A program made the translations under genes and the position numbers. Of a DNA stretch of 64,000 bases, positions 1 through 64,000 are shown piece by piece (within the stretch, counting starts at the first letter, position 1; each line of letters starts with the position of its first letter). The notes under the pieces are model-generated. The model was not told the origin of the DNA and ran no database searches. It saw only the letters and a list, made by a program, of their open reading frames with translations. Origin of the DNA: Kiritimatiellia bacterium (GTDB taxonomy: Bacteria; Verrucomicrobiota; Kiritimatiellia; RFP12; UBA1067); contig JAFWKK010000038.1 of assembly GCA_017514235.1 (NCBI GenBank), forward strand, positions 124,001-188,000, read 5' to 3'.

Positions 1-1765
1 CGACGCCGACACGCAGGTCGAGCTTGTCGAAGTCTGGGAATGCGATCTCCTCCTTGATCGGAACTGCCGCCCGCGTCTTGTTCTTGCTGGCGCGCGACTC
101 GTGCGCGACCTCGCCGGAGTCCGCCGGCTTCACCGTAGCCGCCGCAACCATCGCCTCGACCTGCTTCGACTCGATGCGAGAGGCCAAGTACTCGTATTCG
201 CCGAGCGTCACGCCTTCCACCGCCGTCTCGAGAGACTCCCACGTCCATTCGCTCTCGCCGAAAAGCCTCATCGCCCTGTCGGCATAAGCCGGCAGTATCG
301 GCTTCAGGTAGATGGCCAGTATGCGGAAAGCATTGAGAGCAGCGGTGAGCGTCACTCTCGCGGCCTCCGCGTCGGTCTTCACAGTCTTCCACGGCTCCTT
401 GCGGTCGAAATACTCGTTGGCGGCATCTGCAAGGCGGCATGTCTCGACCACGACCTGACTGAAGCGGCGGTCCTCGTAGTTGCGGGCGATCGTCTTGCCG
501 CCGTCGCGGAGCTTCGAGAGAAGTTCAAGCTCCTCGTCGTGTCCGGCAAGGGAGGCGAGCGTCCCGCCGAGCCTCTTGTGGAGCATCTGGGCGGAGCGCG
601 AGGCAATGTTAGTGATCTTGCCGACGAGATCGGAGTTGACACGCTGCACGAAGTCCGCAAGATTCAGGTCCATGTCGTCAGTGGTCGGACCGAGCTTCGC
701 CGCGTAATAGTAGCGGAGGGCCTCTGGCGGCAAGTGGTCCAGGTACGTGCGCGCATTCACGAACGTACCCTTCGACTTAGACATCTTTTCGCCGTTCACC
801 GTCAGGAAGCCATGCACGAATATCTTGTTCGGCTGCTCAAAGCCGGCCACGTGCAGCATTCCAGGCCAGAACAAGCAGTGAAAGCGTATGATGTCCTTGC
901 CGATGAAATGGTAGCGCTCGGCATTAGGGTCCTGCCACCAGTCCTCGAACTTCTGCCCGTTCTTCTCGCACCAGTTCTTGAGGGAAGCCAGATAGCCAAT
1001 GGGCGCATCAACCCAGACGTAGAAGAACTTTCCCGGATGACCCGGTATCTCGAAACCGAAGTACGGCGCATCCCTGGAGATGCACCAGCCCCTCAGCGGC
1101 TCCGAGAACCATTCCAGGAGCTTGTTCGACACGTCGCTGGTGGTGTGCGCAGGAATCCACTTCTCAAGATAACCGTGCTGAGGCTCAAGCTCGAAATACA
1201 GGTGTTCGGAGTCTCTCACTACGGGCGTGGAACCGCACGTCGTGCACTTGGGGCTGCCTAGCTCCTCAGCCCCATACGTAGAGCCGCAATGGTCGCAGCT
1301 GTCGCCGTACTGGCCCTCTGCGCCGCACTTCGGACAAGTACCCTTCACGAAGCGGTCGGGCAGGAACATGCGGCAGTTCTCGCAATAGAGCTGCGGCGAC
1401 GTCTTCCTGGTGATGCCGCCGGACTTCCCCATGGCCGCAAAAACCTGCTCGGAAAATGCCTTGTTCTCCGGTGAATTCGTGGTGTAGTAGTTGTCGAAGC
1501 TCACCTGAAAGTCGGTGAAGTCCTTCAGGTGGATTGCGTGCATGCGCGCGATGAGATCCTCCGGCGAGATCCCTTCTTTCCGCGCACGGATCATCACGGG
1601 CGTACCGTGGGTGTCATCCGCGCACACATACACGCAGTCGTTTCCGCGCAGCTTCTGGTATCTCACCCAGAAGTCGGTCTGAACGTATTCGACGAGATGG
1701 CCGAGGTGTATGTCGCCGTTCGCATACGGCAACGCGCTCGTTACGATTATCTTTCTCTTGCTCAT
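1..1765 (-). CDS. metG: Methionyl-tRNA synthetase (3' end beyond window)
   Basis: Class I aminoacyl-tRNA synthetase that charges tRNA-Met in the cytoplasm. The reverse-strand reading begins MSKRKIIVTSALPYANGD and carries the HIGH-type motif as HLGH just after it. Cys pairs of the zinc knuckle follow (around 1220-1370), and the KMSKSKGTFV signature lies near 780. The last visible residues, FPDFDKLDLRVGV, match the start of the C-terminal EMAP/Trbp111-type tRNA-binding domain, so this is the long, dimer-type MetRS. About 588 codons are present and roughly 90 are missing. The ATG at 1765 was chosen because the protein starts exactly at the conserved N-terminus and an extended -10 box ends 8 nt upstream, which implies a leaderless mRNA. 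Confidence 0.97.
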   Translation of the reverse strand, partial: MSKRKIIVTSALPYANGDIHLGHLVEYVQTDFWVRYQKLRGNDCVYVCADDTHGTPVMIRARKEGISPEDLIARMHAIHLKDFTDFQVSFDNYYTTNSPENKAFSEQVFAAMGKSGGITRKTSPQLYCENCRMFLPDRFVKGTCPKCGAEGQYGDSCDHCGSTYGAEELGSPKCTTCGSTPVVRDSEHLYFELEPQHGYLEKWIPAHTTSDVSNKLLEWFSEPLRGWCISRDAPYFGFEIPGHPGKFFYVWVDAPIGYLASLKNWCEKNGQKFEDWWQDPNAERYHFIGKDIIRFHCLFWPGMLHVAGFEQPNKIFVHGFLTVNGEKMSKSKGTFVNARTYLDHLPPEALRYYYAAKLGPTTDDMDLNLADFVQRVNSDLVGKITNIASRSAQMLHKRLGGTLASLAGHDEELELLSKLRDGGKTIARNYEDRRFSQVVVETCRLADAANEYFDRKEPWKTVKTDAEAARVTLTAALNAFRILAIYLKPILPAYADRAMRLFGESEWTWESLETAVEGVTLGEYEYLASRIESKQVEAMVAAATVKPADSGEVAHESRASKNKTRAAVPIKEEIAFPDFDKLDLRVGV

Positions 1766-1773
1766 TGCCGTGA

Positions 1774-1782
1774 ATTATAGCA
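1774..1782 (-). promoter_or_regulatory. Extended -10 promoter of metG (leaderless)
   Basis: Reads TGCTATAAT on the minus strand. The hexamer ends 8 nt before the metG ATG, so transcription should start at or next to the start codon. No convincing -35 box is visible 16-18 nt upstream. Confidence 0.65.
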
Positions 1783-1809
1783 TAATTCGGCGGCACACAT
1801 GACGCGCGC

Positions 1810-2514
1810 TCAAGGCAGCACCTTGAAGTCGGGCATGTAGCCGTGTATGCGGTGCGCGCGGAAAGCCTCGGCGTACTTGCAACCGTTCTGGATGCCGCGG
1901 AACCGCGCCCAGACGCGAGCCTCCTCCGCGAAGTCAGTGCAGCCAAACTCCGCCATGTAGGGGAACTGGCTCTTGTGGAAGTAGATTCCCTTCAGCTTCT
2001 CGTCGCACTCTTCGGAGATGTCAACGTAAACCTCTGGCAAGAAGTTGATTCCGTAGCTCGGTTCCCAGTAGAAGAGCGATACCTTCTTCGAACACGGCTT
2101 CTCGTTAGACTGCTGGTTGCGTCCGGGCAGGGAGAGGAGCATTTCGCGGACGAGCTTCGACGTCATCGCGTGGTCAGTGGATTCATCCTCGGGAAAATGG
2201 GTGAAGATCACGTCGGGATCAGCCCAGCGCATCGCGTCCAAAACCTGCGTACGGGTCTCGTTCGTGTCGAGGAGCCGCTCGTCATCGTTGCGCATGAAGC
2301 GAACCTCGGCGCCATAGAGTGCGGCGGACTGCATCATCTCCGCCTCCCTGACGCGCTCGATCTCCTTGACGTCGGTCATCACGTTAGACCCGGTGTTCCC
2401 GCTCGTGGTGAGGGCTATGAATATCCTGTGCCCTTGCTTTTTGTACTTTAGCAGCGTACCGCCGACATTCAACTCGATGTCGTCGGGATGCGCGCAAACT
2501 GCCAGAATGTTCAT
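1810..2514 (-). CDS. PIG-L family (LmbE-like) deacetylase
   Basis: A 234-residue protein of the PIG-L/LmbE zinc-dependent N-acetylglucosaminyl deacetylase family, which includes BshB, MshB and GlcNAc-PI deacetylases. The family AHPDDIE motif is at residues 7-13 and supplies the metal-binding His and the catalytic Asp. A later Asp-His pair in STDHAMTS supplies another likely metal ligand. There is no signal peptide, so it is probably cytoplasmic. AGGAG lies a few nt before the ATG. It is the last gene of a minus-strand run behind two secreted glycosidase-like genes, which fits a role in deacetylating an amino-sugar or glycan fragment. The true substrate cannot be read from the sequence. Length is normal for the family. 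Confidence 0.85.
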   Translation of the reverse strand: MNILAVCAHPDDIELNVGGTLLKYKKQGHRIFIALTTSGNTGSNVMTDVKEIERVREAEMMQSAALYGAEVRFMRNDDERLLDTNETRTQVLDAMRWADPDVIFTHFPEDESTDHAMTSKLVREMLLSLPGRNQQSNEKPCSKKVSLFYWEPSYGINFLPEVYVDISEECDEKLKGIYFHKSQFPYMAEFGCTDFAEEARVWARFRGIQNGCKYAEAFRAHRIHGYMPDFKVLP

Positions 2515-2566
2515 TGGGTTCTCCTTTCGTTTTTGTCTTCAGTAAAATGCACGAAGCCACGTTTCC

Positions 2567-5065
2567 TCAATCTCTTCCGCCTCCGACATGCAGCGCCCTG
2601 CAGCCGTAGGCCGGCAGCGCCATGTCGTATGACACACCGGAGACGTTAACAGAGAACGGCCCCACGGCGCCGCCGCGTGTGTTGTTCGCAAGAACCACTA
2701 GGGATCCGTCAGGGCGACGTTTCACAATGAGATGCACGCCCTGCGCGCCCGTAAGGCATGCAGGAATGACCTTTCCGGTGAAGAACCGCCATATTTCCCG
2801 GGCTGGCACCGGTGTCGGCGACGCCTCGCGGCAGTCGAGGTCGTACCAGCCATTTGCCGAGACGGCGAACTTCTCGCCGCACGCGTTCTCGTAAAGGCTC
2901 CACCCGCCGATGCGGGTCACACCTTCCTTCGCGTCAAGCCCCGTATCGACGCCACGTTCCTTGAGAATTTTGGCTCCATCGCGATCGACGATCACTCCAC
3001 GCGTCAGCCATTCCTTCGGCAACGTCGCAGCCGCAGGCCCAAACGCCGCAAGCGGCGCGCCGGAATCGCGGTCGTAGCGTGTCGGCGCGCCGTTCGCCGA
3101 GAGGAGAATCCCGGCCAGCGGCTGCGCAAAGAACTTCAGCAGCGCGTTCTTGCCGGCATACGGCACGGGAAGCGTCGCATCACGTACGAGATGCGGCGGA
3201 GCGAACACCTCGAACCCGACTGGCGCCGCATCACTGAAGAGCGCTCCGATTCGCTCGGACTCTTCGCGCCCGGCAAGATGGGCGGCGAGATATTCGGGGG
3301 CGATGCCCTTGTTCGTCTTGGCGTTGTGCCTGATGACGTACTTGTTGCGGACTATTCCGCCCTCGGCAACCATTGCCCGGTCGTAAGCTTCGCACATTCC
3401 TTCCGGGACTACTCTGATGTCGCGCGGATACGGATCGTTCTCGTCGAGCGGCACAATGCCTTCGGCCCGCATCATCGCCGCCTGCCAGCGCAGGTACTCG
3501 ATCACGCCACCAAGCCCCTGCCCCCAGTTGCGCGAATTCCCGGGATGGCACACCCAGTACGTCGCGCCGCTCAATCGCACGAACGGACGGCCCGTGCTAT
3601 TGCCGGCAAGCAGCCGCACCATCTGCGGCACGTCCACGCCGTCAAGGTCGTACTGCGAAATGCTGAGGCACGTCGCAATCGACACCGAAGGATCGACTCG
3701 GTCCGCCGCAGCGCGCATCGCCCTGCAGAACGTCATCAGCGACTCGCCCATCTCGTCAAGACATGCGTTGCGCAGCGGATTGGGCGCGCCGGCATAGGCG
3801 TCACGCATCTGTTCGGGCGTCACGTCCGAAACGCCGAGCCGGGCCGCAATGCGCCGCCTGTGCTCGTCGCATGCGCAACAGATTCCCGGCCGGCACGCCT
3901 GAACTAGGTCATCGTCGAAGAGTATCGTCTTCGCACCCGCCTTTATGAAGTCGCGCACGTTCTCGGCGACTGCCTCGCGCCAGCGAGCGTCAGTGGTGCA
4001 TACTGCCGCCGTCTTTCCCTCAAACGAGCACAGCGGCCGATAGTCGGGGAAGCGCCGCAAGAAGTCCTTGTCGGTCATGGGGCCATACCCGAGAGAGGTG
4101 ATCCAGAGCGCTACGGGAAAGCCTGCATTCTCGAAGAAGCTAATTTCGCCGGACAGCGTCTCAAGTTCCTTTGCACGGCGCTCGCCGTCAAGATAGAAGT
4201 CACAGCGTTCTATCTGCACGGCCTCCGCACCGGCCAGCCGCGCCCGCCGCAGAAGCTCGCCGCAGCCAATTTCAGCAAGATCGACCTTGTCGAACTGCAC
4301 CATGAGCGAAGAGTCGGCGAAACGGGGAGCCGGAATCCTGCCAAGGACTATTTCGCCGAATGCGCTTTCGTCGGCGAACGGATACTTCGGGTTGCCCTTC
4401 CAGTAGAGGGCGTAGTCGCAGGCTTCTCCGTCGTCATCGTCGTGGATGCAGACTGTCATGCGGAGAGGGACCGGTTCGCCGGGAGGCGGCGCAGGGCGAC
4501 CCAGGCAATCCCAGGCAAACCACAGCCGGTAATGCGTTCCGATGCACCTGCCGCCCTCGGTCCACGGCGCGGCAAAGCCACCCCAAAGCGAGCCGAAGCA
4601 CTTCTTCGCCGATGCGTAGTCGCTTTGCGTAGCGCCATTCGCCGCGATTGCATACTCGCCGCCGGCGTTGCATGGCGTCGGGTTGTCGTTCCAGTCCGGT
4701 CCGCGCGTGTTGGGGTTGCGGTCGCCGTCGCCGTCAAAGAACACCTCCAGGCAATCATCCTTCCAGGTCGGACAGGAAATTGAACCTGCCGGACTGTCGT
4801 CAACGACGGTCTTGTCATCTCGCACGAACGCTTCCACGCCGATTGTGTTGTCCGCGTTACGCATAACACGAAATTTGAACGAGCATTTCTCCGGCTCAAT
4901 CTGAAGCGGATAGTAGTCGTCCTTCACCCCGTTTCCCGCCGTAACCTCGATCCAGTCCGAAGACCACGCTTCGGCACGCTCGACAGCAGAACCTGTCCAG
5001 CCGGACAGGACTACAGCCGCCATCATGCAGCATGCGCGGCACGTCACAGATGTTGATGATCTCAT
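2567..5065 (-). CDS. Secreted glycoside-hydrolase-like protein with N-terminal CBM9/DOMON-like domain
   Basis: An 832-residue protein with a likely signal peptide (hydrophobic stretch about 13-25). Residues about 35-245 look like a CBM9-type sugar-binding beta-sandwich: it has the typical WKDDCLEVFFDGDGDRNP pattern and ends in a short FGEIVLG strand. The middle (about 265-570) alternates helices and strands like a TIM barrel, with ILFDDDL and a Cys-rich CRPGICCACDEH segment. The C-terminal 250 residues look like beta-rich accessory domains. I cannot assign a CAZy family. It is followed closely by a PIG-L deacetylase and preceded by another glycosidase-like gene, so a role in polysaccharide or glycoconjugate breakdown outside the cytoplasm is likely. 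A TGATATAAT box lies 35-43 nt upstream of the ATG. Confidence 0.65.
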   Translation of the reverse strand: MRSSTSVTCRACCMMAAVVLSGWTGSAVERAEAWSSDWIEVTAGNGVKDDYYPLQIEPEKCSFKFRVMRNADNTIGVEAFVRDDKTVVDDSPAGSISCPTWKDDCLEVFFDGDGDRNPNTRGPDWNDNPTPCNAGGEYAIAANGATQSDYASAKKCFGSLWGGFAAPWTEGGRCIGTHYRLWFAWDCLGRPAPPPGEPVPLRMTVCIHDDDDGEACDYALYWKGNPKYPFADESAFGEIVLGRIPAPRFADSSLMVQFDKVDLAEIGCGELLRRARLAGAEAVQIERCDFYLDGERRAKELETLSGEISFFENAGFPVALWITSLGYGPMTDKDFLRRFPDYRPLCSFEGKTAAVCTTDARWREAVAENVRDFIKAGAKTILFDDDLVQACRPGICCACDEHRRRIAARLGVSDVTPEQMRDAYAGAPNPLRNACLDEMGESLMTFCRAMRAAADRVDPSVSIATCLSISQYDLDGVDVPQMVRLLAGNSTGRPFVRLSGATYWVCHPGNSRNWGQGLGGVIEYLRWQAAMMRAEGIVPLDENDPYPRDIRVVPEGMCEAYDRAMVAEGGIVRNKYVIRHNAKTNKGIAPEYLAAHLAGREESERIGALFSDAAPVGFEVFAPPHLVRDATLPVPYAGKNALLKFFAQPLAGILLSANGAPTRYDRDSGAPLAAFGPAAATLPKEWLTRGVIVDRDGAKILKERGVDTGLDAKEGVTRIGGWSLYENACGEKFAVSANGWYDLDCREASPTPVPAREIWRFFTGKVIPACLTGAQGVHLIVKRRPDGSLVVLANNTRGGAVGPFSVNVSGVSYDMALPAYGCRALHVGGGRD

Positions 5066-5099
5066 GATTCTTGCGCCTTGACGATCACTTGAAGATTGA

Positions 5100-5108
5100 A
5101 TTATATCA
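5100..5108 (-). promoter_or_regulatory. Extended -10 promoter
   Basis: TGATATAAT on the minus strand, 35-43 nt upstream of the ATG at 5065. It would drive the glycosidase-like gene and the PIG-L deacetylase behind it. No clear -35 box. Confidence 0.45.
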
Positions 5109-5113
5109 TACTT

Positions 5114-7819
5114 TCACCTTGCCTTGTTGGCGAAAGTCCGCCGGGCAATCTCGTAGTGGATGCGTCCGCCGTTCGGTCCCTTGGTCGTGGCGGCGAACGC
5201 CAGCATTCCGTCCCTAACCGCAGACGGGACAATGCCGTTCCGGTGACCAGCAGTATCAAGCTCGTAGACGGTGTAATCGGCCGGCCTGTCCAGCTTTAGC
5301 CTGACATCGGCTGTACCGTTCTGCACGAGCGGACGCCGCCCCCATTTCACGGTCGTCGTCATGGACTCATCGGAAAACACGCAACCATCGCCCTGTACGT
5401 CGGTAAGATGCGTAAGCAACAATCGCCCGGACTGCGGAATGCCCGCACCGTCCAGGGAATGGACCCACACTGTCGCCGGAGCCAAGAATACATTGACCTT
5501 GAGACATTCTGCGTCTATCTGCCCTTGTGGCGCGAAACCGCCGCATGTGCGGGGCGTGTCAATCACGAAGGCGCCGCGCTCCCTGTCGATGCAAAGCGGA
5601 CTTCTGCCGGCCTCTCCGTCGTCGGGCACGGTGTCGTCAGCAACTTCGCGCCGAATCATTTGAAGCCCCTTGGCGTCCTTCGGCGAAAGACAAGACCCCA
5701 CTCGCATCCGCCACGCCTTGTCACTCCACTTCGGCGCACCGTGGAATGTTCTTGCGGACGATGCCGCACTCTCCGACGTAACCCAAAGCGCCACGCCGTA
5801 GGGATACGGCGCGAGATCGCCACGCAAGAACAGGCAAAGGCACGCTCGCTCGCCAGCCTGCGAGAGCGGGTCTGACGCGAGGTCGAAATAGCCGGGGGCG
5901 CGCTGGTCTCGGTCGCCAAGACTGTCGCGGCTGTGCGAATACGCGAAGCGCCACAGCCCGTCCCAATCCTGAAGCGACGCCATCGCGCCCGTGAGTATGC
6001 CGCCAACGCCACGATACCGGCCAGGCCCGGCGAAGTTCCATTCTGTTATAGTGAACGGTTTGCCGAACATCCGCGTGTATGCCTGTGCGCTAGGGCTGAT
6101 GCGGCCGTTTCCGAGAAGCGGATTCCTGTTCGGACACGTGCTCGGCAATCTCCATGACTTCTCCGGGAAACTCGGATGGTCCACATAGAAGTGGTCATCG
6201 ACATAATCATATTCCGCCGTTGCCAGCTGAAGCGGCGCGTAATGAGGACCGCAGTTGTCGTTCGTAAGCAACGCCTTGCAACCGAGAGCGCGAAGATAAG
6301 CCTTCATGCGGGCGGTCATGCGCGCCTCCAGCTCGCCGGTCCACTGCGCTATCGCCGGATGTATGCCGTTCGACCAGAAGTTCGCGGGCAGCTCGTCTTC
6401 GCTCAGGTCGGACGCGAACGTCGGGTCCGTTGTGCGCTTTGCGGACAGCCACGCCTTCCACGACGTCAGAACGTGAGGATCGTCACGCACGCCACGTCCC
6501 CAGCACATGAAAAAGCCTCCCTCGTTCACGAGCGAGATAAGCGGCAATCCAGGTTCGTCAACGTAACGGCGCCCGGTGTACCTGTTTTCGTGCAGCAGGA
6601 AGTTCCGCGCATACTCCGCCCAGTTCTGGAACGCAGGCTCGTACACGGCGCAAAGGGCCTTAAAAAGCTGAATGTCCACTGTCCCGTTGCGATCCACGCC
6701 TATGTGACGCCACTTGACGACGCGGGAACGCGAAACGAAGAGATCTGTCGTAACGTACAGGCCTTCGCGGATCGCGGCTGCAAGCAGGTAATCAAGCCGT
6801 TCCATGTTGTTGGTGTTGAGTGTGAGGCCGTCAGTGCTTCCTTCGACGGTCCCGGCATCATGGTGGTGGATGCGCAACGCGTTGTAGCCCAGGCGTTTCA
6901 GGCGCGTGACAAGCGCCTCCGCAAGCGCATGGCCTGGGAAGTTTGCCGTTCCGCAGAAGTTCACGCCGTAGAAGCGCTGACGGTGCCCCGGAAGCCCCTC
7001 GAACTCGAAGTGTCCGCCGACGTTCCTTAGCCAGCCGTGCCGGCCTGCCGGAGCGTCCGTGAATCCCATCTGCGAAAAGTCTAGCGCACTGCCTTTCTCT
7101 ATGTCACGGCGGAAGTCAAGCGGTATCCAATCGTCGCCAGCCGCGATCACATGCGGCAACGCGCTTGCGGCGGACAACGGCTCGCTTGACGAAAGGACGA
7201 ACGAGAACAACATGGTCGCGCCCTTGGCGCAGCGACGGGCACCGAGTGCGCCGAGACGCACGGAATAGTTGTCGCTCCACTGCCTGTCATCCTGCACCAG
7301 GCATTGCACGACGCCGCCGTCAGACGCAATGCGCAATGTCTTGCCGGACTTGCCGAGGGCGAACCCGATCGACGAAGCTTTGCTAAAGGTGACGCAGATT
7401 CCGTTTGTCGGATGGTTGAACTCTCCGTGTCTGTCGTCGATACGCCACGGGCGGCCTGTCATGTCACTGGCATTGAGGTGCATCACGCAGCCGATCGACA
7501 TCAGCGAAACATCGTCTGCGGCCTTGAAGCCATAGACGAGCTTCACCTTGCCGCCGTCCATCTGCTCAAGCGACGCTGTTACGTCGAATATCTTGCGTCC
7601 TGCGTCCTCCAACCTGAACTCGGCACAGCCCGGCGTCTTGATTTCGTATCCGCCCTTAACTGTCCCTCCGCGCCAGCCCGAAAGGAACACCAGCGGTTCG
7701 ATCATGTAGTCGCGGTCCTGACGGAGACGCACCGCGCCCCTCGGAAGCAGCGTAGCGTCCATCGCCAAAGATACGCCGCACAGGGCGACGCACGCACATG
7801 ACATAGCAAGTCTCTTCAC
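5114..7819 (-). CDS. Secreted clan GH-A (cellulase-like) glycoside hydrolase, GTG start
   Basis: A 901-residue protein with an N-terminal signal peptide (MKRLAMSCACVALCGVSLA). A beta-sandwich precedes a TIM barrel starting near residue 280 (RFYGVNFCG, then LGYNALRIHHHD). Candidate catalytic acids fit clan GH-A: the acid/base Glu in LVNEGG (about 433) and the nucleophile Glu in ITEWNFAGP (about 593). A beta-rich C-terminal domain follows. The exact CAZy family and substrate are unclear. The start codon is GTG, directly after the hrpB stop codon (TAGGTG). AGGAGG inside the hrpB end serves as ribosome binding site, so the two genes look translationally coupled. Expression of a secreted enzyme from a helicase operon is unusual. 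Confidence 0.8.
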   Translation of the reverse strand: MKRLAMSCACVALCGVSLAMDATLLPRGAVRLRQDRDYMIEPLVFLSGWRGGTVKGGYEIKTPGCAEFRLEDAGRKIFDVTASLEQMDGGKVKLVYGFKAADDVSLMSIGCVMHLNASDMTGRPWRIDDRHGEFNHPTNGICVTFSKASSIGFALGKSGKTLRIASDGGVVQCLVQDDRQWSDNYSVRLGALGARRCAKGATMLFSFVLSSSEPLSAASALPHVIAAGDDWIPLDFRRDIEKGSALDFSQMGFTDAPAGRHGWLRNVGGHFEFEGLPGHRQRFYGVNFCGTANFPGHALAEALVTRLKRLGYNALRIHHHDAGTVEGSTDGLTLNTNNMERLDYLLAAAIREGLYVTTDLFVSRSRVVKWRHIGVDRNGTVDIQLFKALCAVYEPAFQNWAEYARNFLLHENRYTGRRYVDEPGLPLISLVNEGGFFMCWGRGVRDDPHVLTSWKAWLSAKRTTDPTFASDLSEDELPANFWSNGIHPAIAQWTGELEARMTARMKAYLRALGCKALLTNDNCGPHYAPLQLATAEYDYVDDHFYVDHPSFPEKSWRLPSTCPNRNPLLGNGRISPSAQAYTRMFGKPFTITEWNFAGPGRYRGVGGILTGAMASLQDWDGLWRFAYSHSRDSLGDRDQRAPGYFDLASDPLSQAGERACLCLFLRGDLAPYPYGVALWVTSESAASSARTFHGAPKWSDKAWRMRVGSCLSPKDAKGLQMIRREVADDTVPDDGEAGRSPLCIDRERGAFVIDTPRTCGGFAPQGQIDAECLKVNVFLAPATVWVHSLDGAGIPQSGRLLLTHLTDVQGDGCVFSDESMTTTVKWGRRPLVQNGTADVRLKLDRPADYTVYELDTAGHRNGIVPSAVRDGMLAFAATTKGPNGGRIHYEIARRTFANKAR

Positions 7820-10138
7820 CTATGTCCTCCTTTTCGTCAGGTCACATGCAAGAGGATCCTCCGGCCAGAAGTGCTTCGGATACCGTCCGCGCATGTCCTT
7901 GCGCACAAGCTGGTACGCGCCGCGCCAGAACCCGGCCAGGTCTTTCGTCACCTGTATCGGACGCTGCGCCGGGGAAAGGAGCGTCATCACCACCGGCACG
8001 CGTCCGCCAGCGACCTTCGGCGTCTCCATCATCCCAAAGCACTCCTGAAGGCGAACCTCGACCGTCGGCTCGTCGCCTTCGTAATGCACCGTCATTCGCC
8101 TGCCGGACGGCATCTCAATCCTCGGCGGCGCCATGCGGTCCAGGTCGCGACGCGTACGCCCCGCCTGCACAAGAACGCTCTCCAGAACAGAAGAAGCGTC
8201 AAGCCGCTCCAAGTCGCGCCACCTGGCCATGCCTCCGACAAATCCTTCAAGCGCCGCAAGAATCGCATCATCGTCCGCCGCAGGCCAGCCGTCCTGCGGA
8301 CACACCCTGTGCAGGAAGTTCATTCTCGCTCGGAACTGCAGCGAGTCCTTCGTCCAGCACGGCAGGTTGGCAACGCCCTTGATCCTCACACCATCCAGCA
8401 TGGCTCGCTCCGCGCCTTCCTCCGCCGGAACAGGCTTCTCGTAAAGCGGAAGCGCGCCTAGCATGCCTCGCCGCACCGACTTCACGCAATCGCTACGCCT
8501 GTCCCAGGCGCAAAGGCGCTTCTCCGTTATGCTGTCCCCGAAAAGATTCAGTATCTCCGCCTCCGGAATGGGACAGGCCAGAAAGATGCGGGCGTCGCCG
8601 GGGCGGTCGTCCAGCTTGCAGGCGACAAGATACGGCTCCGACGCAAGCGGATCGTCGTCGGGCAGGAAGGCCCCGCGCCCGTTAGTCATGAGAAACGTTC
8701 CGTTACCCCTGTTCTTGGCGATGCGATCAGGATAGGCGAGCGCCAGCATCGCCCCTGGATCCGCGCTCTCCGCCGCAGAGCCGCCGAGCCGAGCAAAGCG
8801 CTTGGCCAGCTCGCGCATGCGCCCGGTGCGCGGCACGTAGCGTATGTCGGTCTCGCGGCTGCGCGCCCCCTCCTCCAGCATGGCCGCAAGCATCGGGTCG
8901 CCGCCGCCCAAGATCATGCTGGCGAGGCGCGGGTGCATCGGCATCGCGGCCATGCGCTCGCCCTTCCTCGTCAGCCGCCCGTCCGCGCCGCACGCGCCCA
9001 GGTGGCGCAAAAGGCCCTCTGCCTGCGACCAGCCCGCCGGCGGCGGCATCGTCAGCCACGGCAGGTCCTCGCGCCGCAGCGCACCCCATGCAGCGCAGGA
9101 GAGGACGACCGGGGCAAGATCGGCGTCAAGGATCTCCGGCAGCATTTTCGTCGGACGAGACAGGTCGCCGCCCTCGGTCCAAAGACGGTAGCAGACGCCA
9201 GGCCGCACACGGCCCGCACGGCCGCGACGCTGTTCGGCGCGGTCACGCGATAGCGGCATTGTGACGAGCCCGGACATGCCCGTAGACGGAGAGAAGCGCG
9301 GTATGCGCATGAGGCCCGAGTCGATGACGCACGTCACGCCCTCGACCGTGACAGATGTCTCGGCTATCGACGTCGCAAGTATGACTTTGCGCCGGTCGCT
9401 CCGTTCGAATACGCGATCCTGCGCCTCCCTCGGCAGGGAGCCGTAGAGCGGCAGCGCGTCCGGTACGTGCTCCTGCACATGCCGAATTTCACCCTCCCCC
9501 GGAAGGAACACGAGAATGTCGCCGTCCGTCTCCACGCGTGCACGCGCGATAGCCGTCTCGACCGGAACGTCGCCGAGGTAGCGCGTCTCTACGGGGAACA
9601 TGCGTCCTTCGGCCCGCACGACCGCCGCGTCTTCGAGATGCGCGGCGACTTCGTCAGCATCCAGCGTCGCCGACATCACCATGATGCGCAAGTCAGGCCG
9701 CAACGCACGACGAACGTCTAGCGCAAGGGCGAACGCGAGGTCACATGGCAGGGAACGCTCGTGAAACTCGTCGAAGACGACAAGGCCAACGCCCTGCAGC
9801 TCTGGGTCGGCTATGAGCCTCTGCGCGAGCAGGCCCTCGGTCACGACTTCGAGACGCGTGGCGGACGAGACCTTCCGCTCCAGGCGCACGCTGTAGCCGA
9901 TAGTGCCGCCGACGGGTTCGCCGCGCCGCCGCGCCATATACGCCGCGCAGTTGCGGGCCGCCAGGCGGCGCGGCTCCAGCATGACGACCTTCTTGCCCTT
10001 CAGCCACGGCTCGTCAAGGAGCGCCGGCGGCACGCAAGTCGTCTTGCCGCTGCCGGGCGGCGCGGTCAGCACCACCGTGCGGTTTGCGGCTAGATGCCTC
10101 CGGATCTCGTCGATCCGCTCCTCTACCGGAAAAGCCAT
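7820..10138 (-). CDS. hrpB: ATP-dependent helicase HrpB
   Basis: DEAH-type helicase of the HrpB family, about 772 residues. Walker A is APPGSGKTT about 27 residues in, motif II is DEFHERS, motif III is SATLD, and QRRGRAGR marks motif VI. The C-terminal half carries the HrpB-specific region, ending near WPEDPLACDLTKR, where the family typically has a similar motif. HrpB proteins are thought to act on RNA, but the physiological role is poorly defined. The frame is open much further upstream (to about 10591), but the ATG at 10138 matches the family N-terminus (FPVEERIDEIRRHL) and has TGGTATAAT only 6 nt before it, so the longer reading is rejected. The 3' end abuts the GTG of the next gene. Confidence 0.95.
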   Translation of the reverse strand: MAFPVEERIDEIRRHLAANRTVVLTAPPGSGKTTCVPPALLDEPWLKGKKVVMLEPRRLAARNCAAYMARRRGEPVGGTIGYSVRLERKVSSATRLEVVTEGLLAQRLIADPELQGVGLVVFDEFHERSLPCDLAFALALDVRRALRPDLRIMVMSATLDADEVAAHLEDAAVVRAEGRMFPVETRYLGDVPVETAIARARVETDGDILVFLPGEGEIRHVQEHVPDALPLYGSLPREAQDRVFERSDRRKVILATSIAETSVTVEGVTCVIDSGLMRIPRFSPSTGMSGLVTMPLSRDRAEQRRGRAGRVRPGVCYRLWTEGGDLSRPTKMLPEILDADLAPVVLSCAAWGALRREDLPWLTMPPPAGWSQAEGLLRHLGACGADGRLTRKGERMAAMPMHPRLASMILGGGDPMLAAMLEEGARSRETDIRYVPRTGRMRELAKRFARLGGSAAESADPGAMLALAYPDRIAKNRGNGTFLMTNGRGAFLPDDDPLASEPYLVACKLDDRPGDARIFLACPIPEAEILNLFGDSITEKRLCAWDRRSDCVKSVRRGMLGALPLYEKPVPAEEGAERAMLDGVRIKGVANLPCWTKDSLQFRARMNFLHRVCPQDGWPAADDDAILAALEGFVGGMARWRDLERLDASSVLESVLVQAGRTRRDLDRMAPPRIEMPSGRRMTVHYEGDEPTVEVRLQECFGMMETPKVAGGRVPVVMTLLSPAQRPIQVTKDLAGFWRGAYQLVRKDMRGRYPKHFWPEDPLACDLTKRRT

Positions 10139-10144
10139 GCATAA

Positions 10145-10153
10145 ATTATACCA
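10145..10153 (-). promoter_or_regulatory. Extended -10 promoter of hrpB (leaderless)
   Basis: TGGTATAAT on the minus strand, ending 6 nt before the ATG at 10138. Such spacing leaves no room for a 5' leader or Shine-Dalgarno sequence. Confidence 0.65.
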
Positions 10154-10230
10154 AAAAGGCAGCCTCCAATACGATAAGCTCAAGGCCATGGCAACGATGG
10201 CCCTCGCCCAAGAACCGCCCATTTCGCCCA

Positions 10231-10260
10231 TTGACAGGGTCGGACGGATTTTGATATACT
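10231..10260 (+). promoter_or_regulatory. Strong sigma-70-type promoter of the acyl-CoA ligase operon
   Basis: TTGACA (10231-10236) and TATACT (10255-10260) are separated by 18 nt, and TGA just before the hexamer also gives an extended -10. The predicted start near 10267 gives a leader RNA of about 200 nt. Between 10139 and 10230 I see nothing except the hrpB promoter. Confidence 0.75.
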
Positions 10261-10294
10261 TCGCGCCAACTTGCCGGGAAACCGGCGCAACAAG

Positions 10295-10381
10295 ATGAAC
10301 AGTACGTCGTTTCGACTTAGCGGGATTATCGGGCTTGGCCTCATTATTGGGGCCGGGGCGGGTCCGCGTATGCCGAAATAA
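10295..10381 (+). CDS. Candidate leader peptide rich in Ile and Leu
   Basis: A 28-codon ORF (ATG to TAA) that starts about 28 nt after the predicted transcription start. Codons 11-18 read Ile-Ile-Gly-Leu-Gly-Leu-Ile-Ile, and the peptide ends GAGAGPRMPK. No strong Shine-Dalgarno is visible. A small GCCGG-GAAA-CCGGC hairpin sits just upstream. Length, position, clustered Ile/Leu codons and the downstream hairpin all resemble leader peptides of branched-chain amino acid attenuators. Translation is not proven. I do not know a named family for it. Confidence 0.55.
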   Translation: MNSTSFRLSGIIGLGLIIGAGAGPRMPK

Positions 10382-10446
10382 GGAGAAGAACCAAATTCGG
10401 CCAACGAAGAATGCGAACCCGCTCACGAGAAGGAGCGGGTTCGTTT
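10356..10446 (+). promoter_or_regulatory. Attenuator-like alternative hairpins
   Basis: A perfect 11-bp stem pairs 10414-10424 (CGAACCCGCTC) with 10433-10443 (GAGCGGGTTCG) around an 8-nt loop and is followed by a short TTT, giving a terminator-like hairpin. The segment GGGCGGGT at 10356-10363, inside codons 21-23 of the leader ORF, can pair with ACCCGCTC at 10417-10424. That pairing would exclude the first hairpin and act as antiterminator. This is the classic arrangement in which ribosome stalling upstream lets transcription continue. The U tract is weak, so termination efficiency is uncertain. Confidence 0.5.
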
Positions 10447-10465
10447 CGTATAAGGAAAAAAGAAA

Positions 10466-12202
10466 ATGAAGGAGTTCAAGCTGACAGATCCATTCGGGAC
10501 GGCGCCGTCGCAGCCGCCGTTCACGCAGTCCGTCTCGACTAGCCTGCCCTGGCACAACCTGCCGGTCACGCGCGAGTACACGCTCGGGCAACTCCTCGAC
10601 CAGACCGTCGCCCGTTGCGGCGAGAACGATGCCGTCGTGTACGCCGACCGCGACTTCCGCCTGACGTGGTACGAGTTCGGCGAAGAGGTGGATCTAGTGG
10701 CAAAGGGCCTGATGGCGCTCGGCGTCAAGCACGGCGAGAAGATCGCGCTGTGGGCGACGAACGTGCCGCACTGGGTGGTGCTGATGTTCGCGGCGGCGAA
10801 GATCGGCGCGATACTGCTGCCGCTCAACACGAACTACAAGAGCCATGAGATGGACTTCGCGCTCTCGCAGTCCGAGACCGAGAACCTCTTCATCATCAGC
10901 GGCTACCGCGACTGCGACTACGTGCAGGTGATAAACGACCTCGTGCCAGAGCTCAAGGTACAGCCGCGCGGTGCGCTGAAAAGCGCCAAGTACCCACACC
11001 TCAAGCGCGTTATGTTCCTCGGCGGCGAGAAGCACCGCGGCATGTATTCGCTCAACGAGGTGAAGTCGCTCGCGTGCGAGACTACGCACGAGGAATACAT
11101 CGCCCGCCAGGCGTCGTGCGACGTGAACGACGTCGTCAACATGCAGTACACCAGCGGCACGACAGGATTCCCAAAGGGCATGCAGCTCACCCACCGCAAC
11201 ATCGCGAACGACGGCTTCTGGATCGGCGCATGCCAGAACCTCACATGCCGCGACCGCGTCTGCATACCCGTGCCGCTCTTCCACTGCTTCGGATGCGTCC
11301 TAGGCGTGATGAGCTGCGTCAACCACGGCGCGACGATGGTGTTCCTCGAGAAGTTCGACCCAGTGCAGGTGATGACTTCGATAGAGCGCGAGCGCTGCAC
11401 GGCCACCTACGGCGTGCCCACGATGTACATCGCCATGCTCGATCACCCGCTCTTCCCGAAATTCGACTTCCGCTCGCTCAGGACCGGCATAATGTCCGGC
11501 TCGGCCTGCCCAGTCCACCGCATGCAGCAGGCGCAGGACAAGATGTTCATGCGCGAGATCACCAACCCGTACGGGCTCACCGAGAGCGGCCCCGTGATGA
11601 CGATGACGCGCTACTTCGAGCCGTCCATCGAACGCAAGTGTCAGACGATCGGACAGGCCCTGCCCGGCGTCGAGGTGGCCATAATCAACCCGGACACCGG
11701 CAACCTGGCGCCCATCGGCACGGACGGGGAGATATGCTGCCGCGGCTACGGCAACATGAAGGGCTACTACAACATGCCCGAGCAGACCGCGAAGTGCATA
11801 GACGAGAACGGATGGCTCCACTCTGGCGACATCGGACGCATGGACAAGGACGGCTACTTCTACATCACCGGCCGCCTCAAGGACCTCATCATTCGCGGCG
11901 GCGAGAACATCTCGCCGAAGGAGGTGGAGGACTTCCTCGGCACCATGCCCGGCGTCAAGGACGTGGCGGTCGTAGGCTGCCCGTCGAAGAAGTACGGCGA
12001 GCAGCCCGCCGCGTTCATAATCCCTGCGGACGGTGTGACGCTCTCGGAACATGACGTGCAAACGTTCTGCAAAGACAAGATTTCGTGGTTCAAGATTCCG
12101 AAGTACGTTCACTTCCTCGACATCTTCCCGATGACCGCGTCGCAGAAGATCCAGAAGTACAAGCTGCGGGAGATGGCCCACGAACTCTGGCCGGAGGCCT
12201 AA
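10466..12202 (+). CDS. AMP-forming acyl-CoA ligase (FadD-like)
   Basis: A 578-residue adenylate-forming enzyme that activates a carboxylic acid to its CoA thioester. It has the P-loop-like YTSGTTGFPKG, the YGLTESGP motif, HSGDIG, the hinge region GRLKDLIIRGGENISPKEVE, and the C-terminal catalytic Lys region (TASQKIQKYKLREM). It resembles medium-chain fatty-acid-CoA ligases, but the acid is not predictable. It is the first gene behind the attenuator-like leader, with AAGGA about 10 nt before the ATG, and is followed 17 nt later by a second ligase gene. Given the Ile/Leu leader, short branched acids such as isovalerate or 2-methylbutyrate are plausible substrates; this is inference. Confidence 0.9.
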   Translation: MKEFKLTDPFGTAPSQPPFTQSVSTSLPWHNLPVTREYTLGQLLDQTVARCGENDAVVYADRDFRLTWYEFGEEVDLVAKGLMALGVKHGEKIALWATNVPHWVVLMFAAAKIGAILLPLNTNYKSHEMDFALSQSETENLFIISGYRDCDYVQVINDLVPELKVQPRGALKSAKYPHLKRVMFLGGEKHRGMYSLNEVKSLACETTHEEYIARQASCDVNDVVNMQYTSGTTGFPKGMQLTHRNIANDGFWIGACQNLTCRDRVCIPVPLFHCFGCVLGVMSCVNHGATMVFLEKFDPVQVMTSIERERCTATYGVPTMYIAMLDHPLFPKFDFRSLRTGIMSGSACPVHRMQQAQDKMFMREITNPYGLTESGPVMTMTRYFEPSIERKCQTIGQALPGVEVAIINPDTGNLAPIGTDGEICCRGYGNMKGYYNMPEQTAKCIDENGWLHSGDIGRMDKDGYFYITGRLKDLIIRGGENISPKEVEDFLGTMPGVKDVAVVGCPSKKYGEQPAAFIIPADGVTLSEHDVQTFCKDKISWFKIPKYVHFLDIFPMTASQKIQKYKLREMAHELWPEA

Positions 12203-12219
12203 CGCAATAAGGAAAAATA

Positions 12220-14475
12220 ATGAACGAACTGCTCAAGGACATGTCGTCGCGCATAAAGGAGTTGCGCGAGATAGGCGGCAAGAGCACTGCCGAGATGGCA
12301 AGGCTCACCGAAGTGGACGAACGCGACTACATCGACATCGAGTCGGGGAAGAAGGATCCGCCCTTCACCTTCCTGCACAAGTGCGCCCTCGCGTTCGGCA
12401 TCGACATTACTGCACTCCTTGAGGGTCACAGCGCCAAGCTGTCGCACTTCCAGGTGAACCGCGCCGGGCAGGGCCCCGTGACGGTGAACGAGCAAGGAAT
12501 CCTGATCCGCAACATGGCGGCGATGTTCAAGGACCGCCTCGCCACGCCCTACTACGTGACATACGAGTACGACGAGCGCCAGCAGAAGGCTCCCATCCAC
12601 ACGACTACGCACGCCGGCCAGGAGTTCGACTACGTCGTATCGGGGTCGATGCGCGTCAAGGTCGGCGACCATGAGGAGACGCTTAACACCGGCGACTCCA
12701 TCTTCTACAAGTCCTCAACGCCCCACGGCATGGTCGCCGTTGGCGGCAAGAGCTGCTCCTTCATCGCCATGATAATGTCCGGAGACGCGGCGGAACAGTC
12801 ACTGCCAATGGTGAAGATGCGTCGCCGCAAGCCCAACGAGCCCCTTCTTGCAGAGAAGTTCGTCAAGTGCGAGGAGGACGGCGACGGCAAGCTGGTCCAC
12901 ATCTCCTACGCGAACGACGACGAGTTCAACTTCGCCTTTGACATCGTGGACGAAATCGCGAAGAAGGACCCGAACAAGCTCGCGATGCTGCATGTCTCTG
13001 CTCACATGCGCGAGAGACGCTTCACGTTCAAGGACATGATGGAGCAGTCGAACCGCGTTGCAAACTACATGAAGTCCCTAGGCATCGGCAAGGGCGACAA
13101 GGTAATGCTCATATTGAAGCGGCACTTCCAGTTCTGGCCGACGATGCTAGCCTGCCACAAGCTCGGCGCGGTCGCGATTCCAGCGACGAGCCAGCTCAAG
13201 GCCCACGACCTCACCTACCGCTTCAAGGCCGGAGACGTGAAGGCGATATTCTGCACGGGCGACGGCGACGTGGCTATCGAGGCGGACGCGGCAGAGAAGG
13301 AAATCGACGCGAAGCTCGTGAAGGTGCTGGTATACGGCAAGCGCGATGGCTGGCACGACTATAACGCCGAGGTGCCGGGGTTCTCGGACGTCTTCGAGCG
13401 GACGCCAGGCTCCCCGTGCGGCAACGACCCGATGCTGATGTTCTTCACGTCCGGCACGACGGGATATCCGAAGATGGCCCTCCACAGCTGCAAGTACGCG
13501 CTCGGCCATTTCGTGACTGCGAAGTACTGGCACCTCGTCGAACGCGACGGGCTGCACTTCACCATATCCGAGACGGGCTGGGGCAAGGCGCTCTGGGGCA
13601 AGTTCTACGGGCAGTGGCTCTGCGAGGGGGCCGTCTTCACCTACGACTTCGAGCGGTTCGACGCCGAAAAGGTGCTGCCGATGTTCGAGAAGTACGGCAT
13701 CACCACCTTCTGCGCGCCGCCGACCATATACCGCATGCTAATCAAGCAGGACATCTCGAAGTACGACTTCACCTCAGTTCGCCACGCGACCACGGCTGGC
13801 GAGGCGCTCAATCCCGAGGTGTGGACGCAGTTCGAGCGCGCAACCGGACTCCAGATAGCCGAGGGCTTCGGGCAGACCGAGACCACGCTCTCTCTCGCGA
13901 ATCTCCTGGGCGACGAACTGGAGCCAGGCTCCATGGGCAAACCTGTGCCCGACTACGGAGTGGACCTTGTGGACGCGGACGGCAACTCCGTCCCCGCTGG
14001 CGACAATGGCGAGATAGTCGTGCGCACCGACCGTGCGAACCCGCACCCCGGGATCTTCCTTGGCTACTACAAGGACCAGGAGAAGACTGACGAGGTCTGG
14101 CGCGGCGGCTTCTACCACACGGGCGACCTCGCGTGGAAGGACGAGAACGGCTACTACCACTACGTCGGACGCGCTGACGACGTCATCAAGAGTTCCGGCT
14201 ACCGCATAGGCCCCGCCGAGATCGAGAACGTCATAATGGAACTCCCCTACGTGCTCGAGTGCGGCGTGAGCGCCGCTCCCGACCCGATACGCGGGCAAGT
14301 CGTCAAGGCGTCGATCGTGCTCGTCAAGGGCGTGCAGGGCACGGACACGCTGAAGGAGGAGATACAGCGGTATGTAAAGGAACACACCGCCCCCTACAAG
14401 TACCCGCGTATCGTCGTCTTCCGCGACGACCTGCCGAAGACCATCTCCGGCAAAATCCAACGCAACCTGCTCTAA
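12220..14475 (+). CDS. XRE-cupin-acyl-CoA ligase fusion
   Basis: A 751-residue protein in three parts. Residues about 9-65 form an XRE-type helix-turn-helix. About 115-190 form a cupin with the His/Glu pattern HTTTHAGQEFDYVVSG and a second half ending STPHGMVAV. About 215-751 are a full adenylate-forming acyl-CoA ligase of the medium-chain/benzoate type (FFTSGTTGYPKMALHS, GFGQTETT, HTGDLAW, the C-terminal region KTISGKIQRNLL). The frame is continuous and the gene lies 17 nt after the first ligase gene. The fusion suggests one polypeptide that binds DNA, senses a small acid or CoA product and makes the CoA ester. A similar stand-alone XRE-cupin follows it. Confidence 0.88.
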   Translation: MNELLKDMSSRIKELREIGGKSTAEMARLTEVDERDYIDIESGKKDPPFTFLHKCALAFGIDITALLEGHSAKLSHFQVNRAGQGPVTVNEQGILIRNMAAMFKDRLATPYYVTYEYDERQQKAPIHTTTHAGQEFDYVVSGSMRVKVGDHEETLNTGDSIFYKSSTPHGMVAVGGKSCSFIAMIMSGDAAEQSLPMVKMRRRKPNEPLLAEKFVKCEEDGDGKLVHISYANDDEFNFAFDIVDEIAKKDPNKLAMLHVSAHMRERRFTFKDMMEQSNRVANYMKSLGIGKGDKVMLILKRHFQFWPTMLACHKLGAVAIPATSQLKAHDLTYRFKAGDVKAIFCTGDGDVAIEADAAEKEIDAKLVKVLVYGKRDGWHDYNAEVPGFSDVFERTPGSPCGNDPMLMFFTSGTTGYPKMALHSCKYALGHFVTAKYWHLVERDGLHFTISETGWGKALWGKFYGQWLCEGAVFTYDFERFDAEKVLPMFEKYGITTFCAPPTIYRMLIKQDISKYDFTSVRHATTAGEALNPEVWTQFERATGLQIAEGFGQTETTLSLANLLGDELEPGSMGKPVPDYGVDLVDADGNSVPAGDNGEIVVRTDRANPHPGIFLGYYKDQEKTDEVWRGGFYHTGDLAWKDENGYYHYVGRADDVIKSSGYRIGPAEIENVIMELPYVLECGVSAAPDPIRGQVVKASIVLVKGVQGTDTLKEEIQRYVKEHTAPYKYPRIVVFRDDLPKTISGKIQRNLL

Positions 14476-14508
14476 CCATACTTAAATCAAAAGAAAGGCA
14501 ACAAGAAA

Positions 14509-15072
14509 ATGATCACAGAGTCAAAAGTCGGTAGCCGAATCCGCACCTACCGCGAGAAGCTCGAGATGAGCGTCTACGACCTTGCGACGAAGAGCGGCAT
14601 CGACGAGAAGCTCGTCAACGCCATCGAGAAGGGAGAGGTGCTGCCGGCCCTCGGCGTGCTCACAAAGCTCTCCCGCGCGCTCGGGCAGCGTCTCGGCACG
14701 TTCATGGACGACCAGTTCAAGCCAGACCCGATCATCACCCGCGCCGAGGATCTCGAGGCCGCCAAGGTGCAGTCGGAGGGCAAGAACTCGCTCGGCTACT
14801 CGTCGCACTCGCTGGCGCTCGGCAAGCCCGACCGCCACATGGACCCCTTCCGCATCGAATTCGCCGCCGACGGAGTCGACGAGCTCTCCTCCCACGAGGG
14901 CGAGGAGCTCATCATCTGCATCGCGGGCGAGGTCGAGCTCATGTACGGCAACGACCGCCACGTGCTAAGGCCCGGCGACACGGCTTACTATAACTCGGTC
15001 GTCAAGCACGGTCTAAAGGCCCTCGGCGGAAAACCCGCCTCGATCTACGGCATAGTGTTCATGCCGTTCTGA
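14509..15072 (+). CDS. XRE-cupin transcriptional regulator
   Basis: A 187-residue regulator with an N-terminal XRE helix-turn-helix (about 8-62) and a C-terminal cupin (about 105-185; DELSSHEGEELIICIAGEVE and YNSVVKHGLKA). It is clearly related to the N-terminal 190 residues of the preceding fusion protein and probably arose from it or the reverse. It sits 33 nt behind it, with AAAGG upstream of the ATG. A likely role is feedback control of this ligase operon by a carboxylic acid or CoA ester bound in the cupin. Its 3' end overlaps the convergent sensor kinase gene by 14 nt. Confidence 0.9.
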   Translation: MITESKVGSRIRTYREKLEMSVYDLATKSGIDEKLVNAIEKGEVLPALGVLTKLSRALGQRLGTFMDDQFKPDPIITRAEDLEAAKVQSEGKNSLGYSSHSLALGKPDRHMDPFRIEFAADGVDELSSHEGEELIICIAGEVELMYGNDRHVLRPGDTAYYNSVVKHGLKALGGKPASIYGIVFMPF

Positions 15073-18000
15073 GAGGCCTTGAGAAGAGCTCAGTCAGCTT
15101 CTCGATGGTGACGGGCTTCAGGAGAAGCGAGTCGAAGCCCTGCTCCCTGTAGGTCGTGCGCGCCTCCACGTCGGCGGTGATGGAGCACACGTTCAGCCGC
15201 GCAAGTCGCTCGTCGGCGCGGATGCGCTGCACGAGTTCCGCACCGTCCATGACGGGCATCCACATGTCGGACATAACCACGTCGAACGCACAATCAAACT
15301 CCAGCATGTCGAGCGCCGCCCGACCGTTTTCCGCCAACACGATGTCGGCGACGCCCAGCTTTTTGAGCAGCGCCTTGAGCACCGCGCGGTTCACGGGCGA
15401 ATCGTCCACAACGAGGATGCGTCTGGGCAGGTCGCGGCTCTCAATCGCTGCCGTCGCGCTGTCGCTGCCGCTCGCCTGCCCCTCGGGCGCGACGTCGACC
15501 GGAACCTCGACATGGATCGCGAAGCCCTTGCCGGGGGCGGTGTCGATCGAAAGAGTGCCATGCGCGAGCTCCACGAGGCGCTTGCAGATCGCAAGCCCGA
15601 GCCCGCTCCCCTCCGTGCGGTTCTTGATGTCGGCCTGCACGAAAGGCTGCATGAGGAGCTTGGCCTTCTCCTGCGAGACTCCCTTGCCGTTGTCCGCGAC
15701 CGTCAGCCTCCACAGGCCATTCTCGTAGAAGGACGATATGCGTATCGTGCAAGGCCCCGCGTACTTGACCGCGTTGCTGACGTAGTTGAACAAGACCTGG
15801 CGGAGACGGAAGGTGTCGACCATGAGGCGCGGCATTTCGGCGATCTCAAGGACGAAGGTCTGGCCTTTCCTGTCCATCATCGGCCGGAACACCAGCACGA
15901 CTTCGCGCAGGAGTTCGCCGACGTCCGCCGGCTTGAGGTTGAACTCTAGCTTCCCGAGATCCATCTTCGAGAGATCGAGCACGTCGTTCACGAGCTGCAA
16001 GAGCATCTTGCCGCTCGACACGATCATGTCGAGGGACTGCTTCGCCTCCTCCGGCGGCACGTCGCCGGCCTGCAGGAGCTCCGAGAAGCCGATGATGGCG
16101 TTGAGCGGCGTGCGGATGTCGTGCGAAACCGCCGAGAAGAAGTAGCTTCGGGTCTTCTCGGCCGCCACAACCCGGTCGCGCTCGTTTTTCAGGCGGACGG
16201 CGGCGGCGTGACGTTCGAGCGCCATCGCCAGCACGTTGGCGGCGACCTTGAGGGAATAGCGGTCGTTTTCAGAGATCTTGCGTTGCCGGTTCTCGTAATG
16301 GAGGGCAATGCCGCCCCAGGGCTTCCCCTCGCAGTACACAACAATGACTTCAAGCGACTTCGCGGGGCATTCTGGCGGAAGCGCCGCGACGGTCTGCGCC
16401 TTCGTATCCACAATTTCGATCAGATGGTCGGCGTCCTCCACCGGCGGGATCACGAGCTTGTAGAAGGCGCACATCTCGCACCGCCCGGGACACGTCTTCA
16501 CCTCTTCGTCGGGATGGAGGATGAGGTGGTCTCCGTCGACGGAATGAATCGCAATGTAGTCGCATTCGGCAAGGTCGAGCAGCCGGTGCATCGTCAGGTC
16601 GATCAGCCCGGGCAGGTCGTCCTTCGCGAGCGCATATGCGAGCAGATCGGAGCGATACCTCTGATGCTCCTGCATGTGGACGATCATCTTCTCGCGGCAC
16701 TCCCTGTCGTACGCGATGGACATGAACTCAAGCGCGGTGCGGAGGCCCCTCGCGACCATGTCCATGTTGTGCTTGTGCGGTTTCGTGTAGTCGGCAATCA
16801 TCCGCCACCAGCCGTCGCCCTTCCGGAACTGCGCGACGGCCGATGACGTCATCGGGCAATACGACGGCCGATTCATGTCCGGCAGGGGCTTCCCCTCCCG
16901 GAAAACCAGCACCTCGCTCTCGGAGAAGAATCCCTGCGGCAGCCCCTTCCCGAAGCTGGACGACGCCTTCACGCAGCCGTGACAGCACGAAGGGGCGTCC
17001 TCGCCGAACCAGTCGCTGCGCGAACCATCGTCCGAGCAGAGCATGAGATGCTGCGCCCCGGTGATCTTGCACACTCTGGTGCCGATGAACTCCTTGATCT
17101 CCTCGTAGTCCTGGTGCTTGAAGATGAACTCCACGACTTCGGCCTTGAGGCTGGCCACGTTCAGCGCGACGGAAAGGTCGTGATAGGTCGCGATGCGCTC
17201 CAAGGCCGACAGTATGACGACTGCCGAGCGCCGCAGGAATCCGGCCTGGATCGACGTGAGCGGACGATCCTCGGCGAACCCAACGCACAGGATGCCGACG
17301 AGCCTTCCCCCCTGTATAGCTCCGGTGGAGTGGAGGACCTTTATCTGCTCCGCAAGGCTGGACATGGAGTCTTCCGTATCGATGTTCTCGCCCAGCCAGG
17401 CTATCTCGCCTTCGCGGAACGTGACGATGGAATTGGTACGGAGACGCATGTCGAGGACGCGTACGGTCTTCGGGTCGATGACCATGTCCTGTGAGTTCGT
17501 CACTCCGTCGCGCGTCAGCGCATGGCCCGCGAATATCTTCCCGCCTTCCTCCGGGCTTGTGATCTTCACGATGTCGCAAAAGTCGGCGTCGAGGCGTTTG
17601 CGCACGATTTCCAACATCTGCGCCGGGCGCATGGAATGCACGTCATTCTGGAGTGCGGCCAGTGCGCTGTCCAGATCGAGATCGTACTCCCGACGCTCGT
17701 CCTCCTGGCGCATCATGTCCAGACGGACGTTGTTCTGGTCGTACAGCCTCTGGCAGTTGAGGAGAATGACTGCCGCCTGGTGGATGTTGAAGATGATGCG
17801 TTCGGTGAACTCCCTGCAGGGCGCCTTCACGAAGTCGAAGCCCGCGAACCCGCAGATCGTGTTGCCCGCCCCCACAAGCGGCGTCGCGATGAGTGACTTG
17901 ATGCCCTGCGGCGCGAGCCATTCGCGCGAGCCGGCGTCGATGGAGTCGATGTCCGTGAACAGGAAGTCGCGCCCCGACATGATCGCGGCGTTGAATTCGA

Positions 18001-18280
18001 CGAGATCCGCAAGGTTGAATGTCTGCTGCCCGCCGATTTCGGACTTGACGCCGTCGGCGCACCACTCGTTGGTGTTGGTGCACATGGAGGAGTTGCCGGG
18101 CTCCCAGAACCGGTAGACGTAGCAGCGGTCCGCCCCTACGCTGCTCCCTATCGACTCGAGGACGAAATCGGACGGATCCTCGTTTGGCGCAGACTGGACT
18201 ATGCGCTTCAGGAGCGAACTGAACATCGCACGGTCTTCGTGCACGTAATCTGTACTTGGTTTTTCCATTTCCTTCGCCAT
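15059..18280 (-). CDS. Soluble hybrid histidine kinase with several GAF-like domains and a receiver
   Basis: A 1073-residue two-component sensor without signal peptide or membrane segment, hence cytoplasmic. GAF-like regions lie at about 20-180, 205-365, 370-530 and 545-695. HisKA follows at about 710-775 with the phospho-accepting His in SAVSHDIRTPLNA (about 720). HATPase_c is at about 815-930 (N box FNYVSNAVKY, DNGKG, GSGLGL). A C-terminal receiver spans about 953-1068 with Asp in MSDMWMP (about 1005). Cysteine clusters SCCHGC (about 432-436) and CPGRCEMC (about 597-604) lie in the third and fourth GAF regions and could bind a metal or redox cofactor. The gene starts 4 nt after kamA and is the last of a long operon. 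No partner DNA-binding regulator is nearby. Confidence 0.9.
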   Translation of the reverse strand: MAKEMEKPSTDYVHEDRAMFSSLLKRIVQSAPNEDPSDFVLESIGSSVGADRCYVYRFWEPGNSSMCTNTNEWCADGVKSEIGGQQTFNLADLVEFNAAIMSGRDFLFTDIDSIDAGSREWLAPQGIKSLIATPLVGAGNTICGFAGFDFVKAPCREFTERIIFNIHQAAVILLNCQRLYDQNNVRLDMMRQEDERREYDLDLDSALAALQNDVHSMRPAQMLEIVRKRLDADFCDIVKITSPEEGGKIFAGHALTRDGVTNSQDMVIDPKTVRVLDMRLRTNSIVTFREGEIAWLGENIDTEDSMSSLAEQIKVLHSTGAIQGGRLVGILCVGFAEDRPLTSIQAGFLRRSAVVILSALERIATYHDLSVALNVASLKAEVVEFIFKHQDYEEIKEFIGTRVCKITGAQHLMLCSDDGSRSDWFGEDAPSCCHGCVKASSSFGKGLPQGFFSESEVLVFREGKPLPDMNRPSYCPMTSSAVAQFRKGDGWWRMIADYTKPHKHNMDMVARGLRTALEFMSIAYDRECREKMIVHMQEHQRYRSDLLAYALAKDDLPGLIDLTMHRLLDLAECDYIAIHSVDGDHLILHPDEEVKTCPGRCEMCAFYKLVIPPVEDADHLIEIVDTKAQTVAALPPECPAKSLEVIVVYCEGKPWGGIALHYENRQRKISENDRYSLKVAANVLAMALERHAAAVRLKNERDRVVAAEKTRSYFFSAVSHDIRTPLNAIIGFSELLQAGDVPPEEAKQSLDMIVSSGKMLLQLVNDVLDLSKMDLGKLEFNLKPADVGELLREVVLVFRPMMDRKGQTFVLEIAEMPRLMVDTFRLRQVLFNYVSNAVKYAGPCTIRISSFYENGLWRLTVADNGKGVSQEKAKLLMQPFVQADIKNRTEGSGLGLAICKRLVELAHGTLSIDTAPGKGFAIHVEVPVDVAPEGQASGSDSATAAIESRDLPRRILVVDDSPVNRAVLKALLKKLGVADIVLAENGRAALDMLEFDCAFDVVMSDMWMPVMDGAELVQRIRADERLARLNVCSITADVEARTTYREQGFDSLLLKPVTIEKLTELFSRPLRTA

Positions 18281-18284
18281 GGCT

Positions 18285-19073
18285 TCAACTCGTTAGAGTT
18301 TCAATCGGGACCTTTCTGTCGGCACCGGGGATGTCGGCGACAAAGCGCGGCAGTGCGAGTCCGCCTATGCGCTCGGCGCAGTATTGTTCTATCTCCTTCG
18401 CGCGGGCAAGTGGCACCCGTAAGCGCTCCAGTCCCGCGACAGGGTCGCACTGGAACACGTAGTACGGACGTATTCTCGCCGCCGAAAGCGCCCGCAGGAG
18501 TGCAAGCATCTTCTGCGGCGTGTCGTTGACACCCTTAAGCAGCACGGTCTGTGACGAGACAGGTATGCCGCGCGTAACGAGCTTCGCCGTCGCCGCGTGC
18601 GCCGTCATGGCCTCTGCCGCAGTGTTTATGTGGACGTTCGCCCACACCTTGCCCGACTTCGCAAGCATACGCGCCAGCCGGTCGGTTATTCGCGTCGGAC
18701 GCGAAACCGGGGCGCGAGTGCAGATACGGATAACCTCAACCTGAGGAAGCGCCGCAAAAGCATCAACTAGCTTCATCACTCTGGCGTCCGGCAGCGTAAG
18801 CACGTCACCACCGGAGAGCAGCACGTCTCTCACCCTGTGATGCCGCCGCACGTAGGCGACGCAACGCGCAAGGTCATCAGGAGTCTCAACGGTCGGTGTC
18901 TGGCCCAGTATCCACCGCCTCGTGCAGTGTGCGCAGCGCTCGAAGCAGCAGTCCGTCGTCATGATCAGCACGCGGTCCGGGAAGCGCTGCTTAAGCCCCG
19001 GAGTCTTTTGGGCTGCAGTCAGTTCGCCGAACGGATCTTCAACGAACTCCCCAACTGTCTTCGTAATGCTCAT
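18285..19073 (-). CDS. Short KamA-family radical SAM aminomutase
   Basis: A 262-residue radical SAM protein of the lysine 2,3-aminomutase/EpmB family. The CxxxCxxC cluster motif is CFERCAHC, in the family context TDCCFERCAHCTRR. The GGD stretch is in LLSGGDVL, and the C-terminal PLP-binding Lys is kept in GADRKVPIE. It is shorter than lysine 2,3-aminomutase (about 415) and EpmB (about 340) because most of the N-terminal domain is missing. The ATG at 19073 overlaps the preceding stop as ATGA; an upstream start at 19103 is less likely. It could make beta-lysine for EF-P (epmA is at 35298-36182) or serve the KS/AT operon in which it is embedded. Confidence 0.85.
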   Translation of the reverse strand: MSITKTVGEFVEDPFGELTAAQKTPGLKQRFPDRVLIMTTDCCFERCAHCTRRWILGQTPTVETPDDLARCVAYVRRHHRVRDVLLSGGDVLTLPDARVMKLVDAFAALPQVEVIRICTRAPVSRPTRITDRLARMLAKSGKVWANVHINTAAEAMTAHAATAKLVTRGIPVSSQTVLLKGVNDTPQKMLALLRALSAARIRPYYVFQCDPVAGLERLRVPLARAKEIEQYCAERIGGLALPRFVADIPGADRKVPIETLTS

Positions 19074-22000
19074 TCGTCGAACAGCGACGACGGTATGAAA
19101 CATGAGGCGAGGGCATGATTACGCACGGTCTTGACCGTCACGTGAATGTCCCGCCCGCGGAAGTTCTTGAACGCGTCCGACCATGCGCCGGACAACCTGA
19201 GTGTGAGCACGCCCGCGTCGGAGAGGAAGTCCGTCACTGTCATCTCCCTGGGGCTGTAGCGAATGCCAGTGCCGAGCGCCTTGGATACGGCCTCCTTCGC
19301 ACACCAAAACTTAATCACGGCCTGCGAGGCGTTTGCGGCCTGTGCGGCTAGCTCGAGCTCCTCCGGCGAGAAGACGCCGGAGGCAAACTCCTCTGACAGG
19401 TCACGGTCAACAGACTCCACGTCCACCCCGACGCGGGCATTCGCCGCAGCAACCGCCACCACAAACTTTGCGGTATGGGCGATGGCAATGTCAAGCCTAG
19501 TTGAGAGGAAGTCGCTCCAAGAGCCGAGCGCATGCGGCTTGCCAGAGCCGTCCGCCCAGATGCGGACGTCAGCGTCGCTCCAGCGCGCCTGATAGTAGGT
19601 GGTGAGAAAACGGCGGACTGCCTCCTTGGCGGCAATGCGACCGAACAGCCATTCGGTAAGCCGAGAGGCAGAACCCGTCATCTCTGCGAACTCCGTGCGT
19701 TCCGCGGCGTCAAGGGCGATGTGCGAAAGAGCCTTGAGCCAAAGATTCTCGTTCCTCTCAAAGACCACGTAGGGAACATCGGTGATGAACGCCGACGAGA
19801 CGTCAGTCGCCGGTTCGCCGAGAATTTCCTTGCCGAGCGGGGCTGTAAGGAACGTCATCGCCGGCTGCAGGATCATCTGCCGGTATTCGGCAGGCATGCG
19901 CTCTATCTGCTCCTCCAGTCCGGAAACGGCCATAAGCTCGTTGCCGTTGCCGTCCGTAACAGAGATGTCGCAAATCTGGCTTTTGGGCGTAACTCCCGCA
20001 AGGCGCAAATAGCAGCGCAGCCGCGCACCCTCGCCTGGCATCGGGCCACCGAACGAAAGACGGCGAAGTCGGAACGGCAATGAAAACGCGCCGACAAGGC
20101 GCTCGTGGCTGCGCCAGAGCGTAAAGCCGCTGGTTACGATCTCAAGCAGAAGCGGGTTCACCACCCACATCGGGAAACGCGTGAACGACACGTTGCCTGC
20201 CAACGGCGGCACGGCCACTTCGTAGTCAATGCCGTTCTCGCTCCATGCATCGACGAACTGAATGCCTCGCAGTCGCCGTCCGAAGCAGATGCGCGAAGGA
20301 TAGACGTCTCGTCCGGACCAGTGGACGCTTCGGGGTTTTGCCAGAGGCGGGATTGCGGCCGGCTTCGGCGGCGGCGGCACGTCCGACAAGACGCACGTCG
20401 CCTCCATCACCGGCAGGGTATATGCGCTGTTCGGAGAATCATCGCGTATCTGGACCTTGACGGCATGTTCGTCAGGAGCGTGCGCCGCGACTCGCTCAGC
20501 TCGCACGAACAGCCGCATCTCGCCCTTGACGAAATGCGCCATGCGTCTGCAGTTTAGGTCTTCGACGCGCAAGAGGTGCCGGTTGGGCACGACAAACTCC
20601 GCGGCCTCTGCCATGATCTCGGCACCGATGGAGAGCGTGAGAAGGATCAGTCCCTTGAGGTTGGGATCGGAATAGCTGAGCTGGCTCGTGCCGAGCGCAT
20701 AGTCGCCAAGGAACGGCAGCTCCGAGAGACGGAACAGCTTCGTCATCTCAACCGAGACGCCGGGGCTCGAGTCCATCACGTCCGCATCGGACACGAGAGG
20801 GTTCATCGCACCGAAGTCGAATTGGCGCTGGCGGCGAGCCTGCTGTGCGATGGCCGCCGCACGCGCCGCCGCCTTCGCGCCTCGTCCGCGCGGCTCCGCA
20901 AGGAAGGAGGCGCCGTGCAGCATCGTGCTGCCGTCAGAAAGCAGCGTCAGGCGCGGGAAGGAACGCGACAGGCGCATCTCGGAATCCTTGCGGACCTCAA
21001 GCGAAAGCGCCGCGTCGAAGTCGAGCTTGCGAGCGTCGCGACGCCGGAAAGTCTCGGAAATGTCCATCTGCGCCCCAAGAGCCACAAGCTGACCGATGGC
21101 GTGCTGCGTCTGGAGAAGACCGCGCCGGTGAATCGAGTCGAGGGCGATTGCGGCATGCGCCTCGTCGCGAAGAGTGTCGCCGACAGCGGCAGTCATCAGT
21201 CCGCGCGGCCCGACCTCCAGGAACACGCGGTAGCCGTCGGCGTACATGCGCCGAATGGTATCCACTAACATCACAGGACGCGCCCAACGCCCGGCTATGT
21301 CCTCGCGTGCCGAACGGAGACGGGAAGGAAGACGGTCTGCCGTCGCGCACGAGTATACGTCAATGTCTGGCGCATTCCGCATCCAGCCTGCGGCGAACTT
21401 GCGGATCGCAGGAACAAGCGACTCGCACATCGGCGTGTTGAACGGTCTGTCGAGCGCAAGGCGCATGGCGCGCACCCCTGCCGACGCGAACGCGGCCAAA
21501 GCCTCGTCGGCAAAATCCTGCGCGACAGCATAAGTCTTGTAGCGAGGCGAAAAGTCCACCGCAAGCGTAACCTTGCCAGGCGGAAAGCCGGACACTACGG
21601 CCGCGACCTCTTCAGGATGGCGCGTCAACACCGTCACCATGGCGACTTCCGGCAGCCCGCCATGGTTGACGGCCTTGTGCACGATACGGTAAATGTCTGA
21701 TATGACGCGCAGCCGGTCGGGGCGCGACGGCTTGGCTCCGGCAGCGCCGGAACGCATCATGGCCGCAAGGTCGCCGCCGGCAAAGCCGACAACACCGTCC
21801 GGCGAAAGGCCGAACGACGCCAGCAGGCGGGTAAGCGCCATGCAGCCGGCGTATGTCGAGACGAGTGCCTGCGCATACGCGCCAGACTTGTAGATGTCGG
21901 CATCATGCCGGTAATATGGCGCGGGCGGAAAGATAAAAGAAGACGGCGTGAACTCAGCGTCACCAGCCAGCGCTTCCTCCAGCTCGTCGAATGCTGCGCG

Positions 22001-22375
22001 GCACTCCGGGTAGGCGATGGCCAGGTCTCGAAGCATGTCCGGGTAGAAGCTCATGACGCCCGGGTAGACGAACGCAAGGCGTCCTCGCCCTTCGCCAAGG
22101 AGCCGGTCTCGGAAATAGTACGTTCCGCTCTTGTCGCGGATGCGACGCACGGAGCCGCATGAAAGGCGGCGTACGGCAGAGACAAGGCGCACTCGCAGCG
22201 ATGCAGTGTCCGGCGCGATTACCGCGAGAGTGCTCTCGCCCCGGCGCAACGCGCATGTATAGGCGACATCGACGAGAGGCACGTCGGGGACACGATCAAG
22301 GAAGCCGACCAACCGGGTGGCCTCGGCCACAAGCGACGCCTCGTCTGCCGCGCTGACCAGCACAAGTTCCGTCAT
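19070..22375 (-). CDS. AT-DH-PPTase protein with degenerate acyltransferase and dehydratase domains
   Basis: A 1101-residue protein. Residues about 95-440 align with a PfaB/PKS-type acyltransferase (LAFVYPG to the C-terminal linker). About 540-830 align with a double-hotdog polyketide dehydratase. About 880-1095 are a 4'-phosphopantetheinyl transferase with GVDVE (about 983-987) and FWCAKEAVSKALG (about 1023-1035). The AT nucleophile motif GHSxG reads GFAGG (197-201), so both His and Ser are lost. The downstream catalytic His is Asn313 in PFNTP. The DH His of the family is Tyr559 in FLGDYALG, and the second-half Asp is Glu745. The PPTase motifs are intact. No carrier-protein DSL motif is present. 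The start overlaps the KS stop (ATGA). Confidence 0.85.
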   Translation of the reverse strand: MTELVLVSAADEASLVAEATRLVGFLDRVPDVPLVDVAYTCALRRGESTLAVIAPDTASLRVRLVSAVRRLSCGSVRRIRDKSGTYYFRDRLLGEGRGRLAFVYPGVMSFYPDMLRDLAIAYPECRAAFDELEEALAGDAEFTPSSFIFPPAPYYRHDADIYKSGAYAQALVSTYAGCMALTRLLASFGLSPDGVVGFAGGDLAAMMRSGAAGAKPSRPDRLRVISDIYRIVHKAVNHGGLPEVAMVTVLTRHPEEVAAVVSGFPPGKVTLAVDFSPRYKTYAVAQDFADEALAAFASAGVRAMRLALDRPFNTPMCESLVPAIRKFAAGWMRNAPDIDVYSCATADRLPSRLRSAREDIAGRWARPVMLVDTIRRMYADGYRVFLEVGPRGLMTAAVGDTLRDEAHAAIALDSIHRRGLLQTQHAIGQLVALGAQMDISETFRRRDARKLDFDAALSLEVRKDSEMRLSRSFPRLTLLSDGSTMLHGASFLAEPRGRGAKAAARAAAIAQQARRQRQFDFGAMNPLVSDADVMDSSPGVSVEMTKLFRLSELPFLGDYALGTSQLSYSDPNLKGLILLTLSIGAEIMAEAAEFVVPNRHLLRVEDLNCRRMAHFVKGEMRLFVRAERVAAHAPDEHAVKVQIRDDSPNSAYTLPVMEATCVLSDVPPPPKPAAIPPLAKPRSVHWSGRDVYPSRICFGRRLRGIQFVDAWSENGIDYEVAVPPLAGNVSFTRFPMWVVNPLLLEIVTSGFTLWRSHERLVGAFSLPFRLRRLSFGGPMPGEGARLRCYLRLAGVTPKSQICDISVTDGNGNELMAVSGLEEQIERMPAEYRQMILQPAMTFLTAPLGKEILGEPATDVSSAFITDVPYVVFERNENLWLKALSHIALDAAERTEFAEMTGSASRLTEWLFGRIAAKEAVRRFLTTYYQARWSDADVRIWADGSGKPHALGSWSDFLSTRLDIAIAHTAKFVVAVAAANARVGVDVESVDRDLSEEFASGVFSPEELELAAQAANASQAVIKFWCAKEAVSKALGTGIRYSPREMTVTDFLSDAGVLTLRLSGAWSDAFKNFRGRDIHVTVKTVRNHALASCFIPSSLFDE

Positions 22376-23775
22376 GTGCGGTCCTCCGGCTCTTCTTCAA
22401 GTATTATCACAGCGGCACGCCCCGCTTCGGACGTCGTGCCGACTGGGTTGGCGGTGTCGAAGTTTGCGCCCATTACCGCGGCGCGGCGGGGACTCGCGCT
22501 GTCACCGGTGATCCACGGACGCTCCTCGTTCAGTATGTAGACGCTTGAGGCAAGGTTCGACACGGAGTCAGCCGCCTGCCCTGACGAGACCTGAGGCGGC
22601 AACACGCGGTGCGCAAGTGCGAGCGCGGCCTTGACGACACCAGCCGCCATCGACGCGCGCAGCGTATGGCCTATGTTCCCCTTTACGGACCCCACGCCTA
22701 CGAGCGGCATGCCAGGCCGATGCTCGCCCCACAGCCGCTGTATCGCGTCAAGCTCACGGCGCTCCGCCGCTGGAATGCCCGTACCGTCCGCCTCGATAAG
22801 ACCGATCGTGTGCACAGGCACCCCTGCGCTGCCTGTCGCCTCAACGAAAACCGATGACAGGTCGTCTTCCTCGCCATGCCCAATGGCGACAGACCTCACT
22901 AGAGCATATATCCGGTCTCGGTCACGAAGTGCATCGGCGCGACGCTTCAGCACGAAGAATGCCCCTCCCTCACCAGGAAGAGTGCCGTCCTGATCCCTGG
23001 CAAACGGATGAAGCTCTGGGCGCCGCGTGAACGGAACCTCGCCCGACACCCCCTCGATGTAAGCCCGGTTGAACGGCGGCGTGAACGCGCCAGCGAGCGC
23101 AACGTCGACGCGGCCGGACACGAGGTCGTCGACCGCAGCGGCAATCGTCGCCGCACCGGTAAGCATGCCGGCGTCCATTATTGTCGCCGCGCCTGAGAAA
23201 GAGCACTCGCGGGCGATCCAGGAAGCGAACCGGTAGCCGGCGCCCATCAGGAACGATGCGGCATTCGGCGACGGCAGGGACTCCACGAGCTTCGACTTCA
23301 CCGACGCCATAGCCTCCTCGGGAGCGTTCGGAAAGAAGCGGCGTATGATGTCCAGCGTCTGGTCAAGGAACGAGGTGTGCTGAAGCCAGTTTACCGTCGA
23401 GGCGTTGAACGGTGGCGCGTAGCCGACACGCACCGTGCCCCGCACCGCAGGCTTCGCATGTGGCTTCATCAAGGCGTCGCCGAGTGCATCGAAAGCAAGC
23501 TGAGTCGCGAAGTATAGGTCCTGGTTCTCGCCCGCGTTGACCTGTCTGGGGAAGTTCTGCGCCGACGGCACGCAGGCGTACAGGTCGCCCAGCTGTCCTA
23601 TGCGCGCCGGATACGGACGCGCAAACACACCGGTCTGCCCGAACGGCATCTCAGCTTCCGGTCCGGGCGGCGTGAGCAGCACCTTGCGCTCTCGTATGGC
23701 ACTCCAGAGCGCCGCAGGCGAATTCACCCCGGCGAACCGGCAACTCATGCCGACGATCGCTATCGGATTCTCCAT
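22372..23775 (-). CDS. Ketosynthase-like protein lacking the catalytic Cys
   Basis: A 467-residue beta-ketoacyl synthase fold protein of the PUFA-synthase/PKS type, with the usual N-terminus PIAIVGMSCRF and the region LVSGRVDVALAGAF. The position of the active-site Cys (family DTACSSS) reads DAGMLTG, with Met204. The first catalytic His (EAHGTG) is Asp330 in EADGTG. Only the second His remains, His370 in KGNIGH. The C-terminal GFGGTNAH is changed to a GANFDTANP form. It may be a chain-length-factor-like partner or a binding scaffold rather than a condensing enzyme. It starts 20 nt after the previous gene without a clear Shine-Dalgarno and overlaps the AT gene by ATGA. Confidence 0.88.
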   Translation of the reverse strand: MENPIAIVGMSCRFAGVNSPAALWSAIRERKVLLTPPGPEAEMPFGQTGVFARPYPARIGQLGDLYACVPSAQNFPRQVNAGENQDLYFATQLAFDALGDALMKPHAKPAVRGTVRVGYAPPFNASTVNWLQHTSFLDQTLDIIRRFFPNAPEEAMASVKSKLVESLPSPNAASFLMGAGYRFASWIARECSFSGAATIMDAGMLTGAATIAAAVDDLVSGRVDVALAGAFTPPFNRAYIEGVSGEVPFTRRPELHPFARDQDGTLPGEGGAFFVLKRRADALRDRDRIYALVRSVAIGHGEEDDLSSVFVEATGSAGVPVHTIGLIEADGTGIPAAERRELDAIQRLWGEHRPGMPLVGVGSVKGNIGHTLRASMAAGVVKAALALAHRVLPPQVSSGQAADSVSNLASSVYILNEERPWITGDSASPRRAAVMGANFDTANPVGTTSEAGRAAVIILEEEPEDRT

Positions 23776-23795
23776 CTTGAAACAGGAAAATTATG

Positions 23796-26390
23796 TCACC
23801 ATATTGCGTCGCCGCCATAGACTTCGATCTCGTCGCAGAAGCAGTATTTTGACTGCGTTGCGGTGAATCTCACGTATCGGCCGCGACATGGCATGTCAAA
23901 GCTGTACGCACGATAGGCGTGATATGCGCCGTATGCGGGAAGCGGACGCTCCTGCGTCGCCTTCTCGAGCAAATCGCCCACAGCATGCCAATTCTTCCCG
24001 TCAAGGCTCACCTCCACCTTAATGCTGCGTGGGAACGTGACTTCCGCAACCCCCGCCCCCATATTCCACGAGAACCCCGACATCCGCTCTTCCTTGCCAA
24101 GATCAAGCGTCACGGCGAACGCCTCTTCCCCGCCACCGTTCGCCTTCCAGCCGACGGCGCTCCTGTCAGTCCACATCATGCCCTTGGCAACGCATTTCCC
24201 GTCCGTCAGCTGCACTGCGTCATTTTCGTCAACCGTCAGCTTGTAGTTAGGCCTGGGCGAAAACGTGCACGGCTTCTCTCGCGCAACATTCTCCGTGTAG
24301 GTCTGGACCATACGGTCGAGCTTCCAGCGTATCTGATCAGGCCCTCCGATGTATTCCATCGACGGCTCCCAGCCGAGACGCGAATCTGCCTCCACGAGCG
24401 GCAGCGCAGCCTTGGCGTTGGCATATTCCTTCTTCGCCCATTCGAGCACGCCTGCCCTGTCGCCGGCACGATGCGCGATGGCGCCGTGCTTAACGTTGAT
24501 CGCAGTGATCACCGTACGTTGCATGTACCGCCCCAGGCCCGCCATGCGCCGCGCCTTCTCCGCCCGTTCCGGCGGCAGGGAGGCGGCGATAGAATCGAAA
24601 ATGTCCGCGCCCTTCCCAAGCGCCACGCGCATATCCTCCAGAAGCTCAAGCTCCTTGTTCATCTTCTCCACGTCCAGCTCGCCGACCTCGCCCAGCTCCG
24701 GATTGTAGCTGCTTTTGTCAAGGTAGTTGTAGCGGGCAATGTTCTTGTTCGAGGAGTGACGCGGAATCGGGAACTCGCTGTTCGAAATGTGCTTGCCACC
24801 GAAATTGTACGGATAGGACGGCCCGGTGCGGAACGGACCGTATTGGTTGACGTCGCTTGCCACGTAGTCGCGCGCCGTCTCGCTCCAGAGCTTCCACGCC
24901 TCGATTGCGCGCCCGGCGTTCGCCGCGCCGAAGTCACGCGCCGCGATCATACGCAGGTGCGTATCGAACGGAATGCCGCCCTCGGTGAACGCCTCCTTCT
25001 CCAGCTCGCTCACGAACGACGGCCACCAGCCGTAGTGGTGGCATTCCATCAGCCCGGAAAGGCCCCAGTCCTTCCGAGCCTTCACTATGCCGTCGTAGCG
25101 GCGCTTCCACTGGAACGGACACGGCTGGTACGGTACTGAGCCGTAGTCCCACGTCACGCCACCCGTGTTGGACATCGAATAGAGCTTCAATCCCCTCTTG
25201 TGCGCCCTCTCCGCCTCGCTCGCAAAGTAGCGTCCGGGGCCCTCGAACGAGAGCGAGTAGTCCGCGCTCGGAGCATTCAGCCCGTTGCGCTTCACCTGCG
25301 GCTCAAACATCTCGAACGTCGCCATCAGCACGATGTCCTTCGGCAGCGCGTCAATAAGTTCCATGCGCGGCTGGACGGGCTGACGACCCCAGTTGTACGA
25401 CCAGAACACGATCTCCATGCCCTTGCTGTGCGCATCGATGGATGCCTTGACAGCCTTCACCCAGTCCGGATAGTCGCGGCACGGCCACCAGCCAGCCGTC
25501 GGGCGCCTGTCGCCGGGGATTCTGTTGTTCCACGTGCGCGGCTGGGCGCGCTCGTCCTTCGTCGGGAACTGGCAGCTCTCGCCCACGAACACGATGCCCT
25601 TCGCCTCCGGATAGGCGGCGGCAATGCGCCCGTAGGCGGCGTCGAACTTAGCCTTCGCGTTCGGATCGTCAGGGTGAACGAAAGCGATCACGTAGCTGTA
25701 GAGGTAGGTGTCTAGCCCGTACCGCTTCGCGCGGCGGATCACGTCGCGCACGTCCTGATAGTTCGCGCCCTTCGTCTTGTCAACGTCCTTCACGAAAATG
25801 ACGATGGCGTCCATGCCGGCATGGGCTATTTGCGCGAGATGCGCATCGGGGAACACGTCCACCGCCCAGCCGGAATGCGTCATGCGAGGCGAGAACATTG
25901 AACGGCGGTTCTCCACGCCCTTCTTCAGGAACGGCGCACCGCGGAAGTTCATCATGTCCTCAAGGTGATAGAGCGCCTGCGCCGCCGCGCGCGAATCCGC
26001 CGCAGTCACCTTCACGCCGTCGCCAGTCTCGATGCGGTACGCACGCGCAGGCAAGCTGCCGTCGAACGCGACCGTCACCGTTCCCTCGCCGCCACGCGCG
26101 AACCGTGCGCTCACACTCATCGACACGTCGAGATAGTCGCAAAAGTCCTTCGCCGCCAGAGCCATCACCTCGTCGGCAGGCGTCGGCACGCACACCGCCG
26201 CGCCGTCGGCAAAGACGAACTCGTCCGCCGCAGGCTTCGCCGCCGGATCGCGTCTTCCGGCTTCATGCACGACTTCCAGCCGCTTGCGGAAATCGTACGG
26301 TGCCTCCGATGCGACCTTGCCGTTGCCGGCAAGTGCCGTCAGACCAAACGCCATGCCAAACGCACAAGCCGTCGTAGATATTACTTTCAT
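23796..26390 (-). CDS. Secreted GH20-like glycosidase with C-terminal discoidin (F5/8C) domain
   Basis: An 864-residue protein with a signal peptide ending near ALA at residues 19-21. Residues about 50-150 resemble the alpha/beta domain that precedes the barrel in family 20 and related hexosaminidases (AYRIETGDGVKVTAADSRAA). About 160-560 look like a TIM barrel (VIFVKDVD, IVFVGES, EIVFWSYNWG). About 720-860 fit a discoidin-type carbohydrate-binding domain (YVRFTATQSKYCFCDEIEVYG). The hexosaminidase Asp-Glu catalytic pair could not be located with certainty, so the family is open. Its ATG overlaps the stop of the KdgT-like permease gene, which ties it to sugar use. Confidence 0.72.
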   Translation of the reverse strand: MKVISTTACAFGMAFGLTALAGNGKVASEAPYDFRKRLEVVHEAGRRDPAAKPAADEFVFADGAAVCVPTPADEVMALAAKDFCDYLDVSMSVSARFARGGEGTVTVAFDGSLPARAYRIETGDGVKVTAADSRAAAQALYHLEDMMNFRGAPFLKKGVENRRSMFSPRMTHSGWAVDVFPDAHLAQIAHAGMDAIVIFVKDVDKTKGANYQDVRDVIRRAKRYGLDTYLYSYVIAFVHPDDPNAKAKFDAAYGRIAAAYPEAKGIVFVGESCQFPTKDERAQPRTWNNRIPGDRRPTAGWWPCRDYPDWVKAVKASIDAHSKGMEIVFWSYNWGRQPVQPRMELIDALPKDIVLMATFEMFEPQVKRNGLNAPSADYSLSFEGPGRYFASEAERAHKRGLKLYSMSNTGGVTWDYGSVPYQPCPFQWKRRYDGIVKARKDWGLSGLMECHHYGWWPSFVSELEKEAFTEGGIPFDTHLRMIAARDFGAANAGRAIEAWKLWSETARDYVASDVNQYGPFRTGPSYPYNFGGKHISNSEFPIPRHSSNKNIARYNYLDKSSYNPELGEVGELDVEKMNKELELLEDMRVALGKGADIFDSIAASLPPERAEKARRMAGLGRYMQRTVITAINVKHGAIAHRAGDRAGVLEWAKKEYANAKAALPLVEADSRLGWEPSMEYIGGPDQIRWKLDRMVQTYTENVAREKPCTFSPRPNYKLTVDENDAVQLTDGKCVAKGMMWTDRSAVGWKANGGGEEAFAVTLDLGKEERMSGFSWNMGAGVAEVTFPRSIKVEVSLDGKNWHAVGDLLEKATQERPLPAYGAYHAYRAYSFDMPCRGRYVRFTATQSKYCFCDEIEVYGGDAIW

Positions 26391-27367
26391 GTTGCAGTCT
26401 TCCTTTGACTTTCTTTGAAATCATTTTCAATCATTGAACACTTCCTATGCAAGAAAGAGACAAGCAGCGGACAACCGATAGCGGTGACGATGATTGCCGC
26501 CGTAATCTGCGCCGTTGCAGTCTCGGCCACGGCCAACAGGGAGGAATCGACCGCCGCCACGGCGAGAGGCGTGGCCGCCGCATTCCCAGCCGTGGTACCG
26601 ATGGCCGCGCCGACTTCAGGATGGCGAATGCGGAGAACCCTGTATGCGACGTATCCGCCCATGCCTGTGATCGCGAGACAGCCCACTCCAAGCAGGACGC
26701 CGGACGCCCCCGCCTTTACGAGGTTGAGTATGTTCAGCCCGGCGCCGAGCGGAAAGGCAAAGAACGGGATGAGCAGCGTCGCGCCCGGCTCACAGAAGCG
26801 ACGTATGTCCTCGTCCAGGTTGCCGAGAATGCAGCCTGCGACAACCGGAATGATGCAGCCGAGCAGAACCGACAGCGGAATGTTCGCCGCACCTGCCGCG
26901 CCAAGGGCCAACATCGTGAAGAACGGTCCGTCGTTGATCGAGAGTATGGAGACCGCGCCAACGTCGGTGGCGTCTCCGTACTCGCCGGCAAGCGCCGCAT
27001 AAAGTCCGCCGTTAGAATTGACGAGCGCCGCCACGATCGCCAGCGTGGAAAGGCCAAGAAACCCGGCTCCGCCGAACAGCCACCCGCACAAAAGCCCGAC
27101 CGCTGTGCCGAGTCCCACCTTAACGAGCGTAAGCACAACGCCCTTGTACGCCGCCACGCCCGCCTTGCGGAAGTCTATCGTAGTAGCGTTGCAGAAGATG
27201 AACGCGGACAACAGCGGCATCGCTCCGGACTTCCAGAGATACGTAGTGAACGTGCCGTCGAACTTTTCCCATATGCCGCCGCAAAACGTGTTCACGAGCG
27301 CGCCAAGGATCAGCGGCACCACCATCAGTCCGCCAGGAATCCTCTTTACCGTCGCCAGGATTCTCAT
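26387..27367 (-). CDS. kdgT: 2-keto-3-deoxygluconate permease family transporter
   Basis: A 326-residue inner-membrane protein with about ten hydrophobic segments and the KdgT family N-terminus (IPGGLMVVPLILGALVNTF). Conserved polar patches AALVNSNGGLYAALAGEYG and ATPLAVAAVD fit the family. KdgT proteins import 2-keto-3-deoxygluconate by proton symport, and homologues may carry other sugar acids. Its ATG overlaps the larA-like stop, and its own stop overlaps the ATG of the secreted GH20-like gene, both as ATGA. This suggests translational coupling of glycan cleavage, uptake and racemisation or epimerisation of a sugar acid. Confidence 0.88.
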   Translation of the reverse strand: MRILATVKRIPGGLMVVPLILGALVNTFCGGIWEKFDGTFTTYLWKSGAMPLLSAFIFCNATTIDFRKAGVAAYKGVVLTLVKVGLGTAVGLLCGWLFGGAGFLGLSTLAIVAALVNSNGGLYAALAGEYGDATDVGAVSILSINDGPFFTMLALGAAGAANIPLSVLLGCIIPVVAGCILGNLDEDIRRFCEPGATLLIPFFAFPLGAGLNILNLVKAGASGVLLGVGCLAITGMGGYVAYRVLRIRHPEVGAAIGTTAGNAAATPLAVAAVDSSLLAVAETATAQITAAIIVTAIGCPLLVSFLHRKCSMIENDFKESQRKTAT

Positions 27368-28656
27368 GCCGGCGCCGCGCCTTCCCTGACGATGACGGAG
27401 ACACCGTCCGGTATGACGGTTACCTTGTAGTCGGGCCGTCCGACGAGCGACTTCGCAACATCCATCGCCTCCGCCGCGCTGTGGGCGGGGATCATGTGCA
27501 AGTCGCGCACGGTCTGGTCATCGCAGTCGGACGCGTATACGACACGCGCCTTGAGCAGCACGCGCGCAAGGATCTGCGACTGCCACTGGTCGATGATGGT
27601 CTCCTCAGGGCGGCGCGCGAGGAACGTGCGCATCATCCGTCCGAGATCTGGCTCGTCGCGGAACGTGCGATGGAAGCTTGCGCCTCCGTGCCCGTCCTGT
27701 GACTTCGCGAACATGACGATCACGCCGCCCTGCTTCACCGTGGCCTCGGCGGCGGTCATTCCCTTCACCGCCTGGTAGATGTTCTGGTCAAGCGGATAGC
27801 CGCCGTTCGTAGAGATGGCGATGTCGGCCGGGATCGCATCCACCTGACACTTTGCGGCGAGGAACTCGCGCCCGGCACGGTGGGCGGCATCGCAGTCGCC
27901 GGACACGCAGAATATCGGGTCGTGCGCGGCATCGATCACCACGTTGACAACGAACGCAAGCTTCGCCGCGCGCGCCGCAAACAGCATGTCCTCGTGCACC
28001 GGGTTCCCGTCCAGGACTCCCGTCCGCGCCTTCGGGTGCGCGATGAAGCCGGCGTTATGGTTGTACATCACCGTTGCCCGGCTCGCGATCCCAGGCAGGA
28101 CGCTCTTCCGTCCGCCGGAGAACCCTGCGAAGAAATGCGGCTCTATGAAACCCTCCGCAACGAGAAGGTCGGCCTCGACGGCAAGCCTGTTCACGACCAA
28201 GTCGCCGCCGGACGGCAGCCTGCCGATGTTGACGAGGTTCGCCGCGTCGTCGCAGTCATGTATCACGATGCGCTCCCGCGCCGTTATCTCGTCGCCGAAC
28301 TTCGTCGCCAGCTCGTCGCGTGTCGTGGTGCGGTGAAGCCCCGTCGCCACGAGGATCGTGATGTCGGCGGACGGATTGCCGGCGCGTATCTCGGCCAGCA
28401 TCTGCGGCATGATCACGCGGCTAGGCACCGGACGCGTGTGGTCGGAGGCGATGACTACAATCTTCCGCTTCCCGGCCGCAAGCTCCCGGAGGCGGGGCGT
28501 GCCGATCGGGTGCTCCATCGATGCACGCACGAGCGCCTCGCCATCCATCGGCGGCTTGTAGCCGTGTATGCCGGAACGCAACACGCCCGCAAGGTGCCCT
28601 TCCTCAATCTCTACAGCAACCGATTCCCTGCCGTACGGTAAAAGTATCTTCTCCAT
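27364..28656 (-). CDS. LarA-family (nickel-pincer) racemase/epimerase
   Basis: A 430-residue member of the LarA family, which uses the nickel-pincer nucleotide cofactor to racemise or epimerise alpha-hydroxy acids. Visible family motifs are SDHTRPVP, ATGLHRTTT, EPHFFAGFSGGRKSVLPGI and HNAGFIAHPKARTG; these include the His and Lys residues that bind the cofactor or act in proton transfer. No larB, larC or larE cofactor gene is in the window. Coupling to a KdgT-type permease suggests a sugar acid rather than lactate as substrate. The gene starts 18 nt after a SUMF1-domain gene. Confidence 0.85.
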   Translation of the reverse strand: MEKILLPYGRESVAVEIEEGHLAGVLRSGIHGYKPPMDGEALVRASMEHPIGTPRLRELAAGKRKIVVIASDHTRPVPSRVIMPQMLAEIRAGNPSADITILVATGLHRTTTRDELATKFGDEITARERIVIHDCDDAANLVNIGRLPSGGDLVVNRLAVEADLLVAEGFIEPHFFAGFSGGRKSVLPGIASRATVMYNHNAGFIAHPKARTGVLDGNPVHEDMLFAARAAKLAFVVNVVIDAAHDPIFCVSGDCDAAHRAGREFLAAKCQVDAIPADIAISTNGGYPLDQNIYQAVKGMTAAEATVKQGGVIVMFAKSQDGHGGASFHRTFRDEPDLGRMMRTFLARRPEETIIDQWQSQILARVLLKARVVYASDCDDQTVRDLHMIPAHSAAEAMDVAKSLVGRPDYKVTVIPDGVSVIVREGAAPA

Positions 28657-28674
28657 TGTTATGCAAGCTTTTCC

Positions 28675-29970
28675 TTACCAAAGTCCAGCACGGCAAGCCA
28701 GGCGCAGACCGACGGAGCTGTACTGCGAATTAGGGGTGTTGCTGCCGCGCACCGCCATGCGCTGAAACTTCGCCGGATTGTTCCAGGCGCCGTCTCGCCG
28801 CACATGCTGTTCTGCCACGACGGTGTTCACCGCACCGTTCAACGCCGTGATGTCGGCGGCGAACCAGTCGAGGCACCATTCGATCACGTTGCCATGCATG
28901 TCGTACAAGCCCCAGGCGTTCGGGGCGTAGGAGCCGGATGGCGCAGTGCCGCCCGTTGTACCTCCAGCACCGTCCGTCTGATTGCTTTTGTAGCGTCCCA
29001 ACCTGACGAGGTTCGAGTCCACGCCGTCTTCAAGCTGAATCTTCGTTCCGTCGTTCCAGCACCCCTTCTTCCAGATTTCACACCCGACCTGAAGTCCGGC
29101 GCGGCATGCGAACTCCCACTGCGCTTCGCTCGGCAGATCGAAATCGACCTGTGTCGCCGTTCGCAGCTTGCCGAGGAACGAATCTCCGCATGGATTGTTC
29201 GGCCAGTCGTAGTTCGTGTAATCCGCCGCCGTCGCCGTCTTGCTTGCCGACACCCTGATTTCGTTGTACGACACCTTCTCCACAGGACGCATATCGCCCT
29301 TCAATTCGGCTGGATTGCCACCCATCACCGTCTCCCACTGCTTCTGTGTCACCTCAAACACGCCGATGTAGTAGTCGTTCGTGAGCGTAACCTCGTGCGG
29401 CGTCTCGTTGGCCGCTGTGCGCCCCAGCTCCAGCGCCGTACTGCCCATCGTCCATGTTACGTTCTTGGCATCGATGCGGCGCATCACGATGGAGGTTGTG
29501 CGATAGACGGGATTGGCGAGAAGTCCGCCCGGCAAGTAGTTGGTGGAAGCGTAATAGCGCACATTGTCGCCCGCCTCCGCCGTCAGGTCCACCACCATGT
29601 AGTCCGGCGTGTGGTCGGGTGCCCATGCGGTCAGGACGGCCCGGATGCCTCCGTCCGGGATGATCCGGTCGCGCCAGTCGCGCCGGGCCAGCCATGTGAT
29701 CGTATAGGTCTCCTTTCCGGAAACCAACTTGTTCACGTCGCCGGAAACGTGCTGGAAGTTGTCGGCTCCGATGGACGCCCACACATTGCCAGTCACGTTT
29801 GTCTCGATATCAAGCGTCACCACGGCCGGCGCGTTTGCAAGGGTGTAGGTGATCGTGACCGTGCGCGTACCCGGCGGCTGCGACATAACCACGTTCCCAA
29901 CCTCCGGCACGGCGGCTGTCAGCATGGAACCTGCAAGGACAAATCCAATGGCAATCATAATCTTCTTCAT
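28675..29970 (-). CDS. Secreted SUMF1/FGE-sulfatase-domain protein (paralogue 3 of 3)
   Basis: About 431 residues with a signal peptide (MKKIMIAIGFVLAGSML). An N-terminal beta-sandwich of about 150 residues (VTITYTLANAPAVVTLDIET, SGKETYTITW) is followed by a SUMF1 domain (about 165-430) with WTMG, YYIGVFEVTQKQW, FDLPSEAQWEFACRAG, YDMHGNVIEWCLDW and a final GLRLACRAG. The C-terminal Cys residues that form the copper active site of true formylglycine-generating enzyme are absent, so it is unlikely to modify sulfatases that way. ATG 29970 is preferred to a TTG two codons upstream. It is tandem with two homologues. Confidence 0.88.
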   Translation of the reverse strand: MKKIMIAIGFVLAGSMLTAAVPEVGNVVMSQPPGTRTVTITYTLANAPAVVTLDIETNVTGNVWASIGADNFQHVSGDVNKLVSGKETYTITWLARRDWRDRIIPDGGIRAVLTAWAPDHTPDYMVVDLTAEAGDNVRYYASTNYLPGGLLANPVYRTTSIVMRRIDAKNVTWTMGSTALELGRTAANETPHEVTLTNDYYIGVFEVTQKQWETVMGGNPAELKGDMRPVEKVSYNEIRVSASKTATAADYTNYDWPNNPCGDSFLGKLRTATQVDFDLPSEAQWEFACRAGLQVGCEIWKKGCWNDGTKIQLEDGVDSNLVRLGRYKSNQTDGAGGTTGGTAPSGSYAPNAWGLYDMHGNVIEWCLDWFAADITALNGAVNTVVAEQHVRRDGAWNNPAKFQRMAVRGSNTPNSQYSSVGLRLACRAGLW

Positions 29971-29995
29971 GGTCAAATTCCTTTCTTCCTGTCGC

Positions 29996-31279
29996 TCACT
30001 TCAGACCCGCCCGACACGCAAGACGAAAGCCGATAAACGAATGCCTAAATGTTGGGGCATTCCCTGTCCGCGCCGCAGAGCGGAGATGCACGGCTCCATC
30101 GCTTCCCAGCCCGCTGCGCCTAACGCGGTTGCCGGAACCCGTCGTGATCACCGATCCGTCAGTTCCCGCCAAGCTATCTTGATACCAGTCGAGGCACCAT
30201 TCGCCCACGTTCCCGTGCATATCGTAGAGCCCCCAATCGTTCGGCGCGTATGTGCCGCAGATGGCGGTGCCGATGGAAGCCGGACAATTTGCGTAGCCCA
30301 TACTGCTTGCCGTCGTATTGTTGCCGCCATTTTGGTTGTGCCGTCCCGGAGCCGTGCTGGCCAAAGTCGATGACGTGTAGGCCACGCCGTTGTTCCATTC
30401 ATTGTCGCCATGTCCGGCACGGCAGGCATACTCCCATTCCGCATCGCTCGGCAGATCGAAGTCGATGTCCGTCTTTGCTCGCAGCAGATCGAGGTACGAA
30501 CCGGCGTACGGAGCCTCCGGCCACTCCTTTGCGTTGGCATTGGCCGACGTACTGTTCGCCGCCATGCGAATCTCGTTGTAGCATACGTTCTCCACCGGAC
30601 GCATTGCCCTGTCGCCACCCCAATAGAACTGCGCCGCATTCAGACGCGCTGTCTGCACAAGCGTCCACTGCGTCTGCGAAACCTCAAACACACCGATGTA
30701 ATAGTTATTCGTGAGCGTAACTTGATGGCGTACTTCTTTCGCCCCTGTTGAGCGGTTGCCATCCCCATCGCTGCTTCCCATCCACCACGTCACGCCCTTG
30801 GCAAGAATCTTGCGCATCACGATGGAGGTGGTGCGGTACTTGCGGTTCGCCATCAGCCCACCGGGGAAGAAGTTTGTCGAGGCGTAGTAGCGCACGTTGT
30901 CGGTCTTCGAGGCCGTAAGATCCACCACCATGTAGTCCGGCGTGTTGTCGAGAGGCCAGGCCGTGACCACCGCTTGCGCAGCGGCAAGATTTCCCTGCCA
31001 CGAGAAGTCCGGACGCCACGTGATTGTATAGGTTTCCTTGCCGGACACCTTCTTGTTCACGTCGCCCGTCACGTACTGGATGTTCTCTCCGCCGATGGAG
31101 ACCCCGTTCGTGATAATGTCAAGCGTCACGACAGCGGGCGCTTCAGAAAGCGTATAGGTGACCGTCACTGTGCGGTCATCCGCCTGCGCCATATTGACGC
31201 TCTGCACCGTGGGATCGGCAAACGTGGACAACGCCGCGCCAAACGCGAAAAGGGAAACGAAGTTTGTCATGTTTTTCAT
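29996..31279 (-). CDS. Secreted SUMF1/FGE-sulfatase-domain protein (paralogue 2 of 3)
   Basis: A 427-residue paralogue with the same layout: signal peptide (MKNMTNFVSLFAFGAALSTF), N-terminal beta domain (VTVTYTLSEAPAVVTLDI) and SUMF1 domain (WWMGSSDG, YYIGVFEVSQTQW, FDLPSDAEWEYACRAG, YDMHGNVGEWCLDW, GFRLACRAG). The catalytic Cys residues of FGE are missing (the stretch before the end reads RVRRSGLGSDG and then HLRSAARTG). The ATG at 31279 follows GGGGAGGTGA at good spacing, so the open frame up to 31318 is not used. It begins 20 nt after the upstream paralogue ends. Confidence 0.88.
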   Translation of the reverse strand: MKNMTNFVSLFAFGAALSTFADPTVQSVNMAQADDRTVTVTYTLSEAPAVVTLDIITNGVSIGGENIQYVTGDVNKKVSGKETYTITWRPDFSWQGNLAAAQAVVTAWPLDNTPDYMVVDLTASKTDNVRYYASTNFFPGGLMANRKYRTTSIVMRKILAKGVTWWMGSSDGDGNRSTGAKEVRHQVTLTNNYYIGVFEVSQTQWTLVQTARLNAAQFYWGGDRAMRPVENVCYNEIRMAANSTSANANAKEWPEAPYAGSYLDLLRAKTDIDFDLPSDAEWEYACRAGHGDNEWNNGVAYTSSTLASTAPGRHNQNGGNNTTASSMGYANCPASIGTAICGTYAPNDWGLYDMHGNVGEWCLDWYQDSLAGTDGSVITTGSGNRVRRSGLGSDGAVHLRSAARTGNAPTFRHSFIGFRLACRAGLK

Positions 31280-31299
31280 TATCGTCACCTCCCCTTTTA

Positions 31300-32574
31300 T
31301 TAAAGCCCGGCACGACACGCGAGCCGCAAGCCGATGTATTGATGTTGCAGGTTCGGCAGATTCATACCGCGCGCAGCGGATCTAAGATGGTAGATGTTGT
31401 CGTTGGCCAGCCCGCCACGCCGCACATGTTGCCCCTCCGTTGAATCATCAACGACCGATCCGTCCGTCCCCGACAGGTTCTCCACGTACCAGTCGAGGCA
31501 CCATTCGGCCACATTTCCATGCATGTCGTAAAGTCCCCACGAATTCGGCGCATAGCTGCCCACGATCGCCGTGCCAGCCGAAGCGTCGCTGGATGACGAA
31601 GGCGAAGAACCGACATTGTTCGTGTTCCGCGCAAGCCGGTCAAGATGCAGATCGTGCACATGGTTTGTGTAGGTGGAGCCGTCGTTCCACAGCCCTTCGC
31701 CGTTTCCGGCGCGGCAGGCGAACTCCCATTCGGCATCGCTCGGCAGATCGAAGTCGATGCCCGTCTTCCGGCGCAACGCACCCAGCATCGAGTCTTTATA
31801 GGGCGCATCTGGCCAGTCATAGCCTGTCTTCGCCACCGTGCCGTCGGAATTCCGGATCTGGTTGTAGCATACGCATTCGGCGGGGCGCATGGCATGGTCA
31901 GCTTCATACGAGAAGTTGTTGGAGTTGTAGGCTCCGAACACAAGCGCCCACTGCCGCTGCGTCATCTCGAACACACCGATGTAGTAGTTGTTGGTAAGCG
32001 TGACAGAGTGCGGTGCTTCCCGACTAGTACGGTTGACCTCGTTCACGCAGCCCATCGTCCATGTAACGTCCTTGGCGAGAATCTTGCGCATCAAAATGGA
32101 CGACGTACGGTAAGCCGGATTGGCAAGCAGCCCACCCGGCAGGAAGTTGGTGGAGGTGTAGTAATGCGCCGTCGGCAGGTTTGTCGTGGTGAGCAGGTTC
32201 ACCACAAGGTAGTCAGGCGTGTTATCGAGCGGCCACGCAGTGACCACCGCGCGCGCCTTGCCTGACTCCACAAGGTTGCCTGGCCAGTCGCAGTCTGGCA
32301 GCCACGAGATCGTGTACGTTTCCTTGCCAAAAACCTGGCGGTTCACGTCTCCCGAAACACGCTGGATGTGTTCGCCGCCGATGGAGACCCAGGCGCCGCT
32401 TGCGGTGTTTGTCTCGATGTCGAGCGTCACCACGACCGGCGCGGCGGTCAAGGTATAGGTGATGATAACTTCACGCGAACCGGTTTCGGTAATGTTCACA
32501 TTCTCAGCCCTCGGCTTCGCCGCAAACGCAGCACCGCACAGGAGAAGAAGAGCTGTCAGAGTCAATCGCTTCAT
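31300..32574 (-). CDS. Secreted SUMF1/FGE-sulfatase-domain protein (paralogue 1 of 3)
   Basis: A 424-residue protein with a clear signal peptide (MKRLTLTALLLLCGAAFA), the shared N-terminal beta domain (VIITYTLTAAPVVVTLDIET) and a SUMF1 domain (WTMGCVNE, YYIGVFEMTQRQW, FDLPSDAEWEFACRAG, YDMHGNVAEWCLDW, GLRLACRAGL). As in its two neighbours, no Cys pair corresponds to the FGE copper site. These proteins probably act as secreted binding or structural domains, as many bacterial SUMF1 proteins do. It follows the small anchored protein gene by 20 nt. Confidence 0.88.
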   Translation of the reverse strand: MKRLTLTALLLLCGAAFAAKPRAENVNITETGSREVIITYTLTAAPVVVTLDIETNTASGAWVSIGGEHIQRVSGDVNRQVFGKETYTISWLPDCDWPGNLVESGKARAVVTAWPLDNTPDYLVVNLLTTTNLPTAHYYTSTNFLPGGLLANPAYRTSSILMRKILAKDVTWTMGCVNEVNRTSREAPHSVTLTNNYYIGVFEMTQRQWALVFGAYNSNNFSYEADHAMRPAECVCYNQIRNSDGTVAKTGYDWPDAPYKDSMLGALRRKTGIDFDLPSDAEWEFACRAGNGEGLWNDGSTYTNHVHDLHLDRLARNTNNVGSSPSSSSDASAGTAIVGSYAPNSWGLYDMHGNVAEWCLDWYVENLSGTDGSVVDDSTEGQHVRRGGLANDNIYHLRSAARGMNLPNLQHQYIGLRLACRAGL

Positions 32575-32594
32575 GGTGAATTTCTCCTGATTTT

Positions 32595-32891
32595 TCAGTG
32601 GATTGAAAAAACCATGCCAAGCGGCATTGTGGTAAGCGCTATGCCCGGTGACACGTCAAACGTCGCGAAACGAGACTCTAGCCACGACTGCAGCTGCTCG
32701 ATCGTCCCTGCACCCGCATCAACGGAGACAGTCCCCGATGTCAGCGAACTTTTCGGATCCCTGTCGCCGCTCGGATACGAGACGATGCACGTACTCGCCA
32801 AAGCCGACAGTCCAATCAGACATGCGCCAACGAACACAGCGGCAAGCAGCGCGTCGCCCATTCGGTTAGGTTTGATTTTCATCGCAATCAT
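32595..32891 (-). CDS. Small membrane-anchored or secreted protein of unknown function
   Basis: 98 residues: a short basic N-terminus, a hydrophobic segment (about 14-36) and a small exported domain with CIVSYPSGDRD and a C-terminal helix-strand part. No family is recognised. The ATG at 32891 is chosen because AAGGGAG lies 4-5 nt upstream and because an in-frame ATG at 32933 falls inside the -10 box of the promoter. It is the first gene of the eleven-gene run and sits directly in front of the three SUMF1 paralogues, so it may work with them at the cell surface. Confidence 0.65.
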   Translation of the reverse strand: MIAMKIKPNRMGDALLAAVFVGACLIGLSALASTCIVSYPSGDRDPKSSLTSGTVSVDAGAGTIEQLQSWLESRFATFDVSPGIALTTMPLGMVFSIH

Positions 32892-32931
32892 CGTCTCCCT
32901 TCTTAGTTGACTACTTGTCTTTCTGGCACAC

Positions 32932-32961
32932 ATTGTAACACAAACGAGCTTTCCGATGCAA
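32932..32961 (-). promoter_or_regulatory. Promoter of the eleven-gene run
   Basis: On the minus strand TTGCAT (32961-32956) and TACAAT (32937-32932) are 18 nt apart, with TGT giving an extended -10. The predicted start lies about 34 nt before the ATG at 32891. The rest of the 102-nt gap to the neighbouring gene shows nothing else. Confidence 0.6.
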
Positions 32962-32993
32962 TAAGGGTGTATTTCTGTAATCTTCCCATGGGA

Positions 32994-35249
32994 TCACCTA
33001 ATCTCTCGGCTGTTTGCGAAAGCGTCCGTCGCCGCCGTCGTCGAAAGATCAGTTTTGAAATACTTAAGCCCTTCCGCCTCAATCTCGGTGCCAGCCCCGT
33101 CGGCAAGCGCATACCGTGCGCGTCCAGAGGTATGCCAGTAGGCCACAACACGCTTCCCCTCTCTTTCGAACAGGAAGGCTCGAAGCCCTGGAGTGAATTT
33201 TCCGCCGCCAATCGGAATCTGTTTCCAATTTACAAGCTCGTACCCGCCAGCCTCGTTCAAATAAAGGTGGTGCTCGCGTACCGGATCTTTCAGCATCTCC
33301 TTCTGTTCCGTCGTAAGCCAGTTCTTCGCCCGCACATCCTCCCACCGGCGCAGGACCTCCATGAGGTCTTTGATGCGAGGATGTCGCGCGATGCGGTCAA
33401 GGTCGAACTGAACCGTCGTCGGACAGTCCCATGCAGCCGCGCGGCTCGTGCCGAACTCCCACATGTCCGGCTGTGTGCCGATCGTTCTTATGCTCCCCTG
33501 CCCAGGAAGGTAGAGCGTCCACCATCCGAAGTCTATGCGGGTGAAGTCCTTGCGCATTAGCGGTGCCTCGGTCTGAGGAAACTTCACGATCATCGCTTTG
33601 AATATCTCCGGATGGAACATGTCAAATGCGTTCGCCCCGGCCTGGAGATGCCATCCAAAGTGACTTTTCGCTGCACCTTCCGTAAATACCGGCGGCTTCG
33701 CGAACTTTGAAACCACGCGCCACTGCGAAAGGGCCACATTCACGCCGCAAGGCGGATTGACGCCCTCGGAGCCGTCGAAGTAGCAGAACTCGAAACCGGC
33801 ATCGTATATTTTCGCGATCTTGACGGCAACTTCGTCCTGAAGGTCCGTGGTCTGGTCAATGTAACAGCTCATCCCGCCGAATTCGCTGACATCGAGCACA
33901 CCTCCGATCTCACCGCGAGGATGTGCGGCTGGTGCGGTGTTCCAGTGGCCGCGCCTTACGTCCGTGAAGCGGTACGGCGGCTCAGTCGTGTAACCGCCGT
34001 AGCTGAACAGCTCGCCGCCGAACTTGAGCACCCGCGCCGTCCGATCTGGCGATTTCGCGTAAAGCGGGGCATCGACTGGATTCTCCAGTACCTCGATCTC
34101 CCGAGGATCGCCGTCCGCAGCCACAGGACGGGCAAGGGTAAAGCGCCGAGTTAGGTTGAGTCGGGGGTCGGCAACAGGCGTCACATAGCGGCTGTCGCAA
34201 CCGATGTGCGTCTGGAGCGTGTGGAAACCTGGGGTAATGCCTGCCGCTTTGACCTTGGAAAGCACGCCTTTGAGGTCCTCCACGCCGTTCGGGTAGGCAG
34301 CATTCCAGTCATAGTCGCCCAGTCTTCTGTAATAATAGGAGTGCGAGATATTCGAATGCTGCGCCTTGGTCATCGCAGTGAAATAGACGAGCATCATGCG
34401 GAAGCCGCCGCTCTTCGCCATTGCGATGTGTTCATCGACATTGTTAGGGTTTAGGTCGCCAGCCCAGTAGATAGAGGCCTTGAGGCGGGAATCGCGCCGA
34501 TTCTGCACGCCACGCGGCAGGTTGAAGTCGCGCTCTAATCCGTCCATCGCCACAAGGAACGCGTCGCGCCCAGCACCGGCTACGATAGCCGCACGACCGC
34601 CCTTCAGCCTCATTCCGCGGGAGAAGTCTGCATGAAGCACCTCGCATCCGGTACGGGATTCATGATCAACCTCAGCGTAAGGATCCGCACCTACCACTGC
34701 AACTGCAGCGCGGTCGTCCCAGACAACGTTCAGCCAGTCGCCTACGTTCTCGCGAAGCTTAACCGGAAGCTGCAGCACACGGAACCGTGCAGCAGGCGGC
34801 AAATCCATGCAAAGGCCCCCATACGTCAACTGACGCACACAATTGAACCCTTCAAGCTCGAAGGCGAGATATCCGTCACCGGGCTTCACTCCCACGACCG
34901 CCTCGTAAGGTGCAGTCTCAAAGCCGATGACGAGCCGGTCGCCATCGCGTCTCACCCTGTTCGCCGGATACGCCGTACGCTTGTGCGGCCACATGAGCTT
35001 GATCTCGTTGTTGAACGGGCGTTCCTGCGTGACGGAAAACATCGCGAGTCCATCACGGGCATCGATCATCTCCTCGCCTGTCGCCTTCACAACCAGCGAC
35101 CGTGCCACCGCATTGGTTCCGACTTCAAGCCTGAACGTCTCTGTTTCGAACAAAATCACGTCAGACTGCGCATTTGCGTCAACGACGAACAACGTGAGCG
35201 TAAACGCCGCCACCGCACCAATCATCGGCCGTCTGCAGACAGGTTTCAT
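32994..35249 (-). CDS. Secreted glycoside-hydrolase-like protein, family unassigned
   Basis: About 751 residues with a signal peptide ending near DANA. An N-terminal beta-sandwich (about 30-260) precedes a TIM-barrel-like part (about 265-620) with ASIYWAGDLN, ITPGFHTLQTH and the acidic FCYFDGSEGVN, where the Asp is a candidate nucleophile. TEGAAKSHFGWH later supplies a candidate acid. A short C-terminal beta domain follows. The arrangement is reminiscent of alpha-galactosidase-like enzymes, but no family can be named. AAGGA precedes the ATG by 10 nt; a GTG six nt upstream is an alternative start. It stands alone between two promoters. Confidence 0.65.
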   Translation of the reverse strand: MKPVCRRPMIGAVAAFTLTLFVVDANAQSDVILFETETFRLEVGTNAVARSLVVKATGEEMIDARDGLAMFSVTQERPFNNEIKLMWPHKRTAYPANRVRRDGDRLVIGFETAPYEAVVGVKPGDGYLAFELEGFNCVRQLTYGGLCMDLPPAARFRVLQLPVKLRENVGDWLNVVWDDRAAVAVVGADPYAEVDHESRTGCEVLHADFSRGMRLKGGRAAIVAGAGRDAFLVAMDGLERDFNLPRGVQNRRDSRLKASIYWAGDLNPNNVDEHIAMAKSGGFRMMLVYFTAMTKAQHSNISHSYYYRRLGDYDWNAAYPNGVEDLKGVLSKVKAAGITPGFHTLQTHIGCDSRYVTPVADPRLNLTRRFTLARPVAADGDPREIEVLENPVDAPLYAKSPDRTARVLKFGGELFSYGGYTTEPPYRFTDVRRGHWNTAPAAHPRGEIGGVLDVSEFGGMSCYIDQTTDLQDEVAVKIAKIYDAGFEFCYFDGSEGVNPPCGVNVALSQWRVVSKFAKPPVFTEGAAKSHFGWHLQAGANAFDMFHPEIFKAMIVKFPQTEAPLMRKDFTRIDFGWWTLYLPGQGSIRTIGTQPDMWEFGTSRAAAWDCPTTVQFDLDRIARHPRIKDLMEVLRRWEDVRAKNWLTTEQKEMLKDPVREHHLYLNEAGGYELVNWKQIPIGGGKFTPGLRAFLFEREGKRVVAYWHTSGRARYALADGAGTEIEAEGLKYFKTDLSTTAATDAFANSREIR

Positions 35250-35297
35250 AAGCACTTTTTCCTTTTAATTATGGATGTTTTGCGTTATAGAATAATC

Positions 35298-36182
35298 TCA
35301 ACAACCAACGCGCACCGAGGCGATTGTCAAAGTGCCGGTCAAGGCCATCACAAGTCGATCTATTCCAACCGCGACGCCGGCAGCCGAACCGATCTGCGGA
35401 AGGCACGCGAGAAAATCTCCGTCAATCGGGTAATCCGCCTCTCCTAGGGACCGTCGCGCCGCCCTGGCCTTCGCGAAGCGAGCAGTCTGCTCGGATTCGT
35501 CGCACAGTTCCGTGAAGCAATTGGCAAGCTCCAGCCCGTCCCAGTAGAACTCCCAGCGCTCGGCGACATCGCCGCGGACCCTCGCGAGGCTTGCCGCCTG
35601 CACCGGGTAGTCCATCAGGAACACTCCACCCCCTAACGTCCCGATCGCCGGCTCGATCTTTGTAGCCATGTCAATGTCGAAACGATCGGCGTCGAACGCC
35701 TCCCACGGATCCCACCCTGCATATGTGCGATAAGCCTCACGGACGGTCAGGCGTTTCGCCTCTGCGGAGAACCTGACGTCGTCCGTCCCGGCGGCTGCAG
35801 CCGCCGTGCGCATAAGCTGCACGAAATCGTCGGCGATATCCAGGTAGTCGGCTCCACGGCGATACCATTCAAGCATGGTGAACTCAGGGTTATGACGCGA
35901 ACCGAGCTCTCCTTCCCTAAAGCACGGCCCGACCTGATATATCCTGTCCATTCCCGCCGCAAGCAGCTTCTTCATCTGCAGCTCAGGACTGGCCCGAAGA
36001 TACCTCGCCCTTCCGTCCGCCCCAGGCACTGCGGGACAGTCTATGTGTTCCTCCGGCGCCGGTGCGGCAATCAGCACCGGAGTCTCTACTTCGACAAAGC
36101 CTCTTGAGTCGAAGAACGCCCTGACCGCCCTCACGATCTCCGCTCGCTTCGCAAGCGTCTGCAGAAGACCGGGCGACGCCAT
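35298..36182 (-). CDS. epmA: EF-P lysine ligase EpmA (GenX/PoxA)
   Basis: A 294-residue class II LysRS-like catalytic core without the anticodon-binding domain, as in EpmA, which attaches beta-lysine to translation factor EF-P. Motif 2 region FREGELGSRHNPEFTMLEWY and motif 3 GVAVGIDRLVMALTG are present, and the N-terminus FFDSRGFVEVETPVL is typical. The ATG at 36182 follows the cysK stop after one base, with GGGAGAG as ribosome binding site; a longer start inside cysK is rejected. The EpmB-like partner could be the KamA protein 16 kb away. No efp gene is in the window. Confidence 0.92.
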   Translation of the reverse strand: MASPGLLQTLAKRAEIVRAVRAFFDSRGFVEVETPVLIAAPAPEEHIDCPAVPGADGRARYLRASPELQMKKLLAAGMDRIYQVGPCFREGELGSRHNPEFTMLEWYRRGADYLDIADDFVQLMRTAAAAAGTDDVRFSAEAKRLTVREAYRTYAGWDPWEAFDADRFDIDMATKIEPAIGTLGGGVFLMDYPVQAASLARVRGDVAERWEFYWDGLELANCFTELCDESEQTARFAKARAARRSLGEADYPIDGDFLACLPQIGSAAGVAVGIDRLVMALTGTLTIASVRVGC

Positions 36183-36183
36183 T

Positions 36184-37116
36184 TCACTCTCCCGCAAAAA
36201 GCGGCGTGGAGAAATACCTCTCGGCCGTATCGGGCAATACGGTCACGACGGTCTTGCCAGGGCCAAGCTTCTTCGCAAGGCGCAGCGCCGCATAGACATT
36301 CGTGCCGGCGGATATGCCGGCCATGAGACCCTCCTTGCGGGCAAGGTCGCGCGCCGTCTCAAGCGCATCGTTGTCGGACACGACGCAGATATGCGAATAT
36401 ATCTTCCGGTTGAGGTTGTCCGGTATCAGCCCGTCGCCTATGCCCATCTGCAGATGCGTGCCGACGGTTCCGCCGGCGAGCATCGCGGCGTTCTCCGGCT
36501 CGACAGCCCAGATTTCTATGTCCGGGTTCTGTGCCTTCAGCACCTCTCCGATTCCGCTCAGCGTGCCGCCGGTTCCAATGCCGGAGCAGAAGCCGTGTAT
36601 GGGCCTCGCCGCCTGCTCCATTATCTCGAGTGCCGTATGCAGCTTATGGGCTGCGGGATTTGCCGGATTTGAGAACTGCTGCGGCACGTACACATTCGAG
36701 TCCGCCTTGCGCATCTCCTCAGCACGACGCACACATTCGGCGATGGCCTCGCCGATGTTTCCGGCATCATGCACCAGCACTACCTCGGCCCCGTAGTGGC
36801 GCATCAGCTTGCGACGCTCTTCGGAGACCGAATCCGGCATTATTATGACGGTACGGTAGCCGCGCACGGCACCGACAAGAGCCAGGCCAATGCCCTGGTT
36901 GCCGCTCGTAGGCTCCACTATGACTGAATCAGGGCCGATCAGGCCCTTCTTCTCTGCATCGCAGATCATGTTCCACGCCGTGCGCGTCTTGATGGAGCCG
37001 CCTACGTTCAGGGCCTCGAACTTCACCAGGACCTCTGCCGAGCCTACGCCGACCATGCGGTGCAGCCTCACCAGCGGCGTGTGCCCTACGGCATCAAGTA
37101 TCGTATCTGAAATCAT
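36184..37116 (-). CDS. cysK: Cysteine synthase (O-acetylserine sulfhydrylase)
   Basis: A 310-residue fold-type II PLP enzyme that makes cysteine from O-acetylserine and sulfide. The PLP Lys is in GGSIKTRTA, the substrate loop is EPTSGNQGIGLA, and the phosphate-binding Gly-rich loop is GIGTGGTLSGIG. The length matches CysK. The ATG at 37116 lies 8 nt after the upstream oxidoreductase stop, with GAGG in between; a longer open frame to 37458 is rejected because it overlaps that gene and has no homology. SIKTR instead of the common SVKDR suggests a divergent subgroup, so a related synthase activity is possible. Confidence 0.92.
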   Translation of the reverse strand: MISDTILDAVGHTPLVRLHRMVGVGSAEVLVKFEALNVGGSIKTRTAWNMICDAEKKGLIGPDSVIVEPTSGNQGIGLALVGAVRGYRTVIIMPDSVSEERRKLMRHYGAEVVLVHDAGNIGEAIAECVRRAEEMRKADSNVYVPQQFSNPANPAAHKLHTALEIMEQAARPIHGFCSGIGTGGTLSGIGEVLKAQNPDIEIWAVEPENAAMLAGGTVGTHLQMGIGDGLIPDNLNRKIYSHICVVSDNDALETARDLARKEGLMAGISAGTNVYAALRLAKKLGPGKTVVTVLPDTAERYFSTPLFAGE

Positions 37117-37124
37117 AGACCGCC

Positions 37125-39149
37125 TCACACCAAAAGCCGCAACGCACCAGTCGGGCAGCTGTCGACGCAGAGGTGGCACTCCGCGCAGCCGGCCGTAGCC
37201 GACGGATCGCGGAACTCCGGCTTGATGACCGTCGTAAAGCCGCGCCCCACGAGCCCGAGCAGGCCCTTCTTCGCGATCTCCTCGCAGACGCGCACGCACT
37301 GTCCGCACGTGATGCACTTGCGTTGGTTGCGCTCTATCGTTCCAAGGTCCTTCTCCACAAATCCAGGGTGGAACTCTCCGCGAAGCCGCTTCACGTCCGT
37401 CCTGAGCATGTTCGCCGTACGTATAAGCTTGCAGTCGGCGTAGTCGTGGCAACCGCACTCTAGGCAGCGTTTCGCCTCTGCCATCGCCATTTCCGGCGAA
37501 AGACCTAGGTTGACCTCGCGGAAGTCGTTGCGGCGCTCCGCCGGTGGACGCTGCGGCATCTTGACGCGCTCGATGCGCTCGCGGTCGGCGAAATCCTTCT
37601 CGGTCACGTCGCGCTCGGACAGTATCGGCTTGACGGGACGGTATTCGCCGCCGCGCAAGTACGCATTGGCGGCGAGCGCCGCCTCGTTCGCCTGGGCGAT
37701 CGCGCCAATGGCTATGCCAGCGCCCTTGTTCACCGTGTCGCCGCAGGCGAACACGCCCGGCAGCGACGTCGCGAACGTCGCCTCATCCGCTGCTATCGTG
37801 CCTTTCTGGGTCTGCGGCAGAGACTCGAAGCCCTCGGGATCGTTGCGCTGCCCGATTGCGGCGATCACGCTGTCGAGAGCAATCTCCTCGAACTTACCGG
37901 GCACAGGAACCGGCTTGCGCCTGCCACGCTCGTCCGGCTCGCCTAGCTCCATTGCCTGAAGACGCATGGCAGACACGCGCCCGTTGCTGCCGATTATCTC
38001 GTCTGGCGCACACAGGAACCTGAACTTAACGCCTTCTTCCTCTGCCTCGGCAATCTCCACATCCTCCGCCGGCATTTCCTTGCGAGTGCGACGATAGATG
38101 ACAAACACCTCCTTCGCCCCGACGCGCACTGCGGTGCGGCAGGCGTCCATCGCCGTGTTGCCGCCGCCAACGACTGCCACGCGCTCGCCAATGTCCGGCT
38201 TCTGCCCGGTTGAGACCGCACGCAGGAAGTCGATTCCGCCCCAGACGCCCTTCAGCTCCTCGCCCTTCACGCGCATCGCCGACGACTTCCATGCGCCGTT
38301 GGCTACGATCACCGCGTCAAACCAACCGCGCCACTTGCCGAAATCAGCGTCGCGGCCGATCTTGAAATCGTTGACAAACGTCACGCCCAGGGCTTCTATC
38401 GCGTCTGTTTCGGCCTTCAGCACGTCCTTCGGCAGCCTGTAGGCTGGTATGCCGTAGCGCAGCATTCCGCCCATTTCAGGCATCTGGTCATAAACCGTGA
38501 CGGAGTGGCCCCATTGCGCCAGCTTGAACGCTGCGGTCAGCCCGGCGGGGCCGCCGCCTATTATGCCGACCTTCTTGCCGGTCGGCGGAGCGACCTTTAC
38601 AGGATGCGCGTTGCCGGCCTTCCTCACCTGGTCAGCCGCAAAATATTTGAGCTGCGCGATCGATATCGGAGCCTCGACGAGCCTGCGGCGACACGACTTC
38701 TCACAAGGATGCGGACAAACCCGCCCGATTGCCGCTGGCAACGGAAACGTATCCATCACCGTGGCCACGGCATCCGCGAAGCGACCTTCGGCAATCTCCT
38801 TGACGTACTTCTGGCAATCGGTGTGCGCCGGACAATTCAGCTTGCACGGGCCCTGGCAGTCGCCGTCGTGGTCGCCCATCAGAAGCTCCAGCGCAAGGCT
38901 GCGGGCCCTTAGCGCCCGCTCGCCCTTCGTGCTTACAACCATGCCTTCCGCCACCTTCGTCGCGCACGCGCGTAGCAGCTTCGGGCACTTCTCGACCTCA
39001 ACCACGCACACGCCGCACGCCCCGTAGGGCTTCAGCTCCTTCATGAAGCAGAGGTTGGGTATCTCTATGCCCGCCGCGTTGGCGGCATCCAATATGGTAG
39101 AACCTTCCGGAACGGACACCTTCGCGCCGTCTATCGTCAGACTGATCAT
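37125..39149 (-). CDS. GltD-like FAD/NAD(P) oxidoreductase with N-terminal 2Fe-2S and C-terminal 4Fe-4S domains
   Basis: A 674-residue iron-sulfur flavoprotein. Residues 1-78 are a 2Fe-2S ferredoxin domain with a CxxC in YGACGVCVVE. About 90-170 carry the Fer4_20 cysteines (CPAHTDC, CPHPCEKSC). About 185-500 are the GltD-type oxidoreductase with GIIGGGPAGLTAA and VAVVGGGNTAMDA. The C-terminus has CLECGC, CITCGQCVRVC and CAECHLCVDSC for further 4Fe-4S clusters. It is related to glutamate synthase small subunits and to NADPH:ferredoxin modules of hydrogenases and formate dehydrogenases. It heads an operon with cysK and epmA. ACAGGAG precedes the ATG, and TGGTATAAT lies about 30 nt upstream. Confidence 0.88.
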   Translation of the reverse strand: MISLTIDGAKVSVPEGSTILDAANAAGIEIPNLCFMKELKPYGACGVCVVEVEKCPKLLRACATKVAEGMVVSTKGERALRARSLALELLMGDHDGDCQGPCKLNCPAHTDCQKYVKEIAEGRFADAVATVMDTFPLPAAIGRVCPHPCEKSCRRRLVEAPISIAQLKYFAADQVRKAGNAHPVKVAPPTGKKVGIIGGGPAGLTAAFKLAQWGHSVTVYDQMPEMGGMLRYGIPAYRLPKDVLKAETDAIEALGVTFVNDFKIGRDADFGKWRGWFDAVIVANGAWKSSAMRVKGEELKGVWGGIDFLRAVSTGQKPDIGERVAVVGGGNTAMDACRTAVRVGAKEVFVIYRRTRKEMPAEDVEIAEAEEEGVKFRFLCAPDEIIGSNGRVSAMRLQAMELGEPDERGRRKPVPVPGKFEEIALDSVIAAIGQRNDPEGFESLPQTQKGTIAADEATFATSLPGVFACGDTVNKGAGIAIGAIAQANEAALAANAYLRGGEYRPVKPILSERDVTEKDFADRERIERVKMPQRPPAERRNDFREVNLGLSPEMAMAEAKRCLECGCHDYADCKLIRTANMLRTDVKRLRGEFHPGFVEKDLGTIERNQRKCITCGQCVRVCEEIAKKGLLGLVGRGFTTVIKPEFRDPSATAGCAECHLCVDSCPTGALRLLV

Positions 39150-39176
39150 TTCTCGTCGTTGCTCCTGTAAGAGCGT

Positions 39177-39185
39177 ATTATACCA
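39177..39185 (-). promoter_or_regulatory. Extended -10 promoter
   Basis: TGGTATAAT on the minus strand, 27 nt before the ATG at 39149. Here the mRNA has a short leader with ACAGGAG. Drives the oxidoreductase-cysK-epmA operon. Confidence 0.55.
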
Positions 39186-39213
39186 TAAAATTTCGAACGC
39201 CTCGTCTGACGTA

Positions 39214-40125
39214 TCATTTCGGCGTCACCTCAAACTCTATCACCACGCCATCTTTTCTGTGTTTCTCTATGAAGCCAGCGGTAAGACCCCTGACAAACCC
39301 GACACGCGACGCGGCGGACGTAATCGTGGCGTCCACGCTTCTGTCGCTTGAACTCGACACAAGCTTGTACCTTAGAACGCTTCCACCATTGCCGAACCAG
39401 ACACGAATGGACATGGGTTTCAACGTGTCCGTCCAAGGCGGAACATTCCACTTCGCCTCAAACGCCTGCTTTATCAGCGAATAGCAGAGTTGCTCCTCGC
39501 CAGCCGCCAGGTTCGTCGAACTGCCAGGCTTGTATCCGGCGTTCAGCAGCTTCCGTATCTCAGCGTCGGAGAGGGTCTTCTGTGCCGTGCGCCCGTTAGG
39601 CTGCGGCGGAGAAGGCTTGGCGGTCTCGACCTTGCGGTTCGTGTCCTTCGCGCTTTGCTGCATCCTTTTGATGCGTTCCTCGCGCAGTTCCTTCGCGGTT
39701 TTTTTCGGCGGTTCCGGCGGTTTAGGAGACTCTTTCTTAGGAGGCTCCGGCGGTTTCGGTGGCTCTGGCTTCTTCTCAACTTTCTCGACGATGTTCGTGA
39801 CGATTTTCTCAAGCTCCTTCGGCTTCTCCGGCTCCTTGGGCTTCGGTTTCGGTTTTGGCTTCTGAACCTTCGGCGGTGGCGGTGGCGGCGGCGGATCCGG
39901 CTTTTTAAGCGGAGGCGGCTCGTCTGGATTGCCGTCCAGGTTCTCGACAACAACGACAGTCAGGTCAATCGGCGTAATGACCTCCTTCTCTCGGAAATGC
40001 CACCTTGCCGCGGCCCAGCAGACGAGGAAGAAGGCAACGTGGAGGCTGAGCGCAAGCACGAAGCTGCTCGTACCGAGCACCTTCGGCCTCTGACCCTCAA
40101 GGTCCTCCACTCTCCAGACTTCCAC
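39214..40125 (-). CDS. TonB/TolA-like energy transducer
   Basis: A 303-residue inner-membrane protein with one N-terminal transmembrane segment (about 21-40). A long Pro/Lys/Glu-rich periplasmic spacer (about 68-160; runs of PPPPPP and repeated KPEPPKPPEPP) follows, then a C-terminal TonB/TolA-type domain with RVWFGNGGSVLRYKLVSSS. It should link the ExbB/ExbD proton channel to an outer-membrane receptor or the Tol-Pal complex. It is the last gene of rnhC-exbB-exbD-tonB, 9 nt after exbD. No TonB-dependent receptor is present, so TonB and TolA roles cannot be told apart. Confidence 0.85.
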   Translation of the reverse strand: MEVWRVEDLEGQRPKVLGTSSFVLALSLHVAFFLVCWAAARWHFREKEVITPIDLTVVVVENLDGNPDEPPPLKKPDPPPPPPPPKVQKPKPKPKPKEPEKPKELEKIVTNIVEKVEKKPEPPKPPEPPKKESPKPPEPPKKTAKELREERIKRMQQSAKDTNRKVETAKPSPPQPNGRTAQKTLSDAEIRKLLNAGYKPGSSTNLAAGEEQLCYSLIKQAFEAKWNVPPWTDTLKPMSIRVWFGNGGSVLRYKLVSSSSDRSVDATITSAASRVGFVRGLTAGFIEKHRKDGVVIEFEVTPK

Positions 40126-40134
40126 CTTGGCTCC

Positions 40135-40551
40135 TCACTTCTCCTTCGACACAAGCCCAAGATGCTTGACGTTACAGTCCTTGGCGATCTTCACGACATC
40201 GTACACGTCGCCATATCCGACACGCACGTCACCGCGCACGAGCACGCTCAGTTCCGGGTCGCCGGCAACCGCCTTTGCAAGCGACGCCTTGAGTTCGTCA
40301 AGCGTGGTCGGAACTTCGCCGACGTAAATCTGCCCGGTCGAGTTGACGGTGATCGAGAACGTCTTCTTTTTGTCGTCCTGCGCCTTCGACGTCTTTCCGA
40401 CAGGAAGCATCACGTGGATCGACTGCTCCAGCGTCGGCAACGTAACGATGAACACGACCAGCAGCAGGAACGTGAGGTCGATCAGCGAGTTCATGTCGAT
40501 CGACGCCTTCGCGCCCTCGCGGCGCGTGCGCATCCTTCTCCTTAGCGACAT
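40135..40551 (-). CDS. exbD: ExbD/TolR family biopolymer transport protein
   Basis: 138 residues with a single N-terminal membrane segment that carries the essential Asp in MNSLIDLTFLLLVVFIV, followed by a periplasmic domain. Works with the ExbB/TolQ homologue as a proton-driven motor for the TonB-like protein. The gene lies 1 nt after exbB and 9 nt before tonB. Length is normal. Confidence 0.92.
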   Translation of the reverse strand: MSLRRRMRTRREGAKASIDMNSLIDLTFLLLVVFIVTLPTLEQSIHVMLPVGKTSKAQDDKKKTFSITVNSTGQIYVGEVPTTLDELKASLAKAVAGDPELSVLVRGDVRVGYGDVYDVVKIAKDCNVKHLGLVSKEK

Positions 40552-40552
40552 C

Positions 40553-41272
40553 TCACGCCCCCCGACCCTGGAATTCGCACGCGATGCGCCCGATCAGCTC
40601 GTCCGCGAAGCCTTCCATGTCGGAAGTGATCTTGCGGATCGCCGCGCCCATGCGGTTGGACGCTATTACGCCGGGGATCGCGATCAGCAGGCCCACGACC
40701 GTAGTGACGAGCGCGGCGGAGATGGACGGCGCAATCGTCGCCAGGTTCGCGCTGCCAGCCGCACCCATCTCCGCGAACGCGTCAAGCACGCCCCACACCG
40801 TGCCGAGCAGCCCGAGCATCGGCGTGAACGTGACGATCGTGGAGACGACGCCCATGCCGTGCTCGACGCGAATCTCCTCCTCGTCAAGGACATGCTCGCA
40901 CGTTCCGCGCACCAGTTCTATCTCGCGCGCCGTAAGCGCAGCCGCCGCGTCGCCGGCCTGCCGCCCGACGAGAAGAGAGCGAACGTCCGGCGTGAGCAGC
41001 TTGAGCAGCCTCTCGCACGTCTCCTTGTAGATGCCCTCTATGCCTGTCGTCACCGTCGGGCGGCGTTGCAGGTAATATTCCAGCACGTCGCGGCACATCG
41101 AGAAGTCGCGCAGGAACCTTCGCGTCGTCCGCCCGACGAAGCCAAGCTCCTTTGCCTTGCCTATGATCGTCGCAACCATGACGACCGAGGCAATCAGCTG
41201 GACGACTACGATCCCCTGACCCATAAGATTGGAGCCGAGGAATCCGTTGATGAGTGAGTCAGCGATCAGCAT
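40553..41272 (-). CDS. exbB: ExbB/TolQ family proton channel protein
   Basis: 239 residues with three membrane segments: an N-terminal one (about 15-38) and two in the MotA/TolQ/ExbB domain (FTPMLGLLGTVWGV; ALVTTVVGLLIAIPGV). It forms the stator with ExbD. Its start overlaps the rnhC 3' end by 14 nt, and its ribosome binding site lies inside rnhC, so the two genes are probably coupled. Confidence 0.92.
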   Translation of the reverse strand: MLIADSLINGFLGSNLMGQGIVVVQLIASVVMVATIIGKAKELGFVGRTTRRFLRDFSMCRDVLEYYLQRRPTVTTGIEGIYKETCERLLKLLTPDVRSLLVGRQAGDAAAALTAREIELVRGTCEHVLDEEEIRVEHGMGVVSTIVTFTPMLGLLGTVWGVLDAFAEMGAAGSANLATIAPSISAALVTTVVGLLIAIPGVIASNRMGAAIRKITSDMEGFADELIGRIACEFQGRGA

Positions 41273-42302
41273 CTCTTTTTCCTTTCGAAACGATTTGTCC
41301 TTCGGGTGGTAGATCTTCGCGGCACATGCCGCAGGCGGACAGCACCTTGTCCGTCGTCTGGAAGTGCACCTTGCAGTGGTTCATGAGCCACGTCGGGCCA
41401 TGCTTGCGCACCATCTCCTCGGCCAGTTCGCGCACACGCGGATCCGAGGAGCCGGCGGGGACGCGCCCGGACGGTTCGCCGTCCGCCGGCGGCGGACCGA
41501 ACACCTCGGCCGTCATGTCGGAGATGGCGCGGAGAAACAGTTCGCGGGCGATCACCGAAGCCGCCGCGACTGCGATGTCGCTTTCTGCCCTGTGGTGTTG
41601 TTCTACGGTCGCCGCGCGTCCGCGCGGCTTCAGTGCGCGGCGTATCGTGTCCTCGGTCGGCGCGAACTGGTCAACGACTATGCGGCCGCAGCCGGGACGC
41701 TTCTCAAGCAGTTCCTCGATGGCCGTGCCGTGCGCCCAGGCGAGCATGCGGTTTATGTTGCGCATCTTCGCATAGAGCCTGTTATAGGCCGCGGGGCCGA
41801 GCTTCACGGTCGCGTAGCCCGTCTGACCAAGCAAATGCCGAAGCGCGGCGCCTGCCGCAAGCACCGCCTTGTCGGACATCTGCTTGCAGTCCCTGACGCC
41901 AAGCTTCGCCATCTCGTCAGACAGGCGCTCGTCGGTGAATGCGCAGCACACGACAAGCGGTCCGAAGTAGTCGCCCTTGCCCGACTCGTCGCTGCCGGCG
42001 TGCGGGGCGACGCTCTCAGGGTTCAGCACATTCTCGTAGCCTAGAGACGCGCCGCCGAGAACCATCGGCTCCAGCTGAAAGAGCACGAAATCCTCCGCCT
42101 TGGACCCCTGCACGCAGAGCTTGCGCAGGCCGTGCTTCTCCTTCGCGTATAGCGTAGCATTGAAGCCGTCGCCTTCGATGGACCAGAGCGAATAAGGCAC
42201 CTCGCGCCGCCGGTAGTTGCCGTTCACCATCAAGCCCAGCAGAATCTCCTGCTGGTCATTCGTCAGCTCGTAGGTGAAGCACGTTTTCTTCGGCGGTTCC
42301 AT
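41259..42302 (-). CDS. rnhC: Ribonuclease HIII
   Basis: A 347-residue type 2 RNase H that removes RNA from RNA/DNA hybrids. An N-terminal TBP-like domain (about 1-100) is typical of RNase HIII and absent in RNase HII. The catalytic start GSDESGKGDYFGPLVV supplies the first acidic residues, with further acids in DQFAPTE and the AESDIAVAAASVIAR region. A Cys-rich tail CGMCREDLP is an extra. The ATG at 42302 lies 7 nt after TGGTATAAT; the frame open to 42680 is rejected. It leads the exbB-exbD-tonB genes, an odd pairing. Confidence 0.93.
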   Translation of the reverse strand: MEPPKKTCFTYELTNDQQEILLGLMVNGNYRRREVPYSLWSIEGDGFNATLYAKEKHGLRKLCVQGSKAEDFVLFQLEPMVLGGASLGYENVLNPESVAPHAGSDESGKGDYFGPLVVCCAFTDERLSDEMAKLGVRDCKQMSDKAVLAAGAALRHLLGQTGYATVKLGPAAYNRLYAKMRNINRMLAWAHGTAIEELLEKRPGCGRIVVDQFAPTEDTIRRALKPRGRAATVEQHHRAESDIAVAAASVIARELFLRAISDMTAEVFGPPPADGEPSGRVPAGSSDPRVRELAEEMVRKHGPTWLMNHCKVHFQTTDKVLSACGMCREDLPPEGQIVSKGKRDADR

Positions 42303-42309
42303 AACGCAT

Positions 42310-42318
42310 ATTATACCA
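42310..42318 (-). promoter_or_regulatory. Extended -10 promoter of rnhC (leaderless)
   Basis: TGGTATAAT on the minus strand, ending 7 nt before the rnhC ATG. It would also supply exbB, exbD and tonB. Confidence 0.65.
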
Positions 42319-42383
42319 AAGTTTGCCAGCAGGCGGCGACGCGGCAGCAGGACTTCCGGCGTTTGACCGGGCGGCGGCAGATG

Positions 42384-42392
42384 TGCTATCAT
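42384..42392 (+). promoter_or_regulatory. Extended -10 promoter of the SNF2 gene (leaderless)
   Basis: TGCTATCAT, one base from the TGCTATAAT form seen elsewhere, ends 6 nt before the ATG at 42399. It is divergent from the rnhC promoter. Confidence 0.5.
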
Positions 42393-42398
42393 AACGGC

Positions 42399-44930
42399 AT
42401 GGTAAAGAGCGGAATCACAAACGATGAGATCATCGGCTGGGGCGGGCAGGAAGTGTTCAACCAGGCGCTCACCCTCTGCAATTCCGGCGATGTGCGGGAT
42501 GTCCGCTACGACGATGACACGCTCGTAATCTCGGGACGCATAGAGCAGCCTGACGGATGGGAGATGCCGGTCAGCCTCAAGCTCACTGCAGGAGGCTGCA
42601 TCGAGTCGCGCTGCCCATGCGCCATCAACCAGCGGTACGGACGGATATGCCCGCACGTCGTTGCGCTCGGCATCGCGCAAATGATAACCGAGATGGAAGA
42701 CGAGGAGATGGAGAATCCCGCCGCCGCGATTGACGACGACGCGACGGAGGACGACTCCAGCGATGAGACTTCCTTCATCGAAGTTCCTGCCGTTCCCGCC
42801 TTTTCCGCGCTCGTCTCAGGCTCGCGGGCCTCGCTTTCAATCGAGATTGACGCGCACTATGGCGAAATCGACTTCCCGGCCTGCTCGATCCAGTCGGAGC
42901 ACACGGTCTTCCTCCCCGACCCGGACGACGACCTCGTGCGACGCGTACGCTCCCTTCCCGCCGAGCAGGCTGCCATACGCGCAGTGAAGGCGTGGGGATT
43001 CGAGCCTGGCTACAAGGAAGGCGACATGCGGCTCTATATCACCGACTCGCACAAGCTGCTGTCGTTCCTCGGCACGGGACTCCCCGCGCTGCGCCGCAAG
43101 GGCTGGTTCGTGGAACTCTCGCAACGGCTGTCCGACTTGACCGACGAGATGCAGTCCGTCGTGCCCGTAGTCGAAGTCCGCGACGCGCCGAACGGCGACT
43201 TCGACGTCAGCATCTCGTTCGATGCCGGACGCTTCGACGTCTCCCCGGCGGAAATACAGGCGGCCGTAAACCGCGGCGACGGATACGTCCTGAAGGACGG
43301 GAAGGTTGCGCTTTTCGACATCGCCGCGCTAGAGGCTGTCTCCGACGTCTTCCGCGACTGCGCGACGAGCCAGAACGGCGCCGCCGCAGGAAGCTTCCGC
43401 GTAAGAGGCGTATACGCCCCTTACGTAAAGGCGTCGCTCGACGGCCTCGGCGACTGCATCGACCTGACCGACGGGGCGGCGCCACACTGGCGCGACACCG
43501 CAACGGCGCGCAACGAGCGCAACGAGAACGCACGCTTCGAGCCCATCGCCCTCGGACGGCTGGAAACGGTTCTGCGCCCATACCAGAAGCAGGGCGTCTA
43601 CTGGCTCAGGTTCCTGGAAGAAGCCGGGCTCTCCGGGCTTCTTGCAGACGAGATGGGCCTCGGCAAAACGCTCCAGACGCTAACGTGGCTCTCGCTCCCG
43701 CGCACCGGAGGAGCACCAAAGGCGCCGGCCCTCATCGTGTGCCCGACGTCCCTCGTGCGCAACTGGCAGGCCGAATCGGAGAAGTTCACACCGTGGCTGA
43801 AGACACTGGTCGTCTCAGGCCCCGATCGCGCCGTCTCGTTCGCGCAGATCCCATCCGCGGACATCGTCGTTACGTCTTACGCGCTTCTGCAGCGCGACAT
43901 CGAGGCCGCCTACCTAGGGATCCCCTTCTCTGTCGTCGTGCTGGACGAGGCCCAGCACATCAAGAACCGCGATACGAAGAACGCGAAGGCGGTGAAGATG
44001 CTGGACGCGCGCCGGCGCCTCGTCCTCACCGGCACGCCGGTCGAAAACTCCGTCGCCGACGTCTGGTCGATCTTCGACTTCCTCTCGCCGGACTACCTCG
44101 GCGACTATACGACATTCAAGGCCGCGTTCGAAGACCCGATCCGCGACGGTGCGGACGGAGCCGACGACGCGCTCGCGCGGCTGAAGCGCAAGCTCCATCC
44201 GTTCATACTGCGTCGCCTGAAGAAGACGGTCGCGAAGGACCTCCCCGACAAAATCGTGAAGGTGTCGTACTGCCCGATGTCCGACGAGGCCCAGCGCGAA
44301 TACTCGGAGGCATTGGCGAAGACACGCGCACAGGCTGGCGGCGTCATACGTGCGAAGGGATTCGCAAAATCGAAATTCGAGCTGCTGGCAATGCTTATGA
44401 AGCTCCGGCAGATCGCATCGCGCGCGAAGGTGGAGCCATTCATGGAGCAGCTTCTCTCTGCGATTGCCGGCGGGCATAAGATACTCGTGTTCTCGCAGTT
44501 CGTCACGATGCTGAAAACGCTCTCCGAACGGCTCCGCGACGAAGGCGTGAGGTTCTGCTACCTCGACGGATCCACGAAAGACAGGCTTGGCGAATGCAAC
44601 CGCTTCAACCGAACGCCCGAAATCCCGGTGTTCCTGATTTCGCTGATGGCCGGCGGCACGGGACTGAACCTGACGGGAGCGGACATGGTGATGCACTATG
44701 ACCCGTGGTGGAACCCGGCCGTCGAGGACCAGGCCACGGACCGCGCGCACCGCATCGGGCAAAAGAAGACCGTGTACGTGATGAAGATGATCGCCGCCGG
44801 CAGCATCGAGGAGAAGGTGCTGGCGCTCCAGCGCAGGAAACAGGCGGTCATCGCAGCGACAGTCTCCACGACCGACGCGGCCGTGATGGAGTCGCTCACC
44901 GCCGCTGACCTGAACGAGCTTCTTTCGTAA
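42399..44930 (+). CDS. SWIM zinc-finger SNF2-family helicase
   Basis: An 843-residue SWI2/SNF2 ATPase. A SWIM zinc finger near residues 65-85 (SRCPC with GRICPHVVAL) is followed by an acidic linker (about 105-125) and the bacterial SNF2 N-terminal region. The helicase core follows, with DEMGLGKTLQT (Walker A), LDEAQHIKN (motif II), TGTPVENS (motif III) and QATDRAHRIGQ (motif VI). It probably remodels protein-DNA complexes in transcription or repair. The ATG at 42399 is preferred to in-frame TTG and ATG codons upstream because the -10 box lies just before it. The 3' end converges on the FAD oxidoreductase gene with 17 nt between. Confidence 0.92.
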   Translation: MVKSGITNDEIIGWGGQEVFNQALTLCNSGDVRDVRYDDDTLVISGRIEQPDGWEMPVSLKLTAGGCIESRCPCAINQRYGRICPHVVALGIAQMITEMEDEEMENPAAAIDDDATEDDSSDETSFIEVPAVPAFSALVSGSRASLSIEIDAHYGEIDFPACSIQSEHTVFLPDPDDDLVRRVRSLPAEQAAIRAVKAWGFEPGYKEGDMRLYITDSHKLLSFLGTGLPALRRKGWFVELSQRLSDLTDEMQSVVPVVEVRDAPNGDFDVSISFDAGRFDVSPAEIQAAVNRGDGYVLKDGKVALFDIAALEAVSDVFRDCATSQNGAAAGSFRVRGVYAPYVKASLDGLGDCIDLTDGAAPHWRDTATARNERNENARFEPIALGRLETVLRPYQKQGVYWLRFLEEAGLSGLLADEMGLGKTLQTLTWLSLPRTGGAPKAPALIVCPTSLVRNWQAESEKFTPWLKTLVVSGPDRAVSFAQIPSADIVVTSYALLQRDIEAAYLGIPFSVVVLDEAQHIKNRDTKNAKAVKMLDARRRLVLTGTPVENSVADVWSIFDFLSPDYLGDYTTFKAAFEDPIRDGADGADDALARLKRKLHPFILRRLKKTVAKDLPDKIVKVSYCPMSDEAQREYSEALAKTRAQAGGVIRAKGFAKSKFELLAMLMKLRQIASRAKVEPFMEQLLSAIAGGHKILVFSQFVTMLKTLSERLRDEGVRFCYLDGSTKDRLGECNRFNRTPEIPVFLISLMAGGTGLNLTGADMVMHYDPWWNPAVEDQATDRAHRIGQKKTVYVMKMIAAGSIEEKVLALQRRKQAVIAATVSTTDAAVMESLTAADLNELLS

Positions 44931-44947
44931 GCCCTTGGCAGGCGGCT

Positions 44948-46363
44948 TCAGCCGAGGAATACCCCATCCGCAGCAAGACGGCGGCGGAGATCGGCGACTG
45001 GCAGGTTGCGCGGCGTCACTCCGCGTGCTGCCGCAAGCGCGGCGGCCGTACCGGCTGCCTGACCAGTCACGAAGCACGGGCAGATGAGACGGAACGTGTC
45101 GATCGTGTCCGGCGCACCAATGCACCGCCCGGCAGCCAACACGTTGTCGCCACGTCTTGGAACCAGCACTCCGTATGGAATCGGCATGGCGACGTGGGGA
45201 CCATCGTTGCCGAACCAGCCGATCACGCTGTCTTTCGCGGCGCCTGCTGCAGCAGCCGCGCGGTCAAAGATGACTTCCGACTCCAAGAGACGCGTCGCGC
45301 GCGGACCGATCTGAGAACACGTGTTGACTATGAACGTCTTCTCCCACCCCGGAGTGCCGCGCATGATCTCAACGTGCTTCCACCATCTGCGACGGTGCTC
45401 CACCTCCGCACGCGACAAGTCGCGCACGGAAAGCCCATCGCCCTTAGGGCCCAGCGCTCCACCCCACCACGTCGCCGGATTGCCCTCGTTCGAGCGGACG
45501 GGCCAGCGCCCGGGAATCGGGTCGTCGGCTTGCTTCGGCGGCTTCTCCTTCGCCGTCACTTTGTCAATGTTGCCAAGCCTCACGGTGAAGCCGATGCCGT
45601 GCGTGATCTGACGGTAGCCGCACCCGGCGGCGAAGAAGACGTCTCCGTCGCCAGTGCAGTCCACGACCTGGCTGGCGAGGACTGCCTGGAAGCCTTGCTT
45701 GGACGAGAACACGACCCCGCGCACGGCATCGCCTTCCTGCACGACGTCTATGCCGCTCGCGTGGAAGAACGTCTCGACTCCCGCCTCGGCGCACATGGAA
45801 TCCATCAGGTACTTCGCCGCCTCCGGATCAACCGTTGGCTGCCAGTGACGGTTTTCCGGCACCGGTCCCGTAGAGGCATACGGGCCCATCTTCTGCGCAC
45901 GCGTCATGAACTCCTCGCAGATGCCGCGCGTGACGAGCCTGTACTTGCCGTCCTCGCGCACCGAGCTACACAGCATGATAAGAACCATGCCGTTGGTGAA
46001 GAGTCCGCCGAGCGAACCGCTCTTCTCGATAAGGACGGTCTTCGCCCCGGCGCGAGCTGACGCGACCGCCGCCGCGAAACCGGCAGGCCCACCGCCGACC
46101 ACAGCCACGTCGGCACGGTGGAACACCGGCACTTCACGGGCCGGCATCACGATCTTGCCGTTCTCGATCCGGCAGCTCGGGCCGTCCTCGATCGTGTGCG
46201 GGATCGGGAATATCCGCTGACCGAACCATACGTTCCGAGGGTCGCCCACCGATCCCTCCGGCAGGCTTTTCGCAGTGTCAACCCACTCGTCGCCCAGTGC
46301 CGCGCCGGCGCCCAGCGAAGCCGCGCCCAGCCCGAAGCGTTTCAGAAAATCGCGTCTGTCCAT
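44948..46363 (-). CDS. Tat-exported FAD-dependent oxidoreductase
   Basis: A 471-residue protein with a perfect twin-arginine signal (MDRRDFLKRFGLGAASLGAG), so it is exported folded. The FAD Rossmann motif VAVVGGGPAGFAAAVASARAG is near residue 87, and the C-terminal FAD region is RRGDNVLAAGRCIGAPDT. It belongs to the FAD_oxidored (PF12831-type) family common in PVC and Bacteroidetes bacteria, whose substrates are mostly unknown. A good ribosome binding site (GGGAGGA) precedes the ATG. It is monocistronic with its own TGGTATATT promoter. Confidence 0.88.
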   Translation of the reverse strand: MDRRDFLKRFGLGAASLGAGAALGDEWVDTAKSLPEGSVGDPRNVWFGQRIFPIPHTIEDGPSCRIENGKIVMPAREVPVFHRADVAVVGGGPAGFAAAVASARAGAKTVLIEKSGSLGGLFTNGMVLIMLCSSVREDGKYRLVTRGICEEFMTRAQKMGPYASTGPVPENRHWQPTVDPEAAKYLMDSMCAEAGVETFFHASGIDVVQEGDAVRGVVFSSKQGFQAVLASQVVDCTGDGDVFFAAGCGYRQITHGIGFTVRLGNIDKVTAKEKPPKQADDPIPGRWPVRSNEGNPATWWGGALGPKGDGLSVRDLSRAEVEHRRRWWKHVEIMRGTPGWEKTFIVNTCSQIGPRATRLLESEVIFDRAAAAAGAAKDSVIGWFGNDGPHVAMPIPYGVLVPRRGDNVLAAGRCIGAPDTIDTFRLICPCFVTGQAAGTAAALAAARGVTPRNLPVADLRRRLAADGVFLG

Positions 46364-46395
46364 GCATATTCCTCCCTAGCTTTACCGATGTAGGC

Positions 46396-46404
46396 AATAT
46401 ACCA
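46396..46404 (-). promoter_or_regulatory. Extended -10 promoter
   Basis: TGGTATATT on the minus strand, about 33 nt before the ATG at 46363, leaving a short leader with GGGAGGA. Confidence 0.5.
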
Positions 46405-46445
46405 AAAAAGAAAATGCCGTTCAAGCGCCCAAGCGGCACTATCGG

Positions 46446-46478
46446 TTTTGGTCATGGGGCATCTTTTGGTCATGGGGC
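46446..46478. repeat. Two-copy 15-bp direct repeat in a 370-bp intergenic region
   Basis: TTTTGGTCATGGGGC occurs at 46446-46460 and 46464-46478 (18-bp period). Just downstream (about 46509-46565) two rougher copies of a CCCTCT...GGGGAA block follow. The whole region 46405-46771 has no recognisable gene or RNA; weak frames here lack ribosome binding sites and homology. It is the only sizeable empty gap in the window and may be the remnant of a lost gene. Confidence 0.6.
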
Positions 46479-46771
46479 GCAATGAAATGTGGCCTGTTCG
46501 TTCTTACAAGGAATGTCGCCCTCTTTCACAGGGGAAATCACCCCCTCTCCGCAAGGGGAATCGCACCCTACATCATCATGTCGAACCCACACACGCACTT
46601 GAGGCATTCATCCCTCCATCTCGGCTTGTGTTCGGCTTCATCATCATTGACAGGCTCTTGACAAGTCCATCCCCGTGCTTTGCATGATCTGCGTCAGCCA
46701 GTTTTTCGACAATTTCGCGCCCAACGCAATATGCCTAGGACATTCCAAAACTACCTGCGGATGGCGGCTTA

Positions 46772-46780
46772 TGCTATAAT
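46772..46780 (+). promoter_or_regulatory. Extended -10 promoter of the CPBP protease gene (leaderless)
   Basis: TGCTATAAT ends 7 nt before the ATG at 46788. No -35 box is evident. Confidence 0.65.
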
Positions 46781-46787
46781 ATTCAGC

Positions 46788-47291
46788 ATGAACGGGAAAC
46801 TAAAGACAACCCTCCGGGCTTGGCCGATAATTGCAGGCATGACAATCGGCATATGCTTTCTTACACAGTCCGTCGCAAAGCTTTTCGGCGTAGACCTACC
46901 GGACCAGCAGAACATCGACATCGTGCGCCAGTGGCTTCAGCATGCATTCGACTCCGCTAAAAACTTCGTAACCTGCACGTTCCTTCTCACGCAGGTACTC
47001 ATACTGCTGCCAGTGATAGAAGAGGCCATCTTCAGGGGCCTGCTGTGGAAACTGCCGTCACGACCGCTAGGGAGGAGATTGAGCATTGCGCTTTCGGTTC
47101 TTTCCTCCGCGCTGTTTTCCGCCGCGCACTACATCATGCAGCCGTTCCCCGACGCGGCATTCCTAGCACTGTTCTTCTTCGGTCTTGCGCAATGCTGGCT
47201 CTACGCCAAGACGGACCGAATCTGGTGTCCGATGCTAAACCACTTCCTTTTCAACCTGACGAACCTAATTCTGCTCGTCATTCCGATCTGA
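46788..47291 (+). CDS. CPBP family intramembrane metalloprotease
   Basis: A 167-residue membrane protein with about five hydrophobic segments. The family motifs are present: the glutamate motif in IEEAIFRGLLW (EExxxR), FSAAH, and HFLFNLTN as the second His/Asn motif. CPBP/Abi proteases cut or modify membrane or prenylated proteins in several bacterial contexts; no substrate is suggested here. The ATG at 46788 was chosen because the -10 box lies just upstream, so the frame open to 46680 cannot be expressed from it. It converges on the acyl-CoA ligase gene with 18 nt between. Confidence 0.85.
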   Translation: MNGKLKTTLRAWPIIAGMTIGICFLTQSVAKLFGVDLPDQQNIDIVRQWLQHAFDSAKNFVTCTFLLTQVLILLPVIEEAIFRGLLWKLPSRPLGRRLSIALSVLSSALFSAAHYIMQPFPDAAFLALFFFGLAQCWLYAKTDRIWCPMLNHFLFNLTNLILLVIPI

Positions 47292-47309
47292 CCGGCGGCA
47301 AAGAAGAGC

Positions 47310-48989
47310 CTATTCGTTCAGCGCACCCTTGTAGGCTACGCGACGAACCTTGCCGATGGACGTGCGCTGAAGCGGCTCGTGCGAAACGACAACCTTGCGA
47401 ACACGCTTGTAGTCCGCCAGCTCCGCGCACTTCTCCTGCGCGCGCTTGACGGCAATCTTCTCCATCGTCTCCCAGTCGGGAAGCTCGCCATCGTTCTGCT
47501 CGCGGAACCAGTCCTCGTTCGGATAGATGATGGCGCCGACCTTCTCGCCGGGATCGTCGCCGTGGGTGTAGCCTATAACCACCACGTCCTGCACGCTCGG
47601 CTCCTTGGCGATCATGATCTCAACCTCTTCAGGGTAGATGTTCTTGCCCTCGCGGTTGACGATCAGCGCCTTCTTGCGTCCGCGTATCGTGATGAAGCCG
47701 TCTTCGTCCATGGACGCCAAGTCACCCGTCCTGAACCACAGTCCGCCTTTACCGTCGTCGTCGAACGATTCGGCGGTCGCCTCCGGATTGTGATAGTAGC
47801 CCTGCATGATGATCGGTCCCTTGACCTGTATCTCGCCGACGCCCGCCTCGTTCCTGTCCGCAAGGCGAACCTCAATTCCACAGATGGCAGGACCGATGGT
47901 GCCTGTTTTGATGACTTCCGGCGGACATACGGAGACTATCGGCGAACACTCGGTAAGGCCATAGCCCTCAAGGAAGCGGACGTGTATGCGCTTGAAGCTG
48001 TCCATCACGTGGCGCGGACACGGCGCACCGCCGGTTATGAAGAACCTGAGACGACCGCCAAGCTTCAGCTTCACCATGTGCATGACAGGGCCACGCAAGC
48101 CGATCTTCATAAGGAATCGCGCGACCTTAGACTTCGCAAGAGCCGCCTCAATCTTGTCGTGCAGCTTCTCGGCCAGAAGCGGCACCGCGCAGATGACGGT
48201 GGGCTTGAGATCATGAATGTCCTGCCCGACCGTGCGCAGCGACTGGCAGAAGCTCATCGACGCGCCCTTCATGAACGACGCGACGAAATTCGCCGAGAAC
48301 GAGAACGCATGGAAAAGCGGAAGGACGACGAAGAACGAGTCCGAAGGCCCGACTGGCGCTCCGAACACCTCGTAGGCTCCTTCGAGGTCTGCTACAAAGT
48401 TTGAGTGGCGCAGCATTGCGCCCTTCGGGCGGCCTGTCGTGCCGGACGTGTAGATTATGGACGCTATGTCATCGGGTTTCGCGACATGGTCGTCATACCA
48501 GGAGCCGCCGCCGGCGACGCGAAGCGACTCGTAGCCGGCCACGTCTATACGCCCGTCGATCTTCTGTCCGGGGTTGATGACGCCGCCCACCACGACTACG
48601 CCGCGCAACACGGGCAGCCGCTTTGCAATCTCCATCACCATGCGCAGATGACGCGGATCGGTAGTCACCACGCGCACCTCGGCGTCCTTCAGTATATACG
48701 CCACCTCATCGTTGTGAAGCTTCGGATCGATCGGCACGACCGACGCGCCGGTACCGGCCTGGGCCAGATAGGACTCTATCCATTCGGGGCCGTTTCCAAG
48801 TATCAGCGCAGCATTCTCCTCGCCTGGCCTCAGTCCGAACCGGACACCGTAGCCCTCCGCGACCTCACGGACACCCTTAAGTGTCTCGCCGTAGGAGCGG
48901 ACGCGCCACGCGCCGTCAGCAAAGTAACGCATGGCTGCCGCGTCCGGACGGGCGGCGGCCTGCCTTTCGAGAAGTCCCCTTATCGTCAT
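47310..48989 (-). CDS. Long-chain-type acyl-CoA ligase / AMP-dependent synthetase
   Basis: A 559-residue adenylate-forming enzyme with IIYTSGTTGRPKGAM, EGYGLTECSP, FRTGDLASMDEDGF and GRKKALIVNREGKNIYPEEVE. The C-terminal catalytic Lys region is TSIGKVRR. It is probably involved in fatty acid activation for membrane lipids or turnover. GGAGGGTG precedes the ATG. It lies 38 nt after secDF in the same direction and near a PlsC-like acyltransferase gene, which fits lipid metabolism. Confidence 0.9.
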   Translation of the reverse strand: MTIRGLLERQAAARPDAAAMRYFADGAWRVRSYGETLKGVREVAEGYGVRFGLRPGEENAALILGNGPEWIESYLAQAGTGASVVPIDPKLHNDEVAYILKDAEVRVVTTDPRHLRMVMEIAKRLPVLRGVVVVGGVINPGQKIDGRIDVAGYESLRVAGGGSWYDDHVAKPDDIASIIYTSGTTGRPKGAMLRHSNFVADLEGAYEVFGAPVGPSDSFFVVLPLFHAFSFSANFVASFMKGASMSFCQSLRTVGQDIHDLKPTVICAVPLLAEKLHDKIEAALAKSKVARFLMKIGLRGPVMHMVKLKLGGRLRFFITGGAPCPRHVMDSFKRIHVRFLEGYGLTECSPIVSVCPPEVIKTGTIGPAICGIEVRLADRNEAGVGEIQVKGPIIMQGYYHNPEATAESFDDDGKGGLWFRTGDLASMDEDGFITIRGRKKALIVNREGKNIYPEEVEIMIAKEPSVQDVVVIGYTHGDDPGEKVGAIIYPNEDWFREQNDGELPDWETMEKIAVKRAQEKCAELADYKRVRKVVVSHEPLQRTSIGKVRRVAYKGALNE

Positions 48990-49027
48990 CGCAACACCCT
49001 CCGATGCAGTGGATGACTAGGGTGGTG

Positions 49028-51586
49028 TCAGGCCTTCCTCTCCTCCGCCTCGAAGTCGGGGCGCTTGCCCTTGTACCACCAGTACATGACCGGCGTCGCG
49101 ATGAACATCGAAGAGAACGTTCCCGCAACGACGCCGAAGAGCATTATCAGCGCGAAGTCGAATATCGACCCGTCGCCGAACGCGAAGAGCGCAAGCACCG
49201 CGAAGAACGTGGTGACGGACGTTATCACAGTGCGCCCGAGGCAGGCGTTGAGCGACACGTTGCACAGCTCACGGAACGGAAGACGCTTGTCGTGGCGCAG
49301 GGTCTCGCGGATGCGGTCGAACACGACGACCGTGTCGTTGACCGAGTAGCCGATGATAGTGAGAAGCGCCGTAATCACGATGAGCGACACCTGACGCCCG
49401 CAGAGCGAGTACAGCCCGAGAGATATGAGAGCGTCGTGAGCAAGGGCCACGAGCGCGCCGAGACCGAAGCCGAACTGGAAGCGGAAGCCGACGTAGATGA
49501 GAATCGCCACGAGCGAGAAGAACACGGCGTAGGTTCCGCTCTTCTTAAGGTCCGCGCCGACGATCGAGCCGACCTCGTCCACCGACGCGGCGGCGAACTC
49601 GGACTCCGGGAACTTCGCCTGAAGGAGCTTGGTGACATGTGCGCCGACGTCGCGGCCCTCAAGGGCCTGGCCCTTCTGCGTCTCGGCGGTCTCGCCGGTC
49701 TTGACGAGAAGCGTCGTGTCGCCCACGCCTTCCTGATACTGAATGACGGCGGCGTTGTCGAAGTCGCTGAGCGCGGCGCGTATGTCCGCGACGGCGGGCT
49801 TGGAGCCTTGCTTCATGCTGTAGACGATCGAGGTTCCGCCCGTGAGGTCGACGGACAGCACGTCGGCCTTGTTGTGGACGAGCCGGATCGTGAAGATCGA
49901 AAGCGACACTGCGATTATCGCAAAAGCGGTGATAAACGCCGGTTTCGACCATTTCGTGAAGTCAAACTTGGGTTCCTTGAATATCTGAAGCATCTTGAAG
50001 GGCTTGTTCCTGTAAGGATCCACGCAGTGGTCGAAGACGAGCCGCGTCACGACGACGGCGGTGAACATGGAGATCACGACGCCGGCCGTGAGGGTGATTG
50101 CGAAGCCACGCACCGGACCGGTTCCAACGACAAAGAGGATTATGCCCGTGATTATGGTAGTAAGGTTCGAGTCAAAGATAGCGGTGAAGGCGCGCCCGTA
50201 GCCGTTGCTGATCGCCTCGCCGGCGGCCTTGCCGCGCAGGAACTCCTCGCGGATGCGTTCGAAGATGAGCACGTTGGCGTCGACCGCCATGCCGAGCGAC
50301 AGGACCAGGCCGGCGATGCCGGGCATCGTTAACACCGGCAGCTGCATCGAGCCGCCGCCGCCCATCGAGGGATCGTGAGCGAAGACGCCGAGAACGTTGG
50401 CCACGATGACGAGCGCAGTCGGCAGAAGCGCAACGTCGAGGAAGAGCGCGACGTCCGCCACGAGGCCCGCGCCCCAGTAATAGATGAACATGAAGATGGC
50501 GACAAGCGCAAAGCCAAGCCCTGCGGCCACGAGACCGGCATGGATGGCGTCTTCGCCGACCGTCGGCGCAACGGTCGTCTCGGCAAGGATCTTGAGCGGC
50601 GCTGGCAACGCACCGGCGTTCAGCTCGTCGGCGAGTTTCTTGGCGCTCTTCGCGTCAAAGCGCCCCGTAATCTCGCCAGAGGAGCCGATCTCGGAATTGA
50701 TGACCGGCGCGGAGATGAGCGTGGAATCGAGAATGATGGCCAGCTGCCGGCCGCGGTCGGTCGGATTCTTCGGGCCGTGCGCCTTGTAGTTGCGCGTCAG
50801 GGTGGCGAACTTGCGACCACCCTCCGACGAGAGGCGAAAGCCTATGGACAGGCCGCCGGCAGTCGGATCGCGCTGGACCGCTGCGGAGACGAGGTCCTCG
50901 CCAGTCACGCGCGGCTCGGTGTGGCGGGCCACGAAGTTCGGCGAATACGTGCCGTCCCCGTTGTCCTCAAGCATGAAAGTGTAGCGGGCATCGGGCGACT
51001 CGAACGCCGCCAACCGCGCCGCATAGCCAGGAGCCTGCGATATCTCTCCCCAGTTCTCGGCGCGGGCATACCCGTTGCCGCTTTTCTTGTAGCCTTCCGG
51101 CGCAACGTCCTTGGACAGGAGCTTCGCGACAAGCTGATCGTTCTTCGGGTGCGTCAGGCGGAACTCGAGGAACGCCGCGCTCTGCAGGCTCGCCTTCGCT
51201 GCCTTGCGCACGTTCTCATCAACGCCAGGCAGCTGCACGAGGAGCCTGTGGTCCTTCATTCCCTGAATGACCGGCTCGTTGGTGCCCATCGCGTCGACGC
51301 GGCGGCGGATAACCGATATTATGCGGTCGTCGCAGCCGACAAGCGTCTCCTCGACCTTCCTCTGGACCGCGCCGGGCGTGTTGGTGAGCGCCGGATCGGC
51401 CGCAATGATCGACTCGGTCAGCTTGACCGTATCAACGCCAAGCGTGAACGACGTTCCGCCCTTCAGGTCAAGCCCGAACCGGAGCTTCTCCGACGGCGGA
51501 TTGCAGACATAGAACGAAATGACTGCGATCAGCGCGAGGACGAGCCACTTCCAGATGTTGTTGCGAACCACTGAATCTTTGGACAT
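49028..51586 (-). CDS. secDF: Protein translocase SecDF (fused SecD-SecF)
   Basis: An 852-residue fusion that uses proton motive force to pull exported proteins through the Sec channel. The SecD half has the N-terminal membrane segment, FGLDLKGGTSF, a large periplasmic P1 domain and a membrane bundle containing GLVLSLGMAVDANVLIFERI. The SecF half begins near residue 540 (WSKPAFITAFAIIAVSLS), with VDLTGGTSIVYS and YSVNDTVVVFDRIRETL. The order and length fit fused SecDF proteins. The promoter TGGTATAAT lies about 36 nt upstream, with AGGGA before the ATG. Confidence 0.95.
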   Translation of the reverse strand: MSKDSVVRNNIWKWLVLALIAVISFYVCNPPSEKLRFGLDLKGGTSFTLGVDTVKLTESIIAADPALTNTPGAVQRKVEETLVGCDDRIISVIRRRVDAMGTNEPVIQGMKDHRLLVQLPGVDENVRKAAKASLQSAAFLEFRLTHPKNDQLVAKLLSKDVAPEGYKKSGNGYARAENWGEISQAPGYAARLAAFESPDARYTFMLEDNGDGTYSPNFVARHTEPRVTGEDLVSAAVQRDPTAGGLSIGFRLSSEGGRKFATLTRNYKAHGPKNPTDRGRQLAIILDSTLISAPVINSEIGSSGEITGRFDAKSAKKLADELNAGALPAPLKILAETTVAPTVGEDAIHAGLVAAGLGFALVAIFMFIYYWGAGLVADVALFLDVALLPTALVIVANVLGVFAHDPSMGGGGSMQLPVLTMPGIAGLVLSLGMAVDANVLIFERIREEFLRGKAAGEAISNGYGRAFTAIFDSNLTTIITGIILFVVGTGPVRGFAITLTAGVVISMFTAVVVTRLVFDHCVDPYRNKPFKMLQIFKEPKFDFTKWSKPAFITAFAIIAVSLSIFTIRLVHNKADVLSVDLTGGTSIVYSMKQGSKPAVADIRAALSDFDNAAVIQYQEGVGDTTLLVKTGETAETQKGQALEGRDVGAHVTKLLQAKFPESEFAAASVDEVGSIVGADLKKSGTYAVFFSLVAILIYVGFRFQFGFGLGALVALAHDALISLGLYSLCGRQVSLIVITALLTIIGYSVNDTVVVFDRIRETLRHDKRLPFRELCNVSLNACLGRTVITSVTTFFAVLALFAFGDGSIFDFALIMLFGVVAGTFSSMFIATPVMYWWYKGKRPDFEAEERKA

Positions 51587-51621
51587 GTCAACTTTTCCCT
51601 ATGTTTTGAGATTGGTGTGGA

Positions 51622-51630
51622 ATTATACCA
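51622..51630 (-). promoter_or_regulatory. Extended -10 promoter of secDF
   Basis: TGGTATAAT on the minus strand, 36-44 nt before the ATG at 51586, identical to the boxes of hrpB and rnhC but with a normal leader. Confidence 0.55.
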
Positions 51631-51657
51631 TATCGCGGCCCTTGAAATCAAGGGAGA

Positions 51658-52497
51658 CTAGCGCTCCACCGGAAGCCCCCATGACTCGATCCGGTCGGCC
51701 ATCCATGCGAAGGCGGCCTCATGCAAGTCGCGCGACTTGCCGCATGGGATGACCGGACCGAAGGCGATGCGGATATCCTTTGAGGTGTCCACGGGGCCGA
51801 AGTCGTGGAACACCTTGCGTAAAAGCCCCTTTTCCCGCGTCGGATGGCAACGCGTGTCTACGACGATCGGAACCACCGGACAGCCCGTGCGCTCGGCAAG
51901 CTTCGCACCGATGGACGAATAGCGCTTGCGGCTGAAAACCGAACAGCGCGTGCCCTGGGGAAAAATAAGGAAACTGTCGCCGCCATGCAGCCGCTCGGAA
52001 CCTATGCGCAGGATGCTCACCAGGTCCTCGCGCGGCGACTTGCGACTTATAGGCACCATCCGCATGTGCTCCGCTGCGCGCTCAAGGAACGGCAAATGCG
52101 CAAGCGACGCCTTCGCCACGTAACTGAACGGGCCGGCCGTCATCAGGACAGGGGGCAGCATTATCGTCTCGGTCATCGACATGTGGTTGCTGAGGTAGAC
52201 GACCGGCCCTTTGTGCGCCATGCGGTCGCCAAAACCCTCCACGCTGACGCAAATGCCAAGACGCTCCGCCGCCGTCACCGAAGAGAAGCACACCCTCGCC
52301 CAACGCTCGGTCGTCAGTCGACCAAGCGGCTCAGTAATCGCGCAGTAGGGAAACACCTTCACGGTTCCCCAGGTGTAACGAAGCGTGGACCAGGCTCCGG
52401 GACGCGCCCGACGCGGCGGGCGGCAGTCGTCGTGGGTGCGGTAGGCACCCGTGGCGACCAGTTCCGCCTGGAAGTCACTCAGGGTCGTTGTTCGCAT
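51658..52497 (-). CDS. PlsC-like lysophospholipid acyltransferase with variant motifs
   Basis: A 279-residue protein of the 1-acyl-glycerol-3-phosphate acyltransferase family. Motif I (NHxxxxD) reads NHMSMTE, so the usual Asp is Glu. Motif III (FPEGTR) reads FPQGTR. GCPVVPIVVD fits motif IV. The changes may alter acceptor choice or activity. The N-terminal 80 residues carry no clear membrane anchor. Its start overlaps the upstream gene by 23 nt (ATG at 52497), so the two form an operon. It could acylate lysophospholipid, lipid A-like or ornithine lipid acceptors. Confidence 0.8.
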   Translation of the reverse strand: MRTTTLSDFQAELVATGAYRTHDDCRPPRRARPGAWSTLRYTWGTVKVFPYCAITEPLGRLTTERWARVCFSSVTAAERLGICVSVEGFGDRMAHKGPVVYLSNHMSMTETIMLPPVLMTAGPFSYVAKASLAHLPFLERAAEHMRMVPISRKSPREDLVSILRIGSERLHGGDSFLIFPQGTRCSVFSRKRYSSIGAKLAERTGCPVVPIVVDTRCHPTREKGLLRKVFHDFGPVDTSKDIRIAFGPVIPCGKSRDLHEAAFAWMADRIESWGLPVER

Positions 52498-53242
52498 CGT
52501 CGTCCGTCTGCTGGGGCTGCTGCTTGGCCTTCTCCTCGCGGACCCGGCGCAGCTCCTCCATAAGGGTCCTCATCTGGCTGCGGGTCTCCTCGCGCTCGGC
52601 CTCGCGCTGGGCCTTGTCCTTCTCAGCTTGTTCCTCGCGCTCGGCATCTTTCGCCTCCAGCTCCGCGCGAAGCCTCTCGCGCTCGGCCGCTTCGCGCTGC
52701 TCGCGCTGCGCTCGCCGGCCCCGGAGCGTCTTGAGCATAGGCGAACCGCCGGCGGCGGCAGACTCGTTGCCGCCAGCGCGGGACTTCGTCTGCCCAGCGC
52801 CCTTCCCGGAATTGCCGCCCAGCGACAGCGACACCTCGATGTCGCCCTTCGCAATCGTCATCGTCGCCGCCTTGGGGTCCGCCTCAACGACCTTCCAGCC
52901 GTCGCGGGTTTCCCCCTCCTTAAGATAGTAGTGCACCGGCGCCTTGGGGTTCGAGTTGTCAGTGAATCCGACGGCGGTCACGCCGTCCGGCGTAATGTTG
53001 ATCGCAGAGAAATGAATCGAGCTCTGGAGCTTCTCCTGTTCCTTCGTAAGCTCCTGGCCTTGCTTCGCGGACGAACGCGCGACCTCGCTCGGCATCTTCG
53101 TGGGGTCGAAGTCCGCCGGCAGCTCGCCGAACATCTGCCGGTCCACGATGGTCTGGTAGCGAGAAAACGGCTGCTTGCCTGCCTGAACCGCGAACGCGGC
53201 CAGCACAAGCGCAACCGTCATGACTGTATGCTTCTTGCTCAC
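52475..53242 (-). CDS. Secreted/anchored GspC/PilP-like protein with charged coiled-coil tail
   Basis: About 255 residues read from a GTG (MSKKHTVMTVALVLAAFAVQAG, a signal peptide or anchor). The segment FSRYQTIVDRQMFGELP, then VHYYLKEGETRDGWKVVEADPK and EVSLSLG, resembles the homology region of type II secretion GspC or pilus PilP proteins. From about residue 165 the chain is a Glu/Arg/Gln-rich coiled coil. Function is not established. TGGTATAAT ends 6 nt before the GTG, so the mRNA looks leaderless. The gene is divergent from a small GspF-like protein at 53310. The longer frame to 53272 would include the promoter and is rejected. Confidence 0.65.
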   Translation of the reverse strand: MSKKHTVMTVALVLAAFAVQAGKQPFSRYQTIVDRQMFGELPADFDPTKMPSEVARSSAKQGQELTKEQEKLQSSIHFSAINITPDGVTAVGFTDNSNPKAPVHYYLKEGETRDGWKVVEADPKAATMTIAKGDIEVSLSLGGNSGKGAGQTKSRAGGNESAAAGGSPMLKTLRGRRAQREQREAAERERLRAELEAKDAEREEQAEKDKAQREAEREETRSQMRTLMEELRRVREEKAKQQPQQTDDDANNDPE

Positions 53243-53246
53243 AAGC

Positions 53247-53303
53247 GTATTATACCAAAAAAATCGGCTCATCGTATCCTACCTCATTTTTATGGTATAA
53301 TAC
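53247..53303. promoter_or_regulatory. Mirror-image divergent promoters
   Basis: GTATTATACCA (53247-53257) and TGGTATAATAC (53293-53303) form an 11-bp perfect inverted repeat. Each arm holds an extended -10. The left-going one ends 6 nt before the GTG at 53242, and the right-going one ends 8 nt before the TTG at 53310. The two genes are separated by only 67 bp and both transcripts look leaderless. Confidence 0.6.
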
Positions 53304-53309
53304 GGGCAC

Positions 53310-53588
53310 TTGAAATACAAATACCTCTATCAAGACCGGGAGAACCGAAATCTCGAAGGAGAGATCGACGCCCGCGACCGCGCTGACGCATACCTGCGAT
53401 TGCGCAAGCAGGGCATTCGTCCGTACCGCGTGATCGGCGACAACCCGTGGAACTGGCGGCCGTGGGCGATTTCAGCCGGGTATCTCGTGCTGTCCGTTGC
53501 GCTCGTAGTGCTGGGCGTCGTCGCCCTGGCGCAGGCGCGGCAGCTGCGCGAGATGCAGATGACGGACGCCGAGGAGACCGCCTTCTGA
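53310..53588 (+). CDS. Small single-pass protein resembling the N-terminus of GspF/PilC
   Basis: 92 residues from a TTG start; no ATG or GTG gives a usable alternative. Residues 1-45 (YKYLYQDRENRNLEGEIDA, then RADAYLRLRKQGIRPYRV) match the N-terminal motif of type II secretion/type IV pilus platform proteins (GspF/PilC). A membrane segment (about 55-75) and a short tail follow instead of the T2SSF domains. It may be an orphan assembly factor or a decayed fragment that is kept. It starts the plus-strand operon containing metY, 55 nt downstream. Confidence 0.65.
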   Translation: MKYKYLYQDRENRNLEGEIDARDRADAYLRLRKQGIRPYRVIGDNPWNWRPWAISAGYLVLSVALVVLGVVALAQARQLREMQMTDAEETAF

Positions 53589-53643
53589 AAGCAAGAGGAA
53601 GCATCTTAAGGAAAAAAAGAAAGAACCAAGGAGCAAAGAAAAG

Positions 53644-54918
53644 ATGAAGATCGACACATTGTGCGTACAGGGAGGATATCAGCCGAAGTGCGGAGAGCCG
53701 CGCCAGGTTCCCATATACGCGACAACGACGTTCAAGTACGACACGATGCAGCACATGGCCGACCTGTTCGACCTTAAGGCGCCTGGTTACTTCTACACGC
53801 GCCTGGCGAACCCGACGAACGACCTGGTGGCGAAGAAGATCGCCGCCCTGGAAGGCGGTGTCGCGGCCATCCTTACAAGCTCCGGGCAGGCAGCCTCGAC
53901 GTTCGCAGTACTCAACCTCTGCAACGCCGGCGACCACGTCGTGTCGTCCGCGCAGATCTACGGCGGAACGTTCAACCTGTTCGCAGTCTCGCTGAAGAAG
54001 CTGGGGATAGAGTTCACGTTCGTCGACCCCGACGCATCCGAGAAGGAGCTGCAGAAAGCGTTCCGCCCGAACACGAAGTGCGTCTTCGGCGAAACGGTGT
54101 CCAATCCGTCTGGCGCCGTACTCGACATCGCGAAGTTCGCGAAGGTCGCGCACAGGAACGGCGTACCGCTCATCGTCGACAACACGTTCCCGACCCCGGT
54201 ACTGTGCCGCCCGATCAAGTTCGGATGCGACATCGTGACGCATGCGACGACGAAGTACATGGACGGTCACTCGGCACAGGTCGGCGGCTGCATCGTCGAT
54301 TCCGGGAACTTCGACTGGACGAAGCACGCAGACAAGTTCCCAGGCCTTGTCGAGCCCGATGCCTCGTACCACGGGCTCTCATACGCGAAGCAGTTCGGCA
54401 AGATGGCCTACATCGTCAAGTGCACTGCACACCTAATGCGAGACTTCGGGTCCATACCGTCGCCGTTCAACGCGTTTCTAGTGAACCTCGGGCTCGAGTC
54501 GCTGCATCTCAGGATCCGCCGCCACGCGGAATCTGCACTCAAGGTCGCGAAATGGCTCAAGACGCAAAAGAAGGTCGCATGGGTTAATTTCGCGGGGCTT
54601 CCCGGCTCGAAGTACGCAAAACTCGTCAAAAAGCAGTTCGACGGTCCCTCCCCGTGCGGCGTGATGACGTTCGGCGTCAAGGGCGGACGCGAGGCGTCGA
54701 TCAGGTTCATGGACTCGCTCAAGGTCATCGGAATCGTCACGCACGTGGCCGACTCGTGGAGCTGCGTCCTGCACCCGGCGTCGCACACGCACCGCCAGCT
54801 TACCGACGAGCAGCTGAAGGCGGCCGGGATTCCGCCGGACCTCATTCGCCTGTCAGTTGGGCTCGAAGATCCGGACGACCTGATCGCCGATCTCAAGCAG
54901 GCCCTGGCCAAGGCATAG
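53644..54918 (+). CDS. metY: O-acetylhomoserine sulfhydrylase (MetY-type)
   Basis: A 424-residue Cys/Met-metabolism PLP enzyme that condenses O-acetylhomoserine with sulfide to homocysteine. Typical features are GGYQPKCGEPRQVPIYATTT at the N-terminus, the PLP Lys in HATTKYMDGHS, and TRLANPTND. AAGGAG lies about 10 nt before the ATG. Together with cysK elsewhere in the window it indicates sulfide-based synthesis of sulfur amino acids. A gamma-lyase or other member of the family cannot be fully excluded. Confidence 0.92.
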   Translation: MKIDTLCVQGGYQPKCGEPRQVPIYATTTFKYDTMQHMADLFDLKAPGYFYTRLANPTNDLVAKKIAALEGGVAAILTSSGQAASTFAVLNLCNAGDHVVSSAQIYGGTFNLFAVSLKKLGIEFTFVDPDASEKELQKAFRPNTKCVFGETVSNPSGAVLDIAKFAKVAHRNGVPLIVDNTFPTPVLCRPIKFGCDIVTHATTKYMDGHSAQVGGCIVDSGNFDWTKHADKFPGLVEPDASYHGLSYAKQFGKMAYIVKCTAHLMRDFGSIPSPFNAFLVNLGLESLHLRIRRHAESALKVAKWLKTQKKVAWVNFAGLPGSKYAKLVKKQFDGPSPCGVMTFGVKGGREASIRFMDSLKVIGIVTHVADSWSCVLHPASHTHRQLTDEQLKAAGIPPDLIRLSVGLEDPDDLIADLKQALAKA

Positions 54919-54970
54919 GGCGGCAACTGCCGGAACAAGCACCCGACAAGCAACAAAGGAACACCAGAAC

Positions 54971-57900
54971 ATGAAAAAGATCCACCTGATCGCTGGCGCA
55001 CTCGGCATAGTGGCCGCCGTCCTGTACTTTGCGTCGATGGCGGACTACGCCTTCCCGGGCGAAAGCGCCTCGCTGATGGCATGCTGGCATGGGATCGACG
55101 TACCGAAGCAGCCGCCATACCCGCTTATGGCGGTGTTCGCAACGCTCTTCGGCGCAGGCAACGTGCTGGCCCCGATCTGCGGAGCGATCGCCGTCGCCGT
55201 CATGTTCTGTCTCGTCGCAACGTTCATAGGCTGGCGAGTCCGCGGGGAACACGTACAGCAGCAGCGCGAGCCGATATCCGTCTTCGCCGGCATCGTCGCG
55301 GCAGCCGTATTCATGCTCTCGCCTGCGGTACGTTCTGCCGCGACCCACCTGGAGCCTAAGATGTTCGACTTCACGTGGGCTCTGCTGTCGTTCGCCCTGG
55401 CACTGCCGTTCCTGTGCGGGCCCAGCAACCTGTACTGGCTGTTCCCGCCGGCTCTCGGAATCATGGTCACGCTCGGCTTCTGCGACTCGGCCATCTTCGT
55501 CGCCTTCCTGCCGTTCTACATGACGCTCGTCGCGATGACCGCGGTGCGCAAGGGCAAAAAGCCGTACCTGCCTCTGCTGATATTCGTCGTTATCGTCCTT
55601 GCGGCAGTGCCGCTTGCTCTTGGAGCTTTCGGATTGGATGTTTCCGAAGCCCTCCGCGGCGCAGCCGACGAACTGCACTCGTACCACAACTTGCCTGGAT
55701 GGGTGTTCGTGGCAATCTTCGCGACGCTGCCGTTCGTGACGGCGCTTTTCTCCAGCGGCAAGGCGTTCAGCGAGCAGTCGGGGCCCGTGCAGTGGATATT
55801 TCACGGCGCAATGACGTTCGTTTCAATTCTAGCCGTGGCGACGCCGCTTTCGCCGTCGGCGCTGATGGAGCCGTACGGACTGCTGCCGGTGGCGGCAAGC
55901 GCCTTCGTGGCGGCGGTCGCGGGCTACCTCTTCGCGTACTGGTGGATGCTCCGCAAGAACATCGTCGGCATAGTCGCCGGCGGCATCCTGGCGTTCGTGC
56001 TCGCCGTAAGCTGCCTGTGGAACCTTTTCGCGTTCGACGGCGGAACCGGCGAGTTCGCCGACAAGGTCGCGCAGAAGATCCTCGCCGACCTGGGCGACCG
56101 CACGTGGTTCATCTCGGACGGCACGCTGGACAGCCACCTGCAGCTGGCCGCCGCAAAGGAGGGCCGCGAACTGCACGTCATCTCGCTCGCTCGCGACCTC
56201 GACACCGACTACCTCGCCAAGCTCGCGACAACGGTGGAGAAGACAGGCCTCGGAGGAGAGAAGAACGGAGAACTGCGGCTTTCCCTTTCGCTCGGCGTGC
56301 TGCCATTCGTACAGGACTGGTTCGCGGCCGACAAAAGCGCCGCGAAAAACGTGGCCATCTACGGTGCGCCTGACCTCTGGTACTCGGCAGGCATCACCCC
56401 GGTTCCGGAGTTCCTGTTCTTCGGAGCCGACGAGTCGAGGGTTCCGGACTGGTCCGCCTGGAAGGAGTTCGACAACATCCTCGAGGCACCCAAGGGCTGG
56501 GGCAGCTACCACGACCGCAAGGTGTCCAACCCCGTCGACAGGCTGCGCCTCTCGATACGCCGCCACATGGGCTTCGTCGCCAACAACCGCGGTGTCTGGC
56601 TGCAGGACAAGCACCGCGACGACGACGCCTGGAAGATGTACGAGCTCGTGCTGAACGAGATCGACCACGACAACATCTGCGCGATCTTCAACGAAGTCGC
56701 CATGGTCGGCTCCAAGCACGCGGCCGCGCTCTCAAAGCAACGCGACCTCGAGCGGATGCTCAAGTCCGCGACGGAGGACAAGAACCGCCGCTACATACTC
56801 TGGCGCCTTGGAACCTACTACGGCTACATACGCGATCCGGCCGTATTCATACGCCTCGGCCATACGTGGGCCAAGTCGGGCAGGCCCGGCGACGCTCTCT
56901 CGCAGATCCGCCGCGCCATCGACTTCGTGCCGACCGACAAGCGGACGGTACTGCTGAACATGATGGCTGCGCTCTACGCCAGCGAGAACGACCAGCAGAA
57001 GTCGCGGAGCATATACGAGGCGATACTGGCGAAGAACGCGAAGGACCACGACGCGCTCGTCGGCCTCATGCGCCTAGAACTTGCCGCAGGCAACAACGCG
57101 CAGGCTCTCGAATACCTGCAACGCGCTTCCGCTGCCAACACCGACGCACGGCGCGCCAACATCGAAAACGCGATGGCTGCCATGATGCAGAACGACAACG
57201 AGTCCGCCAAGAAGCGGTTACGCCGGGCCGTGGACGAGGATCCGAAGGACATGCAGGCATGGTCGCTCCTTGCCACCGTGGTCATGCAGCAGATCGACGC
57301 CGTAAAGAACGACAAGGTCGCAGCTGCGCCGCTCATGAAGGAACTTGAGGGAGAGATACTGCCGGCGATGGAGAAGCAGTCCGCGGGAACATTCGACTAC
57401 TACCTCCAGACAATCAAGGGATTCTTGATGCTGCGGCGCGGCGAAAAGCACCGCGAGGAGGCTCGCAACGCCTTCCTGTCAGCCATGAAGGCCCGTCCCG
57501 ACGTCAATGCAACCCAAGATCTGGTGCTCGGTCTCGATATCTCCCTCGACGACAAGGCCGGCGCCGAAGAGCACGCCCGCGACGTGCTGCGGCGCAACCG
57601 CAACGCTCCGCTCGCAAACTACGTGATGGGCTCGCTCGCCCTCGGCAAGGAAAACTACGCTGATGCCGAGGCGTTCCTGCGCAAGGCCGTGGCGGCCCCG
57701 CAGCCGACGCCACTCGCCCTCAACGACCTCGCCGAGGTCCTTCGCCGCGTTAAGAAGCTCAACGAGGCAGAGAGCTTCGCCCGAAAGGCCACTGCCGCAG
57801 CCCCCAACCTCTATGTCGTTTGGGAAACGCTGGGATCGGTGCTGATGGATGCGAACCGAAACATGGACGAGGCAGAGAACTGCATACGCCGCGCCTGCGA

Positions 57901-58087
57901 ACTCTCCCGCACTAAGGAAGGCAAGGACGCCGACGTGCGCATGCTGATGTCTCTCGCGCGAGTCCAGGCCAAGCGCGGCGACATGCAGCACGCGAAAGTC
58001 ACCATCCGCAAGATTCAGAGCCGAACCGACGAGCTGTCGGACTTCGAAAAGAAGGAGTTCGAGGAGATCCGCAAGAGTGTTCGCTGA
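54971..58087 (+). CDS. DUF2723-like GT-C membrane protein with C-terminal TPR domain
   Basis: A 1038-residue protein. The N-terminal part (about 1-360) has about ten membrane segments, and an acidic periplasmic loop near the first one (YAFPGESASLMACWHGI) resembles DUF2723/GT-C lipid-linked sugar transferases. Residues about 370-520 form a soluble domain. About 560-1035 consist of tetratricopeptide-like repeats (ALSQIRRAIDFVPTDKRTVL, ADAEAFLRKAV, EAENCIRRACELS). It probably glycosylates envelope proteins or polymers, with TPRs for partner binding; this is inferred. It lies 52 nt after metY and overlaps the next gene by 11 nt. Confidence 0.72.
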   Translation: MKKIHLIAGALGIVAAVLYFASMADYAFPGESASLMACWHGIDVPKQPPYPLMAVFATLFGAGNVLAPICGAIAVAVMFCLVATFIGWRVRGEHVQQQREPISVFAGIVAAAVFMLSPAVRSAATHLEPKMFDFTWALLSFALALPFLCGPSNLYWLFPPALGIMVTLGFCDSAIFVAFLPFYMTLVAMTAVRKGKKPYLPLLIFVVIVLAAVPLALGAFGLDVSEALRGAADELHSYHNLPGWVFVAIFATLPFVTALFSSGKAFSEQSGPVQWIFHGAMTFVSILAVATPLSPSALMEPYGLLPVAASAFVAAVAGYLFAYWWMLRKNIVGIVAGGILAFVLAVSCLWNLFAFDGGTGEFADKVAQKILADLGDRTWFISDGTLDSHLQLAAAKEGRELHVISLARDLDTDYLAKLATTVEKTGLGGEKNGELRLSLSLGVLPFVQDWFAADKSAAKNVAIYGAPDLWYSAGITPVPEFLFFGADESRVPDWSAWKEFDNILEAPKGWGSYHDRKVSNPVDRLRLSIRRHMGFVANNRGVWLQDKHRDDDAWKMYELVLNEIDHDNICAIFNEVAMVGSKHAAALSKQRDLERMLKSATEDKNRRYILWRLGTYYGYIRDPAVFIRLGHTWAKSGRPGDALSQIRRAIDFVPTDKRTVLLNMMAALYASENDQQKSRSIYEAILAKNAKDHDALVGLMRLELAAGNNAQALEYLQRASAANTDARRANIENAMAAMMQNDNESAKKRLRRAVDEDPKDMQAWSLLATVVMQQIDAVKNDKVAAAPLMKELEGEILPAMEKQSAGTFDYYLQTIKGFLMLRRGEKHREEARNAFLSAMKARPDVNATQDLVLGLDISLDDKAGAEEHARDVLRRNRNAPLANYVMGSLALGKENYADAEAFLRKAVAAPQPTPLALNDLAEVLRRVKKLNEAESFARKATAAAPNLYVVWETLGSVLMDANRNMDEAENCIRRACELSRTKEGKDADVRMLMSLARVQAKRGDMQHAKVTIRKIQSRTDELSDFEKKEFEEIRKSVR

Positions 58088-59165
58088 GTTCCTCGTTCTC
58101 GCGGCAGCCTTCGAGATCGGGCCATTCTACGAGCAACGGCACGACTACGCGGCGTTGCGTCCGTTCGTTTCCATGGACGGCGAGACGACCGATGTGCTGT
58201 GGCCTGTGTTCACCTCCCACCGGGACTGGTGGCGGTTATGTTACTTCACGCACTGGCAGTCATACCCTGAAGACGGCTACCAGTTCGACATACTGCCGAT
58301 CTGGTGGAACGGGAAGGAAGACAGGGACGGCAATCCCTACTGGGGCCTGTTCCCGATATGGGGCAGCCACCCTCATGCGCTAGCAATGTACGATTTCCGG
58401 TTTTGCCTCTGGCCGGTCTGGATGCGCTACCGCATGCCGCGAAAGGCGGCGGACAGCGGCTTCATGACCTCCAACGCAGTCCTTTTCCCCTTCTTCCACT
58501 GGCGCGACGACGGCTCCTGGGGAGCATGGCCGATCTACGGCGTCAGCCACAACCGAGCCGACGACCATCGCTACGTCCTATGGCCGCTGCTGAACTGGAA
58601 AGTCTGTGTCGAAGACCGCGACACGTCCGGCGCAGGCTCAGCATGGATGCTCTGGCCCCTCTGCGGCGCAGTCAGCAGGGAGCGAGAGTCGCAGTGGCTC
58701 TTCCTGCCTCCCCTCTTCTCGTCCGCCAAGACGCCAGACGGCTGGCGCGGACGATTCCCCTTCCCGCTTGTGGAGATCGAACGCCTACGGGACCGCGACC
58801 GCACCAGCGTATTCCCTTTCTACGAGCATATCGTAAACTACAGCTATAAGGACCGCGTCGAGACAGGCCGCATAACGCGTTTCGGCTGGCGCCTCGTGGA
58901 ACTTCTGCCGGACGAGACGCGAGTCTTCCCGTTCTACGTGAAAAGCGACGGCTATCTGCGCGCCTGGCCATTCTGGGAGTCGTCGAGGGCGAAGGACGGC
59001 ACCACCCGCGGACGTTTCCTCTCGCTCTTCCCGATACGCTGGGTCGACGCCGTAGACCGCAACTGGGCGAAGTACTGGACGCTCTACGAGACGGAATCCG
59101 CGTCCGGCTGCACCCGGCACTCGCTCCTCTGGGGGCTTATCCAATGGAGGACTTTCGATGACTGA
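58077..59165 (+). CDS. WP-repeat protein of unknown function, GTG start
   Basis: A 362-residue protein rich in Trp, Phe, Pro and Tyr. It contains 14 short units of the form hydrophobic-[WF/L]-P-hydrophobic-hydrophobic (LWPVF, ILPIW, LFPIW, LWPVW, LFPFF, AWPIY, LWPLL, LWPLC, FLPPL, RFPFP, VFPFY, VFPFY, AWPFW, LFPIR), spaced about 15-35 residues apart. Alternating strands suggest a beta-propeller, solenoid or barrel. No Pfam family is recognised with confidence. The GTG at 58077 overlaps the previous stop and has GAGGAG upstream. Its end overlaps the UbiA gene. The operon suggests a role in envelope glycan assembly. Confidence 0.7.
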   Translation: MFAEFLVLAAAFEIGPFYEQRHDYAALRPFVSMDGETTDVLWPVFTSHRDWWRLCYFTHWQSYPEDGYQFDILPIWWNGKEDRDGNPYWGLFPIWGSHPHALAMYDFRFCLWPVWMRYRMPRKAADSGFMTSNAVLFPFFHWRDDGSWGAWPIYGVSHNRADDHRYVLWPLLNWKVCVEDRDTSGAGSAWMLWPLCGAVSRERESQWLFLPPLFSSAKTPDGWRGRFPFPLVEIERLRDRDRTSVFPFYEHIVNYSYKDRVETGRITRFGWRLVELLPDETRVFPFYVKSDGYLRAWPFWESSRAKDGTTRGRFLSLFPIRWVDAVDRNWAKYWTLYETESASGCTRHSLLWGLIQWRTFDD

Positions 59166-60063
59166 CAAGTTCAGGACTTGGGCACGGGCGCTGCGTGTCG
59201 AGCAATGGACGAAAAACGGCGTCGTCATGCTGGCGTGGTTCTTTTCCGTCGCCGACGCATCGCAACGAGAGATCGCACGCGGCTGGGAGTCGTTTCTGAT
59301 GGCCGTGGCAATGGCCGGGGCCTTCTCGCTCGTCTCGTCGGCATTCTACCTTCTGAACGACGTTTCCGACTTCGAGGCCGACAAGCTTCACCCGGTGAAG
59401 CGCTTCCGCCCGATTGCCGCTGGCCTAATCCAACGCATGACCGCCGTCCGCGTCGCGCTCGTCCTCTTTGCCGTCGGATTCTCCTACCCCGCGCTGGTCG
59501 TGATTTTCCTGCCGACGCGCACCGTAGCGTTTGCTACCATGCTCGCCTACGTCGTGCTGCAGTGCCTCTACACCGGCCTCCTGAAGCGCATACCGTACCT
59601 CGACGCTGCAACGCTCGCATCAGGCTTCGTCCTTCGCGCCATCGCAGGCGCGGCGATCATCTCCGCATACATATCCCCTTGGCTTCTCGTCTGCACGTTC
59701 ACGCTCTCGATGTTCCTGGCGTTCTGCAAGAGGAAGAACGAAATGGAGACGGCGCTCGAATCACGCGCCGTGCTGAAGCATTACCATCCACACATACTCA
59801 AGGCTCTCATACTGCTCGCTGCCGCAGCGTCGGTAGGCGAATACCTCGCCTACACGATCACGTCGAAGATGGGCATCAGGTTCCCGGGACTGTGGTGCAC
59901 CTCGGTTTTCGTCGCCGCTGGAATAACCCGCTACCTCTTCCTTGCCTGGCGGCGCGGCGACGTCGGCCGCCCGGAACGCGTACTGCTCAGCGACCGCTGG
60001 CTTTGGGCCGCCATCGGCGGTTACGCCGTGTCGTCGATTGTGGTTGTCGCCATCTCCGCTTGA
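59158..60063 (+). CDS. UbiA family prenyltransferase, DPPR-synthase-like
   Basis: A 301-residue integral membrane protein with about eight hydrophobic segments. The Asp-rich motif NDVSDFEADKLHPVKRFRPI is characteristic of decaprenyl-phosphate phosphoribosyltransferases, which move phosphoribose to a polyprenyl phosphate (first step to decaprenyl-phosphoryl arabinose). KRKNEMETAL is the usual second motif region. The ATG overlaps the previous gene by 8 nt. A GT-C-like gene two positions upstream could use the lipid-linked pentose. Confidence 0.85.
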   Translation: MTDKFRTWARALRVEQWTKNGVVMLAWFFSVADASQREIARGWESFLMAVAMAGAFSLVSSAFYLLNDVSDFEADKLHPVKRFRPIAAGLIQRMTAVRVALVLFAVGFSYPALVVIFLPTRTVAFATMLAYVVLQCLYTGLLKRIPYLDAATLASGFVLRAIAGAAIISAYISPWLLVCTFTLSMFLAFCKRKNEMETALESRAVLKHYHPHILKALILLAAAASVGEYLAYTITSKMGIRFPGLWCTSVFVAAGITRYLFLAWRRGDVGRPERVLLSDRWLWAAIGGYAVSSIVVVAISA

Positions 60064-60070
60064 GCGCCCC

Positions 60071-61339
60071 ATGACGGAATTCATCGCCGAACTCGCCGCA
60101 CGCCGCCGCTTCGGCATGAAGCCGGGCCTGCACGCCATGCGCAGCATCTGCGCCGCGCTAGGCGCACCCCAGCGGCGCTTGCGCGCAATCCACGTTGCCG
60201 GAACGAACGGCAAGGGCGCTGTCTGCGCAATCCTCGACGCCTGCCTGCTGGCGACCGGACGAACGACAGGCCGCTACACTTCTCCGCATCTGCTGACAAT
60301 AAACGAACGCTTCTGCCTCAACGGCACTCCTGTCGGCGACGCACCGCTCGAAGCGGCCGCCGAGTGCGTTTTCCGCGTGATCCGGGAACTTGCTCCAGAC
60401 AACAAAGGTCAGCCTCGGGAAATCACCTACTTCGAGGCGCTTACAGCCGTCGCATTCCAGCTGTTCGCAGAGCGTCGCCCAGACTGGACAATACTTGAAT
60501 GCGGTCTTGGCGGACGACTTGACGCAACCAACGTCTGCGAACCAGCTCTCTGCATAATCACTCGCATCGGCCTGGACCACTGTGACTGGCTCGGCGACAC
60601 GACAGAAGCCATAGCCGCAGAAAAGGCCGGCATAATCAAGCCCGGCGTGCCGATCGTCCTCGGACGGAACGACCAGTCCGTCCGTGCCGTCGTTGAGGCG
60701 CGCGCCGAAGCACTAGGCGCCCCCTTCCGCTACGCGCCCGACCTCGCGGCTGAATCTGAAATACCCGCCGATTTCGCGCTCGCGGGACGCTTCAACCGCG
60801 AAAACGCCGTCACGGCCCTCGCCGCGCTGAAGGTACTGGAAGCGACTCCTGCGCCTTGCCTTACAGCCGGTTTTGCTAACGTCACATGGCCGGGACGCTT
60901 TCAGCGCGTCAGGAACTTCATCGTGGACGGCGCACACAACCCTCCGGCTGCAGAGGCGCTCGTAGCCGCGCTGCGGGAAGCTGGCGCGGCGGACCGCTCG
61001 TTGATTCTCGTCGCCGGGTTCTGCGGTGACAAGGACGCCGACTGCGTTCTGCGCATTCTCGCTCCGGTCGTCCGCCGCGCTTTCGCCGTCCATACGGGAA
61101 ACCCGCGTTCACTCTCCGCGTCAGAGACGGCGGTGCTAATGCGCCGCGCCGGAATGGACACGGTGCCTCTCGAAAGCGTCAGTACCGCCATTTCCGCCGT
61201 CGGCGACAGCCCGACGCTAATCTGCGGATCGCTTTTCCTCGCAGGGCTCGCACTGAAAGAACTGGACGCCTTCCCCTGGCCGTCGATGCGCCGCGACCCG
61301 GCAGAACTGCTCAAGGGGAAGGGCGACACGACTGACTGA
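60071..61339 (+). CDS. folC: Folylpolyglutamate synthase / dihydrofolate synthase
   Basis: A 422-residue Mur-ligase-type enzyme that adds glutamate to dihydropteroate or folates. The P-loop HVAGTNGKGAVCAI is at about residue 41, GRYTSPHL and the FEALTAVAF region follow, GLGGRLDATNV marks the family, and the C-terminal domain begins with VDGAHNPPAAEAL. The ATG at 60071 lies 7 nt after the UbiA stop and matches the family N-terminus; a longer frame to 59942 is rejected. Last gene of the plus-strand operon, converging on a permease gene with 14 nt between. Confidence 0.93.
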   Translation: MTEFIAELAARRRFGMKPGLHAMRSICAALGAPQRRLRAIHVAGTNGKGAVCAILDACLLATGRTTGRYTSPHLLTINERFCLNGTPVGDAPLEAAAECVFRVIRELAPDNKGQPREITYFEALTAVAFQLFAERRPDWTILECGLGGRLDATNVCEPALCIITRIGLDHCDWLGDTTEAIAAEKAGIIKPGVPIVLGRNDQSVRAVVEARAEALGAPFRYAPDLAAESEIPADFALAGRFNRENAVTALAALKVLEATPAPCLTAGFANVTWPGRFQRVRNFIVDGAHNPPAAEALVAALREAGAADRSLILVAGFCGDKDADCVLRILAPVVRRAFAVHTGNPRSLSASETAVLMRRAGMDTVPLESVSTAISAVGDSPTLICGSLFLAGLALKELDAFPWPSMRRDPAELLKGKGDTTD

Positions 61340-61353
61340 AGCGTCGTTACGCC

Positions 61354-62580
61354 CTATTCGTAGCGCAGGCAGTCGATGGGGTTAAGCTTTGACGCACGGT
61401 AGGCGGGATAGAAACCGAAGAACATTCCGACGAAGGCGGAGAAGAGAAACGAGTAGAGCGCACTTGAGAATTCGATCACGATAGGCCAGTGGTTGACTTC
61501 GCCAATGACGTTCGCGACGACTACGCCCAGGCCTACGCCCAGCGCCCCGCCGACGGTAGAGAGTACGACCGCCTCTATTATGAACTGGGAGAGAATCATG
61601 AACGGAGTCGCCCCGATGGCCATCCTGAGGCCGATCTCGCGTATGCGTTCAGTGACCGAGACAAGCATTATGTTCATGATGCCGATACCACCCACAAGAA
61701 GCGAAATCGCCGCCACGGCAGTGAGCAGCACCGTCATCAGCGACGACACAGAGCCCATCGTGGACATGATTTCGGTCGTGTCGCGAGTCTCGAAATCGTC
61801 GTCCTGGTAATCTGGCAACTTGTGGCGCTGACGGAGAAGCGCCGTTACCTCGCGCTTAGCCTCGTCAAGGTCGCTCATGTCATGGAGCGAAAGGTTCATC
61901 ATGTTGATGGACCTAAACTTGGAACGCGTCAGAACTCGCCCGACCGTCGTGTAAGGGGCCATCACCGTATCGTCCTGGTCCTGTCCCCAGCCGTTGGCGC
62001 CTTTCGAGCGCAGGACGCCGATGATCTTGAAAGGCATGGCCCCTATGCGGAGCGTCCGTCCAACCGGATCCTCGCCGTCAAAGAGGTTGTTCTGCACAGT
62101 CGTACCTATTACGCAGACGCGCGCATAACTGCGCTCCTCGTCCTCGGTGAAGAAGCGGCCTTCGCCGATCTGCCAGTTCCGTATCTCCGGCATGTCGCAC
62201 GATACGCCGGAGACGCGGCAGCTCCAGTTCTTGTTCTGGTAGACAAGCTGGGAGCTGACGTTCACAGCCGGAGAGACGTAACGGACGAGGTGTCCGAGCT
62301 CCCGCTTTATGGCCTCGGCATCGTCCGCCGTCATCGTCTGCCCGGAACCCATGCCGCTGCGGACCTGTCCGCGACGGTTTGAGTCCGGGAAGACCATCAC
62401 GAGGTTGTTGCCCATCGTAGATATCTCGTTGAGCATCATGGTCGAGGCGCCCTTGCCGATGGCCAGGACAGCGATTACCGCCGCAATGCCCACGATGATG
62501 CCGAGGCAGGTGAGCAGCGCGCGCGTCTTGTTGCGCAAGATCGCGAGGATCGCGACCTTGAATATCATAACGAAATTCAC
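61354..62580 (-). CDS. MacB-type ABC transporter permease
   Basis: A 408-residue permease with the MacB/FtsX layout: one N-terminal membrane segment (LLTCLGIIVGIAAVIAVLAIG), a large periplasmic MacB_PCD domain (about 45-250) and three C-terminal membrane segments, with SVTERIREIGLRMAIGAT as the coupling motif. Forms a tripartite efflux or lipoprotein/peptide export pump with the ATPase and HlyD-like genes next to it. Its ATG overlaps the ATPase stop (ATGA). Confidence 0.92.
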   Translation of the reverse strand: MNFVMIFKVAILAILRNKTRALLTCLGIIVGIAAVIAVLAIGKGASTMMLNEISTMGNNLVMVFPDSNRRGQVRSGMGSGQTMTADDAEAIKRELGHLVRYVSPAVNVSSQLVYQNKNWSCRVSGVSCDMPEIRNWQIGEGRFFTEDEERSYARVCVIGTTVQNNLFDGEDPVGRTLRIGAMPFKIIGVLRSKGANGWGQDQDDTVMAPYTTVGRVLTRSKFRSINMMNLSLHDMSDLDEAKREVTALLRQRHKLPDYQDDDFETRDTTEIMSTMGSVSSLMTVLLTAVAAISLLVGGIGIMNIMLVSVTERIREIGLRMAIGATPFMILSQFIIEAVVLSTVGGALGVGLGVVVANVIGEVNHWPIVIEFSSALYSFLFSAFVGMFFGFYPAYRASKLNPIDCLRYE

Positions 62581-63293
62581 CCTGCCGCCCCCTTCCCAGG
62601 CGCGGACTCACGGCGGTCGTCCCGCACGAGGCGGCCGTCCTTCATAACCAGGTGCCGCTTCGCGTAGGCCGCGATGTCGTCCTCGTGCGTGACCATCACG
62701 ATTGTAATGCCCTCGTTCGAGAGTTCGGTGAAGAGCTTCATGATCTCCACTGACGCCTTAGTGTCGAGGTTGCCTGTCGGCTCGTCGGCGAAGAGCACGG
62801 GAGGCGCGTTCATCAGGGCGCGGGCGATGGCGACGCGCTGCTGCTGTCCGCCGGAAAGTTGCGCCGGGGTGTGCGTGCCGCGCCCCCCGAGTCCGACCCG
62901 CTTAAGGAGCTCCAGAGCGCGCCTGCGTCGCTCGCGCCGGGAAAGGCGCCCCATGTAGAGGTCCGGCAGCTCCACCTGCTCGATGGCGCTAGTGCGCGGC
63001 AGCAGGTTGAAGTTCTGGAACACGAAGCCCAGCTTGCGGTTCCTGATGAGCGCTAGTTCCTTGCGCGTGCGACGCGCAACCTCCATTCCGTCCAGCCGGT
63101 AGCTGCCGCTTGTAGGCGTATCGAGGCAGCCGAGAATGTTCAGGAGCGTCGACTTGCCAGACCCCGATGCGCCCATGATGGCCACGAACTCGCCTTCGTC
63201 GATGTCAAGGGAGACGCCGTCGAGCGCATGCACCGGCTCCTCGCCCTGCGCGTATATCTTCTTCAGGTCTCTGAACTCTATCAGATGCGCCAT
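62577..63293 (-). CDS. MacB-type ABC transporter ATP-binding protein
   Basis: A 238-residue ATPase with Walker [10 protein letters not shown], signature LSGGQQQR, Walker [13 protein letters not shown] and switch His in VTHEDD, all typical of the LolD/MacB group. The ATG at 63293 begins the conserved [14 protein letters not shown]; the frame open to 63419 would overlap the HlyD gene and is rejected. It lies 16 nt after the HlyD-like gene and overlaps the permease start. Confidence 0.93.
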
Positions 63294-63309
63294 CTGCCAG
63301 AGGCTCCGA

Positions 63310-64000
63310 CTACTTCTTCGGTTCAGGGGCCGTGCCCCTGTTCTTGTTCCGCTGCGGGAACTTCGGCTTGAACGGATTGGTGGTATCGTCCTTGGAGGCA
63401 AGCGTCGCGGGGGTCTCATAGCCTACTGCCGCCTGCTTGCCTTCCAGCGCGTCATTTCCGACGACCTGCGTGAAGGAGGCGTCGGAGACGCCCTCGGTAA
63501 CGACGACAGGCTCGAGCAGCCCGTCGTCGCCAACGAACCAGAGCTTGCGTCCGCGAGGCACTTCGCCAGGTCGACGGTCCTCCTCCTTCGGACGGAAACG
63601 GAACGCAGCGGCGGACACTACGACCGCGTTCTCTGCGCGCGCCGTCTCGATGGAAAGTGTCGCCGTCATTCCTGGAAAGAGCATCTCGTCGGGGTTTTCG
63701 GCTTCGATGATGATCGGATACGTGACGACGTTGTTCAGTGTGGTCGCAGCCTTGCGCACCTGCTTGACGCGCCCCTTGAACCTGCGGCGGTAAGCGTCGG
63801 CAGTGAACGTAACCTCCTGTCCGACCTTGACGTTCCCGACGTCGGCCTCAGGCACGGTCGCCTCGACCCAGACGACCTTCAGGTCCTCGGCTATGGTCAG
63901 CACCGGCACGGCGTTGTAGGAAGACACAACGGTTTCGCCCTCCTCCACCTTGCGGGCGATCACGACGCCGTTCACCGGCGAGCGTATCGTGCAGTAGTCG
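63310..64000 (-). CDS. HlyD/MacA-type membrane fusion protein (5' end beyond window)
   Basis: The C-terminal 230 residues of a periplasmic adaptor subunit. IRSPVNGVVIARKVEEGETV is the second half of the lipoyl-like domain, followed by the beta-barrel region (VVWVEATVPEADVGNVKVGQ) and the membrane-proximal domain. The C-terminus is Pro/Lys/Asn-rich (NPFKPKFPQRNKNRG). The start and signal peptide lie beyond 64000. First gene of the efflux operon with the ATPase and permease genes. Confidence 0.9.
   Translation of the reverse strand, partial: DYCTIRSPVNGVVIARKVEEGETVVSSYNAVPVLTIAEDLKVVWVEATVPEADVGNVKVGQEVTFTADAYRRRFKGRVKQVRKAATTLNNVVTYPIIIEAENPDEMLFPGMTATLSIETARAENAVVVSAAAFRFRPKEEDRRPGEVPRGRKLWFVGDDGLLEPVVVTEGVSDASFTQVVGNDALEGKQAAVGYETPATLASKDDTTNPFKPKFPQRNKNRGTAPEPKK

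Follow-up and report, generated by a model that had tools for sequence, protein, structure and literature searches.

A two-gene locus in the window, a 64,000-nucleotide stretch of a Kiritimatiellia bacterium genome, encodes KS, AT, DH and PPTase domains of which only the PPTase keeps its catalytic motifs. We read this pair as the orphaned half of a secondary lipid synthase of the Pfa type. On this reading, its PPTase now probably serves as a housekeeping holo-ACP synthase and its dead body would be kept as an obligate scaffold; we put the probability of this at roughly 70%. Across five families of the order (f1, the host's own, and f2 to f5), PPTase activity is seemingly kept only inside this catalytically dead megasynthase of ~1,570 residues in nearly all genomes. 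Genera are coded likewise (g1 is the host's genus), and f6 is a further family of the same order. The host assembly comprises 3.96 Mb in 82 contigs and is 92% complete, and the window lies on contig 28.

The gene pair and its catalytic residues

The pseudo-ketosynthase gene (22372..23775, minus strand) is an open ORF of 467 aa carrying the Pfam N- and C-terminal KS domains. The pseudo-AT/pseudo-DH/PPTase gene (19070..22375, minus strand) is an open ORF of 1101 aa whose start overlaps the KS stop in ATGA, confirming the long, unbroken, ATGA-joined frames described in an earlier, sequence-only reading of the locus. Pfam finds a KS-AT linker, an AT (Acyl_transf_1), a DH (PS-DH) and a PPTase (ACPS) domain in the second protein, in that order and each above its cut-off. 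The linker forms the N terminus (residues ~1-97; 22085..22375, minus strand), with PF22621 at residues 4-61 and the KS-AT of CurL aligning from residue 3. Since the second protein starts with this linker, the pair represents a KS-AT didomain split across two genes.

Alignment with E. coli FabF places Met204 at the KS catalytic Cys and Asp330 at the first His, with Lys365 and the second His, His370, retained. In the AT domain (residues ~98-420; 21116..22084, minus strand), alignment with FabD shows that GHSLG has become GFAGG (197-201) and that the catalytic His is Asn313; the PGQ loop reads PGV here and PGE in intact relatives. The DH domain (residues ~540-850; 19826..20758, minus strand) has Tyr559 for His and Glu745 for Asp when compared with relatives that have an intact DH. 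All the losses listed in the sequence-only reading were therefore borne out, and the pair has neither the KS Cys-His-His, nor the AT GHSxG with its His, nor the DH His and Asp of an active Pfa-type synthase or type I PKS. The losses are not chance, because the same sites are lost across a family and most of the order.

The C-terminal Sfp-type, two-lobed PPTase domain (residues ~862-1096; 19088..19792, minus strand) has its motifs in place: GKP (945-947), AIAH (964-967; residue 964 is Ser or Ala in most relatives), GVDVE and FWCAKEA. It scores 65.3 bits against PF01648 (cut-off 25) with the G-D-E and W-x-x-K-E-A motifs present, and the acpS model finds both lobes, in two adjacent stretches with E-values of 7.0e-9 and 0.001. 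It differs from a classic AcpS of ~120 aa in being a domain and in scoring 49.6 bits with TIGR00516, for which the cut-off is 59.8. All 62 second proteins compared share the same nine PPTase residues, which lie in GKP, in GxDxE, in WxxKExxxK and at the His of AxxH/SxxH, in agreement with the earlier view that this domain is intact. As also stated earlier, the pair encodes no carrier protein; the only PF00550 match in the genome lies on another contig.

The AlphaFold model of the KS (pLDDT 89.4) has a PKS KS fold, and the protein is type-I-PKS-like in both profile and fold searches. KS-AT structures were also among the matches to the models of the pair. For the second protein (pLDDT 86.7), the best fold matches were multidomain PKS and FAS proteins, and the best 50 included no PPTase; with a pTM of 0.56, the domain arrangement in this model is uncertain. 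A conserved operon extending beyond the KS was considered and rejected, as none of eight window genes widely adjoins the pair. A radical SAM gene (18285-19103) lies downstream of the second protein in 34 of the 90 distinct loci whose sequence extends far enough on that side, and the other seven had homologues near the pair in only 0 to 3 of 119 loci.

Distribution, descent and the PPTase inventory

The second protein was found in 108 of 115 f1 genomes (G009 with a weak partial match only) and in all 30 with a completeness of 90% or more and a contamination of no more than 5%. In 29 of these 30, the KS was found as well (E ≤ 4.5e-96); G028 was the exception, and the stretch around its second protein holds no KS. 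The second protein is a core protein of f1. Families f2, f3, f4 and f5 have both proteins too; their copies of the second one are 30-38% identical to it, and most are open over the full length. In f6, matches were weak and partial or absent altogether. The 80 named relatives, kept from 263 loci, are labelled Kiritimatiellae, Kiritimatiellia, Kiritimatiellaeota, Verrucomicrobia or Lentisphaerae or simply bacterium; one (L193) is labelled Akkermansia muciniphila. Many of the 80 come from the gut of goat, sheep, yak, cattle or horse.

Outside the order, three genomes (G327, G217 and G211) hold the same two-gene unit with its catalytic residues intact: Cys-His-His in the KS, GHS and His in the AT, and His and Asp in the DH. 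In G215 an AT-DH-PPTase protein, likewise intact, was found where a contig ends; G325 (75% complete) retains an intact KS and an intact DH, and its AT was unmatched. In G327 a 2535-aa frame on the opposite strand, ~6 kb from the unit, contains an enoyl-reductase-like (NMO) domain, KS, AT, two carrier domains and KR and passes the PfaA model (1063 bits; cut-off 1010). In G211 the unit is preceded by an ACP-ACP-KR frame and a gene for a methyltransferase. An origin in a Pfa-type synthase is indicated by the same domain order, by intact catalysis in these relatives and, in one genome (G327), by a PfaA-type neighbour.

We traced the losses on a tree of 44 pairs from which the catalytic columns had been removed; it does not include genera f4g23 and f4g25 or outgroup G325, which gave no AT match. 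The fewest changes that account for the data are one for the DH His, two for the AT and three for the KS Cys. Loss of the DH His sits at the base of f1-f5, and the loss of catalytic residues is progressive, reaching its deepest point in the window's genus. Given the intact relatives and these stepwise losses, we interpret the window pair as the orphaned half of a Pfa-type secondary lipid synthase. A PPTase profile made from the fused domains of f1-f5 gave 153-203 bits with intact-unit PPTases, 100 bits with an in-cluster PPTase (G172) and 17-48 bits with free-standing ones, from which we conclude that the fused domain goes back to the PPTase that belonged to the synthase itself. G211 and G217 present the opposite case: only the first lobe of the fused PPTase was matched (55-57 bits), and a separate PPTase is present.

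What the sequence-only reading had missed, and what matters most here, is that the fused domain is the only PPTase found in nearly all f1-f5 genomes. PF01648 matched 105 of 115 f1 genomes, exactly once in 102, in a set consisting mostly of incomplete MAGs, in any single one of which a second PPTase could be missed. Two of these matches fall outside the second protein, one in G011 in the neighbourhood of a true PKS and one in G105 below the cut-off; an extra match in G044 is the other lobe of the same PPTase domain. In f2-f5, 24 of 28 genomes had one match, G131 and G137 had none, G115 had three and G116 two, and the further PPTases beside the fused one in G115 and G116 count against our explanation. 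In the window genome, PF01648 matched nothing but the fused domain. No hidden AcpS was found in a TIGR00516 scan, in which 0 of 30 genomes scored above the cut-off; the control gave 5 of 14 above it. In f6, where the pair is absent, 15 of 19 genomes have a separate PPTase, and each of the eight genomes scanned has a single KS. Among outgroups with the intact unit, a separate PPTase is present in G327, G217, G211 and G215. None was found in G325, at 75% completeness; this genome, with its intact KS and DH, also counts against our explanation.

The single carrier protein found in the window genome is AcpP-like, has a canonical DSLDS site and adjoins FabD and FabG. Bacteria require holo-AcpP, and fatty acid synthesis relies on PPTases to activate its carrier protein. 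Because the fused PPTase is the only one found in nearly all f1-f5 genomes, the pair is probably housekeeping, and with one PPTase and one carrier found in the window genome, the fused PPTase would make holo-AcpP. The earlier suggestion that the locus activates a carrier protein is thus far supported. This minimal case of one PPTase and one carrier is that of the window genome and some sisters, not of all relatives: of 25 relatives scanned, 5 have one PF00550 carrier and 20 have 2 to 10, and many genomes have further KS. In those 20, each with at least two carriers, AcpP need not be the sole substrate. The fused PPTase is also of lipid-synthase descent, so its activity on AcpP is not guaranteed.

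Taken together, these observations suggest the following course of events. The ancestor, as comparison shows, was a catalytically intact two-gene KS / AT-DH-PPTase unit of the kind still found outside the order. In nearly all f1-f5 genomes no separate PPTase was detected, a pattern that leaves the fused PPTase as the sole one. From this sole-PPTase pattern and the bacterial need for holo-AcpP, we infer that the fused PPTase acts on AcpP and is hence essential. On the tree, the body, freed from synthesis, lost the DH His once, at the base of f1-f5, and then AT and KS catalytic residues, those of the KS more than once. The strong selection on the body would mean that the PPTase works only within the KS-AT-DH complex, which may be needed for stability, dimerization or ACP docking on the old ACP-binding faces, and the KS subunit would belong to this complex even where its gene is unlinked.

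Selection on the body and competing explanations

Were the PPTase all that counted, the cell should be able to do without the KS gene and the AT-DH body, a point against our explanation. Residues were counted in 69 distinct KS and 62 second proteins from f1-f5 after removal of short or low-scoring homologues and identical copies. For the whole second protein, dN/dS was 0.04-0.15 in 24 of the 25 close pairs listed (of 34), and by domain it was 0.02-0.17 in 24 of those 25. The odd pair, with a dS of only ~0.02, gave 0.35 overall, 0.16 and 0.20 for domains and an unreliable 1.5 for the PPTase. The KS gave 0.01-0.10 in the close pairs listed (20 of 42, two saturated). Between the window and G059, dN/dS was 0.037 for the dead KS and 0.051 for the second protein, compared with 0.040 for FabF, 0.082 for FabD, 0.044 for FabG and 0 for AcpP; between G046 and G095, the values were 0.100 and 0.146, with 0.123 for FabF. 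The dead domains are held under constraint similar to that on FabF and FabD, with no slide to noise. The sequence-only reading had named intact relatives and neutral evolution as the findings that would tell against it: relatives with intact residues do exist, mostly outside f1, but evolution here is not neutral.

The catalytic sites themselves follow different courses. Among 440 KS columns, all but one vary less than the Cys site, at which the 69 KS show 12 residues (3.46 bits); Cys is retained in four, one each in f1g16, f4g22, f4g23 and f5g27. This hypervariability rules out a fixed replacement residue: the same substitutions, whose fixation the earlier reading proposed to check, are not fixed in the KS, and the site looks relaxed. 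The KS Lys is kept in 67 and the second His in 63 of the 69. In the AT, f2 and f5 alone combine GHS with the second His among the sequences displayed. Family f1 has GFSGG, GFAGG and variants with Asn, f3 has GIGLG or GVGLG, and f4 has GVGIG-like motifs with the second His retained. The catalytic His is replaced by Asn or another residue in 55 of 62 second proteins, with Asn at 313 in 54, and the Ser site holds Ala, Ser, Gly or Val, with Ser present in many genera (GFSGG) though the His is lost. The DH His is missing from all 62, and the DH Asp site holds eight residues. Around Asn313, the f1 AT site is near-fixed at P311, F312, T314, G197, G200 and G201. This altered, near-fixed site leaves room for a binding or sensing role.

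These patterns bear first on a regulatory explanation, according to which acyl-ACP or malonyl groups dock on the dead KS, AT and DH, are not turned over, and adjust the PPTase so that the supply of holo-ACP tracks the state of fatty acid synthesis. An f1 AT site that is altered and not simply relaxed, the retained KS Lys and second His, and purifying selection over the whole body all fit this idea. However, the hypervariable KS nucleophile site offers no conserved chemistry, and folding accounts equally for the conserved residues. We regard the regulatory explanation as possible but rather doubtful.

We consider it improbable that the dead KS acts like a CLF, partnering FabF or a lipid synthase elsewhere and shaping its product. 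CLF is itself a Cys-less KS partner, so such a role has precedent, and FabF is present in the window genome. The KS of DHA-type PfaB also lacks the Cys, as set out in a passage of PMC3098273. However, the window genome encodes no PF00109 protein besides the dead KS and FabF, the KS was split from its AT at the KS-AT linker, and its type-I-PKS-like character in profile and fold searches speaks against a CLF. Exactly two PF00109 matches occur in 15 of 57 genomes scanned, of which 13 belong to f1-f5. A heterodimer of the dead KS with FabF is unlikely. For the window genome, we reject a partner synthase elsewhere on this inventory and the single PF00550 protein, and the earlier proposal that the pair works with an active synthase elsewhere is not supported: the genome shows no PfaA-type KS, and the one carrier found is AcpP-like. 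Other f1-f5 genomes have up to eight PF00109 matches, and a partner is possible there.

There is also little to recommend the view that the body is still an enzyme performing other chemistry, such as decarboxylation or hydrolysis, on the remaining KS Lys and His or the altered AT. The two retained KS residues, and the AT Ser that persists beside a lost His in many genera, would allow it, but the catalytic sites vary among sisters at the KS Cys, AT Ser and DH Asp alike. KSQ-type decarboxylases carry Gln at the Cys site, and Gln was found there in none of the 69 KS.

Ordinary decay, in which a pseudogenized synthase has frames not yet broken, could draw on the progressive losses, on one in-frame TGA each in G133 (second protein) and G049 (KS), on genus f1g18, in which the second protein matches in two pieces with AT residues ~243-323 unmatched, and on G014, in which it matches in two overlapping pieces in different frames; it is already contradicted by otherwise full-length open frames across families, by FabF- and FabD-like dN/dS and by three genomes (G064, G023 and G027) that keep both genes though unlinked, the fetched stretch around each being without the other. 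The sequence-only reading had likewise argued against decay. The imperfect keeping of the body in f1g18, G014, G133 and G049, be it error or real, counts against our own explanation as well.

A scaffold, as had been proposed among other roles, is the likeliest reason for keeping the dead body, and the scaffold reading would make that body indispensable. Its simplest form is that the KS and the AT-DH-PPTase protein are one assembly from which the PPTase cannot be separated, for reasons of folding, dimerization or ACP docking. A more specific version, which we offer tentatively, is that the dead KS-AT-DH is a dedicated platform for docking and control, on which AcpP in its apo-, holo- or acyl form would bind and through which the PPTase would be gated. 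If this were true, a fossil lipid synthase would determine how much holo-ACP is available in most of the order. Overall, the interpretation given in the sequence-only reading is partly supported.

Comparison with known systems

Pfa-type (PfaA) synthases share KS, AT, DH and PPTase domains with the window pair, and an intact relative of the pair lies near a PfaA-type protein in G327. In contrast, the KS, AT and DH of the window are dead, and its genome has no PfaA-type KS and one AcpP-like carrier. A search of plasmids with the second protein gave 68 records, none covering 80% of the query. DH-PPTase proteins from Beijerinckia indica pBIND02 and Methylosinus pMSC49a align with residues 533-1060 at 23-25% identity, and Pfam confirmed both domains in the Methylosinus protein. 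These proteins likewise join DH and PPTase in one chain and adjoin type I PKS and KS-III-like genes; a passage of Shulse and Allen 2011 (PMC3098273) assigns B. indica a Type P, phenolic-lipid-type cluster. Unlike them, the window protein also has an AT, pairs with a KS and is dead outside the PPTase. CLF and the PfaB KS resemble the window KS as KS folds kept in evolution without the nucleophile, but they act in an active synthase, and the window KS has no partner KS that we found besides FabF.

The Sfp-type PPTase of Synechocystis is a free protein, and enediyne PKSE has an integrated PPTase domain. For Synechocystis, the part of PMC5605751 on which we draw reports that knockout attempts failed, which was taken as a need for fatty acid synthesis, and it describes an integrated PPTase domain in fungal type I FAS. 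The Synechocystis enzyme is two-lobed like that of the window, which is instead the C-terminal domain of a dead synthase. In fungal FAS and PKSE, the PPTase is similarly built into a megasynthase, but it serves that protein's own carrier within an active synthase, whereas the window pair has no carrier in cis and no synthase activity discernible from its residues. Three features are already known singly: integrated PPTases, KS partners that lack the Cys, and PPTases of the Sfp type that serve fatty acid synthesis. In the open-access literature searched, we found no description of a dead PKS carrying a lineage's only detectable PPTase. Intact relatives, intermediate stages and a family without the pair are at hand for comparison, and the system lets one ask directly what dead KS, AT and DH domains do for a PPTase. 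Set beside these known systems, the pair would be an unusual example from nature of primary metabolism taking over machinery of secondary metabolism.

Genes around the pair

The gene for the second protein (AT-DH-PPTase) is overlapped at its end by a KamA/EpmB-like radical SAM gene (18285-19103, minus strand). We found the second protein followed by a same-strand radical SAM homologue at 34 of the 90 distinct loci with enough sequence, and, among loci bearing a genus code, those with this arrangement belong to the host genus.

Elsewhere in the window, a single 751-aa protein (12220-14475, plus strand) fuses a helix-turn-helix, a cupin and an AMP-forming acyl-CoA ligase, an acyl-CoA synthetase thus being joined to a regulator-like module; a separate HTH-cupin protein comes next (14509-15072). 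Three related, secreted-looking proteins are encoded in tandem at 28675-32574 (minus strand), and by eye we take them to resemble formylglycine-generating-enzyme-type domains.

Interrupted or incompletely matched homologues

Two homologues (G133:C64 and G049:C56) each carry one in-frame TGA and are otherwise full-length, the match in G014:C393 is broken into two overlapping pieces, and a stretch of the AT is left unmatched in genomes of f1g18, another genus of the host's family (e.g., locus L083). These TGAs, the split match and the AT gap may be assembly errors or may be real.

Units outside the host's order

In G325, a KS plus DH-PPTase unit (locus L205, 2164-5906) adjoins a polyprenyl synthetase gene; no match to the AT was found in this unit. 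In G217 (L206) and G211 (L207), the KS-AT-DH units are intact, but the match to the fused PPTase is confined to its first lobe, and a separate PPTase is present; this is the reverse of the situation in the window's lineage.
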